The position numbers were made by a program, and so were the translations under genes. DNA of 64,000 bases, taken from assembly GCA_020846875.1 (NCBI GenBank), contig JADLDB010000072.1, forward strand, positions 1 to 64,000, written 5' to 3'. Position 1 is the first letter of the stretch. Each line of letters begins with the position of its first letter. The notes beneath the pieces are model-generated. The model ran no database searches. It worked only from the letters and a program-made list of their open reading frames with translations, and had not been told where the DNA came from. This stretch comes from Myxococcales bacterium (GTDB lineage: Bacteria; Myxococcota; Myxococcia; Myxococcales; Myxococcaceae). This document shows, piece by piece, positions 1-64,000 of the stretch.

Positions 1-3000
1 GAGCGGCTGCTCACGCTCTTGGCCCCCGAGCCCACCACCCACGAGCTCGCCCTCGACGTGGCCCAGTCCCTCGCCCGCCGCCGCGAGAAGTCCGCCACCG
101 CCATCTGGGTAGAAGCCGTCGTGCGCGAGCGCCGCGGTGAGTTCGCCCGCGCCTCCGAGCGCTACCTGGCCCTGTGCAACCTGGCCCGGAAGAACCAGGA
201 GGAGGCCGGCGCCTTCTTCGCCGCCGAGGCCGCCGCCCGCGCGTCGCGCGACAACGCCCCGCAGTTGGCCGTGAAGGCCCTGCACGAGCTGCTCGGCCTC
301 AAGCCGGATCACCTCCCGTCCTTGAAGGCCCTGGCCCGCGCGTCGGATCAATCGAAGGACCGCGCCGGCGCCATCCGCGCCTACCGCCGCCTCGCCGCCC
401 TCGCGCGAGATCCCGCCGACGCCGCCGACGCCCACGTCCAGTTGGCCCGCCTGTGCGCGCAGACGGAAGACGACGTCGCCGGGGCGCGCCTGCACTGCGA
501 GGCCGCGCTGCGCCTCGCGCCCGATCACCCCGAGGCGCTCCTCCAGCTGGGCGACCTCTGCTTCCGCTCGGGTGAGTGGCTGCGCGCCATCAAGGCCCTC
601 GATCGCCTGCGCGAGGTGGCCATGGGCCGCCACGAAGTCGACCGCGTCGGGCGCGCCAACCTCCTCGCCGGCCTGGTGTGGGAGACGGGCCTCAAGCAGC
701 CGGAGAACGCGCTGCTGCGCTACCGCGAGGCCGCCTCGCTCTTGCCCGCCGAGCCGCGCCCGCTGTACCTCGCCGCGCGCGTCGCCGAGTCCCTGGGCAA
801 GGTGCAGGAGTCCGTCGCCGGCTATCAGCAGGCCGTCGAGCTGGCGGGCCCCGCGCCCGAGGACGAAGAGGTCCGCAAGGCCGCCCACGCCTCGCACCAC
901 GCCCTGGCCCGGCTGCTCAAGGCGAAGCTGGGGGAACCCGCCCGCGCCCGCGAGCACCTCGAGGCCGCCCTCGCGCTCGATCCCCAGGACACCGTCGCCC
1001 TCGACGAGCTGCTCCCGTACTTCCGCGCCTCCGGCAAGGCGCCCGAGCTGGCCGACGCGTGCGAGAAGGCCGCCGCCGTCGTCGAGGATCCCACCCGCCG
1101 CGCTGCCCTCTGGGCCGAGGCCGGCGAGCTCTACCGCGGGCGCCTCAACCAGCCGGATCGCGCCGAGCGCCTCCTCTCCCAGGCCCTGGAGGCCGACGCC
1201 CGCAACCGCCTCGCCCTGGAAGGCATGCTGGCCCTGGCCGAGAGCAAGCGCGACGGCGGCCAGCTCACCTTCTGCCTCAAGGCCCTGGCCGAGCTCACCG
1301 AGGCCCCGAAGGACCGCGTCCGCCACTACCGCCGCCTCGCCGTGGCCGCGCGCGATCTCGCCTTCGATCTCGACCTCGCCGTCTTCGCCTACCGAGAGAT
1401 CCTCCGCGTCGAGCCGGAAGATCTGCCCGTGCTGGGCGAGCTGACCGCGCTCGAGCGCCGCCGCGCCGACATGGCTGGGCTCGCCTGGGCCCTGGAGCAG
1501 CGCGCCCGCGTCGCCGAGGGCCTGGGCGACAAGCGCCTGTCCGCCGCCGCCCTGCGCGAGCTCTCCGGCGTGCTGGACGAGCGCCTGGGCCGCGCCGGTG
1601 AAGCGCTGGTGGCCCTGGAGAAGGCCACCCGCCTCTTCCCCGAGCCCAACGCGCTCCTCGAGCTGGCCACCCTGTCCCTGCGCCTGGAGCGGCCCGTCAA
1701 CGCCCGCCGCGCGCTGGAAGACGTGCTGGCGCTCCTGCCGAAGCACGCGCCCCCCGAGAAGCTGGCCGAGGTCCGCGCCCGCCTGGGCCGCGCCTGCGAG
1801 CTGCTGGGAGACAAGGAAGGCGCGAAGGAGAACTACGCGCTGGCCTTCCCGCTGCGCCGCCTCGACGACGACCTGGCCCAGCGCCTCGAGGCCCTCTACG
1901 CAGAGGCCAACCAGACGCGCGAGCTGTCCGAGCTGTGGGCCGCGCGCGCCCAGGCGCTCCTCCAGGCCGGCCGCAGCCACGACGCCGCGCCGCTCTTCTT
2001 CAAGGCCGCCCAGCGCCTGATGGAGGCCGGCGACGCCTCCGGGGCCATGCTGCGCCTCACCGCCGCGCTCGACGCCTCGCCGTCCGGCGCGAAGGCCGCC
2101 GAGGTGCTGGAGGCCATGGCCCAGCTGGAGCAGGACCGCCGCGAGCCCGCCGAGGCCGCCCGCCTCCTCGCCCGCCGCGCCTCCCTGGCCGAGCCCGGCC
2201 GCGACGCCGCCCGCTGGCTGTACCGCGCCGCCGGCCTCGTCCGGGGCACGCCCCGCGAGCAGCCCTTCCTCGCCCAGGCCCTCGAGCAGGACGGCACCTT
2301 CCTCCCCGCCCGCCTCCGCCGCGCCGAGCTGACCGAGGACACGGTGCCCCGCGAGGCGCTGGTGGACTTCGAGGCCGTGCTGGCCGCCGAGCCGAAGGAC
2401 GTCGACGCCGCCGGCGTCGAGCTCGATCGCACCGGGCTGACCCGCCGCGCCGCCCGCGCCGCCTTGAAGGCCGGCCAGTACGAAGCCGCCCGCCGCCTCT
2501 TCTCCAAGTACGCCGCCCTCAAGCCCGACGACACCGAGGCCCTGCTGGAGCTGGCGAAGCTGCACCGCCGCGCCGGCGCGCTGGAGGCACTGGTCGATCT
2601 GCTCGGCGAGCTCTGGCCCCGCCTCGACGGCGCCGCCCGCGCGTCCGCCCGCCGCGAGTACGCCGAAGGCGCCCTGTCCCTGGGCCGCACCGCCGCCGCC
2701 ATCGACGCGCTGCGCGCCGTCCTCGCCGAGACACCCGGCGACGACTGGGCCGCCGGCCGCCTCCTCACCCTCCTGCCGCTGGACGAGGCCAACACCCCCG
2801 AGCGCCTGGAGCTGCTCGCCCGCCTCGTCGACGCCGCCTCGGGCGAGGCGAAGGCCGAGCTGCTCGCCCGCCGCGCCGAGCTCTTCCGGCTGGCCGGCGA
2901 CCTGGTGGCCGCCAGGAAGGATCTCTTCGACGCCGCGCAGCTCACCGCCCGCCCGGTGCCCCTCTACCGCTCCATCGCCGAGCTCGCCCGCCAGTCGAAG

Positions 3001-6000
3001 GACGAGGCCGCCGAGCTGTCTGCCTGGCGCCTGGTGCTGGAGCGCGCCGGCAAGGACGAGGCCCTGGTGCAGGACGCCGCCCAGCGGCTGCTCGAGCTGG
3101 CCCGCGGCCGCACCCGCGCCGACGATCGCACCCGCGCGCTGGAGGCCTGGGAGGCGCTGGTGGCCCTCCCCCTCAAGGCCGCCGAGCGCCACGAGGCCTG
3201 GTACGGCCTGGCCCAGATGGCGAAGGCGGTGGGCAGCACCCGCCGCGCCGAGGAAGCGCTGCTGGAGGCCTCGCGCCAGGGGCCGGTGCCCCGCCGGGTG
3301 GACGCGCTGCTCGAGCGCGCCGCGCTGCTGGAGGCCCGCGAGGCGAAGGACGAGGCGGTGGAGGCCTTCAGCGCCGCGCTGGCCCTCGCCCCGCGCCACC
3401 CCCTCGCCACCGGGGGGCTGGTCCGCGTGCTGCGCGCACAGGCGGACTGGGAAGGCCTCGCCGAGGTGCTCTCCACCGAGGCCGCCCAGCTCCCGAAGGC
3501 CGAGGCCGCGCCCCTCTTCGTCGAGCTGGCGGCGCTCTACCTCGATCAGCTCGACCAACCCGGGCCGGGGGAAGCCGCGCTCCGCCGGGTGGTGGCCCTC
3601 GACGAGTCCAACGCCGCCGCCCGCCGCCGCCTGGCCGGCCTGCTGGAGGCGCGGGGCGAGCTGCCCGAGGCCGTGGCGCTCCTGGAAGACGCCGCCGCCC
3701 GGCTCCCCGCGCCCGAGGCCGCCGCCACCCTCCGCGAAGCCGCCGCGCTCGCCCACCGCGCCGACGACGACGCGGGCGAGCTCAAGCTGCTGCGCATCGC
3801 CCACGTCCTCCAGCCCGCCCTGGGCGAACACCTCGCCCGCCTCGCCGACGCCCTCTACCTCCACGGCGCGGTGAAGGAGGCGCTGCCGCTGCAGAAGCAG
3901 GTGGCGGAGGCGACGGGCTTCGAGGACACGCCCGAGTTGGCCGAGCGCGCCTGGCTGCGGCTGGCCGATCTCGCCGAGCAGGCCGAGGACTTCGCCCTGG
4001 CCGAGAGCGCGCTCAACCGGGTGGTGCAGGAGCGCCCGCTGTCCGCCCAGGCCGTGGAGCGCCTCGCCGCGCTGGTGGGCCGCCGCGACGTGAAGGCCGC
4101 CTTCGAGCTGCGCGCCCGCTTCGCCGAGTCCCTGTCCCGCTCGGCCCGCAGCGCCGGCCTGCTCCTGGAGCTGGCCCGCGAGGCCCACCAGAAGCACCAC
4201 GACCTCGAGCTGGCCCACCGCCTCTACGCCCGCGCCGCCGAGGCCAGCGACGCGCCCCTGCCGGTCCGCCAGGAAGCGGTGGCCCTGTTGCGCGAGGCCG
4301 GCCGCACCGCCGAGCTGATGGTGGAGCTGCACGAGCTGGCCCAGCTCTTCGTGGTGGACGGCCACATCGACGCCGCGCTCACCGCCTGGGACGAGGAGAC
4401 GCGCCTGGCCGAAGGCGCCGGCCGCATCGACGACGCGCTGCGCACGCTGACCGCCATGGCCGAGCTGTGCGAGGAGGAGGGCTGGACGGACGACGCCGCC
4501 CGCCAGCACCTGCGCCGCGCCGAGCTGTTGCGCGACTCGAAGCTCGACCTCACCGGCGCCGCCGAGGCGCTGGAGAAGGCCTGGCAGTTGGACGCCCGCG
4601 AAGACGTGGCCCAGCAGGGCATGGCCCTGGCCCGCCGCAGGAACGATCGCGAGGCCGAGATCGACTGGCTGGAGCGCTCCCTCAAGCACGTCGCGGCGCC
4701 CAGCGCGCGCGCCCAGGCCTTCGTGCAGTTGGCGCGCCTCCACCTCGGGCTGCCCGCGGAGGGCCCGGGCGACGTGGAGGCCGCACCGCTCCTCGCGCCC
4801 GATCAAGCCGAGGCCGCGCTCAAGCAGGCCCTCACCCTCGACGCCGCCACCCCCGGGGCCCAGGCGCTCCTGCTGGGCCTCCTCGAGCGGCAGGGGCGCG
4901 TGGGCGACGTCGCCGCCCACTACGAGGACGCCGCCAGCCGCGCGCCTGCCGGACGGGAGCGGGCCGCCCTGCTGCTCAAGGCCGCCGAGCTGTACAAGGA
5001 TCGCGCGAACCGCCCGCATGACGCCGCCGCCGCGCTGCTGGCCGCGCGCGCCGCCGATCCAGACGATCTCTCCCTCACCGCGCGGGTGGCCGACCTCCTC
5101 ATCACCCTGGGCCGCCGGCAGGACGCCGCCGACTTCGACGCGCTCCTCCTCGAGGGCGACCCCTTCCACCCGTCCTTTGCCCGCCACGCCGAGTACCTCG
5201 AGGACTCCGAGGACGACGTGGGGCTGGCCGCGCTCCTCTCGCGCCGCGCCGAGCGCCTGGGCGGGGCCGAGGCCGGGCAGGCGTGGCTGGCCGCGGCGCA
5301 GGCCTTCCGCAGGGCGGGGGCTCTGGAGCGCGCGCAGCTGTGCGAGACGCAGGCCTTCGAGGTGGCCCCGCAGAACACCGCCGCCTTCGAGGCGCTCCTC
5401 GCGCGGGCCGGGGACGAGCCGCGGCGCCAGGCCGAGCTCTTGCTGCTGCGTTCCCGCGCCGTCCCCGGTGAGGCGTCTGCGCTGCTCAAGCGCCGCGCCC
5501 AGGTGCTGGCCAGCCTGGGCGAGCCGCTCCTCTCCGCCGAGGGCTGGGACGACTACCTCGCCCAGGTGCCGGACGACGTGGACGCGCTGGAGGCTCGCGC
5601 CGAGTTGGCCGCCCAGGGAGGTGGCCCGCGCGCCAGCCAGCCCTTCGACCGCAAGCTGGTGCAGCTGGGCGCCGCCACCCTGTCCCCCGCCGTCCTCCTC
5701 AAGCTGTGGCTGCGGCTGGGGCAGGCGGCGCTGGAGTCGAACGCGCTCAAGGACGCGGTGGACACCTTCGAGGCCGCGGTGGAGCTCGACCCGGACGGCC
5801 TGAAGGGGCGCGAGGCGCTCTCCTCTCTCTCCGAGGTGTACGCGCGGCTCCACGATGCTTCAGGCCAGGCGCGCACCACCCTGCGGCTGGCCCGGGGCGC
5901 GAAGGGCGCCGAAGCCGAGGCCCTCTACCGCCAGGCGCTGGCCCTGGCCGGCTCTGCGCAGCAGTCTTCCGAGGCCCTGGAGTGGCTGCTGGACAAGCAC

Positions 6001-8694
6001 CCGGGCGAGCTCGAGCTGTACGAGGCGGGCGTGGAGGTGTGGCGCGCGCTGGGCCGCGTCGGCGACCTCGTGGCCCTGCACGAGCGCTTTGCCGCGGCCT
6101 CGGGAGGGCCCGCCGCTGCGCGCGCGCTGCTCGCGGCGGCCCAGGTGGTGGCCAGCGAGCTGCGCGACTCGCAGCGGGCCTTCGAGCTCAAGCAGGCGGC
6201 GCTGGCCGCGGATCCGGACGACCTCGCCGCGGTGGAAGCCGTGCTGGACGAGGCCCGCACCCGCGGCGAGGTGCCGGTGTACGAGGCCCAGCTGGCGAAG
6301 CTGGCGCAGGCCACCTTCGACGCCGCGCGCGCCGCGGAGCTCACCCTCGAGCTGGCGGCTTCCCAGGAGGCGCGGCGGGCCCTGGCCGAGGCCCGGGCGA
6401 CCCTGGAGCCCATCAAGGCGAAGGGCCCGTCTGCCGCCGGGTACACCCAGGCCCTGGAGACGCTGGAGCGGCTGGCGCGGGAGCAGGGCGACACCGCCGC
6501 CCTCGCCGAGCTGCAGCTCCTCTCGGCCGAGCTGTTGTCCGCCTCGGAGCGCGCGGCGCGGGTGCTGGAGGCGGCGCGCACCCTGCGGGCCTCCGGGCAG
6601 GTCGACCGAGCGCTGGTGCTGACGCGCGAGTCGCTGGCGTCACGGCCCTCCCGGGAAGGCCACGCGCTGCTGGTCGAGCTGGCGCGCGAGTCCGGGCGGA
6701 AGGACGAGCTGGCCCGGGCGCTGTCGCTGCACGCCCAGGACGTGGAGGGCACCGCGCGCGCCGAGCTGCTGCTGGACGCGGTGGACGCCTGGCGCGCGGC
6801 GAAGCAGCCGGGCGAGGCGCGCGACACCTTCGAGCGGGTGCTGAAGGACTTCCCTGGCCTGGTGGCGCCGGCCGACGCGGGCGCCCGCTTCCTCGAGCTG
6901 GGCGCCCCCGCCCGCGCGGTGGACGTGGCCTTCGCCCCGGCGATGGGGGCGGGCCAGCACGAGCGCGCGCTGATGCTGGCGGACGCGGCGGGCGACGCAG
7001 CGCGGGTGAAGGAAGCGCTGACGCCGCTGGCGCAGAAGGCGCCCGGCAGCGACTGGGGCCAGCGCTACACCGACGCGCTGCGCGCCGCGGGGGACGCGAA
7101 GGGGTTGTCGGCCTTCGCGCAGGCCATCGCCGCCGAGGCGCCGCAGCTCTCGCGGGCCCTCCTCAAGGAGCTGCTGATCGACTTCCAGTACACCGACGCG
7201 GTCAACGCCCTGGCGCAAGCGGGCGCGCTGGAAGAGGTGGTGCCCGCGGCGGTGGAGGAGCACCAGCCCGACGTGCTGCTGGCGCTGCTGCCCCGCGCCG
7301 GCGAGCTCGGCGCCGCCTCCCGCGAGGCGCTCCTCTCGGCGGTGGCGCACGCGGTGCCCGCCCGGCGCGAGGCGATGCTGCGGGCGCTGGCCGACTTGCG
7401 GCGAGAGGCCGGGCGGCTGCAGGACGCGGCGGCGGCGCTGCACGAGCTGTCCCAGTTGGAGGACGATCCCCGCGCCCGCGCGGCGCTGCACGTGGAGCGC
7501 GGCGAACTCTTCGAGCAGGTGGGCGACGTGGCGGCGGCCCAGGCGGCCTTCGAGCGCGCCCTGGTGGACGACGCCAACCAGACGGCGGCGGTGCGCGCGC
7601 TGGTGGAGCTGTACCGGACGGGCGCGCCGGATCGCTTCGTGGCGATGGTGGAGCGCCTCGGCGCGCTGGCGGGCGACGAGGCCACGGTGCCCTGGAAGGA
7701 GCCGCTGGTGGTCGCGCTCCAGTCGCTGGGCCGGCGGCGCGAGGCCTACACCCTGCTGGGCGAGCTGGAGGAGACGGACGCGCGCGTGCAGGAGCGCGCC
7801 GCGCTGGCCGAGCAACTGGGGCTCAAGGGGGAGGCCCTGGCGCTCCAGGAGAAGGTGGCGAAGACGCCCGCGGCGCGCGAGGCGATCCTCACCGGGTACC
7901 TCACCAGCGACCTGGTGCCTTTCGCGGTGCGCCTGGGCGAGCGCCTGGTGACGGAAGGCGCGCTGACGGCCCAGGCGACTCGACTGCTCGCGGAGCGGCT
8001 GGCGCCCACGCAGCAGGGCGCGGCGCTGGCGGCGAAGGTGTGGCCGGGCCTGCTGCGGCAGAACGTGGCCGACGCCGACGGGTGGACGTTGTTCGCCGAG
8101 GCGCTGCGGCACCTGGGCCGCGACGCGGCGGCCACCCTGGCGGACGGCTTCGGGGCGGTGCTGACGGCGACGAAGGGCCCCTCTCCGATGGCCCCGCAGC
8201 AGCGCCTCGAGCTCAAGGCGGCCGACTGGGCGGAGGTGCCGCCGGGCGCGGCCCAGGTGACGGAGGAGACGATGCCGCGGCTCTCCGCGGTGGTGTCCGA
8301 CGCGCTGGCGGGCTTCGGCGCCGCCGGCCTCAAGGTGGCGCTCAACCCCGCGGGCGGCGTGGAGGCCTACCTCACCGGCGACACCGTGGTGCTGGGCGCC
8401 GGCGCGCTGGCCGTCTTCGGCCAGGCCGAGCTGCCCTACCTGCTGGCCCTCGCCCTCTCCCTGTCCGAGGCGGGCGAGCAGCTCTGCCGGCCGGGCGAGG
8501 TGGACGGCTTCGAGGAGGCGGCGGCGGCGGCCTTCACCGCCTACCCGGCGTCGCTGGCGGTGGGGCGGGTGCTGGCCAGGCTGGACGCCTCGGTGCGCGG
8601 CGGCGATCCTCGGGCGGTAGATGAGCCAGCCGTCCTTCGACAGAGCGCGGCCTTCCGCGCGGTGGCCCTGCGTGCGCTCGACCAGCTCGAGTAG
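1..8694 (+). CDS. Giant TPR protein, 5' end outside window
   Basis: The frame is open from the first base, so the true start lies upstream; 2897 residues are visible, ending at the TAG at 8692. Almost all of it is a helical solenoid of tetratricopeptide-type units rich in Ala, Leu, Glu and Arg, with recurring pairs such as LxLAPxxPEALLxLG and AIxAYRRLA. No catalytic domain or membrane segment is visible. The last 190 or so residues are different: a Gly/Leu/Ala-rich segment (VVLGAGALAVFGQAELPYLL) that may form a separate C-terminal domain. Such proteins normally act as scaffolds; the partner is unknown. The upstream 5 kb use mainly GCC for Ala and CGC for Arg, the last 3 kb mainly GCG and CGG, so the gene may have grown by joining pieces. 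Family is sure, function is not. Confidence 0.9.
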   Translation, partial: ERLLTLLAPEPTTHELALDVAQSLARRREKSATAIWVEAVVRERRGEFARASERYLALCNLARKNQEEAGAFFAAEAAARASRDNAPQLAVKALHELLGLKPDHLPSLKALARASDQSKDRAGAIRAYRRLAALARDPADAADAHVQLARLCAQTEDDVAGARLHCEAALRLAPDHPEALLQLGDLCFRSGEWLRAIKALDRLREVAMGRHEVDRVGRANLLAGLVWETGLKQPENALLRYREAASLLPAEPRPLYLAARVAESLGKVQESVAGYQQAVELAGPAPEDEEVRKAAHASHHALARLLKAKLGEPARAREHLEAALALDPQDTVALDELLPYFRASGKAPELADACEKAAAVVEDPTRRAALWAEAGELYRGRLNQPDRAERLLSQALEADARNRLALEGMLALAESKRDGGQLTFCLKALAELTEAPKDRVRHYRRLAVAARDLAFDLDLAVFAYREILRVEPEDLPVLGELTALERRRADMAGLAWALEQRARVAEGLGDKRLSAAALRELSGVLDERLGRAGEALVALEKATRLFPEPNALLELATLSLRLERPVNARRALEDVLALLPKHAPPEKLAEVRARLGRACELLGDKEGAKENYALAFPLRRLDDDLAQRLEALYAEANQTRELSELWAARAQALLQAGRSHDAAPLFFKAAQRLMEAGDASGAMLRLTAALDASPSGAKAAEVLEAMAQLEQDRREPAEAARLLARRASLAEPGRDAARWLYRAAGLVRGTPREQPFLAQALEQDGTFLPARLRRAELTEDTVPREALVDFEAVLAAEPKDVDAAGVELDRTGLTRRAARAALKAGQYEAARRLFSKYAALKPDDTEALLELAKLHRRAGALEALVDLLGELWPRLDGAARASARREYAEGALSLGRTAAAIDALRAVLAETPGDDWAAGRLLTLLPLDEANTPERLELLARLVDAASGEAKAELLARRAELFRLAGDLVAARKDLFDAAQLTARPVPLYRSIAELARQSKDEAAELSAWRLVLERAGKDEALVQDAAQRLLELARGRTRADDRTRALEAWEALVALPLKAAERHEAWYGLAQMAKAVGSTRRAEEALLEASRQGPVPRRVDALLERAALLEAREAKDEAVEAFSAALALAPRHPLATGGLVRVLRAQADWEGLAEVLSTEAAQLPKAEAAPLFVELAALYLDQLDQPGPGEAALRRVVALDESNAAARRRLAGLLEARGELPEAVALLEDAAARLPAPEAAATLREAAALAHRADDDAGELKLLRIAHVLQPALGEHLARLADALYLHGAVKEALPLQKQVAEATGFEDTPELAERAWLRLADLAEQAEDFALAESALNRVVQERPLSAQAVERLAALVGRRDVKAAFELRARFAESLSRSARSAGLLLELAREAHQKHHDLELAHRLYARAAEASDAPLPVRQEAVALLREAGRTAELMVELHELAQLFVVDGHIDAALTAWDEETRLAEGAGRIDDALRTLTAMAELCEEEGWTDDAARQHLRRAELLRDSKLDLTGAAEALEKAWQLDAREDVAQQGMALARRRNDREAEIDWLERSLKHVAAPSARAQAFVQLARLHLGLPAEGPGDVEAAPLLAPDQAEAALKQALTLDAATPGAQALLLGLLERQGRVGDVAAHYEDAASRAPAGRERAALLLKAAELYKDRANRPHDAAAALLAARAADPDDLSLTARVADLLITLGRRQDAADFDALLLEGDPFHPSFARHAEYLEDSEDDVGLAALLSRRAERLGGAEAGQAWLAAAQAFRRAGALERAQLCETQAFEVAPQNTAAFEALLARAGDEPRRQAELLLLRSRAVPGEASALLKRRAQVLASLGEPLLSAEGWDDYLAQVPDDVDALEARAELAAQGGGPRASQPFDRKLVQLGAATLSPAVLLKLWLRLGQAALESNALKDAVDTFEAAVELDPDGLKGREALSSLSEVYARLHDASGQARTTLRLARGAKGAEAEALYRQALALAGSAQQSSEALEWLLDKHPGELELYEAGVEVWRALGRVGDLVALHERFAAASGGPAAARALLAAAQVVASELRDSQRAFELKQAALAADPDDLAAVEAVLDEARTRGEVPVYEAQLAKLAQATFDAARAAELTLELAASQEARRALAEARATLEPIKAKGPSAAGYTQALETLERLAREQGDTAALAELQLLSAELLSASERAARVLEAARTLRASGQVDRALVLTRESLASRPSREGHALLVELARESGRKDELARALSLHAQDVEGTARAELLLDAVDAWRAAKQPGEARDTFERVLKDFPGLVAPADAGARFLELGAPARAVDVAFAPAMGAGQHERALMLADAAGDAARVKEALTPLAQKAPGSDWGQRYTDALRAAGDAKGLSAFAQAIAAEAPQLSRALLKELLIDFQYTDAVNALAQAGALEEVVPAAVEEHQPDVLLALLPRAGELGAASREALLSAVAHAVPARREAMLRALADLRREAGRLQDAAAALHELSQLEDDPRARAALHVERGELFEQVGDVAAAQAAFERALVDDANQTAAVRALVELYRTGAPDRFVAMVERLGALAGDEATVPWKEPLVVALQSLGRRREAYTLLGELEETDARVQERAALAEQLGLKGEALALQEKVAKTPAAREAILTGYLTSDLVPFAVRLGERLVTEGALTAQATRLLAERLAPTQQGAALAAKVWPGLLRQNVADADGWTLFAEALRHLGRDAAATLADGFGAVLTATKGPSPMAPQQRLELKAADWAEVPPGAAQVTEETMPRLSAVVSDALAGFGAAGLKVALNPAGGVEAYLTGDTVVLGAGALAVFGQAELPYLLALALSLSEAGEQLCRPGEVDGFEEAAAAAFTAYPASLAVGRVLARLDASVRGGDPRAVDEPAVLRQSAAFRAVALRALDQLE

Positions 8695-9319
8695 GGTACG
8701 GCGCCTCGTCGCGGTGGTACTTGGCACCTGGTCTGCCCTGTCCTGCGCGGGGTCCACCGCCTGCCCCTTTCAAACTGTCTCCCCTCCGCCGGGCCAGCTG
8801 TCGATGGGCCTCTACGCGCTCCAGGCCACGCCGGCGGCGGTGGACGAGTGCCAGCTGGAGGACGTCTTCGAGGCGGACTTCTCCTTCGAGGTGACGCTCT
8901 CGGCCAACCCCGACGCGGGCGAGACCTTCATGACGATGGAGGAGGGCTACTCGCGCCTGGCCACCTGGGACGGCCAGGTGGTGCGCTCTCCCCAGAGCGC
9001 CCGGCGGTACTTCGAGCAGTGCAGCGAGTGCGTGACGCGCGTGGTGGAGGACATCGATCTCGCGCTGCTCAGCGCCTCGCAGGCGGCCGCGGTGGGCAAC
9101 ACCTGCCCCCCCCACCCACTGGACGGCGGCGTGCCGGCGCCGGACGACGCGGGCATCTCGCCACCCGGCGCGCGGGAGATGGGCTTCGACGCGCTGCTGG
9201 CGTGCGGGGAGCTGCGCACCACCGTGGTGGTGGACCAGGGGCTCCTCGACGGCGGGCCCTGTCCGGCCGTCTGCGCCGGGTGCCGGACGAGGTACGAGCT
9301 GCGCGGAGAGCGGCGATGA
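8672..9319 (+). CDS. Predicted lipoprotein of unknown function
   Basis: I do not recognise the family. From a GTG at 8672 the product has a short Arg-rich n-region, a hydrophobic core (VAVVLGTW) and a lipobox LSC-A, so it should be lipidated and held in the envelope. An in-frame ATG at 8621 is an alternative start but would give an unusually long n-region. The mature part contains several Cys pairs ([12 protein letters not shown]) and an Asp/Pro linker. It overlaps the end of the giant TPR gene and its own stop overlaps the queC start (ATGA at 9316), so the three genes downstream of 8.6 kb are probably translated from one message. No link between its role and queuosine is evident. Confidence 0.7.
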
Positions 9320-9999
9320 AGAGGGCGGTGGTGCTGCTCTCGGGCGGCCTGGACTCGGCGACCTGCCTGGCGCTGGCGAAGGCGGCGGGCTTCGAGCCGG
9401 TGTGCCTCACGGTGGCCTACGGGCAGCGGCACGCGGTGGAAGTCGAGCAGGCGAAGGCGGTGGTGAAGGCCGCCGGCGTGGTGGACCACCGCGTGGTGAC
9501 GGTGGACCTGCGGGCCATCGGCGGCTCGGCGCTCACGGGCGAGGTGGCTGTGCCCAAGCACGACGACGTGTCGCAGGTGGGCGCGGACATCCCGGTGACG
9601 TACGTGCCCGCGCGCAACACCATCTTCCTCGGCCTGGGGCTGGGGCTGGCGGAGGTGGTGGGGGCGCGCGACGTCTTCATCGGAGTCAACGCGGTGGACT
9701 ACTCGGGGTACCCGGACTGCCGGCCGGAGTTCATCCGCGCCTTCGAGCACCTGGCCGCGCTGGCCACGAAGGCTGGAGTGGAAGGCGAGCGCCTCACCAT
9801 TCACGCGCCGCTCTCGGGGATGAGCAAGGCCGACATCATCCGCGCGGGGCTGAAGGCAGGCGTGGACTACGCGCCCACCCACAGTTGTTACGACCCAGCG
9901 CCGGACGGGCGGGCGTGCGGGCGGTGCGACAGTTGTCTTCTGCGGAGGAAGGGCTTCGAGGAGGCCGGGGTGGTGGATCCGACGAGGTACGTGAAGTGA
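9316..9999 (+). CDS. queC: 7-cyano-7-deazaguanine synthase QueC
   Basis: QueC converts 7-carboxy-7-deazaguanine to preQ0 using ATP and ammonia, in the cytoplasmic pathway to queuosine in tRNA. The 227-residue product has the family's normal length. It begins with the PP-loop ATP pyrophosphatase motif SGGLDS (residues 9-14), has the PARNTIFL segment in the middle, and ends with the zinc site C-x7-C-x2-C-x2-C in [17 protein letters not shown]. The ATG overlaps the stop of the preceding lipoprotein gene, and its stop overlaps the GTG of the following dipeptidase, which suggests coupled translation. No queD, queE or queF is visible nearby, so the rest of the pathway must lie elsewhere. Identification is secure. 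Confidence 0.96.
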
Positions 10000-10589
10000 G
10001 GGCGCTGCTGCTGCTCTTCCTGGCCGGCGCCCCCGAGCCGCTGGTGGAGGTGCCCGCGCGCATCCCCGACGCAGTGGTGGACCTGCGCTACGCCACGCCA
10101 GACAACTTCATGAAGAAGCAGGTGTACCCGTCCGGCGCGCGCTGCCTGCTGCTTGAACGCTCGGCCACCATGCTGGCGAAGGCCGCGGACGCGCTGCGGA
10201 GGAAGGGGTTTCGCCTGAAGGTGTACGACTGCTACCGGCCGCACTCGGTGCAGTACGAGCTGTGGAAGGTGTTGCCGGTGCCCGGGTACGTGGCGGATCC
10301 AAAGAAGGGCAGCAACCACAACCGGGGCGGCGCCGTCGACTTGACGTTGGTGACGCTGGACGGCGGCGCGGTGGAGATGCCTTCGCCCTACGACTTCTTC
10401 GGGAAGGCGGCGCACCACGGCTTTGAGGGCGCGAGCGCCGAGGCGAAGGAAAACCGGAAGACCTTGCGCGAGGCGATGGAGGCGGCGGGCTTCAAGAAGA
10501 ACCCGATGGAGTGGTGGCACTACGACCTACCCGACGCGGCGAAGTACCCCCTGCGCGACGAGGCCTTCACCACGGACGGCGGCGCCTGA
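9996..10589 (+). CDS. VanX-type D-alanyl-D-alanine dipeptidase
   Basis: This is a zinc peptidase of family M15D, which cleaves free D-Ala-D-Ala. The ligand motif SxHxxGxAxD appears as [10 protein letters not shown] and the catalytic EWWH motif near the C-terminus is intact (PMEWWHYD). [14 protein letters not shown] matches the conserved Arg-containing loop. The start is the GTG at 9996 in a GTGA overlap with queC; it gives a short hydrophobic N-terminus ([12 protein letters not shown]), so the enzyme is probably exported to the periplasm, where it could recycle or trim peptidoglycan-derived dipeptides. There is no vanH or vanA homologue beside it, so a vancomycin resistance role is not suggested. 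The 197-residue length is normal for the family. Confidence 0.9.
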
Positions 10590-10600
10590 AGTGAATGTCC

Positions 10601-10622
10601 CCTCTCCCCATCGGGGCAGAGG
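10601..10622. terminator. GC-rich hairpin after the dipeptidase gene
   Basis: CCTCTCCCC and GGGGCAGAGG can pair into a nine-base stem with one bulged C around a three-base loop, twelve bases after the dipeptidase stop. No T-run follows, so it is either a U-less terminator or a small extragenic repeat. Confidence 0.4.
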
Positions 10623-10716
10623 CCAGGCAGAGGGGAAGTCGACCACTCGCGCAGCCGTCCCGACCGTTCACTGCAGGGAGCTGCGCTCGACTCTCCCGAG
10701 GCGCGTTACTCCCGGC

Positions 10717-11868
10717 ATGAGACGCGCGAAGCGGCTTGGCGTGACGTTGCTGGGGTTGCTGCTGCTGACAGCCTTGCGGGTCGGGGCGTGCACCACCACC
10801 TCCCGCGGCGACGCGGAGGCGCGCCTGGCCTACCTCGCCCAGCGCATCGACGCGAAGACGCTGCCCGGGGTTGCGCCCGGGCACCCCTTCGACGGCGAGT
10901 GGCAGCTCGTCTCGCTGTCGATGGCGGTGGTGGCGGCGACGAACCTCGCGGTGGAGTACCCGGACTCGCGGGGCGCGCGCGCGGCGCAGGTCTCCGCGTG
11001 GACCAAGCGCCTCCTCGACGACGACGTGCGCGCCTACGACGTGACGCAGTGGCGGAGCGATCCGCTGGAGCTCTCCCGTGCGGACGGCCACGCCGGCTAC
11101 CTGGGCCACGCGGCGGTGGCGCTGGGGGCCGCCTGCCTGCTGGAGGCGCCGCGCGACGAGGCGCTGCACGCCCGCCTCGTCGACGCGTTGGCCCGGCGGC
11201 TGGACGCCTCCCCCACGGGGCTCATCGAGACCTACCCCGGCGAGACGTACGTGCCGGACAACGTGGTGGTGCTTGCGGGCATCGCGCTCTTCGACCGCTG
11301 TACCGGCCGGCCCGCGCACGCGGCGACCATCACCCGCTGGCGGAGCCTCGCGCAGGAGCGCTGGACCGACCCAGCCAACGGCCTGTTGGTCTTCGCGCCC
11401 GGCCAGCGCGCGCGCGGCTCCGGGGCGGCGTGGAACGCCTTCTACCTGCCCTTCGTCGACGAAGCCTTCGCGGCGGACCAGGCGGCGCGCACCTGGCACA
11501 CCTTCGGCGATCGCGCCCTCTTCGGCCTCCTCCACGGGATTCGCGAGCGGCCCTCGGGCGACGACAGCGGCGGCGACGTGGACTCGGGGCCGCTCGTCTT
11601 CGGCGTCTCGCCTTCGGCCACCGGCTTCATGCTGGGGCCCGCGCGGCTCTTCCACGAGGAGGCGCGCGTCGCCGGCGTCCTCACCACCGCGGAGTTGGTG
11701 GGCTTGAGCTTCGGCGTGTCGGAGCGCCGCTACCTCTTCAGCCCTCTCGTGGGCGACGCCATCACCCTGGCAGCGAAGACGCTCACCCGTTGGCCGGCCT
11801 CGCAGGAGAAGGCCGCCACTCGTCCCACTCCACCTGGAAGGTGCCCGAGGCATCGGTGCGCGGGCTGA
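10717..11868 (+). CDS. Secreted helical-barrel-like protein
   Basis: The family is not recognised with confidence. The N-terminus has a clear signal peptide (VTLLGLLLLTALRVGACTTT), possibly a lipoprotein signal with Cys as the first mature residue. The body alternates amphipathic helices with Gly/Pro/Asp loops such as GETYVPDNVVVLAG and WTDPANGLLVFAPG, a layout seen in alpha/alpha-toroid enzymes; a linalool dehydratase/isomerase-like fold is a weak guess only. ATG at 10717 is chosen because it starts directly before the signal. The last 20-odd residues after LTRWP are Pro/Arg-rich and unlike the rest. They are read out of sequence that also encodes a plausible protein tail on the other strand (11783-11941), so the 3' end may have been altered by a rearrangement. 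Confidence 0.65.
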   Translation: MRRAKRLGVTLLGLLLLTALRVGACTTTSRGDAEARLAYLAQRIDAKTLPGVAPGHPFDGEWQLVSLSMAVVAATNLAVEYPDSRGARAAQVSAWTKRLLDDDVRAYDVTQWRSDPLELSRADGHAGYLGHAAVALGAACLLEAPRDEALHARLVDALARRLDASPTGLIETYPGETYVPDNVVVLAGIALFDRCTGRPAHAATITRWRSLAQERWTDPANGLLVFAPGQRARGSGAAWNAFYLPFVDEAFAADQAARTWHTFGDRALFGLLHGIRERPSGDDSGGDVDSGPLVFGVSPSATGFMLGPARLFHEEARVAGVLTTAELVGLSFGVSERRYLFSPLVGDAITLAAKTLTRWPASQEKAATRPTPPGRCPRHRCAG

Positions 11869-11941
11869 GGGACACGCGCACGTTCCTCAGCGCCCACCTC
11901 AGCGCCCAGCTGGGCTCCGCATCCTTCTGGGGGCGGACGGG
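11783..11941 (-). pseudogene. 3' remnant of a lost minus-strand gene
   Basis: The minus strand is open for 52 codons between a TAG at 11942 and a TGA at 11783 and has no usable start codon. The translation is strikingly protein-like: it includes RNVRVSLSPRTDASGTFQVE followed by WDEW, with balanced composition and GC-rich third positions. A 12-base tandem duplication inside it yields WALRWALR. It overlaps the odd C-terminus of the gene at 10717 and sits right before the lipoprotein gene at 11956. The simplest reading is the tail of a decayed gene; a chance open frame is possible. Confidence 0.35.
11885..11908. repeat. 12-base perfect tandem duplication
   Basis: CCTCAGCGCCCA occurs twice head to tail, with no mismatch, inside the putative minus-strand remnant. 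It keeps that reading frame intact. Confidence 0.8.
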
Positions 11942-11955
11942 CTACAAGCGGGGCC

Positions 11956-13125
11956 ATGCGCGCGCTCGGGCTCGTGGGGCTCTGCTTCGTCGTGGTCGGC
12001 TGCAAGAAGCCTTCGGCGGAGGTGCCCGGGCCGGATGCGGTTGGCGCGGCGAAGGCGTCCGGGCCGGCGAAGCCCGTCGTCGCGTTTCCAGTCGCGCCGT
12101 CCACGCTGTCCGTCTTCGCGCCGGTGGAGAAGGCGTGCGAGTGGCGCGCGGTGGAGCCGGTGGCGGGCGTCACCCGCGTCATTGCGTCGCTGCCGGGCAG
12201 TTGCGTGGGCGCGCGCGTCTCCTTTGGCCCCGACGCGTCGAAGGCGGTGGTGTGGTTCGACCCCTGGCACGTGCAGCGGCCCGGGTACTTCGCGCAGACG
12301 GCCTCGGCGCCCGGCTACCCGGAGGAGAAGGCCGACGAGCAGGCCAGGCCGCGGGCCTTCATCGTGTCGACGAAGGACGGGAAGGTGGAGCCGCTGCCCC
12401 TGCCCGCGCTGGCCGGCCAGAAGCTGACCGACGTGGGGGTGACGGCGGACGGCGCGGTGCTGGCCTTCCTGGAGGAAGGGCTGTCCGACGAGGTGCGCGA
12501 GAGGGGCACCGTCACTCTCGGCGCCGAGACGTTCGACCTGACGCAGTTCACGGAAGGACTGCCGGAGTTGGCGCACGCGTACCGCTTCCAGGCGGGGAAG
12601 TGGACGCGGGCAGAGACGAAGGCGACCACCACCGGCTGGGACTACGCGTTGGGGGTGCAGGCGCTCGACGTCTTCCGGAAGGTGGGCGCGCGGAGCGTCG
12701 AGCTCTCCTCGGCGCACGCCCAGGGAGACGTGTTGGAAGGCGGCGCGCTGGCGGCGCTCAAGCCGCTGGCGCCGAAGAAGGCGGCGAGCCCGGACGACGG
12801 CCATTGGATCTTCCTCGGTGTGGGGAGCGCGCGCGTCTACGCGTGGGAGGTGACGGGCGAGCTCGCGTACACCACCGGCCTCGTCGCCGCCGGGAGTCCG
12901 CCGAAGGTGCTGGCGAAGCTGGGCTTCACCGACGGCGACCTGGTGTCCCTGCGCTCGAGCGCGTCCTTCCTGCTGGTGACCTCGGCGGACGTGGGCACGC
13001 ACCCGCGGCTGTACGAGCTGCCGTCGGCGAAGCTGCTCTTCGCGTCGGACTCCGCGCGCGGAGTCACCTTCTGGCCGACCGCCATCGTCTCGACGGGCCA
13101 CGAAGCGAGCCGCCCTCCGCCGTGA
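11956..13125 (+). CDS. Predicted lipoprotein, possible beta-propeller
   Basis: The 389-residue product starts with a textbook lipoprotein signal, MRALGLVGLCFVVVGC, followed by a Lys/Pro/Ala linker. The mature part contains repeated short strands with Gly-Asp turns (DVGVTADGAVLAFLEEG, DDGHWIFLGVGSARVY, DGDLVSLRSSASFLLVTSAD), which resembles a WD40/TolB-like propeller, but no family was recognised. The ending EASRPPP follows a region that looks complete. It is transcribed towards the PHP-domain gene at 13278, with an 11-base inverted repeat between them. Envelope location is well supported; the function is unknown. Confidence 0.75.
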   Translation: MRALGLVGLCFVVVGCKKPSAEVPGPDAVGAAKASGPAKPVVAFPVAPSTLSVFAPVEKACEWRAVEPVAGVTRVIASLPGSCVGARVSFGPDASKAVVWFDPWHVQRPGYFAQTASAPGYPEEKADEQARPRAFIVSTKDGKVEPLPLPALAGQKLTDVGVTADGAVLAFLEEGLSDEVRERGTVTLGAETFDLTQFTEGLPELAHAYRFQAGKWTRAETKATTTGWDYALGVQALDVFRKVGARSVELSSAHAQGDVLEGGALAALKPLAPKKAASPDDGHWIFLGVGSARVYAWEVTGELAYTTGLVAAGSPPKVLAKLGFTDGDLVSLRSSASFLLVTSADVGTHPRLYELPSAKLLFASDSARGVTFWPTAIVSTGHEASRPPP

Positions 13126-13140
13126 GGGAGCCCGGCCGCC

Positions 13141-13187
13141 CTTGTGGTGCGAATACGACCGCTGGGCGAACGAAAACGCACCACAAG
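13141..13187. terminator. 11-base perfect inverted repeat between convergent genes
   Basis: CTTGTGGTGCG at 13141 is the exact reverse complement of CGCACCACAAG ending at 13187, with 25 bases between. It lies 15 bases after one stop and 90 bases from the other. It may be a bidirectional terminator, but the long loop and lack of a T-run leave a protein-binding site open. Confidence 0.4.
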
Positions 13188-13277
13188 CGCGAGTGAGTCA
13201 CGGGCCCGCGGGAAGAGGGGCTGGTGGGGAAGCGCAGCTCGCCCGCCCCTTCGCCGACCGCGTCCCTGGAGCGCTCT

Positions 13278-16200
13278 TCAGTGCCTTCCGTGACTGCAGC
13301 CCAGCACGCGCTCGAGCGCCCCGGCGAACTCCGCGGCTCCAGGCACCCTGCGCGGCCCCAGCGCTTCCGGAGCCGGCTTCGGCGCCACGGACAGCGCCTG
13401 CCCCTTGAGGGGGAAGTCGTCGTACGCGCCGCTGCCATCCGCGTCGACGAGGATCGCGTTCGACAGCGCCCACGGCCGCGAGTCATCGAGCGGGGACATG
13501 GTGCGGCTCGAGCCCACCGCGCGGACCATCACCACGTACCAGGTGTCCGCGGTGGGGGTGACCTCGAAGCGGGCGGTCACGTGCACGCGCCGGGCGTTGG
13601 TCCCCGGCACCGCCTCCACGGTGAGGTTGGCCGGGTCCAGCTCCTGCTTCTGGAGGACGCGGCTCTCGGGCCAGCTTCCGTTCGGCTCGCCGTTGACGGC
13701 CTCGCGGCCGGTGGCGTGCGTGTACAGCTCGACGCGGTCGAACTGCACCCACTCGGGGGCTTGCACGTCGGCGACCAGCTCCAGCTTCTCGCCGGCGGCC
13801 ACGTCGACGGGCACCGTGTCGCCGAGGGACGCCTCCGGCCCCACGGGCTGTCCGCCGGCGGTGAGGCGGCGCGCCTTGACGGACAGGAACGGCCCGTTGC
13901 CGACGAAGACCTTGTGGGCCCGCGCGGCCTCGGCGAAGGCGGAAGCAGAGAAGTCCCTGGTCGCGTCGGTGCCGGTCTGCACCCAGGTGCGGGAGTAACC
14001 TCCCTCGTCGGCGAAGGCCTTGTGGGTGTCGGACACGCCGGTGGCGGTGCGCACCGTCCCGCGCGAGAGGAACGTCATCCAGTCGTTCACCACCTCGAGC
14101 TGTGGGCTGCTGCCGTTGGCGACCTCCACCCCGTCGAAGGCGTCGCCCAGGAGCTTCGTGTTGCTGGCGGTGGCGTCGGGCGCGGGTGCCATGCGGAAGG
14201 CGGTGGGGTCGGCGTGCGTGGCCAGGGTAGCGGTGTCCACCTTGAGCTGGCTGAGCGAGCCGCCGCCGCCGCGCGGGTGGTTGAGCTGCACGAAGGCGCC
14301 GGGGAAGGCCGCCTTGAGACCGGGGAACAGCTCACTCAGGCGCAGGGTGGGGCCCTCGCCGCCGGCGTGGTCGAAGGCGCCGCCGTTGGGCTTCGACGGG
14401 TCGCGGGTGAGGTTCAAGGCGTTGAAGTGGCCGTAGGTGAAGGTGGTGACCTCCTCGCCGATGAGCGAGGCGATGAAGTCCTCGGCGCCGAGGTCTCGGA
14501 TGACGGGGGCGTAGTCGAAGATCACCTCGTGATCCGTGCTGATCATCACGTCGACGCCCTCGGCGAGGAAGTTGGCGACGCGCACCTCGTTGGGCACCAG
14601 CGAGTCGGTGCTGTTGATGGCGTGCACGTGGAAGTCACCGGACTGCCAGCCGGCGGAGTCGACGACGCGCTCCAGGGAAGCCTCCAGCACCACGTCGGCG
14701 TCGGTGGTGAGGTCGACCTGCCGGCCCAGCGGGTAGGTGTCCGGCCAGAGGTTGAATTCGGGGCCACGGCTCACCAGCACCTCATAGCGGCCGGGCGGCA
14801 CCTGCACGTCCACCCGGCCCGACGGGGGCACGAAGGCGATGGCCGCGGGGCTGCCGGGCAGCTTCTCCAGCAGGTAGTGGCTCTTCCAGGTGTCCTGGCT
14901 GAAGGGGCACGGGCCCAGGCACCGCACCGTCACCTTGGCGGGCATGGGCGCGCCGGCGGGGCTGGCCACCTTCACCGTCAGCGTGCGCGAGGGCTCCAGC
15001 GTCACCGTCGTGTCGTGAGCGCCTCCCTCGGTGACCGTCACCATCGCCGCAGGGCCGACCAGGTGCCCTTCCTTCGCCGCCGCCAGCCGGTAGGTGCCGG
15101 GCGCCAGGCGCACGCTGCCCTTTCCGCTCGCCTCGGTCTCCAGCACCGTCACCAGGCGCTCCTTGGCCACGTCCACCACGGACACGCGCGCGGCGTCCAC
15201 CGGGGTGCCGGCCAGGGTGGCCGTCACGTTCACCACGCCCGAGGGCGCGCCGTCGAGCGCGAGCCACGCCGAGGACACGCCGGCGAGATCGCGCGCGATG
15301 ACCAGATCGCGCAGGTAGCTGCGGGACTGGCCGGCGCGGATGAGGAAGGTGCCGGGACGGGTTCGCGCGTCGGGATCGGTCCAGGTCAGCACGCCGCTCA
15401 AGCTCTCGCCCTCCACCACGCTGCCCACCACGCCGCCGTAGCCCATGGTGGCGTTGGCCACGACGGGCTTCGAAGGATCCGCCAGTTGGTAGCTGCGCAG
15501 GCCGTAGGACACGCCGTCGCCCTGCGCGGCCACCCAGGGCGAGGGGTCGAGCAGGCAGCCGGCGGTGCCGAAGCCGTTGGCGCAGCCGCCGGGGTTGAAG
15601 AACTCCATCGAGCCGCGGAAGTCGGTCAAGTCGATGAGCGGCGCCGACACCGGGCTCGTCCCGTCGTTGCAGAAGGCCGTCAGCATGCGCACCCGCGACT
15701 CGCCGGGGGACAGCACGTAGTAGGTGGTGACGCGCACCGGCAGCGGCACGTCCGGGTCCACCACGAAGCTGACGTTGCCCAGCTCCGCCTGGACGATGGC
15801 CTTCAAGTTGAGCAGGTCGTGCGGCACGTCGTCGCCCGACGCCGCCACCACCGCCGGGCCGCCCGTGGAGCCGTCCGAGAGGATTTCGACGTCGGTGACG
15901 CGCGTCACCCGGCCCAGCGCGTAGGCCAGCGCCATGCGGCCGAACTGATCACGCCCGCCTTCGCCCGCGGCGCGCACCAGATCCGCGTCGATGATGCCGC
16001 CGCCGTACAGGGTGGGGCCCACGGTGCGGCCGGGCTTCTCCACCACCACCCGCACCTGGTCGTTCTGCAGCAGCACGTCGCCCGGGGTGGCGGTCGCCGT
16101 CTGTCCGCCGATGAGCTGGCCGGCTGCGTCAATGGCGCGCGCGCTCGCGCCGGTGCCGGACTGGGAGAAGAGGCCCGTCGCAGCGAGGTCGACGACGCAG

Positions 16201-16301
16201 CGCTTGGGGTTCACCGTCGGGCCCCCGCCGCCCTCCCTCGCGCACGAAGACAACAGCACTGCCGCCGCAGCGGCGACGAGGACGCGGGAAGCCTGGGACA
16301 T
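13278..16301 (-). CDS. PHP-domain (CehA/McbA-like) lipoprotein
   Basis: The product is 1007 residues long with a lipoprotein signal (VLVAAAAAVLLSSCA). ATG at 16301 is chosen because CGGAG lies seven bases upstream and the signal begins there; in-frame codons further upstream lack this. Residues 380-550 look like Ig/carboxypeptidase-regulatory-like beta domains. From about 555 there is a PHP metallophosphoesterase-like domain of the CehA/McbA type: GDFHVHAINSTDS, then STDHE near 590, GEEVTTFTYGHFNAL, QLNHPRGG near 672, and VSDTHKAF near 757, which provide the His/Asp/Glu metal ligands. Members hydrolyse phosphoesters or carbamates, but the substrate here cannot be told. The lipid anchor puts it in the envelope facing outward or the periplasm. 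No transporter or phosphate genes flank it. Confidence 0.85.
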   Translation of the reverse strand: MSQASRVLVAAAAAVLLSSCAREGGGGPTVNPKRCVVDLAATGLFSQSGTGASARAIDAAGQLIGGQTATATPGDVLLQNDQVRVVVEKPGRTVGPTLYGGGIIDADLVRAAGEGGRDQFGRMALAYALGRVTRVTDVEILSDGSTGGPAVVAASGDDVPHDLLNLKAIVQAELGNVSFVVDPDVPLPVRVTTYYVLSPGESRVRMLTAFCNDGTSPVSAPLIDLTDFRGSMEFFNPGGCANGFGTAGCLLDPSPWVAAQGDGVSYGLRSYQLADPSKPVVANATMGYGGVVGSVVEGESLSGVLTWTDPDARTRPGTFLIRAGQSRSYLRDLVIARDLAGVSSAWLALDGAPSGVVNVTATLAGTPVDAARVSVVDVAKERLVTVLETEASGKGSVRLAPGTYRLAAAKEGHLVGPAAMVTVTEGGAHDTTVTLEPSRTLTVKVASPAGAPMPAKVTVRCLGPCPFSQDTWKSHYLLEKLPGSPAAIAFVPPSGRVDVQVPPGRYEVLVSRGPEFNLWPDTYPLGRQVDLTTDADVVLEASLERVVDSAGWQSGDFHVHAINSTDSLVPNEVRVANFLAEGVDVMISTDHEVIFDYAPVIRDLGAEDFIASLIGEEVTTFTYGHFNALNLTRDPSKPNGGAFDHAGGEGPTLRLSELFPGLKAAFPGAFVQLNHPRGGGGSLSQLKVDTATLATHADPTAFRMAPAPDATASNTKLLGDAFDGVEVANGSSPQLEVVNDWMTFLSRGTVRTATGVSDTHKAFADEGGYSRTWVQTGTDATRDFSASAFAEAARAHKVFVGNGPFLSVKARRLTAGGQPVGPEASLGDTVPVDVAAGEKLELVADVQAPEWVQFDRVELYTHATGREAVNGEPNGSWPESRVLQKQELDPANLTVEAVPGTNARRVHVTARFEVTPTADTWYVVMVRAVGSSRTMSPLDDSRPWALSNAILVDADGSGAYDDFPLKGQALSVAPKPAPEALGPRRVPGAAEFAGALERVLGCSHGRH

Positions 16302-16405
16302 CAGGGAACTCCGGTGAGAATCGCGGCCGGATGGTCGCGGAACGCGCGCGTGTACTGTGGAAGCGAGCCCGATTGCTTGCCGCGTCGCGTCACCTCGTGA
16401 TGAAG

Positions 16406-16419
16406 CTGACAAATGTCAG
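16406..16419. promoter_or_regulatory. Operator-like palindrome in divergent promoter region
   Basis: CTGACA-AA-TGTCAG is a perfect 6-base dyad with a two-base spacer. It sits in the 177-base gap between the divergent genes starting at 16301 and 16479, the place expected for a repressor operator. No regulator gene is adjacent. Confidence 0.35.
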
Positions 16420-16478
16420 TGGTTTCAAAGGGCTGTGGCATTGAAACGGCGTCTGCAGCGGGTGTACGGGGCGCGCCC

Positions 16479-17651
16479 ATGTACGACGTGGCGATCATCG
16501 GAGCGGGACCTGGGGGAGCGGCGGCGGCGGTGGCCCTGGGGCAACTCGGCATCACCAACGTGGTGCTGTTCGATCGCGAGGGCTTTCCGCGACACAAGAC
16601 GTGCGGCTCGGGGCTGTCGCCGAACGCGCTCAAGGTGCTCGAGAAGCTGAACCTCCTGTCGGAGGTGAAGACGAAGGGCTACCACATCAACGCGGTGCGG
16701 ATCGTCACGCCGGGCCGGCGGGAGATGGTGATCAAGTCGGACGCCGCGGCGATCGTCTGCCTGCGCGAGGTGTTCGATCACCTGCTGGTACAGCGGGCGC
16801 AGGCGTTGGGCGTGACGCTGAAGACGCCGTTCCGCGCGGACGAGCTGCTCAAGGACGGCGATCGGGTGGTGGGGGTGCGGGGCTTCGACGGCGAGGAGCT
16901 GCGCGCGAAGGTGGTGCTCTGCGCCGACGGGGCCAACTCCATCTTCTCGAAGGATCCCCGGCCGAAGCGCAGCATCGCCACGCTGATGGGCTGGTGGGAC
17001 GACTTCGACTTCGAGCCCAACCGCCTGGACATGATCTTCGACAGGTCGGTGGCGCCCCTCTACGGGTGGCTGTTCCCCGAGGGCGGCCGGCGCGTGAACA
17101 TCGGCATCTGCATCGACGGGCAGGACGAGTCGGGCGAGAAGACGACGAAGAACCTGAAGGCCCTCTTCCAGCAGTTCCTCCAGGATCACTACGCCACGCA
17201 GCTCAAGACGGCCAAGCAGGTGGGGAAGCTGAGAGGGCACCCCATCGTCTACACCACGTGGATCGGCCACCTGACGCAGCCGGGCTCGCTCTTCCTGGGC
17301 GAGGCGGCGCGCCTGACGCACAACGCGACGGGCGAAGGCATCAGCCAGGCGATGGAGTCGGGCGTCTTCGCGGCGGAGGCCTGCGCGCGGGTGCTCAAGG
17401 AAGGGCAGAGCGAGAAGAAGGCCTGGAGCTGGTACACGAACCAGCACCGCAAGCGCTTCACCGGCGCCTTCCTCGCGGGGCACGCGCTGCGGGCGGTGGT
17501 GGACTCCACGCTGCTCGACCACGTGGCGGACGCGTACAACAACCCCACGGTGCGCAGGGCGGTGACGCGGCTCTTGGGTTCGGCGCTGGCGGGCAGCGCG
17601 GTGGGCGTGGGCGAGGTGAAGAGCGCGCTCAAGGAAGACCGCGCGGCGTAG
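16479..17651 (+). CDS. Geranylgeranyl reductase family flavoprotein
   Basis: This 390-residue FAD enzyme has the dinucleotide-binding start YDVAIIGAGPGGAAAA, the family's CGSGLSP motif near residue 45, a central LCADGANS motif, and GEAARLTHNATGEGISQAME, the second FAD-contact region. Relatives reduce isoprenoid double bonds (geranylgeranyl chains of lipids or quinones) or act as related monooxygenases. ATG at 16479 is chosen because the Rossmann strand begins immediately; a GTG-type extension back to 16413 would add a residue string unlike the family. The hydrophobic C-terminus may touch the membrane. It precedes the MEMO gene by 111 bases on the same strand. A menaquinone or archaetidyl-type substrate would be a guess. 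Confidence 0.85.
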   Translation: MYDVAIIGAGPGGAAAAVALGQLGITNVVLFDREGFPRHKTCGSGLSPNALKVLEKLNLLSEVKTKGYHINAVRIVTPGRREMVIKSDAAAIVCLREVFDHLLVQRAQALGVTLKTPFRADELLKDGDRVVGVRGFDGEELRAKVVLCADGANSIFSKDPRPKRSIATLMGWWDDFDFEPNRLDMIFDRSVAPLYGWLFPEGGRRVNIGICIDGQDESGEKTTKNLKALFQQFLQDHYATQLKTAKQVGKLRGHPIVYTTWIGHLTQPGSLFLGEAARLTHNATGEGISQAMESGVFAAEACARVLKEGQSEKKAWSWYTNQHRKRFTGAFLAGHALRAVVDSTLLDHVADAYNNPTVRRAVTRLLGSALAGSAVGVGEVKSALKEDRAA

Positions 17652-17762
17652 GCTGCCGGGCCAGGTCAAGGCGCCCTGCCCGAAGGGGTGCGGCGCGCTT
17701 GTGCCGGGGCGCTTCTGCGCTAGCCAAGGCAGGTGAGCTCGAAGCGACCTCTCGGGGGCCCG

Positions 17763-18557
17763 ATGCGAGTGATGAAGACGGTGCGACCGCCGGCGGTGGC
17801 CGGGGCCTTCTACCCGGCGGATCCTCAGGAGCTGCGGGCGCAGGTGGACGGCCTGCTCGCCGAGGCCCACGCCCAGGCGCTGCGGCCCAAGGTGCTGGTC
17901 GCGCCCCACGCCGGCTACGTCTACTCGGGCCCCATCGCGGCCAGCGCCTACAAGCTGCTGCAGAACCTGAAGCCGAAGCCGACGCGCGTGGTGCTGCTGG
18001 GGCCGGCGCACTCCATGGGCTTTCCCGGCGTCGCGCTGCCGGCGGTGGACGCGTTGCGGACGCCGCTGGGCCTGGTGCCGGTGGATGGAGAGCTGGAGTT
18101 CAAGGCGCTGCAGTTCCCCTTCGTGCTGGACGAGGCGAAGGCCCACGAGCGCGAGCACTCGTTGGAAGTGCACCTGCCCTTCCTGCAGCGCGCGCTGGGC
18201 GACTTCGCCGTGCTGCCCCTGTGCGTGGGGCACGTGAGCGCCGACGACGTGGCCGATCTCCTCGAGGCCGTGTGGGGCGGGCCGGAGACGCTCATCGTCA
18301 TCAGCAGCGATCTCTCGCACTACCTGCCATACGACGAGGCGAGGCGCGTCGACCAGGAGACGGTGGAGTCCATCCTCGAGCTCCAGGTGGAAGCGATGGA
18401 GGGCGAGCGGGCGTGCGGCGCCTTCCCGCTGTCGGGGCTGCTCCTCACCGCGCGGCGCCAGGGGCTCACGCCGACGCTGCTGGACTTGCGAAACTCAGGC
18501 GACACCGCGGGCGACAAGGACCGGGTGGTGGGCTACGCGGCCTTCGCCTTCGCTTGA
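17763..18557 (+). CDS. amrB: AmmeMemoRadiSam system protein B (MEMO family)
   Basis: This is a MEMO-family protein of the LigB-like extradiol dioxygenase superfamily. RPPAVAGAFYPADP at the N-terminus is diagnostic. The conserved active-site positions are present: H49 in APHAGYVYSG, H83 in LGPAHS, and C218 in ERACGAFPLSG, with SSDLSHY near residue 180. ATG at 17763 follows GGGGG closely; ATG at 17772 and GTG at 17733 are alternatives. The reaction is unknown. The gene is followed after 21 bases by the AMMECR1 gene and then the radical SAM gene, the defining order of the AmmeMemoRadiSam cassette. Family and context are sure; biochemistry is open. Confidence 0.93.
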   Translation: MRVMKTVRPPAVAGAFYPADPQELRAQVDGLLAEAHAQALRPKVLVAPHAGYVYSGPIAASAYKLLQNLKPKPTRVVLLGPAHSMGFPGVALPAVDALRTPLGLVPVDGELEFKALQFPFVLDEAKAHEREHSLEVHLPFLQRALGDFAVLPLCVGHVSADDVADLLEAVWGGPETLIVISSDLSHYLPYDEARRVDQETVESILELQVEAMEGERACGAFPLSGLLLTARRQGLTPTLLDLRNSGDTAGDKDRVVGYAAFAFA

Positions 18558-18578
18558 GAAGAAGGAGGCCAAGAGGCG

Positions 18579-19109
18579 ATGCGCGGCGAAGTCCTGCTGG
18601 AGCTGGCGCGCGGCACCCTGCGCGAGTCCTTCGGCGGCCCGAAGGTGGTCGTCCCGGAAGACGCCTGGCTCTACGAGAAGAAGGCGGTGTTCGTCACCCT
18701 GCACAAGGACGGCGACCTGCGTGGGTGCGTGGGCCAGTTGGCGGCACGCCTGCCCCTCTGCGAGGCGGTGCGGAGCGCGGCGAAGGCGGCGGCCTTCCAC
18801 GACGGGCGCTTCCCTCCGCTGCGCGAGACCGAGCTTCCGCAGGTGCACCTCGAGATCTCGGTGCTCTCGGCGCTGGAGCCGCTGGAGGCGGCCACCGAAG
18901 CGGAGGCGCTCCAGGCGATTCGTCCGGGGGTGGACGGGGTGGTGTTGACGCACGGCGCGCGCAGTGGCGTCTTCATCCCCGAGATGTGGAAGCAACTGCC
19001 GGATCCGAACGAGTTCCTCTTCCACCTGAAACGAAAGGCCGGGCTGCCCCAGGCCTGGCAACCGGGGACGCGCGTGGAGCGCTTCACGGCCGAAGTCTGG
19101 GCGGAGTAA
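18579..19109 (+). CDS. amrA: AmmeMemoRadiSam system protein A (AMMECR1 domain)
   Basis: The 176-residue product is a stand-alone AMMECR1 domain. Its hallmark FVTLHKDGDLRGCVGQL matches the family's LRGCIG signature, followed by the AAFHDGRFPPL segment and LEISVLSALEP. The C-terminus matches the usual GVVLTHGARSGVFIPEMWKQ region. The conserved Cys of LRGCVG is present. GAAGGAGG lies upstream of the ATG at a good distance. The domain's activity is not established; it may bind a nucleotide or nucleic acid. Its fixed association with MEMO and a radical SAM protein, 7 bases downstream here, implies a shared modification reaction. Confidence 0.93.
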   Translation: MRGEVLLELARGTLRESFGGPKVVVPEDAWLYEKKAVFVTLHKDGDLRGCVGQLAARLPLCEAVRSAAKAAAFHDGRFPPLRETELPQVHLEISVLSALEPLEAATEAEALQAIRPGVDGVVLTHGARSGVFIPEMWKQLPDPNEFLFHLKRKAGLPQAWQPGTRVERFTAEVWAE

Positions 19110-19116
19110 CGAAGTC

Positions 19117-20205
19117 ATGAAGGTCTCGAGGTCGAAGCACCCCGCGCGCTGGTGGCACCGGCTGGAGGACGGCCGGCTGCAGTGCGACGTCTGCCCGCGG
19201 GACTGCAGGTTGAAGGACGGCCAGCGGGGCTTCTGCTTCGTGCGCGCGCGCGAGGGCGATCAGCTGGTCCTCACCACGTACGGGCGCAGCTCGGGCTTCT
19301 GCGTCGACCCCATCGAGAAGAAGCCGCTCAACCACTTCTACCCGGGCTCCTCGGTGCTCTCCTTCGGCACCGCGGGCTGCAACCTGGGCTGCCGCTTCTG
19401 TCAGAACTGGGACATCAGCAAGGCGACCGAGTGGGACGCGCTGGCCGACCAGGCCTCTGCGGAGGCGATCGCCGAGCGCGCGCAGGCGCTGGGCTGCAGG
19501 TCGGTGGCCTTCACGTACAACGATCCGACCATCTTCCTCGAGTACGCGATGGACGTGGCCAAGGCGTGCCAGGCGCGCGGGGTGAAGACGGTGGCGGTGA
19601 CGGCGGGCTACCTCCACCAAGAGCCGCTGAAGGAGTTCGCCCGGGTGCTGGACGCGGCCAACGTCGACCTGAAGGCCTTCACCGAGGACTTCTACCACCG
19701 CATCAGCTTCGCCCACCTGCAGCCGGTGCTGGACACGCTGGAGTACCTGGTCCACGAGACGAAGGTGTGGACGGAGCTCACCACGCTGCTCATCCCCGGC
19801 CACAACGACAGCGAGAAGGAAGTGGCGCAGTTGTCCGAGTGGGTGGTGGCGAAGCTGGGCCCTTCCGTGCCGCTGCACTTCTCCGCCTTCCACCCCGACT
19901 TCAAGATGATGGACGTTCCGCGCACGCCGCCGCAGACGCTCGCGCGCGCGCGCCGGCAGGCCCTGCAGGCGGGCCTCAAGCACGTCTACACCGGCAACGT
20001 GCACGACCCGGAAGGCGACACCACCTCGTGCGCGAAGTGCGACGCGCGGCTCATCGTGCGCGACTGGTACGAGCTGCTGGAGTACCGGGTGACGCCGAAG
20101 GGTACGTGTCCCGACTGCGGCGCGGCGGTGGCCGGGCACTTCGAGGACAGGCCGGGGGCGTGGGGACGCAAGCGGCAGCGGGTGCTGATGGACGCGGCGC
20201 GCTGA
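19117..20205 (+). CDS. amrS: AmmeMemoRadiSam system radical SAM enzyme
   Basis: The 362-residue enzyme carries the radical SAM cluster motif C-x3-C-x2-C as CNLGCRFCQNW (C88, C92, C95), preceded by SFGTAGC. The family's extra N-terminal Cys set (CDVCPRDCRLKDGQRGFC) and a C-terminal zinc-ribbon-like pair of CxxC motifs (CAKC and CPDC) are both present. DLKAFTEDFY and TTLLIPGHND are typical of the pyruvate-formate-lyase-activase-like branch. It should generate a 5'-deoxyadenosyl radical to modify a substrate not yet identified. It is the last gene of the three-gene cassette and ends 36 bases before a convergent gene. Confidence 0.94.
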   Translation: MKVSRSKHPARWWHRLEDGRLQCDVCPRDCRLKDGQRGFCFVRAREGDQLVLTTYGRSSGFCVDPIEKKPLNHFYPGSSVLSFGTAGCNLGCRFCQNWDISKATEWDALADQASAEAIAERAQALGCRSVAFTYNDPTIFLEYAMDVAKACQARGVKTVAVTAGYLHQEPLKEFARVLDAANVDLKAFTEDFYHRISFAHLQPVLDTLEYLVHETKVWTELTTLLIPGHNDSEKEVAQLSEWVVAKLGPSVPLHFSAFHPDFKMMDVPRTPPQTLARARRQALQAGLKHVYTGNVHDPEGDTTSCAKCDARLIVRDWYELLEYRVTPKGTCPDCGAAVAGHFEDRPGAWGRKRQRVLMDAAR

Positions 20206-20241
20206 GCGCCCGCACCGCGCGCGCAGGCCGGCCCCACGGCT

Positions 20242-21552
20242 TCAGTGCTTCGCGCGCTTTCCGTAGGCGACGGCGACGTCGGTGAAGGTCGCCTCGAGCT
20301 GCGGCGAGTAGTCCAGCCCGACGGCTGCCTTTTCGAGGCAGCGCAGCAGCGCCGGCGGGGCCAGCGGATCGAAGGCCGCCGCTCGGGCCACCTTCCCTCG
20401 CGCAGGGTACAGGCGCACCCACACCTCGGCGGACCGCTGCTCGGCGCAGGCGCTCTTCAGTTGCGCCTGCAGCGCGTGCGCGTCGAGGTGCCGGCGCTCG
20501 GTCAGCACGTCCTCCTGGTCCAGCTCCGGCGCCGCAGAGAGCCCGGGCAGCTCGGGGGAGTCCTTCTCGAAGCGGCGGAGGTTCTCTTCGAGCTGCTGGT
20601 CCCCCTTCGCCAACTGCACGGCCCGGCGCGACAGGGCCGTCGCGCGGTCGCGGTCTCCAGCCTGGAAGGCCACCTCGGCCACCGTGTCGAGGCACGCGGC
20701 GTTGTCGGGCGCCAGCGCCTCGAGCCGGGCCGCCACGCGCGCGGCGCCACCCAGGTCGCCGAGCTCCAGCAGCAGGTAGACCAGGTCGTTGAGCCCCTCG
20801 GTGTCGTCGGCCGACGTCCACGCGTTGGTGACGGCCGCCCGGGCGCGCTCGAGGTCTGCCCGCGGCAGGCCGGCCTTCGCGGTCAGCTCCGCGAGCGCGT
20901 GCAGGAAGGCCGGGGCCTCGACGGCCATCGGCCAGGCCTCGAGGAAAGCAGAGAACGCGCGCCCCCGCTCCCGGGTGGCAGCCAGCGCGGCCTGGACGAG
21001 GGCGGCTTCGGCGGCGGCGCGTCCCCCGATGCGGGCCTCATTCTTTGGATCGGCGCGTTGGGCGCGGGCGAAGAGCTCCAGCGCGCGCAGGGGCTCGGTG
21101 TGCTTGAGCGCCCGGCCGGCCAGCAGCCACTCGGCGGCCGGGGCGTCGGCGGGCGGCTCGGCGCGCACGCGGACGCGCGCCAGCGGCAACCCCTTCTCGA
21201 GCTCCTCGATGAAGCCGTCGACGTCCTGGCTGTGGATCTTCCAGGCGACGTGGCCGTCGGGCGTCAGGACCAGCACCGTGGGGTAGGTGTTGATGTCGAA
21301 GCGCCGCGCCACCGCCACGCCCGGCCCGCGCTCGGCGTCGTACTTCACCAGCTTGAGGCCCGCGAGCGCCTTGACCACGCGGGGGTGGGGGAACACCTTC
21401 GCGTCCATCATCCGGCAGGGCTTGCACCAGGTGGTGAAGACGTCGAGGACGATGGGCGTGCCGGACCTGGTCGTCTCGGCCAGCACCTCCTCGAACGGCA
21501 GGGGCGGGGCAGGAGCGGCGGCGATCAGCGCGGCGAGGGCGGGCAGGAACAT
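20242..21552 (-). CDS. Secreted thioredoxin-like protein with helical repeats
   Basis: A short signal peptide ([16 protein letters not shown]) leads into a thioredoxin fold with the redox motif WCKPC near residue 42 and the cis-Pro segment [11 protein letters not shown] near 100. This resembles DsbD-gamma or thiol:disulfide interchange domains. From about residue 140 the protein becomes a TPR-like helical array ([39 protein letters not shown]). It is likely periplasmic and could handle disulfides in the many Cys-rich envelope proteins of this region, though no substrate is shown. Length, 436 residues, is far above that of simple thioredoxins because of the repeats. Confidence 0.85.
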
Positions 21553-21635
21553 GCGCGGCGGAGCCTACCTCCACCGGCCTGAAGACCTCGCAGCTTTCCA
21601 TTGGAGGCGACTCGGTTCTGGTGTCTGGTAACAGG

Positions 21636-22823
21636 ATGCGAACGATCCTCGTGGTCACCGCCGCAGTGATTGTTGGCTGTACTGGACCCGCAGGCACGAC
21701 CGGCCCCGCGGGGCCAGCGGGCCCGGCCGGAACTTCCGGAGGAGCTGGGCCTCAGGGACCGACCGGACCTCAGGGGCCGATGGGTGCGCCGGGGCCCGCG
21801 GGCGACGCCGGCGTCGAGGGAGCTCCGGGCATGCAAGGTCCCCAGGGCGTCGCGGGACCTCAAGGCACGCAGGGAATCCAGGGCCCACCCGGTGACGCGG
21901 GACCGCAGGGGCCGGCGGGAGTGCCGGGGCGCGGCTATCGCGACCCTCTGGCCGTGGCGACGAAGCGCTGGGATCAGCTCCCGAAGGCGACGGGGTCGTT
22001 CCCAACCGGGGTCCAGCCTTCTGGCGTCGCGTTCGACGGCGCGAACGTCTGGGTGGCGAATCGCGGCAGCAACACGGTGACGAAGCTGCGCGCCACCGAC
22101 GGCGCCCTCCTCGGTACCTTCACGACGGGCGCGTCCCCGGCCGCGCTGGGCTTCGACGGCACGAGCATCTGGGTAGCGAACGGTAGCGCCGGCACGGTGA
22201 CGAAGCTGCGCGCGAGCGACGGGACGCTCCAGGGGACGTACCCGGTGGGCAACTCGCCTTCGTCGTTCGCCTTTGACGGGACGGACATGTGGGTCACCAA
22301 CACCAACAGCGGCAGCGTGATGAAGCTGCGCGTCAGCGACGGCACGGTGCTGGCCACGTACACGCCGCCCTCGGGAGGCTTCATGCGAGGCCTGGCCTTC
22401 GACGGCACCTCGGTCTGGGTGACGAACCCCGTAGCGGCCACGCTGACGAGCCTGCGCCTGTCCGATGCAGTTGGGCAGGTCACCGTCAACGTGGGCGGCA
22501 ACGCGGGCGGCGTGGCCTTCGACGGCACCTACCTCTGGGTGGCGAACGGCAGCGCCAACACGGTGACGAAGGTGCGCGCGTCCGACGGGCTGGTGCAGGG
22601 CACGACCCCCGTGGGCGCCTTCCCCGACGGAATCGCCTTCGATGGGTCGCTCGTCTGGGTAGCGAACGGCGTCGGCAACAGCCTGAGCGCGATCCGCCCG
22701 GTGGACGGCACGGTGGTCCAGACCGTCACCCTCAATGGCCCGGCCCAGCCCTACGGGCTGGCGTTCGACGGCGAGCGGATGTGGGTGGCCTGCTACGGTC
22801 AGAACGCCCTCGTGAAGTTCTGA
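21636..22823 (+). CDS. Collagen-like beta-propeller lipoprotein
   Basis: Starting from ATG 21636 the protein has a lipoprotein signal ([15 protein letters not shown]) and then, directly after Cys-Thr, 27 uninterrupted Gly-X-Y triplets such as [13 protein letters not shown] short linker leads to about seven repeats of roughly 40 residues, each with the pattern FDG-x3-WVAN-x5-T-x2-KLRA-x-DG, as in YVTN/NHL-type propellers. The last unit stops after the first strands, which would allow the usual blade closure. It is anchored in the envelope, with the collagen-like stalk likely lifting the propeller off the surface. Collagen-like triplets can also be a low-complexity spacer without triple-helix formation. 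A GTG at 21621 is a possible earlier start. Confidence 0.85.
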
Positions 22824-22878
22824 AAGCGCGACCTGGGCTGCACCCGCGGGCTGGCAATGGCCGCGGCGCTGCTGGCGT

Positions 22879-22899
22879 CTTGAGGCGGCCGCCTTCAAG
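22879..22899. terminator. Palindromic hairpin between convergent genes
   Basis: CTTGA-GGCGGCCGCC-TTCAAG is an almost perfect palindrome with one unpaired base. It covers the stop codon of the GAF gene and lies 56 bases after the propeller-gene stop, as expected for a bidirectional terminator. No T-run is seen. Confidence 0.4.
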
Positions 22900-23587
22900 G
22901 CAAGTGCGAGGCGACCTCCGTCGCCAGCACCACCAGCATCGCCAGGCGCTCCCCGGTGAAGCCGTTCTTCTGCGCGCTCTTAGCGTCGAGGATCCCCACC
23001 ACCGCGCCCTTCGCGTCGAGCAGCGGCAGGCACGCCTCGCTCTGAATGTCCTGGTCGCACTCGTAGTACGCGCCGCCCGCACCCACCTGCGCCTTCACGT
23101 CCTGGATGACGCGGGCCTTGCCTGACAGCGCCACCGCCACGTTGTTGGACAGCTTCGCGAACGCCTCGGTGAGGGGGAACTCCGCGCGGCTGGGCTTGCC
23201 CGAGTAGCCCACCTTCACCAGCGCCCGCCCGCTGCCCACCACGCGCGCCTGGTACACGCCCACCCACTCGAGGCCGGTCCGGTTGGCCACGTGCTCGAGC
23301 AGCTCGTCCAGCACCAGCAGGCACATGCTGGTCCGCGTCGCGCGCCCGCCCAGCGCCGCGCCCAGGTCGTACGGCGTCGGATCCAATTCGCCTTGCAGCG
23401 AGCAGCTCCCGTCCTGGGACAGCTTCGGCACCTTCACCAGGTAGAGCTGGTTGAGCGCCGTCGGCGTGGCGGGCAGTGAGCGCTTCTTCGCCTCCTCCAG
23501 CACCTCCCACAGCGACGTCTGTGCCTCGCGCACCAGCGGCCGCTGCACCTCCACTCCGACCTGCTTCGCGTAGTCCGTGGCGTCCAT
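22895..23587 (-). CDS. GAF-domain protein, fRMsr-like without resolving Cys
   Basis: The 230-residue product has a roughly 100-residue N-terminal part of unknown type and a C-terminal GAF domain (WVGVYQARVVGSGRALVKVG to GFTGERLAMLVVLA). The segment ECDQDIQSEACLPLLDAKG closely resembles the catalytic-Cys region of free methionine-(R)-sulfoxide reductase (CDxxxxSEIVLP). The upstream resolving cysteines of that enzyme, normally in a GxGVCG loop, are not visible, so it may be a sensor or an altered reductase. ATG at 23587 is the first codon after a 10-base gap from the fumarase stop, so the two are co-transcribed. A redox link to the Fe-S fumarase is an inference. Confidence 0.75.
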   Translation of the reverse strand: MDATDYAKQVGVEVQRPLVREAQTSLWEVLEEAKKRSLPATPTALNQLYLVKVPKLSQDGSCSLQGELDPTPYDLGAALGGRATRTSMCLLVLDELLEHVANRTGLEWVGVYQARVVGSGRALVKVGYSGKPSRAEFPLTEAFAKLSNNVAVALSGKARVIQDVKAQVGAGGAYYECDQDIQSEACLPLLDAKGAVVGILDAKSAQKNGFTGERLAMLVVLATEVASHLP

Positions 23588-23597
23588 AGGGTGGACT

Positions 23598-25226
23598 CTA
23601 GGCCTTCGTCCCGGCCGGGAGCAGCTCCGCGAAGAAGTCGTTGCCCTTGTCATCCACCACGATGAAGGCGGGGAAGTCGACCACCTCGATCTTCCACACC
23701 GCCTCCATGCCGAGCTCGGGGTACTCCAGCACCTCCACCTTCTTGATGCAGTCCTGCGCCAGCCGCGCCGCCGGCCCGCCGATGCTGCCCAGGTAGAAGC
23801 CGCCGTACTTCTTGCACGCGTCCGTCACCGCCTTCGAGCGGTTGCCCTTGGCCAGCATGACGAAGCTGCCGCCGTGCTGCTGGAAGAGGTCGACGTAGCT
23901 GTCCATGCGCCCCGCGGTGGTGGGCCCGAAGCTGCCCGACGCCATGCCCTGGGGCGTCTTGGCCGGCCCCGCGTAGTACACGCACTGGTCCTTCAGGTAC
24001 TGCGGCAGCCCCTGGCCCGCGTCGAGCCGCTCCTTCAGCTTCGCGTGGGCGATGTCGCGCGCCACCACCATCGGGCCGGACAGCGACAGCCGCGTCTTCA
24101 CCGGGTAGCGCGAGAGCAGCGCGCGCACGTCGCTCATCGGGCGCGTCAGGTCCACCTTCACCACCTCGCCGCCCAGCACCTTCTCGTCCACCTCCGGGAG
24201 GAACTTCGCCGGATCGCGCTCCAGCTCCTCGAGGAAGACGCCGTCCTTCGTGATCTTCCCCAGGGCCTGGCGATCCGCCGAGCAGGAGACCGCGATGGCC
24301 ACCGGGCAGCTCGCGCCGTGCCGCGGCAGCCGCACCACGCGCACGTCGTGGCAGAAGTACTTCCCGCCGAACTGCGCGCCGATCCCCAGCCGCTGGGTGA
24401 GCTGGTGCACCTTGCCCTCCAGCTCCACGTCGCGAAGGCCGTGGCCCGCCAGCGTCCCCTTCGTGGGCAGCGTGTCCAGGTAGCGCGCCGACGCCAGCTT
24501 GGCCGTCTCCAGGGCCGCCTCCGCGCTGGTGCCGCCGATGACGACGGCCAGGTGGTACGGAGGACACGCCGCGGTGCCCAGCGCGCGCAGCTTCTCGTTG
24601 AGCCAGCTCATCAGTGACTTCTCGTTGAGCAGCGCCTTGGTCTCCTGGAACAGGTAGCTCTTGTTCGCCGAGCCGCCGCCCTTGGCCATGAAGAGGAACT
24701 TGTACGCGTCGCCGTCGACCGCGCTGATCTTAATCTCCGCGGGCAGGTTGCAGCCGGTGTTCTTCTCCTCGAAGGTGCTCAGCGGGGCGAGCTGCGAGTA
24801 GCGGAGGTTGGTCTCGGTGTACGTCTTGAAGACGCCGCGGGCGAGCGCCTCCTCGTCACCGCCGCCGGTGAAGACGAATTGCCCTTTCTTCCCCTTCACG
24901 ATGGCGGTGCCGGTGTCCTGGCACATCGGCAGCACGCCGCCGGCGGAGATGCTGGCGTTCTTCAAGAGGTCCAGCGCGACGAACTTGTCGTTGTTGGACG
25001 CCTCGGGGTCCTCGAGGATCCGCTCGAGCTGCGCGAGGTGCGAGGGCCGCAGGAGGTGCGCGATGTCGCGCATCGCCTCCTTCGCCAGCAGGGTGAGCGC
25101 CTCCTTCTCCACCTGAAGGAAGGTGTGCCCCTGCGCGGTGAAGGTGGACACGAGGTCCTTCGTGAGGAGCCGGTACGGGGTGTCGTCGTGCTGCAGCGGG
25201 AGGAGCTCGGAGAAGGTGAAGTCCAT
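23598..25226 (-). CDS. fumA: Class I (Fe-S) fumarate hydratase
   Basis: The enzyme interconverts fumarate and malate in the citric acid cycle. The 542-residue single chain combines the alpha and beta domains as in enterobacterial FumA/FumB. Cysteines expected to hold the 4Fe-4S cluster are in PMCQDTGT (C102), [10 protein letters not shown] (C221) and AVSCSADRQ (C315). [12 protein letters not shown] and [10 protein letters not shown] match the alpha domain, and [19 protein letters not shown] with [15 protein letters not shown] the beta domain. It is first in a two-gene operon with the GAF protein. This class is oxygen-sensitive, which makes the GAF partner notable. Assignment is firm. Confidence 0.95.
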
Positions 25227-25315
25227 GGCGCGCCGGTTGTAGCGCCGAACGCGTGAGGGGGGGCGCTTTGTCTGTCCTGCACTTCGGCTACAGTTCGTGA
25301 GGGCAGGGGGGCGGT

Positions 25316-25702
25316 ATGCGCGAAGAGGTGCCGAGCGGGGCGCGGGTGCTGATCGTCGACGACGATCCGATGATCCGCCGCCTGTTCGTGCGCGCGCTCA
25401 CCAGGCTGGGCCTCGCGCACGTGGTCGTCGCCACCGACGAGGAAGCTCGCGGCGCGGTCGCCCGCGAAGCCTTCGCCATGGTGCTCATCGATGAGCACCT
25501 CGGGCACGCGAAGGGCTCTGAGCTGGTCAGGGACCTCCGCCGCCTGGCGCTCGGGAAGCCGCAGTGGGTCTGCATCTCGGGCAGCGTGCTCGCCGGCGAC
25601 CCGCCGCCCGACGGCTTCGACGGCGCCGAAGAGAAGCCCACCACGTTTGACGCCATGGGCGCGCTCGTCGAGCGCTGGGCGGCGCCAAGGAGGACCTCAT
25701 GA
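25316..25702 (+). CDS. Single-domain response regulator
   Basis: The 128-residue product is a lone receiver domain. Acidic residues in [13 protein letters not shown], the phospho-acceptor D59 in VLIDEHLG, the Ser of VCISGS and the Lys of EEKPTT near 107 are all in place. The helix after D59 is divergent ([11 protein letters not shown]), so partner specificity may be unusual. It lacks an output domain and must act by protein contact or phosphotransfer. It leads a receiver-receiver-kinase cluster, 34 bases before the next gene. The strong GGGGGG tract before the ATG acts as the ribosome site. A weak promoter, TTGTCT-N15-TACAGT, ends about 20 bases before the start. Confidence 0.85.
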
Positions 25703-25736
25703 TTCTGTCTGCTCCAGAGCGGTCGAGGTCGAGCCC

Positions 25737-26162
25737 ATGATCACCCGGCGCCTCCTCGTCGCCGAAGATGATCCGAACGATCGGGTGCTGATCCGCCGGG
25801 CGCTCGCCAGGGCGGCGCTCGCCGACCGCGTGGACTTCGTGACCGACGGGCAGGAGGCCGTGGACTTCCTGGAGGGGCTCGCGAAGACGCCCGGGCGCGA
25901 GTGGCCCGTCGTCGTCGTCCTCGACCTGAAGATGCCGCGCCTCGACGGCCTCGAGGTGCTCGCCTGGATTCGCCGCTCCGGGCACGGCGCCGTGCCGGTG
26001 GTCCTCCTGACGTCGTCGTCGGAGCCGTCCGACATCCGCCGCGCGTACGCGGCCGGAGCCAACGCCTTCGTCGTCAAGCCGTCGGCGCTCGACGCCTTCA
26101 CTCACGCGGTTTCTGAGCTCGGCTCCTTCTGGGTGAACACGAATGCCCCGCCCGTCCGCTGA
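25737..26162 (+). CDS. CheY-like response regulator, Rcp1 type
   Basis: This 141-residue receiver resembles those paired with phytochrome-type kinases: LLVAEDDPNDRVLIRRAL at the N-terminus, D63 in VLDLKMPRLDGLEVL, TSS after strand 4, and FVVKPS near 112. The long insertion before the phosphorylated strand (FLEGLAKTPGREWPVV) is typical of that group. It overlaps the start of the histidine kinase gene by 20 bases, so the pair is translated together and is very likely a cognate kinase-regulator pair. No DNA-binding domain is present. ATG at 25737 starts right at strand 1. Confidence 0.9.
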   Translation: MITRRLLVAEDDPNDRVLIRRALARAALADRVDFVTDGQEAVDFLEGLAKTPGREWPVVVVLDLKMPRLDGLEVLAWIRRSGHGAVPVVLLTSSSEPSDIRRAYAAGANAFVVKPSALDAFTHAVSELGSFWVNTNAPPVR

Positions 26163-27522
26163 CGCCTCGCGCGTGCTGGACGTGCTCCTCGAGCCGCGCG
26201 CGCGGCCGTCGGCTCCAAACAACCGCGCCACGGCCCGCCTCCTCGCGGGGTGCCTGCTGGCGCTGCTCATCTTCTTCGGCTGCTACGACAGCTACATGGC
26301 CACGGCCCACCCGGGCTACACGCCACCCTGGGGCGGTTACCTGCTGCTCGCCACCGGCTACGGGCTCGTCCGGGCGGGCTACTTCTCCGCCGCGGCCTGG
26401 CTCACGGTAGGCACCATCCCCACGGTCGCCTTCCTGCTGGTCGTCCTCGGCATCTCAGGCGCGCCGACGGTGACCACGTCCTTGCCGGTGCTCGCGGTGC
26501 TGCTGGGCACGTTGCTGCTGAGCGCGCGCGCGATCATCGGCATCACCGTGGGCTCGGTCCTGGCCGTCTGGCTCACCACCGTGGTGCCCACGCCGCACCG
26601 GCTGACGGTCGGCGAGGTCTCGGGCTCGCTGCTGATCGTCGGCCTCGGCGGGGCGCTCGGCGCGCTCTCGGTCACCCACCGCACCCGCCTCGAACGCGAC
26701 CGGCGCGCGGCGCTGCTCACGCAAGCCCAGGAGCTCGAGCGCCGGGTGCAGGAGCGCACCGAGGAACTCGCCCAGACGGTGCGGGAGCTCGAGTCGTTCT
26801 CGTACACCGTGTCTCACGACCTGCGCGCCCCGCTGCGCGCCATCGAAGGCTTCGCCACCATCCTCGAGGAGGACCACGGCGAGAAGCTCGGCGCGGAAGG
26901 TCGCGAGACGCTCTCGGTGGTGCTCGGCAGCGCCCGGCGCATGTCGGTGCTCATCGACGGCCTGTTGCGGCTGTCGCGCGTGGCGCGGGCGCAGGTCCAG
27001 CGCGATGAGGTGGACCTGGTTCCCCTGGCGCGGAACATCGCTCGCACGCTGGAGGTGGCCGGCGGCACGCCCACCGACTTCGTCATGCCGGACGCGCTCG
27101 TCGTCCACGCCGACCCCAGCCTGGTCGCGACGATCATGGAGAACCTGCTCGGCAACGCGCACAAGTTCTCGCGCGGGAGCCGCGAGCCGCGCATCGAGCT
27201 CGGCTCCACCCTGAAGGACGGCGAGCGCTACTGCTTCGTCAAGGACAACGGCGCCGGCTTCGACATGGCGCACTCGGCCCGGCTCTTCCGTCCGTTCGAG
27301 CGGCTTCATCGCCAGGAGGAGTTCCCCGGCACGGGCATTGGGCTCGCCACCGTCTGGCGGGCGGTGGAGCGGCACGGGGGCCACCTGTTCGCCGAGGCCG
27401 AACCTGGCCACGGCGCCACCATCTACTTCAGGCTCGACGCCAGGGGCGCCGCACCCCCTCCAGGGGTGACCGCGCGCGAGGGCCGGCTGGAAGGGCTGCG
27501 CGTCACTTCGCGCCCAGGGTGA
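26143..27522 (+). CDS. Membrane histidine kinase
   Basis: The 459-residue kinase has an N-terminal membrane region with about five or six helices between residues 30 and 178, then a coiled-coil linker (RVQERTEELAQTVREL), a HisKA domain with phospho-acceptor H225 in SYTVSHDLRAPLRAIEGF, and a HATPase domain with N-box MENLLGNAHKFS, KDNGAGFDM and GTGIGLATVWR. The DHp sequence is of the phytochrome/bacteriophytochrome-associated type, in keeping with the Rcp1-like receiver upstream. The membrane part has no recognised sensor domain, so the signal is unknown. The tail after the ATPase domain is short and Arg/Pro-rich and runs into a possible gene remnant on the other strand. Confidence 0.92.
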   Translation: MPRPSADASRVLDVLLEPRARPSAPNNRATARLLAGCLLALLIFFGCYDSYMATAHPGYTPPWGGYLLLATGYGLVRAGYFSAAAWLTVGTIPTVAFLLVVLGISGAPTVTTSLPVLAVLLGTLLLSARAIIGITVGSVLAVWLTTVVPTPHRLTVGEVSGSLLIVGLGGALGALSVTHRTRLERDRRAALLTQAQELERRVQERTEELAQTVRELESFSYTVSHDLRAPLRAIEGFATILEEDHGEKLGAEGRETLSVVLGSARRMSVLIDGLLRLSRVARAQVQRDEVDLVPLARNIARTLEVAGGTPTDFVMPDALVVHADPSLVATIMENLLGNAHKFSRGSREPRIELGSTLKDGERYCFVKDNGAGFDMAHSARLFRPFERLHRQEEFPGTGIGLATVWRAVERHGGHLFAEAEPGHGATIYFRLDARGAAPPPGVTAREGRLEGLRVTSRPG

Positions 27523-27700
27523 GGCGGACGGTCGCCGGCACCTCCAGGCGGCCGGCGCGGTGCAGCCCTGGCAGAGGTCACGCGGAAGCCGCCGGGAGAC
27601 GCGGAGGAAGGCACGCACAGTCGGCGCCGTCACGGTGGCGTCGGGCGTGAAGGCCACCTCGAAGACGCGCGTCGCCGCAATGGCGCGCGGCGAAGCACGG
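27503..27700 (-). pseudogene. Frameshifted 3' remnant of a minus-strand gene
   Basis: On the minus strand a clean ending, LHRAGRLEVPATVRLTLGAK then TGA at 27503, is preceded in another frame by FEVAFTPDATVTAPTVRAFL and RVSRRLP. The two look like parts of one protein interrupted by a frame change near 27580. It fills most of the 248-base gap between the kinase and the HlyD-like gene. There is no start codon with a ribosome site. Remnant status is an inference. Confidence 0.25.
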
Positions 27701-27770
27701 CCTCTCCTTGACGCTCGCGGACCGGCGTGCCTTCTTCGCCACCTCACTGAAACGCGGGGAGGCCTCTCGG

Positions 27771-28694
27771 ATGTTCACCGGGGAGATTCAGCGGTCGCGC
27801 TCGAAGAAGCCCTTCGTCCTGGCCTTCGTGGTGGTGGCGATCATCGCGGCGGTCGTCCTCTTCGTGCCCTTTCCCCGCACGGTGAAGAGCACCTTCACGC
27901 TGGTGGGCGCCACCTCCACGGACGTGAAGGCCGTGCGCGCCGGGAAGGTGGCCGAGGTCGTCTCCGCCAGCGGCAAGTCCGTCAACGCCGGCGACCCGCT
28001 GCTCAAGCTGGAGGCCGCCGACGCGGAGAAGGCGCTCACCGAGGCCCAGTCGAAGCTGGACGCGCTCAACAAGCAGAAGCCCGCCCCGGCGAAGGACGCC
28101 GCGAGGTCCGCGCAGGAGGTGAGGAAGTCCGAGGCCGCGCTCAAGGCCGCCGACAAGGCCCTGGAGGCCGCCCGCGCCAAAGCGAAGGGCAAGCCCGCCC
28201 CGGCCGTGGCGAAGGCCGAGAAGAAGCAGAAGGCCGCGTCGGCGGCGCTGGAGAGGGCGAAGTCGAAGGCCAGGCTGTCCGAGGCGGACTTGAAGGCCCA
28301 GGTGGCCGAGCAGGAGAAGGCCGTGGCCGCCGCGAAGGCCGAGCTGGACGGCTGCACCCTCAAGGCGCCGGCGTCGGGCGTGGTGGCCGGCCTGCGGGTG
28401 GTGAAGGGCACCGTGCTGGAGAAGGACGCGGTGGTGGCGAAGGTGGAGGGCGCCGCGAAGCTGAAGGCCGTGGTGGAGGAGCCCGCCACCCAGAAGCTGA
28501 AGAAGGGCATGGCGCTCGAGCTGGTGCTGGAGGGCGGAGGCCACAAGAAGCTGCTCTTCGACGACGACGCGAAGGACGGCAAGGCGGTGGCCGAGTTCGA
28601 CAACACCAAGGGTGAGTTCGAGCCGGGCATGGGCGGCACTGCGGAGATCACCGGCGACGACACCAACCTGCTCAGCACGCTGCTGGGGAAGTGA
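27771..28694 (+). CDS. HlyD-like membrane fusion protein
   Basis: One N-terminal membrane helix (FVLAFVVVAIIAAVVLFVPF) is followed by a biotinyl/lipoyl-like strand region (VRAGKVAEVVSASGKSVNAG), a long Lys/Ala-rich coiled coil at about residues 80-195, and the second lipoyl half (GCTLKAPASGVVAGLRVVKG). This is the plan of a periplasmic adaptor for export pumps. GGGGAGG eight bases before the ATG fixes the start at 27771. No ABC or RND pump gene is adjacent; instead the next gene, one base after the stop, encodes a nuclease-fold lipoprotein. The 307-residue length is short for the family, with little after the second lipoyl half. Export partner unknown. Confidence 0.8.
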   Translation: MFTGEIQRSRSKKPFVLAFVVVAIIAAVVLFVPFPRTVKSTFTLVGATSTDVKAVRAGKVAEVVSASGKSVNAGDPLLKLEAADAEKALTEAQSKLDALNKQKPAPAKDAARSAQEVRKSEAALKAADKALEAARAKAKGKPAPAVAKAEKKQKAASAALERAKSKARLSEADLKAQVAEQEKAVAAAKAELDGCTLKAPASGVVAGLRVVKGTVLEKDAVVAKVEGAAKLKAVVEEPATQKLKKGMALELVLEGGGHKKLLFDDDAKDGKAVAEFDNTKGEFEPGMGGTAEITGDDTNLLSTLLGK

Positions 28695-28695
28695 C

Positions 28696-29454
28696 GTGCG
28701 GGCCTCGCTGCTGGCGGCGCTCTTCCTCACGTCCGCGTGCACCACCATCGTGGTCCGGCCCGGGCCGCGCAGGGCGCCCGAGTCAGAGAAGCACGACGTG
28801 GACGGCGCAATCGTGCTCAACGGCGAGCGCACGCGCGTCACCTGGTCCGACGGCGACAGCTTCGACTTCAAGTCCGGCCGCTATGAGGGGCAGGGCACCC
28901 GGCTGGTGGGCTTCAACACCCTGGAGGCGTACGGCCCGGTGCACCGCTGGGGCGGCTGGACGCGCGAGGAGCTGTACGAGATCGCGAAGTCCGGCTCCAC
29001 GCTGGCCGCCTCGCAGGAGTGGGAGTGCACCACCCAGGGGGAGCCCGACGCCTACGGCCGGCTGCTGGTGGACTGCCCGAAGCTGGCGCGAGAGATGGCG
29101 CTGGCCGGCGTGGGGCTGGCGTACGCGGTGCGCGGGCGGCCTCCGCGGCTGGTGCTGGACGCGATGCACCAGGCGCAGAAGGCCCGGCGCGGCATGTGGG
29201 CGAAGGGCGTGCCCGACACCATCCTCACCGCGCTCCACTCGCGCGACGAGGACAAGGAAGGCAAGTACCCCACCGCCGCCAACCGCGTGCTGAACACGCA
29301 GACCGGCGAGACGGTGTTGAGAAAGCACCTGGACAACTACGCGCTGTGCGAAGAGGTCTGCGACGGCGACTCGTGCATGGTCTACGTGCCGTACGAGCTC
29401 CGCTACCATGATCAGCCGCCGTGCCTGGTGGGCCATAGCCCCTCAGAAAACTGA
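28696..29454 (+). CDS. Staphylococcal-nuclease-like lipoprotein
   Basis: The GTG at 28696 directly follows the upstream stop and gives a lipoprotein signal (RASLLAALFLTSAC). The mature part is a thermonuclease (SNase/OB-fold) domain: VTWSDGDSFDF, the RLVGFNTLEAYG segment that carries Arg and Glu of the RLxGIDxPE motif, DAYGRLLVDC with the second Arg, and ALAGVGLAYAVRG. The Asp, Arg and Glu of the active site appear to be conserved, so phosphodiesterase activity is plausible. The C-terminal 60 residues contain a Cys-rich patch (CEEVCDGDSC). It likely sits in the envelope, co-expressed with the HlyD-like protein. Confidence 0.85.
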   Translation: MRASLLAALFLTSACTTIVVRPGPRRAPESEKHDVDGAIVLNGERTRVTWSDGDSFDFKSGRYEGQGTRLVGFNTLEAYGPVHRWGGWTREELYEIAKSGSTLAASQEWECTTQGEPDAYGRLLVDCPKLAREMALAGVGLAYAVRGRPPRLVLDAMHQAQKARRGMWAKGVPDTILTALHSRDEDKEGKYPTAANRVLNTQTGETVLRKHLDNYALCEEVCDGDSCMVYVPYELRYHDQPPCLVGHSPSEN

Positions 29455-29457
29455 GGG
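29440..29457. terminator. Perfect 7-base hairpin over the stop codon
   Basis: CCCTCAG-AAAA-CTGAGGG forms a stem of seven pairs with a four-A loop and includes the TGA of the nuclease gene (29452-29454). No T-run follows. Confidence 0.45.
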
Positions 29458-29522
29458 ACTCACGGCTTCAGAATGAGACCGGGAGGCCGACGGGGCCGGG
29501 TGGCTTCGCTATGCTGCGCGGC

Positions 29523-31373
29523 ATGGTGCGCTCCTCCTTCACGCCTCGTCTCGTCGTCGCCGCCGTCTCGTTGATGCTCTCAGGCGCCTGCTTCACGCCG
29601 GTGGTGGAGGTTGAAGACGGCGGAGCGGGAGGCGGCGCGTCCGGCGGTGGCGGAGGTGCAAGCGGTGGGGGTGCGGGCGGTGGGGCGTTCGGCGGCGGGG
29701 CGGGGGGAGGCGCGGGTGGTGGCGCCTTCGGCGGCGGAGCGGGTGGCGGCTCCGGCTGCGCGGGCTGCTTCATCGCCGGCCTCTGTGTGAGTCCTCCCGA
29801 TAACGGCAGCGAGGCCCTCTGCGGCGCGGGCGGCGTGGTGTGCGATCAATGCAACGTGTCGGCGGGTGAGCGCTGCGTGAACTTCCGCTGCCAGGGCGGC
29901 TTCGGGGGGGGCGTCGGGGGCGGCTTCGGGGGCGGCGGCGGCTTCTTCGGTGGTGGGCCGGGCGGCGGTGCTGGCGGCGGCTTCTTCGGTGGTGGGCCGG
30001 GTGGCGGTGCTGGTGGCGGCTTCTTCGGCGGCGGGCCGGGCGGAGGTACAGGCGGCGGCTACGGCGGAGGCTTCGGCGGCGGTGGAGGTTGCGCCGGCTG
30101 CATGACGACGACGGGGGTGTGCATGTTGCCGCCGACCAACGAGACGGACCCCTTCTGTGGCCCTCCGGGAAGCATGTGCGTCACCTGCGATCCAGGACGC
30201 GGCGAGAAGTGCCTGGGGGGCTGGTGCGTCACGGCCTACGGCGGCGGCGCGGGAGGCGGCTACGGCGGCGGCTACGGAGGCGGCTACGGCGGCGGCTACG
30301 GCGGCGGCTACGGTGGCGGCTACGGCGGCGGCTACGGCGGCGGCTACGGCGGCGGCGGTGGCACCAACTGCAACAACGGCTGCTACACCGTCACCGGCCT
30401 CTGCGTTCAGCCGCCCTACAACGGCACCAGCTCGACCTGCGGTACGGGCGGCACCCTCTGCGACGTGTGTGACGTAGTGCAGGGCGAGGTGTGTCTCAAC
30501 TTCACGTGCGTCGGCGGTGTCGGCGGAGGCTATGGCGGCGGTGTCGGCGGCGGCTACGGCGGCGGGGGTGGCTCCGCGTGCAACGGCTGTTTCACTCCCA
30601 ACGGCGTCTGCATTCAGCCGCCCAACAACAACACCAACTCCTTCTGCGGCCCCGCCGGGGCCTTCTGTGATGCATGCGACGTGGCGTTCGGCGAGCAGTG
30701 CCTCAACTTCAGGTGCGTCGGCGGCTTCGGAGGCGGCGCGGGCGGCGGCTATGGCGGCGGTGGCGGCCCCCTCGGCGGCGGCGCGGGCGGAAGCTACGGC
30801 GGCGGCGGCGGGACCATGGCCTGTGGCCCGGGGACGTGCCGCGGCTGCTGCTCGGGGAACATCTGCGTGCCCTTCGCCAGCCAGACCAACCTCTTCTGCG
30901 GCTCCTTCGGCCAGCAGTGCTCTTCCTGCGTCACCGGCACCCAGTGCACCATGGGCGTCTGCGCTGGGGTGGTGGACGCCGGCCCGGCGCCGCAGGTCGG
31001 CCAGGCCTGCGCGGCTGACCTGGACTGCCGGCCGCCCAACAACGGCTTCTGCATCCCCGAGTCCGTCTTCGGGCAGCCCACCGGCTGGCCTGGCGGAGCC
31101 TGCACGCGCACCTGCGGGGGTAGCTCCAACCAGTGCCCGTCGAACTCCACCTGCATCAACTTCGACAGCTCCGGCCAGCCCCTGTGCATCCAGACTTGCC
31201 CGGCGCCGCGCCAGGGCCAGTCGACGTGCCGCAGCGGCTACATCTGCGAGGCGAACGTGATGGCGCCGGGTCCCGGCATCTGCATTCCGCGCTGCAGCAG
31301 CCCGGGCTTCACCTGCTGGCAGAACACCGTCTGCGACGTGCCTAGCGGGTACTGCGTACTCGTTGGCCCTTGA
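29523..31373 (+). CDS. Gly-rich lipoprotein with five Cys-rich modules
   Basis: The signal peptide (LVVAAVSLMLSGAC) ends in a lipobox, so the protein is probably a lipoprotein. The mature 590 or so residues alternate Gly-rich spacers, including a GGGY array, with five homologous modules whose first Cys are near residues 79, 190, 283, 353 and 434. Each follows C-x2-3-C-x5-6-C-x10-11-C-x6-C-x2-C-x5-7-C-x4-C, eight Cys in all, with a shared PPxN after the third Cys. The C-terminal 120 residues are a further Cys-rich domain of a different pattern. The modules probably fold as small disulfide knots strung on flexible spacers at the cell surface. I recognise no named family. ATG at 29511 is an alternative start. 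Confidence 0.85.
   Translation: MVRSSFTPRLVVAAVSLMLSGACFTPVVEVEDGGAGGGASGGGGGASGGGAGGGAFGGGAGGGAGGGAFGGGAGGGSGCAGCFIAGLCVSPPDNGSEALCGAGGVVCDQCNVSAGERCVNFRCQGGFGGGVGGGFGGGGGFFGGGPGGGAGGGFFGGGPGGGAGGGFFGGGPGGGTGGGYGGGFGGGGGCAGCMTTTGVCMLPPTNETDPFCGPPGSMCVTCDPGRGEKCLGGWCVTAYGGGAGGGYGGGYGGGYGGGYGGGYGGGYGGGYGGGYGGGGGTNCNNGCYTVTGLCVQPPYNGTSSTCGTGGTLCDVCDVVQGEVCLNFTCVGGVGGGYGGGVGGGYGGGGGSACNGCFTPNGVCIQPPNNNTNSFCGPAGAFCDACDVAFGEQCLNFRCVGGFGGGAGGGYGGGGGPLGGGAGGSYGGGGGTMACGPGTCRGCCSGNICVPFASQTNLFCGSFGQQCSSCVTGTQCTMGVCAGVVDAGPAPQVGQACAADLDCRPPNNGFCIPESVFGQPTGWPGGACTRTCGGSSNQCPSNSTCINFDSSGQPLCIQTCPAPRQGQSTCRSGYICEANVMAPGPGICIPRCSSPGFTCWQNTVCDVPSGYCVLVGP
30240..30360. repeat. 12-base tandem array encoding GGGY
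   Basis: About eight head-to-tail copies of GGX-GGC-GGC-TAC follow one another with synonymous changes only at the first codon. The unit length keeps the reading frame, so slippage would alter spacer length without breaking the gene. Confidence 0.85.
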
Positions 31374-33036
31374 CGCTCTTCTCCGGCGCCGGCTCCACGG
31401 GACCGCCGACGATGCGCAGGCCGTAGATGGTGTCGTTGCGCGCGCCCAGCACCAGGCGATCGCCGAAGGCCGCGGGCGAGGCCTCTATCTCTCCCGGGAG
31501 CGCCAGGCTGGCCACCTCGCGCCCGTCGCGCGCGTCGTACAGGTGCACCGTGCCCTTGATGTCGCCCTGGAGGAGGAAGGTGTGCCCGTCGGGATCTTTG
31601 AGCAGCGTGGGCGAGGACCAGGCGTAGTGGGGCAGGTCGATCCGCCACACCTCCTTCCCCGTGGCCTTGTCCAGGGCCAGCAGCTTCCCGTCCTCGGGGC
31701 CGGGGCAGCGGGACAGGGTGAAGAAGACCAGGTGGGCCACGTCGCCGGTGCCCACCGCGTTGGTGGCGAACATGCCCGCGTCGATCTTCTTGGGGCTGCG
31801 CGCGCCCAGGCAGGGGTACGTCACTTCCCAGCGCTGCGTGCCGTCGAGGCCGTTCAGCTTGCGCAGGTGCGTCTTCCCCTTCGGGCCCGTCTTGTCCACC
31901 TCGCAGCCGGTGTAGAGGACCGGCGCGCCGTCCTCGAGCTCCAGCGTGAGGCTGGCGTCGGTGTCGTCTCCGGCGTCGAAGCTCCACACCGGCTGGAAGG
32001 TGCGCAGATCCATCGCCTGAATGTTGCCGCCGTTGTCCGCGAAGAAGGCCAGGTTCCGCGCGATGGAGATGGAGTTCTCGATGCCGAACTCCCGCTGCTT
32101 GAGCTGTGAGTAGCGGTAGCGCGTCACCTGGGGCTTCACGTCCAGCGTCAGCGCCACCGGATCGAACACGGTGTTGAGCTTCAGGAAGTAGAACAGCCCG
32201 TTCTCTCCCGGCGCGAAGTAGGTGTCCGTCTTGCGGTTGAGCAGCCCGCTGGAGTCGAACGCCCCCCACGGGCGCGGCGCGTCCTTGTCCCGACCCGGCA
32301 AGAGGAAGACCTCGGTGTGCTCGATCAGCTCGTACACGTGCAGCCCGAGGTTGGGCTTCTCGGGGATCCCCTGGCCCACGAAGAGCAGCGGGTAGCCCCG
32401 TGGATCCACCGACACGCTGCCCTTGATCGGGTTGCCGGTGTTGATGGGCTTGCGGGTGCGCTGCCCGGTGAAGAGGTCGAGGAAGTAGACGTGGCCGTCC
32501 AGGCTGCCCTGGATCACCTCCACCAGGCCCTCGTCGCGGCGGAAGCGGCCCAGCTTCGGCATGGAGTGGCGGATCACCGCCGGCCAGCGGACGATCGCCG
32601 GCTGCCCCGTCCACCCGACGCCGCCGAACCAGGGCGCCTTGCTGCGGCCCGTCTTGAGCTGCCAGGCGATCTCCAGCTTCGAGGGATTCTTCGGGATGGT
32701 GCCCCACGCGCCGCCGGTGCGGGCCGGTCCGCCGCGGAAGGTCAGCACCCCGTCCACCAGCGCGTAGTCGTCGGGGAAGATCTGCGGCTCGAACTCGGCG
32801 TCGTCGGCGTGGGTGACCAGCTCGGTCGCGACGCGCTCCAGACGCTGGGGAATGGGCGCCACCTCGAACCACTCGGGCTGCTTCGGCGGCGCAGGCGCAC
32901 CGGAGTCGAGCTCCAGCTCCGCTGGGGGCGGTGGAGGAGGCAGGCCCGCGTCCACCACCACCGGCACCACGGGCGCCTCCTCTCGGCAGCCCAGGGCGGC
33001 CACGCACAGGACGACGCTGAGGAGCGCGGGGCGCAT
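31342..33036 (-). CDS. PQQ-like beta-propeller lipoprotein
   Basis: A lipoprotein signal (LLSVVLCVAALGC) precedes a Pro/Asp linker and a 500-residue region of quinoprotein-type propeller repeats: VEVIQGSLDGHVYFLDLFTG, GNIQAMDLRTFQPVWSFDAG, LLALDKATGKEVWRID and GTVHLYDARDGREVASL. These follow the WxxxxG and A-x-D-x-xTG-x-xxW patterns of PQQ-like blades, as in BamB, but the catalytic residues of PQQ dehydrogenases are not seen, so a binding or scaffold role is more likely. The C-terminus overlaps the 3' end of the convergent Cys-module gene by 32 bases. There is a PxxxVDAG linker between signal and propeller, common in this organism's lipoproteins. Confidence 0.85.
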   Translation of the reverse strand: MRPALLSVVLCVAALGCREEAPVVPVVVDAGLPPPPPPAELELDSGAPAPPKQPEWFEVAPIPQRLERVATELVTHADDAEFEPQIFPDDYALVDGVLTFRGGPARTGGAWGTIPKNPSKLEIAWQLKTGRSKAPWFGGVGWTGQPAIVRWPAVIRHSMPKLGRFRRDEGLVEVIQGSLDGHVYFLDLFTGQRTRKPINTGNPIKGSVSVDPRGYPLLFVGQGIPEKPNLGLHVYELIEHTEVFLLPGRDKDAPRPWGAFDSSGLLNRKTDTYFAPGENGLFYFLKLNTVFDPVALTLDVKPQVTRYRYSQLKQREFGIENSISIARNLAFFADNGGNIQAMDLRTFQPVWSFDAGDDTDASLTLELEDGAPVLYTGCEVDKTGPKGKTHLRKLNGLDGTQRWEVTYPCLGARSPKKIDAGMFATNAVGTGDVAHLVFFTLSRCPGPEDGKLLALDKATGKEVWRIDLPHYAWSSPTLLKDPDGHTFLLQGDIKGTVHLYDARDGREVASLALPGEIEASPAAFGDRLVLGARNDTIYGLRIVGGPVEPAPEKSVKGQRVRSTR

Positions 33037-33067
33037 GTGCCGCCAGCCTAGCGTGCGCCGGCCAACC

Positions 33068-33979
33068 TCAAGGAGCCGGCACCCCGGCTCCAGGGACGCC
33101 GCCGGGCACTACCTCCACCTCGGTGCGCGCCCCCAGCCCGAAGATGAGGCCCACGGTGAGCGAGACGGCCCCCACCCCGGTCAGCCCGAGGAGGACGGCG
33201 GTGGTGGTGGGGTTGTTGCGTACGAGGAGGGCGGCGATCCCGCAGCTCAAGGCGGTGAGGACGCCCAGCGTCATGGCCGTGGCGGACCAGGCAACGCGTG
33301 AGACGCTCGCCGTCTTCACCTGGAGCTGGACAGACGTCGCGTCGGGGACGGTGAACTGCGGCGAGGCGAGAACGCCGGCCCCCACCACGAAGTAGCCCTC
33401 ACCCGGTTTCACCGGCACGTCGCACGGCTCGGTGCAGACGGTCGTGACTCCGGTGAGGTGGCTGGCGTGGCTGCCGCCCGCCGCCGTGCCCTGGAGGACG
33501 ACGCGGCGGACCTCCAGCGGGGGCGCGTCCGACTCCACCAGCAGGCGCGCCCGGCGCTCGGTGGGGAACAGGCCGGCGGGCGAGGTGGGCGGCGCCGGAG
33601 GCAGCGCGGGCGCCGGCGCGGGCGGCACCACCGGCGCAGGCCCCAGCGCGGCGGAGGGGTCGATGAGCAGCGCCACCACCAGCGTCACCTTGTCGTCCAG
33701 CGACGCGCAGGCGCTCTCGCCGCTCGTCACCTCGCGGGTGCCCAGCACCGTGCCCTGGGCGTCCACCAGCGAGAGGCGCGCACGCCACTGCTCCTCGAAG
33801 CGCTCCACCACGCCGTCCACCAGCACGGCGGGCTCGGCGCCGAACACCGGGCGGTGCAGCTTGTCCTCCACCGCGCGCGAGACGTCGGCCGCCTGGCGGC
33901 ACTCGGGAGGGGCGGCCCAGCGCAGGCCCCAGGTGGTGGGACCGGCGGCCAGGAGCAGGAGGAGCGACAGGCTGGTCAC
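33068..33979 (-). CDS. Envelope protein with C-terminal membrane segments
   Basis: The GTG at 33979 overlaps the upstream stop (GTGA), so this is the second gene of a coupled pair. It starts with a signal-like stretch (TSLSLLLLLAAGPTTWGLR), has a periplasmic domain with two Cys that may bridge (CRQA, SACAS), a Pro/Ala linker near 135-160, a beta domain with CTEPCDVPVKPGEGYFV, and two hydrophobic helices near the end (TAMTLGVLTALSCGIAALLV; TTAVLLGLTGVGAVSLTVGL). Family not recognised; the beta part with the GEGYFVVGAG segment resembles PEGA-like domains. Its operon is preceded by the motif shared with the ECF sigma gene, so it is a predicted ECF target. Confidence 0.75.
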   Translation of the reverse strand: MTSLSLLLLLAAGPTTWGLRWAAPPECRQAADVSRAVEDKLHRPVFGAEPAVLVDGVVERFEEQWRARLSLVDAQGTVLGTREVTSGESACASLDDKVTLVVALLIDPSAALGPAPVVPPAPAPALPPAPPTSPAGLFPTERRARLLVESDAPPLEVRRVVLQGTAAGGSHASHLTGVTTVCTEPCDVPVKPGEGYFVVGAGVLASPQFTVPDATSVQLQVKTASVSRVAWSATAMTLGVLTALSCGIAALLVRNNPTTTAVLLGLTGVGAVSLTVGLIFGLGARTEVEVVPGGVPGAGVPAP

Positions 33980-35604
33980 AGCGCGTGAGTCTGGCTCAAG
34001 TCGCCCCGGGGGGCGGCGGTTTCCGGCGTCGTGGGGACGACCGGCTGGAGCAATTCGTCCACCAGCGCGGGCGGCTCCCCGAGGAAGCGGGCCAGCGCCA
34101 GGCGCGCCTCGGGGTACGCGCGGGGATCGCCTCCGCCCAACAGGCAGCGCGCGGCGGCCTCCGGCGGTTGGACGCCCGGCGTGCAGAAGCTGTCCGCCCA
34201 CCAGCGGGGGAGGCGCGCGGACAATTCGTCGAAGAGGCGGCGGGCCTGACGATCCTCCCAGTCGTCCGCGGTGGGCACGCCGCTCTTCTGGGGCGTGAGG
34301 GCGGCGCGGGGATCGGTCACCTCGTGGGACACGCCGTCCTTCTCGGACGAGTCTTCCCAGGACAGCTCGAGCGCCCGCGCGGTCGCCGGCAGCGCGAGGG
34401 TGCAGGAGACGCGCGCGCGGTGGGCGGCTTGCTCCTTCTGCGCGGGGATGGTGGTGGACCGCCCCACGCTGCGCGTCTTCGTCACCGTCTTCGGCACGCT
34501 GCGGGTGGCGCTGCGGTAGTGGGTGACGGTCCGGGTGCCGGTGCAGGTGGTGTACTTCGAGCCGGAGTAGCAGCCGTAGGTGTACGACTCCGTGGTGGTG
34601 TACGGCTCCTGGTACGTCTCCGTCTGGTATTCGGTCGCGCTGTACGTCTCCGTCTCGGTCCAGCTCACGGTGAGGTCCATGGGCGTGGCGGTGAAGCGGC
34701 TGTCCAGGGTGGCCGTCACCCGGCCGGTCACTTCTCCGGCGGAACGGGGGTCGTGCCAGCCGCTGCGGGCGAAAGCGGCGCGGGCGGCGTCGCGCAGCTT
34801 GTCCGCGGCACTCGGGCCGGCACCGTGCACGGCGGACAAGTCGAGGCGCACGTCCTTCCTCGTCTCGGGGGCGAAGGGCACGCGCGGCGTGGGGGCGCCC
34901 AGGGCGGCACAGGCGCGCTCGGCGACGCGGGCGAGCCACGGCGAGTGGGCCACCTGGGCCAGCGCCAGACAGCGGCGGGCGCCGGCGGCGCGGACCTCCT
35001 TCGAGCGCGCCTGCACCACGTCGCCGAGGCCGGCCTGCTGGAGGGCGGGCGTGAGCGAGGTGAGCAGCTTTCCGGCGCTGAGCGGCTGGCCGACGGAGAG
35101 GAAGAAGTCGAGGCGCTCCCCGATGGCGGCGACCAGCACCCGGCGCGCGTCCACCAGCGCGGGCGAATCCGGGGGGCGCGGGGCTGCGCCGCCGTCTGCA
35201 GAGGACGCGGGCCACTCGGACCACCCTGCGCCGGGAGCGCCGCCGGCGGTCGTCCCCTGAGGGGGCGCGGGGGCCGGTGGGTCCAGGAAGCGCCGGGCGC
35301 GGGCGTAGGCGGCGAGCGCGTCGAAGAGTCGCCCCGCGCGGACGTCAGCGCCGACGGAGGCCACTTCCCGCTGCACCAGCGCCTCGGCGGTGCGTCGGGA
35401 GCCGGCCGTCGCCTCGGAATCGCCCGGCGCCTCCGCGAGGCGCTGGGCCCAGCTCTGCCACGCCGCCTCCAGGCGCCCGTCGCGCTCGGCCTGCCGCGCC
35501 TTCACGGTGTGGGCCGAGGTGCAGGCCGAGAGGACGGCGCACGCGACGAGGAGGCCGGCGCGCAGCCGACTGGACGTGGGTGACGGCGTCCCCGTCTCGG
35601 ACAT
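33976..35604 (-). CDS. Lipoprotein with Thr/Tyr-rich strand, predicted ECF target
   Basis: ATG at 35604 gives a lipoprotein signal (LLVACAVLSAC). Residues 30-260 are helical and TPR-like (AAWQSWAQRLAEAPGDSEAT). A beta-rich region follows, with a remarkable stretch at about 312-375: TETETYSATEYQTETYQEPY, then repeated Tyr-Thr pairs, a CYSGSKYTTC loop and TRTVTHYRSATRSVPKTV. The alternation suggests a long edge strand or ladder with Tyr and Thr facing opposite sides. The last 110 residues are again helical. No family recognised. Only eight bases separate the start codon from a 13-base motif that also precedes the ECF sigma gene, so this operon is probably under that sigma factor. Confidence 0.8.
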   Translation of the reverse strand: MSETGTPSPTSSRLRAGLLVACAVLSACTSAHTVKARQAERDGRLEAAWQSWAQRLAEAPGDSEATAGSRRTAEALVQREVASVGADVRAGRLFDALAAYARARRFLDPPAPAPPQGTTAGGAPGAGWSEWPASSADGGAAPRPPDSPALVDARRVLVAAIGERLDFFLSVGQPLSAGKLLTSLTPALQQAGLGDVVQARSKEVRAAGARRCLALAQVAHSPWLARVAERACAALGAPTPRVPFAPETRKDVRLDLSAVHGAGPSAADKLRDAARAAFARSGWHDPRSAGEVTGRVTATLDSRFTATPMDLTVSWTETETYSATEYQTETYQEPYTTTESYTYGCYSGSKYTTCTGTRTVTHYRSATRSVPKTVTKTRSVGRSTTIPAQKEQAAHRARVSCTLALPATARALELSWEDSSEKDGVSHEVTDPRAALTPQKSGVPTADDWEDRQARRLFDELSARLPRWWADSFCTPGVQPPEAAARCLLGGGDPRAYPEARLALARFLGEPPALVDELLQPVVPTTPETAAPRGDLSQTHAL

Positions 35605-35612
35605 GGGGTGTC

Positions 35613-35645
35613 TTCTCACACGAGACGACGCGTGCTGACCAGCGC
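35613..35645 (-). promoter_or_regulatory. Two-block ECF-type promoter motif, copy A
   Basis: Read on the minus strand this is GCGCTGGTCAG, nine variable bases, then TCTCGTGTGAGAA, ending eight bases before the ATG at 35604. The same blocks and spacing recur before the ECF sigma gene. The blocks fit a -35/-10 pair; the start point would then be at or next to the ATG. Confidence 0.6.
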
Positions 35646-35696
35646 CGCGCCACCTGCGTCCTCTCGCGAGCAACCCAGCGGGCGCGCGGCGGTCTC

Positions 35697-35716
35697 CTGC
35701 GGCTCGGGGGCCGCAG
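35697..35716. terminator. 7-base hairpin between ECF operon and its target
   Basis: CTGCGGC-TCGGGG-GCCGCAG forms a GC-rich stem-loop in the 274-base gap, 163 bases after the end of the ECF operon and upstream of promoter copy A. It may end transcription from the sigma operon. The rest of this gap shows nothing but a slightly AT-richer patch. Confidence 0.3.
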
Positions 35717-35878
35717 CCCGGCGGTGCGTGGAGACGCGAACTGGTTGGGCTTTGCCGGTCAGGACAAGCAATCCACGACGACCGCCCTGTGCCGTGCCAC
35801 CGCGAGCCGCTGTCCTCGACGACGAGGGCCGAGCACCTGGTAGGAAGTGTCGCGGCGAGCAGCTCCGACAACTGAAAG

Positions 35879-36760
35879 CTACTGCCGGAGCAGCGCTTCG
35901 AGGCGCACGAGGTGCGTCGACGTGGGCCACTTCTTCTTGAAGGCGTCCACGCGCGCCGCCGCCTCGTCGCGCCGGCCCAGCTTCACCAGCGCCTCGATGC
36001 GCAGCACGTCGCGCTCCTGCGCCAGCGAGCTATCCGGGAAGGACTTCTCGTGCTGCTCGAGCTGCCCCAGGGCGGCGGCGGAGCGCCCGGCGCGCACCTC
36101 CTCCATCGCGCTGGTGAGGAGGCCTACCTCGTCCGCCGGCGTCGTGGCCGGTGGAGCGGGCGGCGGCGGCGCGGGGGCGGAGGGCCTGGGCCTGGGCGTC
36201 GCCGGCGGCTGGACGGCGGCCGGCGCGGACGGCGGAGGCGGAGGCAGCTTTGGTGTCACCAGCGTGGGTGCTGGAGAAGGAGGAGGAGCTGGCGCCGCGG
36301 CGAGGGGGCCGCTCTGCTTCGCCTGTTGCCGCTCGAAGCTGCGCCCGCCCTGGAAGGCCACCGCGCCCGCCACCAGCGTGGACACCGCCGCGACGACGAC
36401 CAGCTTCGTGGCGCCCGCAGCGACGGCGCCGCCCGCGGCCGCAGAGGCGCCAGCCGCCGTTCCTCCTGCTGCGGAGCCTCCTGCCGCCGAGCCGCCCGCC
36501 GAGGTGCCGCCGTCTCCGGGGAAGCCGCCATCTCCCGGAGGCCCGCCGTCACCGGGAGGTCCACCGTCTCCCGGAGGTCCGCCATCGCCGGGCCCGCCGG
36601 AGCCTCCCCCACCAGGAGGCGTCCAGAAGAGCGGCCCCAGCGCGCCTTGAAGGGCGAGGAGCTGCGGGGCCGAGGGCTCGTCCAGCACCGCGCTCTCGGC
36701 GAAGAGGCGCCAGCCCTCGGGGCCGCCCTCTGCCAGCCATGGACGAAGGGTGTCGCTCAC
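35879..36760 (-). CDS. Single-pass membrane protein of ECF operon
   Basis: The GTG at 36760 overlaps the sigma-factor stop (GTGA). The first 48 residues could be a small cytoplasmic domain, followed by a Gly/Pro/Asp repeat of the unit GGPPGD, an Ala/Gly stretch, one membrane helix at about 118-136 (TKLVVVAAVSTLVAGAVAF), a Pro-rich linker, and a periplasmic helical pair at 205-290 that looks like TPR/YbgF (LGQLEQHEKSFPDSSLAQER; RRDEAAARVDAFKKKWP). The position and topology suit an anti-sigma factor or sensor for the ECF protein, although no zinc anti-sigma motif is present. Anti-sigma function is inference from operon position only. Confidence 0.8.
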   Translation of the reverse strand: MSDTLRPWLAEGGPEGWRLFAESAVLDEPSAPQLLALQGALGPLFWTPPGGGGSGGPGDGGPPGDGGPPGDGGPPGDGGFPGDGGTSAGGSAAGGSAAGGTAAGASAAAGGAVAAGATKLVVVAAVSTLVAGAVAFQGGRSFERQQAKQSGPLAAAPAPPPSPAPTLVTPKLPPPPPSAPAAVQPPATPRPRPSAPAPPPPAPPATTPADEVGLLTSAMEEVRAGRSAAALGQLEQHEKSFPDSSLAQERDVLRIEALVKLGRRDEAAARVDAFKKKWPTSTHLVRLEALLRQ

Positions 36761-37299
36761 GCGAGCACCTCCTTCCGGTGCTGGGCGATCAACGTCTCCA
36801 TCTGCTTGCGCGCCGCGTAGAGCCGCGCGTACGCCGTCTGCAGTGGGACACCGGCCGCCGCCGCCACCTCGTGCATCGACGCCTGCTCCAATTCGAACAG
36901 CACGAAGACGGTCCGCTTGTCCTCGTCGAGTTGATCGAGCATTCGGTCGAGCAGCGTGCGCGCCTGGCGCTGCGCCACCTCCCGCACCGCCGTCTCACCG
37001 CTGTTGGCGCGCTCGGGGCTCTCGTCCACCAGGCTCTCGCGCCGCACGTGGGCCCGCTTCCGGTAGTCCGCCGCCACCTTGAGGCAGATGCCGTACACCC
37101 ACGACTTCAGCGCCCCGGCCGTGGCGGTGGCGAGGCGCCGGTGGATGACGACGAAGACCTCCTGGGCCACGTCGGGCACGTCGGCCTCGCGCACGCCCAG
37201 TCGCTTGAGCGAGCGCCACACCAGCGACGCGTGCGCCTCGTACACCGCCGCGAAGGTGGGCGGGCCGGCCGAATCTGAAGGCGTCGCCGCCTCGGGCAT
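36757..37299 (-). CDS. ECF-family RNA polymerase sigma factor
   Basis: The 180-residue product has sigma region 2 (VYEAHASLVWRSLKRLGV; DVPDVAQEVFVVIHRRL; LKSWVYGICLKVAADYRKR) and region 4 (LDQLDEDKRTVFVLFELEQA; EVAAAAGVPLQTAYARLYAA), with no region 1.1 or 3, the ECF layout. The DVAQEVF segment is the -10 recognition helix area. ATG at 37299 is chosen since upstream residues do not resemble the family and because motif copy B ends seven bases before it. It is followed in overlap by a membrane protein that may hold it inactive. The same motif upstream of itself and of the operon at 35604 predicts positive autoregulation and a local regulon. Confidence 0.93.
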   Translation of the reverse strand: MPEAATPSDSAGPPTFAAVYEAHASLVWRSLKRLGVREADVPDVAQEVFVVIHRRLATATAGALKSWVYGICLKVAADYRKRAHVRRESLVDESPERANSGETAVREVAQRQARTLLDRMLDQLDEDKRTVFVLFELEQASMHEVAAAAGVPLQTAYARLYAARKQMETLIAQHRKEVLA

Positions 37300-37306
37300 G
37301 CGCGGT

Positions 37307-37339
37307 TTCTCACACGAGAAGCCGCCGTCTGGCCAGCGC
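37307..37339 (-). promoter_or_regulatory. Two-block ECF-type promoter motif, copy B
   Basis: On the minus strand: GCGCTGGCCAG, nine variable bases, TCTCGTGTGAGAA, ending seven bases before the sigma-factor ATG at 37299. Compared with copy A, 23 of 24 block positions match while the nine-base spacer does not. The 3' block with one more base is a dyad, TTCTC-GTGT-GAGAA, so a repressor-type site is also possible. Confidence 0.6.
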
Positions 37340-37413
37340 GCCGCGAGGGGCGGCCACCGGCCCAGGCTGCCCGCCTCGGGGCGAGTCGAAGCGAACACCT
37401 TCTCCCCTGCGCG

Positions 37414-38301
37414 TCAGCCGTGGCTCAAGACGACTTCGTCCGAGGCGGCGCGCGGCAGCCCGGCGCGCAAGCTGGAGGCCTGCGACCGCTGGAGCAGCCA
37501 GTGGGACAACCACACCGTCGTCTCCTCCCCCGGCTTGCCTTGCTTGTCGACGGTGGGCGTCACCCTCGTCGCGCAGAGGGTGGACGTCTCGCCGCAGCCG
37601 CAGGCGTGGAGATCCCACCGGACGAAGGGAGTGCCTGCGTGGGGCTCCCCCAGGGCGGACAGCGCCGCCACGTCGTCCCGCTCGGCCAGGGCGAGGACCG
37701 TCGCCTCGCCGTCGGCGGGAACGTCCGTCACCCGCACGCCCTTCGCCTGGCCGCACCAGCTCTCACAGGCCTCGCAGTACGGCGTGTCCACCGCCGCCAG
37801 CGCCAGGAAGGTGGGCAGCCCCACCAGGAGGAGGCCCTCCACCGCCCACAACGCCCAGAGGACGCCGCCGGTGGGAGTCGCGCCCTTGAGGCTCCAGGCG
37901 CCGTGCTGGTTCACCACGTTGATCACGTCCCACAGCGCCCAGGGCTGCAGCAGCAGCGCCAGGAAGCTCACGTCCACGTCGTCGCGGCGCAGCAGCGCGT
38001 AGCTCCACACCGCCCACTGCACGTAGAAGGTGACCAGCGCGACGAACAGCCCGAGCGCAAGCGCCACCATGCGGTTGCGCACCTTCCCCCGGTGGAGGAG
38101 CGCCGAGAGGCCCAGCCCCAGCAAGAGCCCCATCCCGCCGGTGAGGAGGAAGGTGACGGCGCCGACGATGGGCAGGTACAGGGTGATGTACGCGTAGGCG
38201 GTGGCGAGCAAGGCTCCCAGCAGAATCCCCAGCAGCGGGACGGTGACGAGCGCGTGGCCGGAGAAGCGGCCCGACGGAACGTAGGTGCGGACGGTGGACA
38301 T
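37414..38301 (-). CDS. Polytopic membrane protein with Cys-rich C-terminal domain
   Basis: The 295-residue product has about five membrane helices in the first 175 residues (LVTVPLLGILLGALLATAYA; MVALALGLFVALVTFYVQWA; WAVEGLLLVGLPTFLALAAV). After the last helix comes a soluble domain starting with CEACESWCG and including HACGCGETSTLC, which looks like a metal or disulfide site. The C-terminus ends in an amphipathic helix. No family recognised. It is transcribed in the same direction as the ECF operon, which starts 114 bases downstream with its own promoter motif, so it need not belong to it. Confidence 0.8.
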   Translation of the reverse strand: MSTVRTYVPSGRFSGHALVTVPLLGILLGALLATAYAYITLYLPIVGAVTFLLTGGMGLLLGLGLSALLHRGKVRNRMVALALGLFVALVTFYVQWAVWSYALLRRDDVDVSFLALLLQPWALWDVINVVNQHGAWSLKGATPTGGVLWALWAVEGLLLVGLPTFLALAAVDTPYCEACESWCGQAKGVRVTDVPADGEATVLALAERDDVAALSALGEPHAGTPFVRWDLHACGCGETSTLCATRVTPTVDKQGKPGEETTVWLSHWLLQRSQASSLRAGLPRAASDEVVLSHG

Positions 38302-38325
38302 GGCAGTCTCCCCTTTCGTTGGCGA

Positions 38326-38985
38326 TCAGATCTCAGGTGTCAGCGTCGCCGGGCGCGTCACCGCCGCCTCTCCCGGAGACGACTTCGCGTCCTTCGGGCG
38401 GACCTGCTTCGGATCGAAGGCGGACAGGTCCGTCTTGAGCAGGAAGCCCACGCCGCCGCCCACCTCTTCCCCGGAGCCGGCGTAGCTGAGCAGCACCAGG
38501 TTAGCGCCCGCGGACCAGGCCAGCGTCTTCGCCGCGTCGATGGCGTCGGTGCGGCTCATCATGCCGGAGGTGAAGCACGGCCAGTAGGTGGGCACTACCG
38601 CCCACGCCAGCAGGGTCACCGCCACCAGCGGCGCCTGCGGGTAGCACAGGCCCTTGCGCCAGCCGTCCTTGTAGTCGGGGAACAAGCCGCCCTTCGTCCC
38701 GATGGAGAACTTGCCCACCAGCTCGTACGGCGCGCCGTCCTCCACGCTGATGGTGCCGTCCTTCATGTCCACGCCGACGGGCAGCGTGTCCACCAGCACC
38801 TTCACCTCGGGCCGCGACGCCTGCGGCTCCTCTTTCAGCTTGTCGAAGCCTTCCAGCACGGACTTGTCGCGCGCGGGATCGGCCTCGCCGAAGGCGGTGT
38901 AGCTGGTGGGCCGCGGCTTGAGGGCAGCGCAGCCGGTGGACAGCGTGGCGGCGACGAGGACGGCGACGGCGGCGAGGTGACGCAT
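38326..38985 (-). CDS. Predicted lipoprotein, TRL-like layout uncertain
   Basis: A lipoprotein signal (AVAVLVAATLSTGC) is followed by 200 residues with a strand-rich part (EVKVLVDTLPVGVDMKDGTI), a hydrophobic helix (PLVAVTLLAWAVVPTYWPCF) and a Gly-rich segment (SGEEVGGGVGFLLKTDLS). AGGAGAAA lies at good distance before the ATG. The internal hydrophobic helix is unusual in a lipoprotein and could insert in a membrane. The gene follows 24 bases upstream of the polytopic protein's start, so the two form a likely operon. No function assigned. Confidence 0.75.
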   Translation of the reverse strand: MRHLAAVAVLVAATLSTGCAALKPRPTSYTAFGEADPARDKSVLEGFDKLKEEPQASRPEVKVLVDTLPVGVDMKDGTISVEDGAPYELVGKFSIGTKGGLFPDYKDGWRKGLCYPQAPLVAVTLLAWAVVPTYWPCFTSGMMSRTDAIDAAKTLAWSAGANLVLLSYAGSGEEVGGGVGFLLKTDLSAFDPKQVRPKDAKSSPGEAAVTRPATLTPEI

Positions 38986-39023
38986 GGGCTTTCTCCTGTG
39001 GGTGGACGGCGACGTGCCGGCCG

Positions 39024-39037
39024 TTCACCCGCGTGAA
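39024..39037. promoter_or_regulatory. Dyad in the upstream region of the 38985 gene
   Basis: TTCAC-CCGC-GTGAA is a perfect 5-base dyad 38 bases before the start of the lipoprotein gene. The flanking stretch GAATTTTGAAGG is unusually AT-rich for this genome and may hold the promoter. Confidence 0.3.
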
Positions 39038-39102
39038 TGGAGCGCCCGTGGTCGAATTTTGAAGGCCGCGTCGAAACTCAAAAGCCGAGCCGCGCCGCGT
39101 GG

Positions 39103-40206
39103 TTACGGCTTCGGCTTGAGGCCGCGCTTCTCGCGGGCGGCGGCGAGCTGCTCCTGGGTCGCCTCGAGTTCCTCAGTCGCCTTCTTCATGGCGGCCTCGG
39201 CGGCCTCGAGCCGCTGGGGAGAGTCGGCGCTGCTCGCCTGGGCCCGCTCGAGCGCCTCGTCGGCGGTGTCGTACGCCTTGAGCGCCTTCGCGACGGCTGC
39301 CTCCAGGCGCGCCAGCTCCAGGTCGGTCAAGACGAGCTCCACCGGCTCCTCGCTGGGCTTGGGCTTGACGAGCACCTTCTTCTCCGTCGACCAGCCTTCC
39401 TTCGTGACGGCGACGGTGTACTTGCCCTTCGAGGAGAGCCAGAGGTCGACCGGGGTGACACCCGCGGGCTTGCCGTCCAGCGTCACCTCGGCGGCGGTGG
39501 GCTTCGAGGTGATGGAGACCCTCACCGAGGGGAGGAGCTTCGCGTCCAGCTTCTGCGCGCCCTTCTTCACCTTGAGCTTCCTGGTGAAGGTGTCGTGCTG
39601 CGGGAATGAGACGGCGAGCTCCACGGTGCCGGGAGCGGCCAGCACGTCGCCGGGCGTGGCGGCCAGCGCCGGCTCCCCATTCACCGTGACGGAGGCGTCG
39701 GGTGGATCGGACGTGACGTGAATGGTCACCGCGAGGCGCAGGGTGAAGGCCGCGGCCACCGTCTCGCCGGGCGCGGGCTCGAGCTCCTTCTTCTCGGGGA
39801 AGAAGCCGGCCTTCGACACTCCGAGGAGCTGCTTCCTTCCGGACGCTACCGGCACCTTCGCGGGGGTGGTGCCGGCGCTCTGGCCATCCAGGGTGATGTC
39901 GGCGCCGGGCGGCCGGGTGGACACGTCGGCGAAGGCGTCGCGCGGGGCCTCGCCGCCGTCCTCCGCGCCCAGACCGCCGTCCGTCGGTCCGCCGTCCGCG
40001 GCCGGGCCACCGTCCACATGCCCTCCGTCGACCAGCCCGCTGTCCGGCAGCGTGGCGGCGGCGCCACCGTCCAACGCGCCCGCGTCCGCCTTGGGGGCAG
40101 GGGGCTTCGGGCCGGGAGGGGCGGCCAACGGCACGGGCGCGTCCTCCGGGCAGCCGGCGAGGGCGAGCAGGCAGACGACTGCGAGAGCAGGAAGCGGCGT
40201 GCGCAT
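39103..40206 (-). CDS. PEGA-domain lipoprotein with coiled-coil tail
   Basis: The product has a lipoprotein signal (AVVCLLALAGC), an Asp/Gly/Pro-rich linker of about 70 residues, and three PEGA-type beta domains: STRPPGADITLDGQSAGTTP, TSDPPDASVTVNGEPALAAT and TSKPTAAEVTLDGKPAGVTP. A C-terminal coiled coil follows (LARLEAAVAKALKAYDTADE to TEELEATQEQLAAAREKRG). PEGA domains are structural surface modules, often in S-layer or envelope proteins. It ends with KPKP. It is followed by a gap of 117 bases to the next gene and preceded at 10 bases by the gene at 40217, so those two form an operon. Confidence 0.88.
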   Translation of the reverse strand: MRTPLPALAVVCLLALAGCPEDAPVPLAAPPGPKPPAPKADAGALDGGAAATLPDSGLVDGGHVDGGPAADGGPTDGGLGAEDGGEAPRDAFADVSTRPPGADITLDGQSAGTTPAKVPVASGRKQLLGVSKAGFFPEKKELEPAPGETVAAAFTLRLAVTIHVTSDPPDASVTVNGEPALAATPGDVLAAPGTVELAVSFPQHDTFTRKLKVKKGAQKLDAKLLPSVRVSITSKPTAAEVTLDGKPAGVTPVDLWLSSKGKYTVAVTKEGWSTEKKVLVKPKPSEEPVELVLTDLELARLEAAVAKALKAYDTADEALERAQASSADSPQRLEAAEAAMKKATEELEATQEQLAAAREKRGLKPKP

Positions 40207-40216
40207 GGGCCTCCGT

Positions 40217-41029
40217 TCATTTCCCGAAGACGAAGGCGCCGTTCTCTACCTGGATCTTCGCGGGGTCCACCTTCAGCACCAGCTTGAGCAGCTCTCCGGC
40301 CATCGCGCGGGCCGCGGCGGCGCCCTCGGCGTCCTTGCGCTCGTTCGCCTCGGTGGCGAGCGCCAGCGGCATGCCCGTGAAGCCGATCAACGTGTCGTAC
40401 AGGGCCTGCTTGTCCTTGTTCGCCAGCTTCCCGAACTCGGGCACCTCGTCGAGGGTCTGGTTGATGGCCTGGAAGAGCGCCTGCGAGGCCTGGTCGCTCG
40501 GCTCCTCGACGCCCTGGTAGACGCTGACGTTGCCGATGATGAAGAAGGCCAGCGCGCCGGCGACGTTGTTCCGCCACGCCTTCGTCTCGGGCTGCGCCTC
40601 GAAGGCCTGCTTGGTGGCCTGGAAGACGGCGGCGACGAGCTGCTTCTCTTCGGGCGTGTCGCCGAGGCCGTCGGCCAGCGCCTTGCCGGTGTTCACCTTC
40701 TTGTCCGGCTTGAAGGTGCCCCAGTTGCGGACGACGCGCGGCGCCTGCACCTCGAGCCCGGCCTGGCTGGGCTTCTTGCCCGCGGCGGCCTCGCGCTCGG
40801 CCTTCTCGACCGCGGCCAGCCCCCACTTGTTGATCATCGCCTGGCGCATGGTGGCCCGGGAGATGTTCAGCTGCATCGTCGTGTAGATGTTCTGCGTCGC
40901 CTGGGCGAGGCCGAAGGAGCCGTACACGGTGCCGTAGCCGGTGGTGTACCCACCTGCGTTCGAGTTCCACGTCTGCGCGAAGGAGGGCGAGGCGAGGAGC
41001 AGCCCAAGGCAGAGGAGCAGTCGGAGCAT
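40217..41029 (-). CDS. Exported protein of unknown function
   Basis: The 270-residue product has a Sec signal with a clear cleavage site (LLLCLGLLLASPSFAQ-TW) and no lipobox. The mature protein starts with a Gly/Tyr/Thr-rich segment (SNAGGYTTGYGTVYGSFG) and is then helical (AVEKAEREAAAGKKPSQAGL; FQATKQAFEAQPETKAWRNN). It contains one moderately hydrophobic helix, GALAFFIIGNVSVYQG. I do not recognise the family with confidence. ATG at 41029 is the start of the signal. It shares a divergent 76-base promoter region with hflX and leads the operon with the PEGA lipoprotein. Confidence 0.75.
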   Translation of the reverse strand: MLRLLLCLGLLLASPSFAQTWNSNAGGYTTGYGTVYGSFGLAQATQNIYTTMQLNISRATMRQAMINKWGLAAVEKAEREAAAGKKPSQAGLEVQAPRVVRNWGTFKPDKKVNTGKALADGLGDTPEEKQLVAAVFQATKQAFEAQPETKAWRNNVAGALAFFIIGNVSVYQGVEEPSDQASQALFQAINQTLDEVPEFGKLANKDKQALYDTLIGFTGMPLALATEANERKDAEGAAAARAMAGELLKLVLKVDPAKIQVENGAFVFGK

Positions 41030-41105
41030 GTCCGGGACTCTCTCAGATCCCCACCCGGACGCCAGCGCCCCGGAAGCGGCGGCGGTGCTATGAGAAAGAG
41101 TCCTC

Positions 41106-42809
41106 ATGAACGAGCCTTCCGGCAACACGCTCGGCCTCAAGCCGTCCGAGCTCAAGCACCTGCGCAACACCTTCCGCCGCCGCGTCTCCCCGCAGGAGAT
41201 CGTCAGCGCCGAGCTGGCCCGGCATCTGACGCAGTTCTCCCGCGAGACGAACCGGCAGGTGGGCGTGCTGCTCTCGCGCAAGGGCGAGGTGGAGTACGTC
41301 GTCGTCGGCAACGCGCACCAGTTGGAGCTGCCCGACATCGGCCGCGCGCGCGCCGGGCAGGTCCGCCTGCGTGGCCTGCGGCTGGTGCACACGCACCTCA
41401 AGAGCGAGCCCCTCACCCGCGACGACCTGACCGACCTGGCGCTGCTGCGCCTCGACCTGGTGGCGGCGGTGGGGGTGCGGGACGACGGGCTGCCCGGCGT
41501 GCTGCACTGGGCGCACCTGCTGCCCCAGAACGCGGGCGGCGAGCTGTGGCGGACCGAGACCGTCGATGACGTGCGCGAGCAGCCGGACTTTTCGGCCACG
41601 GTGGAGGCGCTGGAGGACGAGCTGGCCCAGCAGTCCCAGGCGCGGCGGGTGTCGGGGAAGGAGCGCGCGGTGCTGATCGCCGTGTGCCTCGACGGCCGCC
41701 GGGCGGACAGCGAGGCGTCCCTCACCGAGATGAAGGAGCTGGCCCGCACCGCCGGGGTGGAGGTGGTGGACGCGCTGCTCCAGGTGCGCCGCTCGGCGGA
41801 TCCGAAGTACCTCATCGGCCGCGGCAAGCTGGACGAGCTCAACCTGCGCGCCATGCAGCAGCTCGCCGAGGTGCTGATCTTCGACCAGGAGCTGTCCCCC
41901 AGCCAGGCGCGGCACCTCGGCGAGGCCACCAGCCTGAAGGTGCTCGATCGCACCCAGCTCATCCTCGACATCTTCGCCCAGCGCGCCCAGTCGGGCGAAG
42001 GCAAGCTGCAGGTGGAGCTGGCGCAGCTCAAGTACCTCATGCCGCGGCTGGTGCAGGCCGACTCGTCGCTGTCCCGCCTCTCCGGCGGTGGCGGGGTGGG
42101 GGGGCGCGGGCCGGGCGAGACGAAGCTGGAGCTCGACCGCCGGCGGGTGCGCGATCGCGTCGCGCTGCTGGAGAAGAAGCTGGGGCGCCTGTCCACCGAG
42201 CGCCGCGTGCGCCGCCGCCAGCGCACCCGCCGGGAGCTGCCGGTCATCTCCATCGTCGGCTACACCAACGCCGGCAAGTCCACCCTGCTCAATGCGCTGA
42301 CGAAGTCGGACGTGCTGGCGGAGGACAAGCTGTTCGCCACGCTGGATCCGACCAGCCGGCGCCTGCGCTTCCCGCGCGAGCACGAGGTGATCATCACCGA
42401 CACGGTGGGCTTCATCCGCGATCTGCCGAAGGACCTGGTGGCCGCCTTCCGCGCCACCCTGGAGGAGCTGGAGGACGCCTCGCTGCTGCTGCACGTCATC
42501 GACGCGGCGGATCCGGCGCGCGACGCGCAGGTGGAGGCGGTGGAGAAGATCCTGGGGCAGTTGGAGCTCTCCGGGCGGCCGCGGCTGCTGGTGTGGAACA
42601 AGGCCGACCTCTTGCCGTCCGAGGAGGCGCTGGCCCTGGTGCGCGCGCGCGGCGGCGTAGCCTTGAGCGCGAAGAGCAGGGGAGGGCTGGGGGAGCTGCT
42701 GCTCAAGTGCGAGGACACGCTCTTCGCCGAAGGTGATCGCGAGCACGCCGAGGCGCTGCGCCTCACCCTTGCCCCCGCTGGAGAAGTCCGCGGCGAAGAC
42801 GGCGCCTGA
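41106..42809 (+). CDS. hflX: Ribosome-associated GTPase HflX, long form
   Basis: HflX binds the 50S subunit and rescues stalled ribosomes. The canonical part starts near residue 187 (RAVLIAVCLDGRRADSEASL) and has the family's glycine-rich segment SGGGGVGGRGPGETKLELDR. It is followed by the G domain: G1 GYTNAGKST near 385, G3 DTVGF, G4 NKAD and G5 SAK. The preceding 180 residues are an N-terminal extension absent from the E. coli form; it contains GEVEYVVVGNAHQLELPDIG and HTHLKSEPLTRDDLTDLALL, which resembles a small alpha/beta domain with a possible JAB/MPN-like HxH feature, though no full metal site is evident. Length is 567 residues against about 430. Confidence 0.95.
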   Translation: MNEPSGNTLGLKPSELKHLRNTFRRRVSPQEIVSAELARHLTQFSRETNRQVGVLLSRKGEVEYVVVGNAHQLELPDIGRARAGQVRLRGLRLVHTHLKSEPLTRDDLTDLALLRLDLVAAVGVRDDGLPGVLHWAHLLPQNAGGELWRTETVDDVREQPDFSATVEALEDELAQQSQARRVSGKERAVLIAVCLDGRRADSEASLTEMKELARTAGVEVVDALLQVRRSADPKYLIGRGKLDELNLRAMQQLAEVLIFDQELSPSQARHLGEATSLKVLDRTQLILDIFAQRAQSGEGKLQVELAQLKYLMPRLVQADSSLSRLSGGGGVGGRGPGETKLELDRRRVRDRVALLEKKLGRLSTERRVRRRQRTRRELPVISIVGYTNAGKSTLLNALTKSDVLAEDKLFATLDPTSRRLRFPREHEVIITDTVGFIRDLPKDLVAAFRATLEELEDASLLLHVIDAADPARDAQVEAVEKILGQLELSGRPRLLVWNKADLLPSEEALALVRARGGVALSAKSRGGLGELLLKCEDTLFAEGDREHAEALRLTLAPAGEVRGEDGA

Positions 42810-42882
42810 GCCCCGGCGTGGGGCAGGTCCCTCGGCGGGGCGCTGACAGTCCGGTGACGAGAGCGTTGTTCTGTTGCTTCGC

Positions 42883-43908
42883 ATGGACATCGCCGTCGTC
42901 GTGAACTTGAGCGCGCGCAAGGGCTCCCACGCTTTTGCCGCGCGTGCCCGCAAGACGCTGCCCCGCTCACGGGTGGTGGCCACCTCGTCGCTCGATGAGC
43001 TGCACCGCTTCGTCGAGGAGACGGCTCGCGGCGCGCCTCCGAAGCTGGTGCTGTCCGGCGGCGGCGACGGGACGGCCATCGCGCTGCTCGACGCCCTGCG
43101 CGCGAGGGAGGTCGCCTTCCCCGCCTTTGGCCTGCTGCCGCTGGGCACCGGAAACGGCTGGGCCATCTCCACGAAGGCGCCGAGGCCGCGCGCCGCGCTG
43201 GAGCAGGTGGCCTCCATGGTGGAGCAGGGCCTCGCGCACCCGCCCACCAGCGACTACTGGCTGGTGGAGGTGGAAGGACGGCTGACGCCCTTCGCCGGCA
43301 CCGGGTGGGACGCGGAGCTGCTGCACGACTACAAGCTGCAGCGCGCGGCCTTCCCCAAGCGCCTGGCCTGGCTGGCCGAAGGCTTCACCGGCTACATGGC
43401 CAGCATCTTCGGCCGCACCATTCCGCGGAACCTGAGGCGCAAGGACAGGCCGCAGGTGCGCCTGGTCAACCTGGGCGCGCCGGCGCTGCGGGTGGACGCG
43501 GAAGGCCACGTCGCGCCGGTGCCGGGCGGCGAGCCGGGGGCGGTGCTGTACGAAGGGCCGTACGGCGTGGCGGGCGCGGGCACCACCACCGACCTCGGCT
43601 TCGGCTTCAAGGGCCTGCACCTGGCGCGCACCCTGCCCGGGCGGATGCACGTGCGCGTCTACGCGGCCACCGCGGCCCAGGCCACGCTGCACCTGCCGAA
43701 GCTGTGGCGCGGCTTCCACCCGCTGCCGGACAGCCACGACTTCCTCCTCACCCGCTGCCGCATGGACTTCGATCGCGAGGTGCCCGTGGAGGTGGGCGGC
43801 GACGTGGTGGGCCTGCGATCCTCCGTGGAATACCGGCTCTCCGAGCAGGTGGTGCCCGTCGTCGACTGGGCGCGGGCCGATCGTTCGTTCTCCCTCGATC
43901 GCTGCTAA
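42883..43908 (+). CDS. Diacylglycerol/sphingosine kinase family protein
   Basis: The N-terminal domain has the nucleotide-binding features of the DAGK catalytic family (YegS/LCB5): IAVVVNLSARKGSH, the signature LSGGGDGTAIALLDAL near residue 60 and PLGTGNGWA near 95. The C-terminal beta domain is present (ADRPQ-like region, PVEVGGDVVGLRSS). The product is 341 residues, normal for the family. Members phosphorylate diacylglycerol, ceramide or other lipids at the membrane; the substrate is not predictable. The ATG at 42883 is used; a TTG three codons earlier is less likely. The gene lies 73 bases after hflX and 12 bases before a hybrid kinase. Confidence 0.87.
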   Translation: MDIAVVVNLSARKGSHAFAARARKTLPRSRVVATSSLDELHRFVEETARGAPPKLVLSGGGDGTAIALLDALRAREVAFPAFGLLPLGTGNGWAISTKAPRPRAALEQVASMVEQGLAHPPTSDYWLVEVEGRLTPFAGTGWDAELLHDYKLQRAAFPKRLAWLAEGFTGYMASIFGRTIPRNLRRKDRPQVRLVNLGAPALRVDAEGHVAPVPGGEPGAVLYEGPYGVAGAGTTTDLGFGFKGLHLARTLPGRMHVRVYAATAAQATLHLPKLWRGFHPLPDSHDFLLTRCRMDFDREVPVEVGGDVVGLRSSVEYRLSEQVVPVVDWARADRSFSLDRC

Positions 43909-43920
43909 GACGGCTCCCGC

Positions 43921-46161
43921 ATGCCGGGGGAGGCCAAGAGCGAAGGCGCGGGGCTCCTCGAGGCGCTCTTCCACTCGCACGCCGGCCTCAAGCTGCTCAT
44001 CGATCCAGCCGACGGCCGCATCGTCGACGCCAACCCGGCGGCGGTGGCCTTCTACGGCTACGCGCGCGAGGCGCTGCTGGCGATGCGCATCTCGCAGATC
44101 AACGTCGCGCCAGCGGAGCAGATCGCCGCCAGCCTGGCCCGCGCTGCTTCCCGCGCCGCCGACTCCTTCGAGTTCCGCCACCGCCTCGCCGACGGGCGGG
44201 TGCGCGACATGGCGATCAGCTCGAGCCCGGTGACGATGGCCGGCCGCACGCTGCTCTTCTCCATCCTCCACGACGTCACCGATCGCGTGGAGGCCGAGCG
44301 GGCGCTGCGCAGCGCGCAGGTCTACCAGCGGGCCCTGTTCGACGGCATCCTCGACGGCGTCGTCGTGGCCTCGCTGGACGGGCGGATCATCGACGTGAAC
44401 CCGCGCGCCGAGGCGCTCTTCGGCCGCGATCGCCTGAGCCTGCTGGGGATGAGCCACGCCGAGCTCTTCCGGGAGGAGGACCGACCGCGGGCCCGGCAGC
44501 GCTTCGAGGCCCGCGCCACCTCCACCGCGGTGGGAGCGCTGACCCTCGTCGAGTACACCGTCGAGCGGCCCGATCACACCCAGGTCCCGGTGGAGATCGC
44601 CGGCTCGCGCCTCACCCTGGGGGACGGCACCCAGGTGCTCCTGGGGGTGTTTCGCGACGTCTCCGCGCGGAAGGCGAGCGAGCAGGAGGTCCGCCGGCTC
44701 TCGCAAATCATCGAGCAGAGCCCGACCGCGATCATGGTGACGGATCTCTCCGGGGCCACCACCTGGGTCAACGGCGCCTTCACCGCGCTCACCGGCTACG
44801 CCCGGGACGAGGTGCTGGGGAAGAACCCGCGCCTGCTCAAGTCGGGGGAGACGGCGGGGGACGTGTTCGCCCACCTCTGGGCCACCATCGCGGCCGGGCG
44901 CGTGTGGCAGGGCGAAGTGGTGAACCGCAAGAAGAGCGGCGAGCTGTACCGGGAAGCGCTGGTCATCTCTCCTTTGAGGGACGCCGCCGGGCAGCTCAGC
45001 CACTACGTCGCCGAGAAGGAAGACGTCACCGAGCGCCACCGCCTGGAAGACGAGCTGCGCCGCGCTCAGCGCCTCGAGGCGATCGGCCAGTTGGCCGGCG
45101 GCGTGGCCCACGACTTCAACAACCTGCTGGCGGTGCAGCAGATGAACGTGAGCCTGTTGCTGCGCCGCGAGGACCTGCCCGAAGCCGCGCGCGAGTTGGT
45201 GCACGAGCTGGAGCAGAGCGCCCAGGTCGCCGCCGACGTCACCCGGCAGTTGCTCGCCTTCGGGCGGCGCCAGCGCCTCGAGAAGCAGGTGGTGTCGCTC
45301 GACGGCCTGGTGGGCGAGGTGATGAAGCTCTTGCACCGGGTGATGCCCGAGAACATCAGCCTGCTCCACCTGCCGGCGGCCGATCCCACCTGGGTGAGCG
45401 TCGACGTGGGCGCGGCCGAGCAGACGGTGATGAACCTGGTGGTGAACGCGCGCGACGCGATGCCCAGCGGGGGGACCTGCACCATCGCCGTCCAGGCCAC
45501 TGACAACGGCCGCTCCATCACCTTGTCCGTCACCGACACCGGCCACGGCATTCCCCCCGAGGTGCTCGCTCACATCTTCGAGCCCTTCTTCACCACCCGT
45601 CAGGGCGGCCGCGGCACCGGCCTGGGGCTCGCCACCGTGTACGGGCTGGTGGTGCAGCACGGCGGCCTCATCGAGGTGGACAGCGCGCCCGGCCGGGGTG
45701 CCACCTTCCGCATCAAGCTGCCCGCGGCGCCGCCCCCCAGCGAGGATCGCCCCGCGGTGGTGGTGCTGAGCCCCCAGCTCGACTCGGAGCGACGGCGCGT
45801 GCTGTTGGTGGAGGACAGCGAGGACGTGCGGCGCTCGCTTCGCCGGGTGCTGGAGGGGCTGGGCTGCGAGGTGCAAGAGGCCTGCAGCGCCGCCGACGCC
45901 CTCGCGCAGTGGAAGGCGGCCCCCGACTGGGTGGACGTGCTGCTCACCGACGTGGTGATGCCAGGGGCGCTCTCGGGGGTGCAGTTGGCGCGACAGCTCA
46001 AGGTGGTACGACCGGAGCTCTTCGTGATCATCGCCAGCGGCTACACCGGCGGGCAAAGCGGCGCGCTCGAGCCCGACTTCCACTTCCTCGCCAAGCCCTT
46101 CCGGGTGGAAGAGCTGAGCGAGCTGCTGGCGTCGGCGCCGCCGCGGCGACGGCGTCCTTGA
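43921..46161 (+). CDS. PAS-rich hybrid sensor histidine kinase
   Basis: The 746-residue product has no membrane segment and contains three PAS domains (about 15-128, 135-255 and 258-385; e.g. DPADGRIVDANPAAVAFYGY and TDLSGATTWVNGAFTALTGY). It then has HisKA with H397 in LAGGVAHDFNNLLAVQQ, a HATPase (NLVVNARDAMPSGG; DTGHGIPPEVLAHIFEPFF; GTGLGLATVYGLV), and a C-terminal receiver with D677 in VLLTDVVMPG and the Lys of FLAKPF. The HDFNN box is typical of NtrB-like orphan kinases. It should sense a soluble or redox cue. No regulator gene with an output domain is adjacent. It follows the lipid-kinase gene by 12 bases, so may be cotranscribed. Confidence 0.93.
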   Translation: MPGEAKSEGAGLLEALFHSHAGLKLLIDPADGRIVDANPAAVAFYGYAREALLAMRISQINVAPAEQIAASLARAASRAADSFEFRHRLADGRVRDMAISSSPVTMAGRTLLFSILHDVTDRVEAERALRSAQVYQRALFDGILDGVVVASLDGRIIDVNPRAEALFGRDRLSLLGMSHAELFREEDRPRARQRFEARATSTAVGALTLVEYTVERPDHTQVPVEIAGSRLTLGDGTQVLLGVFRDVSARKASEQEVRRLSQIIEQSPTAIMVTDLSGATTWVNGAFTALTGYARDEVLGKNPRLLKSGETAGDVFAHLWATIAAGRVWQGEVVNRKKSGELYREALVISPLRDAAGQLSHYVAEKEDVTERHRLEDELRRAQRLEAIGQLAGGVAHDFNNLLAVQQMNVSLLLRREDLPEAARELVHELEQSAQVAADVTRQLLAFGRRQRLEKQVVSLDGLVGEVMKLLHRVMPENISLLHLPAADPTWVSVDVGAAEQTVMNLVVNARDAMPSGGTCTIAVQATDNGRSITLSVTDTGHGIPPEVLAHIFEPFFTTRQGGRGTGLGLATVYGLVVQHGGLIEVDSAPGRGATFRIKLPAAPPPSEDRPAVVVLSPQLDSERRRVLLVEDSEDVRRSLRRVLEGLGCEVQEACSAADALAQWKAAPDWVDVLLTDVVMPGALSGVQLARQLKVVRPELFVIIASGYTGGQSGALEPDFHFLAKPFRVEELSELLASAPPRRRRP

Positions 46162-46321
46162 CGCCCATCAACGGACTTGTGCCAGCCACTGCTGAGTTGA
46201 AATGCAGGCGTGCATCCGCATGGCGGGGCTTCGCCCTTCACGAAGTTCTTCGGGACGGGCCTGAGGCGTCCACGCGGCGCAGGCTTTGGACCCGGGCCTC
46301 GGGCTAGAGTGCGGCCTGGTC

Positions 46322-48181
46322 ATGCGACTGGTCAAGGTGGGGCTCGCGGCGATCAACACCACGGTGGGGGCCTTCGGCGCCAACGTGTCGCGCGCCCTGG
46401 GGCTCGCGCAGGAGATGGCCGCGGCCGACGTCACCGTGGCCGTCTTCCCCGAGCAGTTGGTGGGCGGCTACCCGCAGGAGGACCTGGTGCAGTGGCGGGC
46501 CTTCGTCGAGCGCCAGTGGGCCGAGCTTGGGCGCTACGCGAAGGAGACGGCCGGCCTGCCGCTGGTGTCGGTGCTGGGCGTGTCCGTCGCCCACCAGGGC
46601 CTGCGCTACAACTGCGCCGCGCTGGTGGCGGGCGGGAGGGTGCACGGCCTGGTGCCCAAGGAGAAGCTGCCCACCTACAACATCTTCTACGAGGGGCGGA
46701 CCTTCAGCCGCGGCTACGCCGGCATGAACGAGGTGCACCGCGGCGTGCCTCTGGGCGATCAGATCTTCGAGTTCGACTTCGGGCTGCTGGGCGTTGAGGT
46801 GTGCGAGGACATCTGGAGCGCGGACGGGCCGATGCGCCGCCGCGCGTACTCGGGCGCCGAGCTGGTCTGCAACGTGTCCGCGTCTCCCTTCCGGGTGGGG
46901 GTGGAAGGCACCCGCAAGGAGCTCGTCTCTACCCGCGCCGGCGATCACCAGTGCACCGTGGCCTACGTCAACCAGGTGGGCGCGCAGGACGGGCTCATCT
47001 TCGACGGCGGCGGCTTCTTGAATCAGAACGGCCGCATGGTGCTGGAGCTGCCCCGCTTCCGGCAGGCCTGGGCCGCGGCGGTGGTGGACCTGGATCGCAC
47101 CCTGCGCCTGCGCACCGAGAACACCACCTGGCGGGACGATCACAAGGCCTTCGCCGCGAAGGAGACGCCGGTGCCGGTGCGCGCGGTGGACGCGAAGACC
47201 CAGCGCGCGCGCTTGTCGTACCCCGCGCCGCCGCAGCGCAGCTTCTTCCTCCCGGGCGGTGGGCCTTCACGCACCCCGAAGGAGCAGTACTGCGAGGATC
47301 TGCTCGACGCGCTCGCCCTGGGGATCGGCGACTACTTCGAGAAGACGAAGGCCTTCCGCTGCCTGGGCATCGCCCTGTCCGGCGGCCGCGACTCGCTGCT
47401 CACCCTGCTCATCGCCCACCGCTATGCGTCGGCCGCCCAGGTGCCGATCGAGACCTTCTACATGCCCACCCGCTTCTCCTCGGACGGCACGCGCGCCGCC
47501 GCCGAGCTGATCGCCAGGGAGCTGGGGGTGAAGTTCACCGTGCTGTCCATCGACGAGGCCTTCGAGCGCGAGGTCGAGGCGACCCACGCCATGCTGGGGC
47601 CGGGCAAGCAGCTCACCCCCGTCACCCTGCAGAACATTCAGGCGCGGCTGCGCGCCCAGCGCATGTGGAACTGGGCCAACAGCTCCGGCGGCCTCTTCCT
47701 CCAGACAGGGAACATGTCCGAGAAGGCGGTGGGCTACACCACCATCGGCGGCGACCTGATGGGCGCCCTGGCCGTCATCGCCAACCTGCCCAAGACGGTG
47801 GTGATGTACCTGCTGGACTACGTCAGAGAGAAGCACGGCTACCAGGGCATCGCCGCCGTCACCGCGCGCCCCGCCGGGCCGGAGCTGGCGCACGACCAGG
47901 TGGGCGAAGACGAGCTGATGCCCTTCTCCATCCTCGACGCGTGCTTCCACCTCTTCGCCGGCGAGAAGCTGGGGCCCGCCGAGGTGCTGCTCGCGATGAA
48001 GGCCCTCTTCCCCGAGGTGCCCGCCCCCTCGATGGAGGCCCACGTGCGGAAGTTCGTCCGCCTCTTCACCCAGAGCATCTACAAGTGGGTGCAGTCGCCC
48101 ATCTCGCTGCACGTCGGAAACCTGGACCTCGACCGCGAGCGGGCGCTGCAGTTGCCGGTGGTGACGCAGACCGACTGGTGA
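46322..48181 (+). CDS. nadE: Glutamine-dependent NAD+ synthetase
   Basis: The enzyme makes NAD+ from deamido-NAD+ using glutamine-derived ammonia. The 619-residue chain has an N-terminal nitrilase-type amidase with Glu near 43 (FPEQLVGGYPQEDL), Lys in PKEKLPTYNIFYEGR and C161 in LLGVEVCEDIWS. The C-terminal synthetase has the PP-loop LSGGRDSLLTLL at residues 352-358, where most homologues have SGGxDS with Leu, Val or Ile at that place; Arg is found in a subset. TGNMSEKAVGYTTIGGDLMG and QVGEDELMPF match the NAD-binding and C-terminal regions. ATG at 46322 is used; nothing like a family sequence lies upstream. Position 46162-46321 before it has no gene. Confidence 0.95.
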   Translation: MRLVKVGLAAINTTVGAFGANVSRALGLAQEMAAADVTVAVFPEQLVGGYPQEDLVQWRAFVERQWAELGRYAKETAGLPLVSVLGVSVAHQGLRYNCAALVAGGRVHGLVPKEKLPTYNIFYEGRTFSRGYAGMNEVHRGVPLGDQIFEFDFGLLGVEVCEDIWSADGPMRRRAYSGAELVCNVSASPFRVGVEGTRKELVSTRAGDHQCTVAYVNQVGAQDGLIFDGGGFLNQNGRMVLELPRFRQAWAAAVVDLDRTLRLRTENTTWRDDHKAFAAKETPVPVRAVDAKTQRARLSYPAPPQRSFFLPGGGPSRTPKEQYCEDLLDALALGIGDYFEKTKAFRCLGIALSGGRDSLLTLLIAHRYASAAQVPIETFYMPTRFSSDGTRAAAELIARELGVKFTVLSIDEAFEREVEATHAMLGPGKQLTPVTLQNIQARLRAQRMWNWANSSGGLFLQTGNMSEKAVGYTTIGGDLMGALAVIANLPKTVVMYLLDYVREKHGYQGIAAVTARPAGPELAHDQVGEDELMPFSILDACFHLFAGEKLGPAEVLLAMKALFPEVPAPSMEAHVRKFVRLFTQSIYKWVQSPISLHVGNLDLDRERALQLPVVTQTDW

Positions 48182-48230
48182 TCGCGACGCTGGCGCGTCC
48201 GCGCGCGCGCGTGTAACTGCGTCCGGGCGC

Positions 48231-49253
48231 ATGGCGGGCCGCTTCAGTGTGCCCAGGCTCCTGGGAGTGACGCTCGGCTGCGCCGCCGTGGCCGCGGCCT
48301 GCTTCGCGCTCGCCATCGCCTTCGGGGAAGAGCCGCTCTCGTGGGAAGGGCTGCGCACGCCAGGCAGTCCGGAGGCGACCATCTTCTTCTCCCTGCGCCT
48401 GCCGCGGGTGGTGCTGGCGGCGCTGGTGGGTATGGCGCTGGCCTCCTCGGGCGCGGCGCTGCAGTCGGTGCTGCGCAACCCCCTGGCGGATCCCTTCGTC
48501 CTCGGCGTGTCGGGCGGCGCGGCCCTGGGGGCCACCATCGCGCTCGCCCTCGGGGTGACGACCGCCGGCGTGGCCCAGGTGTCCGCCACCAGTGTCTTCG
48601 CGCTGGCCGGCGCGCTCTCCGCCACGCTGCTGGTGCTGCTGGTGGGCCGGGTGGCCGGCGGCTCGACGCCCCACACCACGCTGCTGGCCGGCGTCATCTT
48701 CAACGCCTTCGCGCTCGCCGCCATCACCTTCATCAAGGCGCTGGTGGCGCCGGATCGCCTGGGGGAAATCCTCTTCTGGCTGGCCGGCGCGCTGGGCCAC
48801 GAGACCTGGGGCACCCTGTCCGCCACCGCCGCCGTGGTGCTGGGCTGCGTGGGGGCCCTGGTGGCCTTCGCCCCGCGCCTCAACCTGCTCACCCTGGGCG
48901 ACGAGGACGCGCAGAGCCTGGGCCTGGACGCGCGGCGGGCCCGGGTGTGGCTGCTGGTGGTGACGTCCCTGGGCGTGGCCGCGGTCGTCAGCCTGTCCGG
49001 CCTGGTGGGCTTCGTCGGCTTGTTGGTGCCGCACCTCGCGCGCCTGGTGTTCGGCGCCGACCAGCGGCTCTCTCTGCCCGCCAGCGCGCTTTTGGGCGCC
49101 GCCTTCCTGATGCTGGCCGATCTCGCCGCGCGGGTGCTCTTCCGCGTCTTTCAGACGGAGCCGCCGGTGGGGGTGATCACCGCGCTGCTGGGTGGCCCGC
49201 TCTTCCTGGCCTTGATGGTCCGCTCGCGCAGCGCCTCGGCCCGGCGGAGCTGA
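48231..49253 (+). CDS. FecCD/BtuC-family ABC transporter permease
   Basis: The 340-residue integral membrane protein has about nine helices and the family's conserved parts: RLPRVVLAALVGMALASSG, LQSVLRNPLADPFVLGVSGG and, near the C-terminus, GLVGFVGLLVPHLARLVFG, the loop that docks on the ATPase. Such permeases import vitamin B12, heme or ferric siderophores. No ATPase or substrate-binding gene is adjacent: nadE lies 49 bases upstream and a convergent receiver gene ends three bases downstream. Its partners must be elsewhere or missing. No cobalamin riboswitch is visible before it. Confidence 0.92.
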   Translation: MAGRFSVPRLLGVTLGCAAVAAACFALAIAFGEEPLSWEGLRTPGSPEATIFFSLRLPRVVLAALVGMALASSGAALQSVLRNPLADPFVLGVSGGAALGATIALALGVTTAGVAQVSATSVFALAGALSATLLVLLVGRVAGGSTPHTTLLAGVIFNAFALAAITFIKALVAPDRLGEILFWLAGALGHETWGTLSATAAVVLGCVGALVAFAPRLNLLTLGDEDAQSLGLDARRARVWLLVVTSLGVAAVVSLSGLVGFVGLLVPHLARLVFGADQRLSLPASALLGAAFLMLADLAARVLFRVFQTEPPVGVITALLGGPLFLALMVRSRSASARRS

Positions 49254-49256
49254 GGC

Positions 49257-49883
49257 TCACTTGCCGTCCGGGTAGTGCAGCTCGAGGCACTCGGCGCACA
49301 GCGCGTGGCTGAACTTCGCCCCCGCGCGCCGCTCGAAGTACGACTCCACCTTCTCCCAGAGCTGCTCCTGGTTTCTGATCCGCTTGCAGTGGATGCAGAT
49401 GGGCAGGATGTCCTGCAGCTCGTGCACGTGCTCGATGGTGGCCGCGAGCTCCTTGAGGCGGCTGGCCAGGGTCCGCTCGAGCTGGACGATCCGCTCGCCC
49501 GTGCGCAGCCGCGCCTGCAGCTCCTCCGGGTCGATCGGCTTGGACACGAAGTCGTCGGCGCCAGCCGACAGCCCTTCCACCACGTCCGACTTCGTCGCGC
49601 GCGCGGTGAGCAGCAGAATGTACGTGTACGCCTCTCCGGGGCTGGCGCGGATTCTCCGGCACACCTCGGGACCGTCGAGCCCCGGCATGGCCCAGTCCAT
49701 CACCACCAGCGACGGCGCGTCCTCCGTCTTCAGCACGTTCCACGCGCTCAGCCCGTCGTCGACGCTGACCACGTCGTAGCCGAAGCGCGTGATGTGGCCC
49801 TCGAGCAGCCGCCGCGTCACCCGCTCGTCGTCGGCCAGGAGCACCCGCGGACGCGGCGCCAATTGTTGGGCTGGAACTGCCAT
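49257..49883 (-). CDS. Receiver protein with C-terminal Cys motif domain
   Basis: The 208-residue product begins with a receiver domain (RVLLADDERVTRRLLEGHI, phospho-acceptor Asp in LVVMDWAMPGLDGP, the Thr of LLLTARA, Lys in FVSKPID). It continues through a coiled coil (RIVQLERTLASRLKELAATI) into a short tail with PICIHCKRIRN and SHALCAECLELHYP. The CxxC pairs, spaced about 30 residues apart, match a tail common in environmental receiver and PAS/kinase proteins of delta-type bacteria, probably a zinc ribbon. ATG at 49883 is the start of strand 1. Output is unknown. It is divergent to the giant membrane protein gene. Confidence 0.88.
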   Translation of the reverse strand: MAVPAQQLAPRPRVLLADDERVTRRLLEGHITRFGYDVVSVDDGLSAWNVLKTEDAPSLVVMDWAMPGLDGPEVCRRIRASPGEAYTYILLLTARATKSDVVEGLSAGADDFVSKPIDPEELQARLRTGERIVQLERTLASRLKELAATIEHVHELQDILPICIHCKRIRNQEQLWEKVESYFERRAGAKFSHALCAECLELHYPDGK

Positions 49884-50035
49884 GTGCGCCACTCGCTCAG
49901 CAAGGAGCAGGCCGAGCCGTCGCTCGCCAGGACGCCGCCAGTATTTCCCTGCGCAGCCCCTCGCGCAATGCGGGCCACGCGCCCTGTGATGATGCAGCCT
50001 TGCCCGCGGCACGCCGATGGAAGTGCTCGCCGGGC

Positions 50036-53000
50036 ATGATCTGCCCGACCTGTCTCCGCTCAGCACCTACAGGCACTCACTTCTGCGTGGGCTGCGGGGA
50101 TCGCCTGGTGGAGCGCACCGAGCAGCTGCGCGGCGACGAGCTCGGCAAAGTCCGGTGGGTCCTTCGGGAAACGTACCGGTGGCCTGCCGAGGCGATCAGC
50201 GACGCCAGCCGCCACGCGCTTCGCGCGCACTACGAGGAGCGCGAAGCCTCGCTGGTGGGCGCGAAGTCAGGGGTGACTCAGGGTGGGGCAGCGGCGCCGC
50301 TGCCCCAGGCCGTCGCGAAGGCGGTGCGGCCGCACCAGACACCGCGGCCCCAGCCCGAATCGACAGGGCAATCCGGCGATCAGCCCCGGCCTTCTGCTCC
50401 CGAGGCGGCCCGGCCGCCGCCCCAACCGGAGGAAGGTCCGGTGCACGGCCCTCCGCGCCCCACCGTGTGGCAGCGCCACGTGAGGCCCTTCCTTGGAGAG
50501 AGCGTCGGCTGGTTCATCGGCGCCTTCCTCATCCTGAGCGGCACCCTCTACTTCGTGGCGGACGCCTGGGCGGGCATGTCGTCGGTGCTCAAGGCCTTCA
50601 CCGTCTTCGGCTTCGCCGCGGGGTGGACCCTGGTGTTCGCCGCCTGGGCGCGCTTCCTCGGGCGTCGCCCGGTGACGGAACCTGCGGCGCGCGCGCTGTG
50701 GCGGATCGCCTTCGTCGTGGCGCCGCTGGCCTCGGTGGCCCTGGGCGCGGCGGCCGACGTCCCGCTGCTGACCCTGCCGCTCTTGCTCGGCTGGTCCCTG
50801 GTGGCGGGCGTCCTCGGCGCGCACGTGGGCCGCAAGTCCGACGCCCGGGGCGCGGCGCTGCTGGGGCTGTCCACCGCGACGGCGACGGTGGTGCTGGGCG
50901 CGGCTCCCTGGCTGACGGCCGGTGGGCCCGCCGTCACCTGGCTGGCGGTGCTGCCGGCGGCGCTGGCCCTGCTGTCGTGGCGGAAGGGGCCAAGGGGGGT
51001 GGAGACGGCCTTCGCGCTGCTCTCCATGGCCTGGCCGGTGCTGCTGGTGGTGGCGCGCCTGCAGGTGGCGCTGGGGGAGGTCGCCGCGCCGGGGGTGCAC
51101 GCGGTGACGCTGGCGGTGCTGGGCCTGGGCGCCCTGTCGCTGCGCGCGGTGGAGGGTCGCCGCGCGGCAGACATCCTCTCGGTGGGCGTGGTGGCGGCGC
51201 AGGGGGCGCTGTTGGTGCCCGCCTTCCTGGCGCCGGCCCCTACCTTCGTGGTGGCGGCCCTGGTGGCGGTGGTGACGTGCGGGGCGCTGGCGAGGGAGCG
51301 CGCGTCGGCGGCCGCGGCGCGCTGGGTCTTCCCGGCGTACGCCTTCGGGTACGTGGCCTTCCAGCACGTCGATCAACTCGTCCCCGAGGTGGTGGTGCGC
51401 GCCTTCCAGGCCCTCAAGGCAGCGCTGGGCTACGCCGCGGCGCCGCTGCCGGCGTCGTATGCCTCGGTGTACGCGGCCCTCTTCGTGGTGGCGGTGGGCG
51501 TCTTCGCCGCGCTTCGGTACCGCCGGGCGCAGGGGGCGCCGCGCGCGGAGGCCTCGGCGCTCCTCTGGGCCACCGCGGTGGGCAGCGGCTTCTTCGGCCT
51601 GCTGGCGCTCCTCTCGGTGGGCGCCGACGCCCGGCCGGCGCTGGGGGCCTGCCCGCTGCTGGCGGCGCTGGGGCTGTCCCTGGGGGCGTGGCTCGATCGC
51701 CGCGAGTTGACGGTGGCGGGCAGCGTGGTGGCCGTCGCGGCGGGGCTGGCCTTCGCCGTCGGTTGGCTCGCCGCGCTGCCCGCGGCAGCCCTGGCCCTGG
51801 CGCTGGCGCTGCGCTCGCTGCCTGCCTCGCGCGGCCACCGGCTGCCCACGTCAGCCGCGGCGCTCGCCCTCTCGGGCCTGGCGGCGGTGACAGCCTTCGT
51901 CGTGCCCGCAGGCCCCGCCACGCTGATCGCCCTCGCGCTCGCCTCGGGCGCCGCGCTGCTGGTGGCCCGCAACCTGGACTCGACGGAGCTGCTCGGCCTC
52001 ACCGCCCTGGGGCCGGTGCTGCTGCTGCTGCACCTGGGCTCCGCCTTGCTCCTCGCGGCCGCAGCGCTGGCCGTCGCGCTGTGGCTGCCCGCGCGGGGCG
52101 TCGCCTCCCGCCGGCACGCGGCTGCCCTGGCGGTGGTGGTGGCGGCGGCGCTGGCCCCGCTGTGGACGCTGCTGGACGGCGGAGCGCCGTGGCTGGGGGG
52201 GGTGTGGCTGCTGTCGGCCGGCGCGCTGGCGCTGGTGGCGCGGCGGGCTCTCCCGACAAGCAGCGGGCCGGCGCTGGAGGCCGTGGCCATCCTCGCTGGC
52301 CTCTTCGCCCTGGTGCCGGGGCCGGGCGCCGCGCGGGCCTTCCCCTTCCTCACTCCTCTTCTGTCCATGCTGGGCGCAGCAGCCGTGGCCCTGGGCGCCT
52401 CGGTGTACGCGGCGCGTGAGGGCAGAGGCTGGCGCACCATCCTCCTGGCCTCGGGGGCCCTCGCCGTCGCCTTCTGGGCGGCGAGCCAGGCGCTGCTTGG
52501 CGAGGGCGACGTGGTGGCGCTCGCGGGGCCGGGCGCGGTGGCGCTCCTCGCCACGGCCGTGCTCCTCCCCTCGGTGACGGTGCCGCTGGCCGCCGTCTGC
52601 CTGGGCCTCGCCCTGGTGCGCGCGCCGGAGCACCTCCTGGTGCTGGCGGCGGCCGCGTCGCTGGTGGCGCTCCTGGAGGAGTCGGACAGGGCGTGGCGGG
52701 CGCTCCTCAACCGGGCGGGGGTGGCCTGGGCCTCCGTGGCGGTGGCCGCGGCGGTGCTGGCCGGCGCGGCGGCGTGGAGGAGCGAGGGCGTCCCGGTGCT
52801 GGCGGCGGCGCTGGTGCTGCCGGCCCTCTGGGCGCGCGCCACCCGGAAGGCGGGCTGGGCCGCGGCGTCGGTGGGGCTGACAGCCTTCCTGGGCCTGCGT
52901 CAACCGGGCCTCGCGGCGCTGGTGGCGCCGCTCCTCGCCGTGCTGTGGAGCCGCGTGCTGCCGGCGTGGCGTCCGGCGCGCGCCTTCTTCCGGCACGTCC

Positions 53001-55150
53001 CGGGCGGGGTGGGCAGCCTGGTGGTGCTGGCGGCGGCGGTGGGCGCGGCGGCGGCGAGCGCGGCGTGGCTGGAGGGCCCGTGGCGCCTGCCGGTGCTGGT
53101 GGCGTGGAGCCTCGCCCTGGTGCTGCTGCGGGACAGGTACGGCGTCGCGCGCCTCTGCGCCGCAGCGCTGCTGGCGGTGGTGTGGCCCGGGGGGCACCTG
53201 CTGGCCTCGGCGGCGCTGCTGGCCCTGGCCTTCCTCGCGCGGCACCGCCCGGCTGCCGCAGTGAAGCTGCTCGGCACCTCCAGCGCGGCCTTCCTCCCCA
53301 ACGGGGCGGCGCTGTGGGCCGTGGCAGTGGCGGGGGCTGCCTTCGCGTGGGGCGCGCCGGGCGCGCAGGCGATGTTGGCCCTGGCGTTGGCCGGCGCCGC
53401 GCTGCTGCTGGAGGTGCCCGCGCTGCTGGCGCTCTCCGCGGTGCTGCCGGGCTTCGAGCTCCCCGCCCTCTTCGAGAGGGAGGCGCTGGTGGTGTCCGGC
53501 GCGGCTCCAGGGGTGGCGGCGGCGCTGGCGGCCGTGGCCCTCGCGGCGCGGCGCACGGCCCTAGGCGATCTGTTGACGCGGGCCTGGCGCGCGCTGGGGG
53601 GCCAGCACGACTTCCCCGAGGAGGCCTTGTGGTGGGCCGGCCTCGCCCTGGGCGCGGGCCTGGGCTGGACGGGGAACCCGGTGGCCTTCGTCGTGGCGGC
53701 GCTCCTCTTCGTCACCTCTACGCGCGTGGAGGCGGTGCTGGCGGTTACCCTGGTGACGGGCGCGCTGCTGCGGTTTCTGCCTCCGCACGGAGCCGCGGTG
53801 GCGCTGGCGGCGACGGGCGCGGCCCTGGGCTGGGCGGGCGCGCTGGACTCCGCCGGGCGGCGCGTGGCGAAGGCCTGGCACCACACCGGGTGGACCCTCG
53901 GTCTGCTGGGGCTGGGCCTGGTGGGCGCGGACGCGCGCAGCGGGTCCTTCGCCGTGGCCTGGGGCCTGGCGGCGGTGACGGCCTGGGCGGTGGCGCGCGC
54001 GCCGGCGCGGCGCTGGGTGGGCTGGGCGGTGACGGCGCTGGCCGCCCACGCGGTGCTGGCCTTCCTCGGCCTCACGCTGGCCACCGGCGCGCCGACGCAG
54101 CTCATCCTCCCCTGGTTTGCGCTGGCCTCCGCGGCCCTGGCGTCGCTGGCCTGGCGCCGGACGAAGCTGAACGGCGCGCTCGCCTGCCTCGCGGTGCTGG
54201 AGCTGCTCGCCGCGCTGGCGCTCGTTCCGGGCGCGCACCCGCGCGAGGCGGTGGTGGCGGTGCTGGCGTCGCTGGTGCTGGGCGGCACCCTCTTGCGCGC
54301 GGCGGCGCTCAAGGATGACGAGGCGGGCGCGGCGCTGGGGCCGGTGCTGCTGGCCACCGCCGTCTTGTCGGCGAGGCGCCTGGGCCTGGGCCTCTTCCCC
54401 GGCGCGACGGAGGCGTGGGCGGCGGTGGTGCTGGGCGCGGCGCTGGCCGGCGCGGCGCGCTTCCTCGCGCGCGAGGGCCGGACGAGGGCGGCGGGCCTGC
54501 TGCGCGGGGGCGCGGTGCTGTGGCCTCTGCTGGGCCTCTTGGCGGCGCCGTGGGACGACTGGCGCGCGCTGGCCCCGCTCCTCACCGCGCAGGCGGTGCA
54601 CTTCGCCTGGCTGTCCCGCTGCGGCGCCCGCCGGCTGGGCCCGGTGCTGGCGGCGGTGGCCTTCAACGCCGCGGTGGCGGTGGCCTTCCTCGGCACGGGC
54701 GCGCCTGGCGTGGAGCTGCTGGCCCTGCCCGCCGGGCTGTCTGTCCTGGCGCTCCTCCACGTCTTCGAGGGCGAGCTGACGGAGGCGACGCGGGTCCGCC
54801 TGCGCGCGGTGGCCATGGCCGTCATCTACGGGGCGACGGCGCTGCGGCCGCTGGCCTTCCCCACCACCTGGGGCCTGGTGCTGTGCGCCGTCACCTGCGT
54901 TTTGGGCGTGGGGGCGGGGGTACTCTTTCGCATCCGCAGCTACGTGCTGCTGGGCACCGTCTTCCTGGTGACGACGGTGGTGGCCACGCTGGTGCGCTAC
55001 GGCGTGCAGGAGCCGCGGCTGGGCGCCCTCTTCCTCTCGGCGCTGGGCCTGGTGGTGGTGGCGGTGATGGTGGTGGTGACGACGCGGCGGGCGCAGGTGC
55101 AGGCGCAGGTGTCGGCCATGCAGCGCCTGCTGGCCCAGTGGGATGCGTGA
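50036..55150 (+). CDS. Very large polytopic membrane protein with zinc ribbon
   Basis: The 1704-residue product starts with a zinc ribbon, CPTC then CVGC (residues 3-6 and 18-21), and a roughly 130-residue soluble Pro/Arg-rich part with a helix (RGDELGKVRWVLRETYRWPA). After a Pro-rich linker, RHVRPFLGESVGWFIGAFLI leads into dozens of hydrophobic helices continuing to the end; I estimate 45-55. The stretches are Ala/Leu/Val-rich, with few charged residues. Proteins of this plan (DUF2339-like or other giant uncharacterised membrane proteins) occur in several phyla, but I cannot assign one. The zinc ribbon and linker should be cytosolic. It converges with the MshEN/HEAT gene, 10 bases apart. Confidence 0.85.
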   Translation: MICPTCLRSAPTGTHFCVGCGDRLVERTEQLRGDELGKVRWVLRETYRWPAEAISDASRHALRAHYEEREASLVGAKSGVTQGGAAAPLPQAVAKAVRPHQTPRPQPESTGQSGDQPRPSAPEAARPPPQPEEGPVHGPPRPTVWQRHVRPFLGESVGWFIGAFLILSGTLYFVADAWAGMSSVLKAFTVFGFAAGWTLVFAAWARFLGRRPVTEPAARALWRIAFVVAPLASVALGAAADVPLLTLPLLLGWSLVAGVLGAHVGRKSDARGAALLGLSTATATVVLGAAPWLTAGGPAVTWLAVLPAALALLSWRKGPRGVETAFALLSMAWPVLLVVARLQVALGEVAAPGVHAVTLAVLGLGALSLRAVEGRRAADILSVGVVAAQGALLVPAFLAPAPTFVVAALVAVVTCGALARERASAAAARWVFPAYAFGYVAFQHVDQLVPEVVVRAFQALKAALGYAAAPLPASYASVYAALFVVAVGVFAALRYRRAQGAPRAEASALLWATAVGSGFFGLLALLSVGADARPALGACPLLAALGLSLGAWLDRRELTVAGSVVAVAAGLAFAVGWLAALPAAALALALALRSLPASRGHRLPTSAAALALSGLAAVTAFVVPAGPATLIALALASGAALLVARNLDSTELLGLTALGPVLLLLHLGSALLLAAAALAVALWLPARGVASRRHAAALAVVVAAALAPLWTLLDGGAPWLGGVWLLSAGALALVARRALPTSSGPALEAVAILAGLFALVPGPGAARAFPFLTPLLSMLGAAAVALGASVYAAREGRGWRTILLASGALAVAFWAASQALLGEGDVVALAGPGAVALLATAVLLPSVTVPLAAVCLGLALVRAPEHLLVLAAAASLVALLEESDRAWRALLNRAGVAWASVAVAAAVLAGAAAWRSEGVPVLAAALVLPALWARATRKAGWAAASVGLTAFLGLRQPGLAALVAPLLAVLWSRVLPAWRPARAFFRHVPGGVGSLVVLAAAVGAAAASAAWLEGPWRLPVLVAWSLALVLLRDRYGVARLCAAALLAVVWPGGHLLASAALLALAFLARHRPAAAVKLLGTSSAAFLPNGAALWAVAVAGAAFAWGAPGAQAMLALALAGAALLLEVPALLALSAVLPGFELPALFEREALVVSGAAPGVAAALAAVALAARRTALGDLLTRAWRALGGQHDFPEEALWWAGLALGAGLGWTGNPVAFVVAALLFVTSTRVEAVLAVTLVTGALLRFLPPHGAAVALAATGAALGWAGALDSAGRRVAKAWHHTGWTLGLLGLGLVGADARSGSFAVAWGLAAVTAWAVARAPARRWVGWAVTALAAHAVLAFLGLTLATGAPTQLILPWFALASAALASLAWRRTKLNGALACLAVLELLAALALVPGAHPREAVVAVLASLVLGGTLLRAAALKDDEAGAALGPVLLATAVLSARRLGLGLFPGATEAWAAVVLGAALAGAARFLAREGRTRAAGLLRGGAVLWPLLGLLAAPWDDWRALAPLLTAQAVHFAWLSRCGARRLGPVLAAVAFNAAVAVAFLGTGAPGVELLALPAGLSVLALLHVFEGELTEATRVRLRAVAMAVIYGATALRPLAFPTTWGLVLCAVTCVLGVGAGVLFRIRSYVLLGTVFLVTTVVATLVRYGVQEPRLGALFLSALGLVVVAVMVVVTTRRAQVQAQVSAMQRLLAQWDA

Positions 55151-55160
55151 GAGGTGAGGA

Positions 55161-58100
55161 TCAAATCTCCAGCTCGGGGCGCGACTGCACCACCGCCTGC
55201 CAGCGGCTCACCGCCCCGGCGCGCTCGCCCGGCGGCCCGTCGGCGAAGAAGCCGAAGTTGTCGCCGAAGGTGCGGGACAGCTCCTCGATGGCCGACAGGC
55301 GCAGCTCGAAGTCCTCGGCGGTGAGCGCCTCCACCAGCCACTCGATGCGCCGCTTCTGGCGCGTGCGGGCCCACCAGCCCGTCCAGGCCTGGGTGTCGAT
55401 GCCGAAGTTGGCGCGGGTGATCTCTCGCAGCGCGTCGGAGGCAGACTGGGCACACAGCCCGTCCTCGCTGCCGGTCAAGTTGATGAGCGCGTCCACGCTG
55501 GCCCGGTCGTGCAGCACGCCCAGCGCGCGCGCGGCGAGGCTGCGCCGCAGCGGATCGGCCGCGGCCAGCTCCTGGCGGAGGTCGGGCAGGCGATCCTGGA
55601 AGTAGGGGAGGAAGCGCAGCGCCGCCGCCGCGGCCCGCGCCGCCGAGCTGATGTCGGGCTCGTAGTCGAACAGCCCGCGCAGCACCCCGTCCACCACGTC
55701 GGGGTAGCGCAGGCTGCCGGCGGTGAGCAGCGCCAGGTAGCGCGCGTCGGAGTCCGGCGAGTCCAGCAGCGGGGCCAGGGCCGCCGCGCCCGACTGGCCG
55801 AGCCGCGCCAGGGCGCCGGGGATGGGGCCCAGCTCGTCGCACTCCGGCAGCTCCACCACCGGCAGGCGGCTCCACCCCGTGGGGCCGGGGAAGTCCTGGG
55901 CCAGCGCCAGGGCCGAGGCGTCGGGTGTCTTCATCAGCTCCAGCATGGCCATCGAGCGCTCGGAAGGATCCGGCCCGGTGAGCAGCGACAACAGCCCCGA
56001 GAACCAGTCGAGGTCCGCCGGTACCTCGCCTGTTGGCTCCGCGGGCGCCGCGCTCTCCGGCAGCTCATTGACCGGCTGGGCGAGCGTCTGCGCCGCGCGG
56101 GGGTTCTGCTTGCGGAAGACGATCAGCTCGTGGAAGGCGTTGGGCAGGTCCTGGCAGAAGAGGATGAAGTCGGACAGGCGCCGCTGCGACACCGGGCGGG
56201 CGCCGCAGTCGCCGTAGAGGATCGCCACCAGCCGCGACTGCACCTCCACCGGCCAGAGGAAGACGGTGCGCGGCGCGCGGCCCAGCAGCGCCAGGTAGTG
56301 CTGGCTGAGCGCGTCGGGAGGCAGCGGGCCCACGTAGCTGCCGCGGGTGAGCGCCACGGTGCGGAACACGCTGGCTGCGTCCAGCGGAATGGCCAACTGG
56401 TAGATGGCCGAGACGTCGGCGTCGCCGCGCGCGTCCCAGCCCACCGCCGCGCCCCGCATCACCGCGAAGGCCGAGACGTACTCGAAGGTGCGGCGCCCGT
56501 ACTCGAGGATGACGTTGACCAGGGCCTCGCGATCCTGCGTGGACACCTTGAGCGAGGCGCGGGCCTGGGCGAGGGACCACTCGGTCGCGCCGGAGGCGTG
56601 CAGCCCCGGAGGCTGGGGCAGCAGCGTGGCGGCGGGATCCTGCACCACCGGCGCGGGCAGGGGCGCTTCGACAGGCAGCCGCAGCGGTGCGCTCTGGGGC
56701 ACGGGCGGCCGGGCAGGAGGTGGCGCGGGGGGCGGAGGCGCGGACGGCTCGGGCAGGAGCGGGGACTCGGGCAGCAGGTGGGGCGCGCTGGGAGGCACCA
56801 CCACCACTCCCGGCGTGGGAGGCGGGCCCTCGCGCGCGGGCCAGCCCGGCGTCTCCAGCTTCGGTGCCGGCGGCCTGGGGCCCGCAGGGGAGACGGAGGA
56901 GGTGGCGGGCTGGGTGACGGCCGCGGCGGACGCCTCGGCTGGCCTCGCCAGAGGGGCCGGCGTCGGGACGGTGATGATAGGCGCGGGCGCTCGCGCCTCC
57001 TTCGTCACCCGGGTGGGCACCACCGGCGTGGCCGAGGGCACCGGCGCGGACGGGCGGGCGGGCGGCGCGGGCGCGCGCTGCACGTCGGCGCTGACGTCGG
57101 AGAAGTCCGCTTCGTCAGAGAGCGTCTTTTGGGCCGCGGCCTCGGGCGCAGGCACCGGCGGGCCAGGCTTCGGCGCGGGCCCGGGCGAGGCGCGGGCGGG
57201 CGCGGGCCTGGGCGCGGAGGCCGGCTGCAGCCACTCGGGCTCGCGGCCCTTCGGCGTGGGGGCCCCGGGGGCCGGCTTCCTGGGCGGCAGCACGCCCCCG
57301 GGGAAGGAGACGCGCGGGGGCGGCGGCGGCGGCGCGGACGGCGTGGGCGGGCTGCCGGAGCTGTCGTGCCGTGTCACCTCGCGCGCGAAGTTGGAGTACC
57401 CGCTGATGTCCAGCACCCGGGTGGACTCGGCTTCGGTCAGCGCCTTGCCCGCCTGCGAGTCCTCCTCACCCGACTTGGCGTAGCGCGCGTAGGCGGTGGG
57501 CTCGAGCACGCTGGTCCTGGGCTCCTCGTCCTCCTCGCCGAGGAGCAGCACGTTGCCGAGTTCCTCCGGCAGGGGCTCCAAGACGGCCTCCAGCTCCGCC
57601 ACCGGCTCGATGATGACGGCCTTCTTCTTCTTCTTCGCCGCAGGCCGCTTGGGCTGCGACAGCAGCACCGGCTCCTCGACGATGCCGCGGGCGATCCGCT
57701 CCATCACCTCCGCGTCCATCGAGTCGGTGTCCGCGCCGGGCTGGGTGGGAGGCTTCGGCTTCGGCCGCGAGGGGTCGACCGTGGACAGCAGCTTCGCGTA
57801 GCGGAAGTCCAGCGGGCCTCCGTACAGCACCGCCTGCCAGTCGCGAACTCGAGGCTCCAGCGCTACCCACAGCTCCAGCTTGCGCCCCAGCAGAAAGCCC
57901 ACGTCCTTGAGTTGCGCGGTGGGCAGGGGGTAGGCGCAGGCCACGTGCAGCGCGTTGCCGTCCAGGGACAGGGGCACGCAGTTGAGCTGGCGCGCCATCT
58001 TGACGGGCATCAGGGGCGAGGCCTCGGCGTTGGGCTCGAAGTCGGCCAGGTTCACCAGGCGCTGGCCGGAGACGTCGGAGATCGCCTGCAGCACCCCGGC

Positions 58101-58238
58101 CTCGGAGATGGCGCCCATCTCCAGCAGCACCGTGTCCAGCGTGCCGCCGTCCTTCGCGAGGCGCCTCAAGGCCTCGTCGACGACGCGCGCCGGCAACAGT
58201 CCGCGGGCGATGAGGTGTTGTGCGAGGCGCTGCGGCAT
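55161..58238 (-). CDS. MshEN-like/HEAT-repeat regulator without ATPase
   Basis: The first 150 residues resemble the N-terminal domain of type II secretion/pilus ATPases (MshEN/GspE-N): RLAQHLIARGLLPARVVDEA, LDTVLLEMGAISEAGVLQAI and GRKLELWVALEPRVRDW. No ATPase domain follows. Instead come an acidic/Pro-rich disordered stretch (about 170-520), a GAF-like or GspE-C-unrelated domain (about 540-690; EYGRRTFEYVSAFAVMRGAA), and a HEAT-repeat C-terminus (SGAAALAPLLDSPDSDARYL; DPLRRSLAARALGVLHDRAS). MshEN-type domains bind cyclic-di-GMP in some proteins, so a c-di-GMP-responsive adapter is possible. ATG at 58238 is used (GGGAG nine bases upstream). The RDD gene lies 104 bases upstream on the same strand. 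Confidence 0.8.
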   Translation of the reverse strand: MPQRLAQHLIARGLLPARVVDEALRRLAKDGGTLDTVLLEMGAISEAGVLQAISDVSGQRLVNLADFEPNAEASPLMPVKMARQLNCVPLSLDGNALHVACAYPLPTAQLKDVGFLLGRKLELWVALEPRVRDWQAVLYGGPLDFRYAKLLSTVDPSRPKPKPPTQPGADTDSMDAEVMERIARGIVEEPVLLSQPKRPAAKKKKKAVIIEPVAELEAVLEPLPEELGNVLLLGEEDEEPRTSVLEPTAYARYAKSGEEDSQAGKALTEAESTRVLDISGYSNFAREVTRHDSSGSPPTPSAPPPPPPRVSFPGGVLPPRKPAPGAPTPKGREPEWLQPASAPRPAPARASPGPAPKPGPPVPAPEAAAQKTLSDEADFSDVSADVQRAPAPPARPSAPVPSATPVVPTRVTKEARAPAPIITVPTPAPLARPAEASAAAVTQPATSSVSPAGPRPPAPKLETPGWPAREGPPPTPGVVVVPPSAPHLLPESPLLPEPSAPPPPAPPPARPPVPQSAPLRLPVEAPLPAPVVQDPAATLLPQPPGLHASGATEWSLAQARASLKVSTQDREALVNVILEYGRRTFEYVSAFAVMRGAAVGWDARGDADVSAIYQLAIPLDAASVFRTVALTRGSYVGPLPPDALSQHYLALLGRAPRTVFLWPVEVQSRLVAILYGDCGARPVSQRRLSDFILFCQDLPNAFHELIVFRKQNPRAAQTLAQPVNELPESAAPAEPTGEVPADLDWFSGLLSLLTGPDPSERSMAMLELMKTPDASALALAQDFPGPTGWSRLPVVELPECDELGPIPGALARLGQSGAAALAPLLDSPDSDARYLALLTAGSLRYPDVVDGVLRGLFDYEPDISSAARAAAAALRFLPYFQDRLPDLRQELAAADPLRRSLAARALGVLHDRASVDALINLTGSEDGLCAQSASDALREITRANFGIDTQAWTGWWARTRQKRRIEWLVEALTAEDFELRLSAIEELSRTFGDNFGFFADGPPGERAGAVSRWQAVVQSRPELEI

Positions 58239-58308
58239 CGACGAGGGCTCCCGGCCCTGTTCCCCCTGCAAAGCTCAGCTTCAAGTGAGGCGGCCTGGGC
58301 GCGAGCCT

Positions 58309-58334
58309 ACCTCGCGGCCCGCCGCGCGCGAGGT
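58309..58334. terminator. 8-base inverted repeat after the RDD gene
   Basis: ACCTCGCG and CGCGAGGT are perfect complements around a 10-base GC-rich loop, starting nine bases after the RDD-protein stop on the minus strand. No T-run follows, so this is a candidate only. Confidence 0.4.
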
Positions 58335-58342
58335 TTGTCAGC

Positions 58343-59686
58343 TCATGCTTCGTGGAGCCGCACGACGAAGGTGCTGGACAGCTTGTCGTGCAGCGTCTGG
58401 CCGCGGCGATCGAAGAGGGCCACCCAGTAGCCCGCCAGGAAGAGCGCGAAGCTGACCAGCGACAGCACCCCGCGGATGAGCGCGCGGGTGGGCGACGGCG
58501 CGCGGCCCGAGTCGTCCACCAGGTGCAGGCCCAAGAGCCGCCGGCCGGGCGTGCGGCCTTTCCACACGAAGGCGAAGAGGGTGGCGTAGACGAAGGCCAA
58601 CAGGCCGGCGAGCAGCGCCGCGGGCAGGACGATGACGGGCAGCTTCTCGGTGGTGAGGCCGCCGGCGATCACCTGCGCGGCCAGGGTGATGAGTCCGGTG
58701 ACGGCGCCTCCCACCAGCGAGACGTCCACCACCCACGCGGCGATCCTCCGCCACACCGGCGCAGGCGAGGCCAGCACGTCTCCCGGGCGGGTGCGCGCGA
58801 CGGGGTTCGCCAGGGCGGCGAACTCGGCGAGGGACGAAGGGCGGTGGGGCGCGGGAGGCGCTTGTGGGGCGGGCGCGACCTCGCGCTCGAGGTCGTCTGG
58901 GCGGGCCGGCGTGGCGCGGGGCTGGTACGCCACCCGCTTCTTGTCGGCGAAGGGGCCCGGCATGCCCGGCTGAGTCACCAGCATCTCCGGCGGCAGCACG
59001 CTGGGCAGGCTGCGGAAGGACGGGCTGGCGGGCCGGTGCGGCGCCGGCGCGGCGACGGGCGCGCGATCTGACGGTTGGGTGCTGGGCTCGCGAGCCGCCG
59101 GGTTCGGCATCACGTGCGGTTTGGTGGGAGGCGGCGGCTCGTGGAAGTGCGGCTGGTGCGGCGCCTGCGCGCGGGTGGGCGCTTGCTGGCCGGGTGGAAT
59201 GCTGGCGCCCTGGCTGGGCACGAGGGGCGTCACCTGGGGCAGGGGACTCGGCGTCTGTCCCCGCAGGCGCGCCCACTCGGCCGGCGACGGAGGGATGGTG
59301 CGCGCCGGATCGGTGGTGGGCGGCGGGGCAGGGCGCGGCGGCAGCACGCCGGTGTGATCGCCTCCCGCTGGCGCAGGCGCAGGCCTGGCGGGCACGGGCG
59401 GGCGGGCCGGCACGGCGGCGGCGCGGGGGATGGAGAGCGGCAGCGTGGGCCCGTTGTCGATGGCCCGCGGTGAGGCGGGCACCGTGGAGTTGGGGATGGG
59501 CTGCGGCGCTGCGGGCCGCGCGATGGCGGGCCGCAGCGGATCGGTCGGCGCCTGCGCCTGAAGCTCCTCGAAGGTGGGGACGCGGCGACTGCGGCGATCG
59601 AGCGGGATTTCCTTCTGGAGCAACTCCGGCGTCTGTCCGGGCGGCGCGTCGAACGGCTTCTTCGGATCCTGACTCACGGCAGCCAT
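58343..59686 (-). CDS. RDD-family membrane protein with Pro-rich N-terminus
   Basis: The 447-residue product has a 300-residue disordered, Pro/Ala/Arg-rich N-terminal part and then an RDD domain with three helices: RRIAAWVVDVSLVGGAVTGL, PVIVLPAALLAGLLAFVYAT and IRGVLSLVSFALFLAGYWVA. The RDD family signature is visible as RRIAAWVVD and WKGRTPGRRLLGLHLVD, with DRRGQTLHDKLSSTFVV at the end. RDD proteins are often transport or sensing partners; function is not established. A short inverted repeat, GAGAC-GACGA-GTCTC (59687-59701), lies directly before the ATG in place of a clear ribosome site. Confidence 0.85.
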   Translation of the reverse strand: MAAVSQDPKKPFDAPPGQTPELLQKEIPLDRRSRRVPTFEELQAQAPTDPLRPAIARPAAPQPIPNSTVPASPRAIDNGPTLPLSIPRAAAVPARPPVPARPAPAPAGGDHTGVLPPRPAPPPTTDPARTIPPSPAEWARLRGQTPSPLPQVTPLVPSQGASIPPGQQAPTRAQAPHQPHFHEPPPPTKPHVMPNPAAREPSTQPSDRAPVAAPAPHRPASPSFRSLPSVLPPEMLVTQPGMPGPFADKKRVAYQPRATPARPDDLEREVAPAPQAPPAPHRPSSLAEFAALANPVARTRPGDVLASPAPVWRRIAAWVVDVSLVGGAVTGLITLAAQVIAGGLTTEKLPVIVLPAALLAGLLAFVYATLFAFVWKGRTPGRRLLGLHLVDDSGRAPSPTRALIRGVLSLVSFALFLAGYWVALFDRRGQTLHDKLSSTFVVRLHEA

Positions 59687-59745
59687 GAGACGACGAGTCT
59701 CGCCGGGGATCAAGAAAACCCACCTTGGCCCACCTGCGCGGACAT

Positions 59746-60477
59746 TCAGCCGAGGTCGCCGTCGAGGTGTCGCAGCACGCTGACGGCGGCGAGGGCGGCG
59801 GTCTCGGTGCGCAAGACGAGGCGGCCCAAGGTGACGGGCGTGGCGCCGCGCGCGACCAGGGCGTCCACCTCCGTGCGCTCGAGGCCACCTTCGGGGCCGA
59901 TGACGAGCGCGACGGGGGTGCGGGAGTCGGCCAGCGGCGCGAAGGCCTGAGAGAGGGAGACGGCGCGCTCCGCCTCGTCGAGGACGAAGACGGCCGGCGC
60001 GCCTTCGAGCGCGGCCACGGCCTCGAGCAGCGGCGCGGGCGGAGCGACGGTCGGCACGTCGGCGCGGCCGCACTGGCGGGCGGCTTCCTCCACGATGCGC
60101 GTCCACCGGTCGAGGCGGGAGGCGGCGGACTTCTCGCCCAGCTTCACCACGCTGCGGGCGCAGGCGGCGGGCACGAAGCCGGACACGCCCAGCTCGGTGC
60201 CCTTCTGCAGCACCCACTCCAGCTTGTCGCCCTTGGGCAGGCCCTGCACCACGGTGAGCGCGCGGGGGCGAGGCGCCTCACGGGCAGCGCCCAGCGTCAA
60301 CACCGCGCTCGTCTCGGACAGGGAGGTGAGGCGGGCGTCGAAGGCCCAGCCGCGCCCGTCGAAGAGCTCCAACGAGTCCCCTTCGCCCAGGCGCAGCACC
60401 CGCACCAGGTAATGAAAGCGCGGCCCGTCGACGGTGAGGCCGCCTTCCTTCGCGCCGGGGACCAAGAGCCGCTTCAC
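59746..60477 (-). CDS. rsmE: 16S rRNA m3U1498 methyltransferase RsmE
   Basis: The 243-residue enzyme methylates U1498 of 16S rRNA. The N-terminal PUA-like part includes FHYLVRVLRLGEGDSLELFD, and the SPOUT domain has the knot motifs LPKGDKLEWVLQKGTELGV, SRLDRWTRIVEEAARQCGR, VIGPEGGLERTEVDAL and LGRLVLRTETAALAAVSVL. These are the standard SAM-binding loops of the family. The GTG at 60477 overlaps the prmA stop (GTGA), giving a coupled two-gene operon for translation-apparatus methylation. No odd features. Confidence 0.95.
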   Translation of the reverse strand: MKRLLVPGAKEGGLTVDGPRFHYLVRVLRLGEGDSLELFDGRGWAFDARLTSLSETSAVLTLGAAREAPRPRALTVVQGLPKGDKLEWVLQKGTELGVSGFVPAACARSVVKLGEKSAASRLDRWTRIVEEAARQCGRADVPTVAPPAPLLEAVAALEGAPAVFVLDEAERAVSLSQAFAPLADSRTPVALVIGPEGGLERTEVDALVARGATPVTLGRLVLRTETAALAAVSVLRHLDGDLG

Positions 60478-61340
60478 GGCTTCCTCGTGAAGTCGAGGCG
60501 GATCCACTCGCCCTGCACCACGTCCTGCGCGTGGGTGAGGCCCTGCTTCACGAAGGCGGCCTTCACCTCCTCGGCCTGGGGCACCAGCACCCCGGCCAGC
60601 ACCAGCCGCCCTTTCACCTTCGGCGCGAGGAGGGGGGCCAGCTCGACGAGCGTGTTGGCGAGGATGTTGGCCAGCACCAGGTCGAAGACGCCGTCGAGGG
60701 AGGGGAGCGCCTTCGTGGACAGCTCGACTCCTTCGATGCCGTTCTCCTGCGCGCACTCCTTCGCCAGCGCCACTGCCACCGCGTCGTTGTCCACCGCGAC
60801 GGTGCGGCCGGCGCCCAGCTTCTTCGCCGCGAAGGCCAGCACGCCGGTGCCGGTGCCCACGTCCAGGACGGTGGCGCCCGGGTGGCCTGTCATGAAGTCG
60901 TCGACCGCGGCGAGGCAGAGGGAGGTGGTGGGGTGATCGCCGGTGCCGAAGGCCATCTTGGGCTCGATGAAGAGGCACACCTTGCCCTTGGGCGCGGTAG
61001 CCCTCTCCCAGGGCGGGCCGATCCACAGGCGGCCGACGGTGACGGACTTGATCTGATCTCTCCAGGCGACGGACCAGTCGCGCTCCACCACGTCCTCCAG
61101 CGTGGCGCGCGCGCCCAAGAAGCGCTCCAGCACCTCGGCCTTCGCCTCTTCCGCGTCGCCCTTCGACTCGAAGTAGCCGATGACGATGGCGTCGCCCGCG
61201 GCGGGCTTACGCACCTGAGGCATGACGGGGTTCTGCGAGTCGCGGATCTCCAGGCCGGCGGCGCCGAAGTCGTAGAGGGTGGACTGCACGAGCTCGCTGT
61301 CGGGCTCCTTGACGTCGATGGTGAGGGACACCCAGGCCAT
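60474..61340 (-). CDS. prmA: Ribosomal protein L11 methyltransferase
   Basis: PrmA trimethylates ribosomal protein L11. The 288-residue product has the N-terminal substrate domain (DSELVQSTLYDFGAAGLEIR; WSVAWRDQIKSVTVGRLWIG), the family's MAFGTGDHPTTSLCL segment and a class I methyltransferase core with VLDVGTGTGVLAFAAKKLGA and the catalytic-region NILANTLVELAP. ATG at 61340 is supported by length. It is first in an operon with rsmE. The 111-base divergent region to the gene at 61451 should hold both promoters. Identification is firm. Confidence 0.95.
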   Translation of the reverse strand: MAWVSLTIDVKEPDSELVQSTLYDFGAAGLEIRDSQNPVMPQVRKPAAGDAIVIGYFESKGDAEEAKAEVLERFLGARATLEDVVERDWSVAWRDQIKSVTVGRLWIGPPWERATAPKGKVCLFIEPKMAFGTGDHPTTSLCLAAVDDFMTGHPGATVLDVGTGTGVLAFAAKKLGAGRTVAVDNDAVAVALAKECAQENGIEGVELSTKALPSLDGVFDLVLANILANTLVELAPLLAPKVKGRLVLAGVLVPQAEEVKAAFVKQGLTHAQDVVQGEWIRLDFTRKP

Positions 61341-61450
61341 GCGGGGCGCATAGCGCAGCGCGCGGGTGGGAGGAACGGCCGCCAGAGACTCCCTGAGGGC
61401 GCTCGGCTACCCTCGCGGCCCAGGGCCGACGCAGAAGGAGGAGACCACTC

Positions 61451-62152
61451 ATGAAGCGAGCCAGTCGTTGGGCGGCGATCGTCCTGGCGTTGGGAGGGAG
61501 CTGCGCGCTCGCGCAGGTGGCCCCTTCGGCGCCCGGTTCGCCCGCCCCAGACGTGCCGCCCACGCCGCAGCAGCCGATCCCCGACGCGCCGCCGGTGGAT
61601 CCGGCGACGCCCGCACCTCCGCCGGCGACGACTCCGGAGCCCGTGGCGAACCCCGTGGAGAAGACGCCGCTGTTTCCTTCGCCCAACGTCGCGAACGAGG
61701 TGCACGTGGGGCTGCACGCGGCGCTGAACATCGGGCTGCTCAGCGCCGATCTCCACGTGAAGCGCTGGTACAGCTTCATCGCCGGAAACCTGGGCGTGCC
61801 GATGGTGACCAACGGCGAGCTGGGCGCCTTCGCGGTGGGCTCGGGGTACAGCCTGCCCCTGTCGCCTCCCGGGGACTCGATGTGGCTGTTGGATTTGTTC
61901 GCGGTGGTGAACCCCGGCTGGCAGACGAGGTGGGACCAGTTCTCCATGGATTCCTCTGCGCGCCCCTTCGTGGGCCTCGGCGTGGGTCTCGGCTTCCGCC
62001 TGCTGCACTGGAGCGGCTTCACCTTCGGCCTCAAGGTCCCCGTCTTCGGTGCCGCCATCAACGGCGGCAGCACCACCAGCGAGGCGGTGTCCACCTTCTA
62101 CCTGGCCAACGCCGTGGGGCTCCCCATCGTCTCGTTTGGCTACCACTGGTGA
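61451..62152 (+). CDS. Probable outer-membrane protein
   Basis: AAGGAGGAG nine bases before ATG is a strong ribosome site. A Sec signal (AAIVLALGGSCALAQ) is followed by a Pro/Ala-rich linker of about 45 residues (PVDPATPAPPPATTPEPVAN) and then roughly 160 residues of alternating strands: NEVHVGLHAALNIGLLSADL, LGVPMVTNGELGAFAVGSGY, PFVGLGVGLGFRLLHWSGFT. It ends with the aromatic FGYHW, in keeping with a beta-barrel C-terminal signature. Probably a small outer-membrane barrel with a periplasmic linker. No family is recognised. Confidence 0.75.
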   Translation: MKRASRWAAIVLALGGSCALAQVAPSAPGSPAPDVPPTPQQPIPDAPPVDPATPAPPPATTPEPVANPVEKTPLFPSPNVANEVHVGLHAALNIGLLSADLHVKRWYSFIAGNLGVPMVTNGELGAFAVGSGYSLPLSPPGDSMWLLDLFAVVNPGWQTRWDQFSMDSSARPFVGLGVGLGFRLLHWSGFTFGLKVPVFGAAINGGSTTSEAVSTFYLANAVGLPIVSFGYHW

Positions 62153-62161
62153 TCGCGCGCG

Positions 62162-62968
62162 TCAGGGCGCGACGCTGGACGCGGCCATCGGCCTGGCGGA
62201 GGACTCCATGCGCGCGGCGGTGGCGTTGAAGCGCCCCCAGTCGATGACGAAGTCCCCATGGTACGGGTCGTCGAGGTCGAGGACGAGCGACGAGGCCGCC
62301 ACGATGACCCACGTCATGCCCGCCGTGAGGAGTGCGTGCACCACGGCGCTCTCGACCCAGAGCAGCCACAGGGTGCACACCGCTACCGCGCCGCCGATGA
62401 AGACGAACCACTTGAGGCCCTCGGGTAGCCGCAGCCGCGACACGGTGATGCGGTGCTCACGCGCGTCGTTGAGCACCTTGAAGAGGTCCAGCGCGGGGCT
62501 CCACAGCCGCTCGTCCGTCGCCGACGGCCGCAAGGCGAGGAAGGCGTCGAGCGCCGCGTCGAGGTGGGGCTTCTCGTCCTCCTCAGAGCGCGTGGGGAGG
62601 CGCCCATTGAGGGAAGGAACCAGCCTGGCGTACTCCCGCAGCCGGCCGAGCACCTCCTCGCGGTGCGGCCAATCGGAGAACCAGCACAGGACCACGAAGA
62701 GCTCGCCCAGGGCTACCGCTTCCCGCTCCACCGCCACCTGGGTGTCGTTGTGCTGCTGCCACACCACGAAGATGGTGAAGGCCATGATGACGCCGTAGAT
62801 GCCGCCGAACGTCTGCAGGAAGTTCCCACCCGCGTCGTTGCTGCCCTGCAGCACCTCGCGCGGCAGGAAGGCCCGACACACCGACAGCCCGGACAGGGAC
62901 AAGAGCAGCCACCAGGTGTGACGCACGAAGCGACGCCCGTGCCGGCGGAGCGGGAGGGAAGCGGCCAC
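62162..62968 (-). CDS. DUF4239-like membrane protein
   Basis: The predicted protein (268 residues from a GTG at 62968) has an N-terminal membrane helix (HTWWLLLSLSGLSVCRAFL), then GGNFLQTFGGIYGVIMAFTI leading into a second, a cytosolic helical domain (VAVEREAVALGELFVVLCW; LGRLREYARLVPSLNGRL), and two helices near the C-terminus (WFVFIGGAVAVCTLWLLWV; ALLTAGMTWVIVAASSLVLD). The GIYGVIMAFTIFVVWQQ and EREAVALGEL segments match the bestrophin-like DUF4239 group. An ATG at 63052 is a possible earlier start, but the extra residues are Arg/Trp-rich and unlike protein. Ends nine bases from a convergent stop. Possible ion channel; not shown. Confidence 0.75.
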   Translation of the reverse strand: MAASLPLRRHGRRFVRHTWWLLLSLSGLSVCRAFLPREVLQGSNDAGGNFLQTFGGIYGVIMAFTIFVVWQQHNDTQVAVEREAVALGELFVVLCWFSDWPHREEVLGRLREYARLVPSLNGRLPTRSEEDEKPHLDAALDAFLALRPSATDERLWSPALDLFKVLNDAREHRITVSRLRLPEGLKWFVFIGGAVAVCTLWLLWVESAVVHALLTAGMTWVIVAASSLVLDLDDPYHGDFVIDWGRFNATAARMESSARPMAASSVAP

Positions 62969-63083
62969 GGCGAAGCAGTGTAGAGGCCGGCCGGCCGCGC
63001 GCCAGCGCTCAGTGCGTCCGCAGCTCCACCGGCGCGTGCCCGAGCTGCTCATCCTGGCGGTGCTGACACGCCCCAGCCGGCCA

Positions 63084-63110
63084 TTGCCAGCCGGACCGCT
63101 GGCGTATAGT
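63084..63110 (+). promoter_or_regulatory. Candidate promoter of the 63119 lipoprotein
   Basis: TTGCCA (63084), 15 bases, then TATAGT (63105-63110). The GTG start is eight bases after the -10 box, so the transcript may be leaderless or nearly so. The spacer is two bases shorter than optimal. Confidence 0.35.
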
Positions 63111-63118
63111 CGCGCGCC

Positions 63119-63502
63119 GTGCCCCGGCGCCTTCTCCTCGCGGTCCTGACTGGCCTCGCCTGCGGCCTCGTCGCCGCCGGCTGCTACGGCCCGCCCGCGC
63201 CGGACGTGGCGATCTGCCGCGACATCATCACCCGCCTCTGCATCGGCCCGGTGTGCACCAGCACGCAGGCCGCGCTGAACGTGCCTGAGGACGGCTGCGA
63301 GACGGAGCTGCTGGCCCGCACCGGCTGCGGCAGCGAGGAGTTCGCCTTCACCACCCCGGAGCGCCCGCGCGTGCTGCAGTGCCGCAAGCCGCTCATCCGC
63401 GTCTCGGCGTCCACCTACGTGAAGGCGCCGTGCCCCGACGTGGACGAGCTGTTCGCCACCTGCCCGGACATGACGGCCTTCTTGAACGGGGTGAAGCCGT
63501 GA
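63119..63502 (+). CDS. Small Cys-rich lipoprotein
   Basis: The GTG at 63119 begins a lipoprotein signal (PRRLLLAVLTGLACGLVAAGC). The 106-residue mature part has ten or so Cys, including CRDIITRLCIGPVC, DGCETELLARTGC and CPDVDELFATC, which should form disulfides. No family recognised. Its stop overlaps the GTG of the next lipoprotein gene (GTGA at 63499), so the two are coupled. A -10-like TATAGT lies eight bases upstream of the start. Confidence 0.75.
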   Translation: MPRRLLLAVLTGLACGLVAAGCYGPPAPDVAICRDIITRLCIGPVCTSTQAALNVPEDGCETELLARTGCGSEEFAFTTPERPRVLQCRKPLIRVSASTYVKAPCPDVDELFATCPDMTAFLNGVKP

Positions 63503-64000
63503 CGACGCTGGTGCTGACGCTGCGCGCGCCGCCGGCGGGCGTGCAGCGCGCGCTGGCGCTGGGCCTGGCCGTGGCGACCGCGGGGTGCGCGCCCATCGAC
63601 GTCACCACCCGCACCGAGCGCGGGCCCTTGCTGCGCACGTACAGCCGGCCGCAGGTGGTGGCTGGCGGCGCCCAGGTGGAGGTGCGGGCCGACTGGCCCA
63701 CGCTGAAGCTGACGCTGGTGGGCTTCGACACCTGTCGCGCCGAGACGGTGGAGGAGTACGCGGAGGAGCGCATCACCGAGCGCACCTCACGGGCGGCGGG
63801 CCCGGCCCTGGCCACCGGCATCGCCAACGTGCTGGCCGCGGGAGTGCTGTACGGCGTGTCCTTCGCCGTCTCCAGCGTGCCCAACGTCTCGTACATCAAT
63901 GAGGCGGGCCACTACGGGCCCTCCACGCAGCAGTACGTCCAGAGCTCCGCGCTGATAACGCTGCTGATCGGCCTGCCCGCGCTGGCCGTCGGCGCCATCG
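63499..64000 (+). CDS. Predicted lipoprotein, 3' end outside window
   Basis: The GTG at 63499, overlapping the preceding stop, opens a frame that runs through the window end (167 codons seen). LALGLAVATAGC is a plausible lipobox, although the preceding n-region is longer than usual. Two hydrophobic stretches follow, GIANVLAAGVLYGVSFAV and ALITLLIGLPALAVGAI, so it may also span a membrane. The soluble part between has a single Cys (FDTCRAETVEEY). Function unknown; partner of the preceding lipoprotein by overlap. Confidence 0.7.
   Translation, partial: MTTLVLTLRAPPAGVQRALALGLAVATAGCAPIDVTTRTERGPLLRTYSRPQVVAGGAQVEVRADWPTLKLTLVGFDTCRAETVEEYAEERITERTSRAAGPALATGIANVLAAGVLYGVSFAVSSVPNVSYINEAGHYGPSTQQYVQSSALITLLIGLPALAVGAI

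Follow-up and report, generated by a model that had tools for sequence, protein, structure and literature searches.

We wanted to know whether the gene for an ECF sigma factor and a neighbouring envelope operon in the genome of a Myxococcales bacterium share one kind of promoter and, if so, whether the sigma factor itself reads it. Both lie on the minus strand of the stretch of DNA that was analysed here, which comprises 64,000 nucleotides of contig JADLDB010000072.1 and is referred to below as the window. The original prediction held that a motif of two blocks, repeated before the sigma gene and before the operon, is what an autoregulated ECF sigma factor and its target promoter look like. 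As listed in Table 1, both copies of the motif, GCGCTGGYCAG-N9-TCTCGTGTGAGAA on the minus strand, were found where the original prediction had placed them and at the distances from the two start codons that it had given. Its count of matching letters also held, as 23 of the 24 block positions are identical between the copies, whereas the nine-base spacer, equal in length, agrees at 4/9 positions. When the window was searched with up to three mismatches allowed, we detected these 2 sites, where shuffled sequences gave an expectation of 0 (n = 100), which agrees with the earlier impression, gained by eye, that the window holds no third copy. Further, in the whole genome (7.06 Mb), the 13-mer block has 2 exact copies, and the two-block pattern with up to three mismatches occurs at just those 2 sites, the searches for a third copy being done by pattern and by BLAST. 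The sites are thus few and each sits just before a start codon, as the original prediction had anticipated. We conclude that the two-block repeat is far beyond chance.

Table 1. Features of the sigma factor locus, in positions of the window
Feature	Position	Strand	Basis or remark
Two-block element, copy 1	37307..37339	(-)	7 nt before the sigma ATG at 37299
Two-block element, copy 2	35613..35645	(-)	8 nt before the lipoprotein ATG at 35604
~65-nt segment, copy 1	37276..37339	(-)	the two blocks plus the ATG and initial 8 codons of the sigma gene; BLAST and alignment
~65-nt segment, copy 2	35581..35645	(-)	the two blocks plus the ATG and initial 8 codons of the lipoprotein gene
ECF sigma factor P0001, 180 aa, ATG start	36757..37299	(-)	Pfam, TIGR02937, phmmer
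Putative anti-sigma factor P0003, 293 aa, starting with a GTG that overlaps the sigma stop	35879..36760	(-)	topology, gene position
Putative lipoprotein P0002, 542 aa, signal then LSAC, first gene of the second operon	33976..35604	(-)	sequence
Putative membrane/periplasmic protein P0004, 303 aa, starting with a GTG that overlaps the lipoprotein stop	33068..33979	(-)	co-occurrence with the sigma gene

The assignment of P0001 as an ECF sigma factor is backed by matches to Sigma70_r4_2 (2.5e-9) and Sigma70_r2 (2e-6) in Pfam and to TIGR02937 (6.7e-16), by phmmer matches to the solved ECF sigma factors SigE and RpoE, and by a domain content of sigma2 and sigma4 only, as is typical of the class. Its partner, P0003, was earlier named as a possible anti-sigma factor. 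The layout of this protein speaks for that role, consisting of two short N-terminal helices, a Gly-rich linker, one transmembrane (TM) helix, a Pro-rich stretch, and a TPR-like C-terminal domain, which, together with a gene adjoining that of the sigma factor, is the topology of a membrane anti-sigma factor, with the reservation that the N-terminal helices are of low confidence and the orientation is presumed. The AlphaFold model places helices at residues 6-24, 31-40, and 118-148 and the TPR part at 208-292 (pLDDT above 90), and the N-terminal segment is conserved among orthologues. However, no anti-sigma domain was recognised in P0003 by comparison with Pfam and NCBIfam, and the Pfam matches seen were weak ones to YfiO/TPR_14. 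To judge by its topology and the model, P0003 is likely an anti-sigma factor. The lipoprotein P0002 had no match in Pfam or NCBIfam, and its model (pLDDT 55) was too poor for fold searching; we note that one of its stretches is rich in Tyr and Thr (SWTETETYSATEYQTETYQEPYTTTESYTYG...) and predicted to form long beta strands, and no family was matched. Elsewhere in the window lie a cysteine-containing protein of 620 aa, in which Cys-rich units are separated by long GGG-A/Y-GGG repeats and which has no Pfam match (29511-31373), and, near the module, a PEGA-domain protein with three PEGA stretches (39103-40206) and an HflX-like GTPase (41106-42809).

The likeness between the two sites is not confined to the blocks. 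A BLAST comparison of the sigma upstream region with its own genome returned 35581-35645, at the start of the lipoprotein gene, as the sole match above noise (~78% identity, E 2.3e-7; next best match, E 0.035), and 20 of the first 24 coding nucleotides past the ATG are identical between the sigma and lipoprotein genes. Because the element lies 7 nt from one ATG and 8 nt from the other, its reading frame differs between the two genes, so that the likeness is one at the DNA level, reflecting constraint on DNA or RNA, and not a conserved coding sequence; a conserved coding extension, considered as a candidate, is ruled out on this ground. That the shared segment reaches into the coding region argues for duplication rather than for two independently kept promoter blocks, and, on the simplest history, the ~65-nt likeness looks like a duplicated promoter-plus-start segment with selection acting on the blocks. 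Neither the likeness past the ATG nor the dyad symmetry described below formed part of the original prediction. Further, P0002 carries a 12-residue N-terminal extension ahead of its signal, and the lipoprotein homologues in the nearest relatives, G092 and G095, appear to begin right at the signal sequence. The extension is consistent with the lipoprotein gene having received the 5' end of the sigma gene, presumably in that direction.

A neutral leftover of local duplication (e.g. tandem duplication with differential loss that left one 5' end fused to both genes) would leave similar traces with no special shared regulation of the two operons. It would account for a likeness that crosses the ATG and takes in eight codons, and the N-terminal extension of P0002 is as expected from a pasted sigma 5' end. 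The locus has also been rearranged, as can be seen from G092 and G095, in which the lipoprotein homologue lies directly upstream of the sigma gene in one operon. However, divergence between the copies is uneven, as it would be under selection: the blocks are almost unchanged, the spacer is not (Fisher p 0.003, on small counts), and the stretch from block to ATG shows little agreement. We therefore regard a purely neutral origin as distinctly unlikely and favour a duplicated promoter on which selection has acted.

The genes themselves, as opposed to the element, form a module that is kept across relatives. Orthologues of P0001 were found in 18 other genomes of the family (52-63% identity), in nearly all cases with a partner gene of this kind downstream. 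Among 96 family genomes, a strong sigma orthologue occurs in 19 and a strong P0004 orthologue in 20, with 18 genomes sharing both, 1 and 2 having one alone, and 75 having neither (Fisher p 3e-16, a value that ignores phylogeny). The functional link between the sigma factor and the envelope operon is thus well supported without recourse to the motif; the sigma factor, its partner P0003, and the membrane protein P0004 are a conserved gene module, and co-regulation of genes that co-occur in this way makes sense. We note that, in one relative (G002), the sigma and partner genes are cleanly missing while P0004 and both flanks are colinear: positions 6748-8129 of locus L055 collapse to 2557-2482 in the corresponding locus L132 (G002:C1:442000-449000), a natural deletion. 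The genome under study also has two paralogous modules of sigma factor and Gly-rich TM-TPR partner, on contigs C92 (L092) and C161 (L094), and the partner protein of the former contains a very long Gly/Ala-rich repeat.

The element does not share this conservation. With up to three mismatches allowed, it was found in 0/95 other genomes of the family and 0/144 other genomes of the order. Using a gap-tolerant score, we detected nothing above chance in the upstream regions of the 18 sigma orthologues, those of the P0004 and P0002 homologues scored within chance as well, and no motif common to the sigma and P0004 upstream regions of each relative rose above background. The expectation that the element would be conserved before orthologous sigma genes thus failed at 18/18 of them, and absence from relatives carrying the same sigma gene is the very outcome that the original prediction had named as speaking against itself. 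The element is not part of the conserved module; it is lineage-specific and found in this one genome. As it is absent where the same sigma gene is present, conservation does not back the ECF-promoter reading and leaves the possibility of a lineage-specific promoter. The helix of the sigma orthologues that reads the -35 element, P(L/V)QTAYARLYAAR, is almost unchanged. The loop between regions 2.3 and 2.4, the part of ECF sigma factors that reads the -10 element, is LATATA-GALKSW in P0001 and of the EFDGRSS type in nearly all orthologues, and a changed -10 element is therefore conceivable.

Other sequences precede these genes in relatives. In g3 and g19 relatives, a TAGAGT-like box lies ahead of the sigma gene instead. 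In g3, g7, and g8 relatives, GCGTGGTTTAAGSCCGCGCATG is found before P0004, and similar elements lie a very short distance from the P0004 ATG in a number of genera (L054-L058, L053, and L120), where they are perhaps promoters with a very short leader. We considered GCGTGGTTTAAGSCCGCGCATG as a CGTG-containing -10 element common to the relatives; as it persists in G002, from which the genes for sigma factor and partner have been lost, it probably represents another promoter, and expression of P0004 in g3 relatives is probably independent of the sigma factor. Ahead of the P0004 gene of G092 and G095, the two nearest relatives, there is a faint GCGTTGG...CGTG that may be an older form of the promoter studied here. 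This is suggestive only, since GCGYTGG-N15-17-CGTG in G095 was a post hoc find and about 10 such matches are present per 737 kb of strand.

Absence of the motif next to a sigma gene whose -35 helix is shared is also what would be seen if the blocks were operator half-sites of a separate DNA-binding regulator, the sigma gene being a passenger of the regulon and not the reader. Both blocks of both copies indeed contain inverted repeats (CTGNNCAG in block 1 and TCTC-N4-GAGA in block 2). This evidence is weak: perfect 4+4 inverted repeats with a loop of 4 occur at ~0.7% of positions in the window and 3+3 repeats with a loop of 2 at ~2.6%, and we estimate the chance of the combined symmetry at ~1-5% when several arm and loop sizes are allowed. 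Further, the genome has no third site, which would be unusual for a distant regulator, and no such regulator gene was seen among the genes adjoining the locus. Recognition by a separate regulator is, in our view, somewhat unlikely, and we return to the sigma factor as the candidate reader.

If the element is an ECF promoter, it should resemble those described. Classical ECF promoters have AAC in the -35 box and CGT in the -10 box (PMC8103513); their spacer is rigid at ~17 bp (PMC6411747), and about 55% of ECF sigma genes are autoregulated (PMC8103513). Later ECF groups vary with respect to AAC. Block 2 contains CGT (TCTCGTG), 15-17 bp from GCGCTG, CGCTGG, or GCTGGY, depending on which of these is taken as the -35 element, in agreement with the 16-17 bp expected. 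However, block 1, GCGCTGGYCAG, contains no AAC in either copy. When the region-4 helix of P0001, PLQTAYARLYAAR, was aligned with that of E. coli RpoE, PVGTVRSRIFRAR, the residues differed at the positions that we take to contact the -35 element in RpoE. As P0001 is without contact residues of the RpoE type, AAC need not be expected in its promoters. The claim of an autoregulated ECF factor with its target promoter therefore stands in part: the block spacing, the CGT, the two sites beside the ATGs, and the conserved genes agree with it, but the missing AAC, the lack of conservation, and a likeness that continues into coding sequence do not.

Other kinds of signal explained the element less well. 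No sigma-70-type promoter was found when one was sought in 35300-37500. A sigma-54 (-24/-12) promoter is suggested by GG-N10-GC in copy 1 (CTGG-CCAGACGGCG-GC), but in copy 2 the GC that such a promoter requires is replaced by TC and the -12 position would fall in the non-conserved spacer, and we give this reading almost no credence. Finally, TCTC-GTGT-GAGA might form a hairpin in the mRNA that covers the start region and controls translation, and some folds do show the block self-paired immediately ahead of the start codon. Folding, however, was no better than that of shuffled sequence (z -0.7 to +0.7), no Rfam family matched, and block 1 would be left unexplained, making an RNA hairpin very improbable.

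On balance, we judge the chances to be about even that a lineage-specific duplicated promoter co-expresses both operons and is, most likely, read by P0001 itself. In favour, we counted the fact that the 7.06-Mb genome has no more than two copies, each followed by an ATG after 7-8 nt, and the uniqueness of the 65-nt match; against it, we counted the missing AAC, the absence from relatives despite a near-identical helix, a dyad symmetry such as a dimeric DNA-binding protein would prefer, and the probable independence of P0004 expression from the sigma factor in g3 relatives. We infer the following sequence of events. A ~65-nt segment with promoter, start codon, and first eight codons would have been duplicated within the locus, so that one kind of promoter would drive both the sigma/anti-sigma pair and the operon of lipoprotein and membrane protein. 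GCGCTGG in block 1 would serve as the -35 element and CGT in block 2 as the -10 element, with a spacer of 15-17 bp; by this geometry, transcription would start within about 10 nt of each ATG and yield a very short leader. P0003 would hold the sigma factor at the membrane until a presumed envelope signal frees it, and the freed sigma factor, most likely the reader of both promoters, would increase expression of its own operon and of a single output operon next to it. A more specific proposal, that region 4 of this ECF sigma factor reads a non-AAC -35 element (GCGYTGG) and that a regulon with a single target arose recently by copying of the promoter-plus-start segment onto the neighbouring operon, giving near-leaderless transcripts, seems to us unlikely as a whole. 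If true, it would be a clear example of a sigma factor gaining a target via local duplication of its own promoter and start codon, within a gene module that is conserved but regulated differently from genus to genus, and it would give a large, uncharacterised group of myxobacterial ECF factors a testable -35 specificity.

The kind of circuit proposed is well known, and this would be an ordinary local one, with a mechanism that is plausible but unproven. It resembles the autoregulatory circuits of ECF (group IV) sigma factors of the E. coli RpoE/RseA type in the two-domain sigma factor, the overlapping gene for a one-TM partner, a putative promoter that the sigma gene has in common with an adjacent envelope operon, the CGT in the -10 block, and the spacer length. 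Unlike that type, it has no AAC in the -35 block and a motif not conserved among orthologues, and P0003 has no recognisable anti-sigma domain and an outer part that is TPR-like. FecI/FecR-like systems are similar in that the sigma gene precedes one for a one-TM protein whose N-terminal part is short and which has a periplasmic part as well. However, scans of P0003 and of two paralogous partners showed no FecR domain, and the general description of FecI-like sigma genes is that they lack autoregulation (PMC8103513, PMC3817407). Although in the paralogous modules on C92 and C161 the sigma gene follows its upstream gene with almost no gap and the duplicated segment is found only at the present locus, these uncharacterised Myxococcota modules of sigma factor and Gly/Pro-rich TM-TPR protein share both its gene order and the architecture of its partner.
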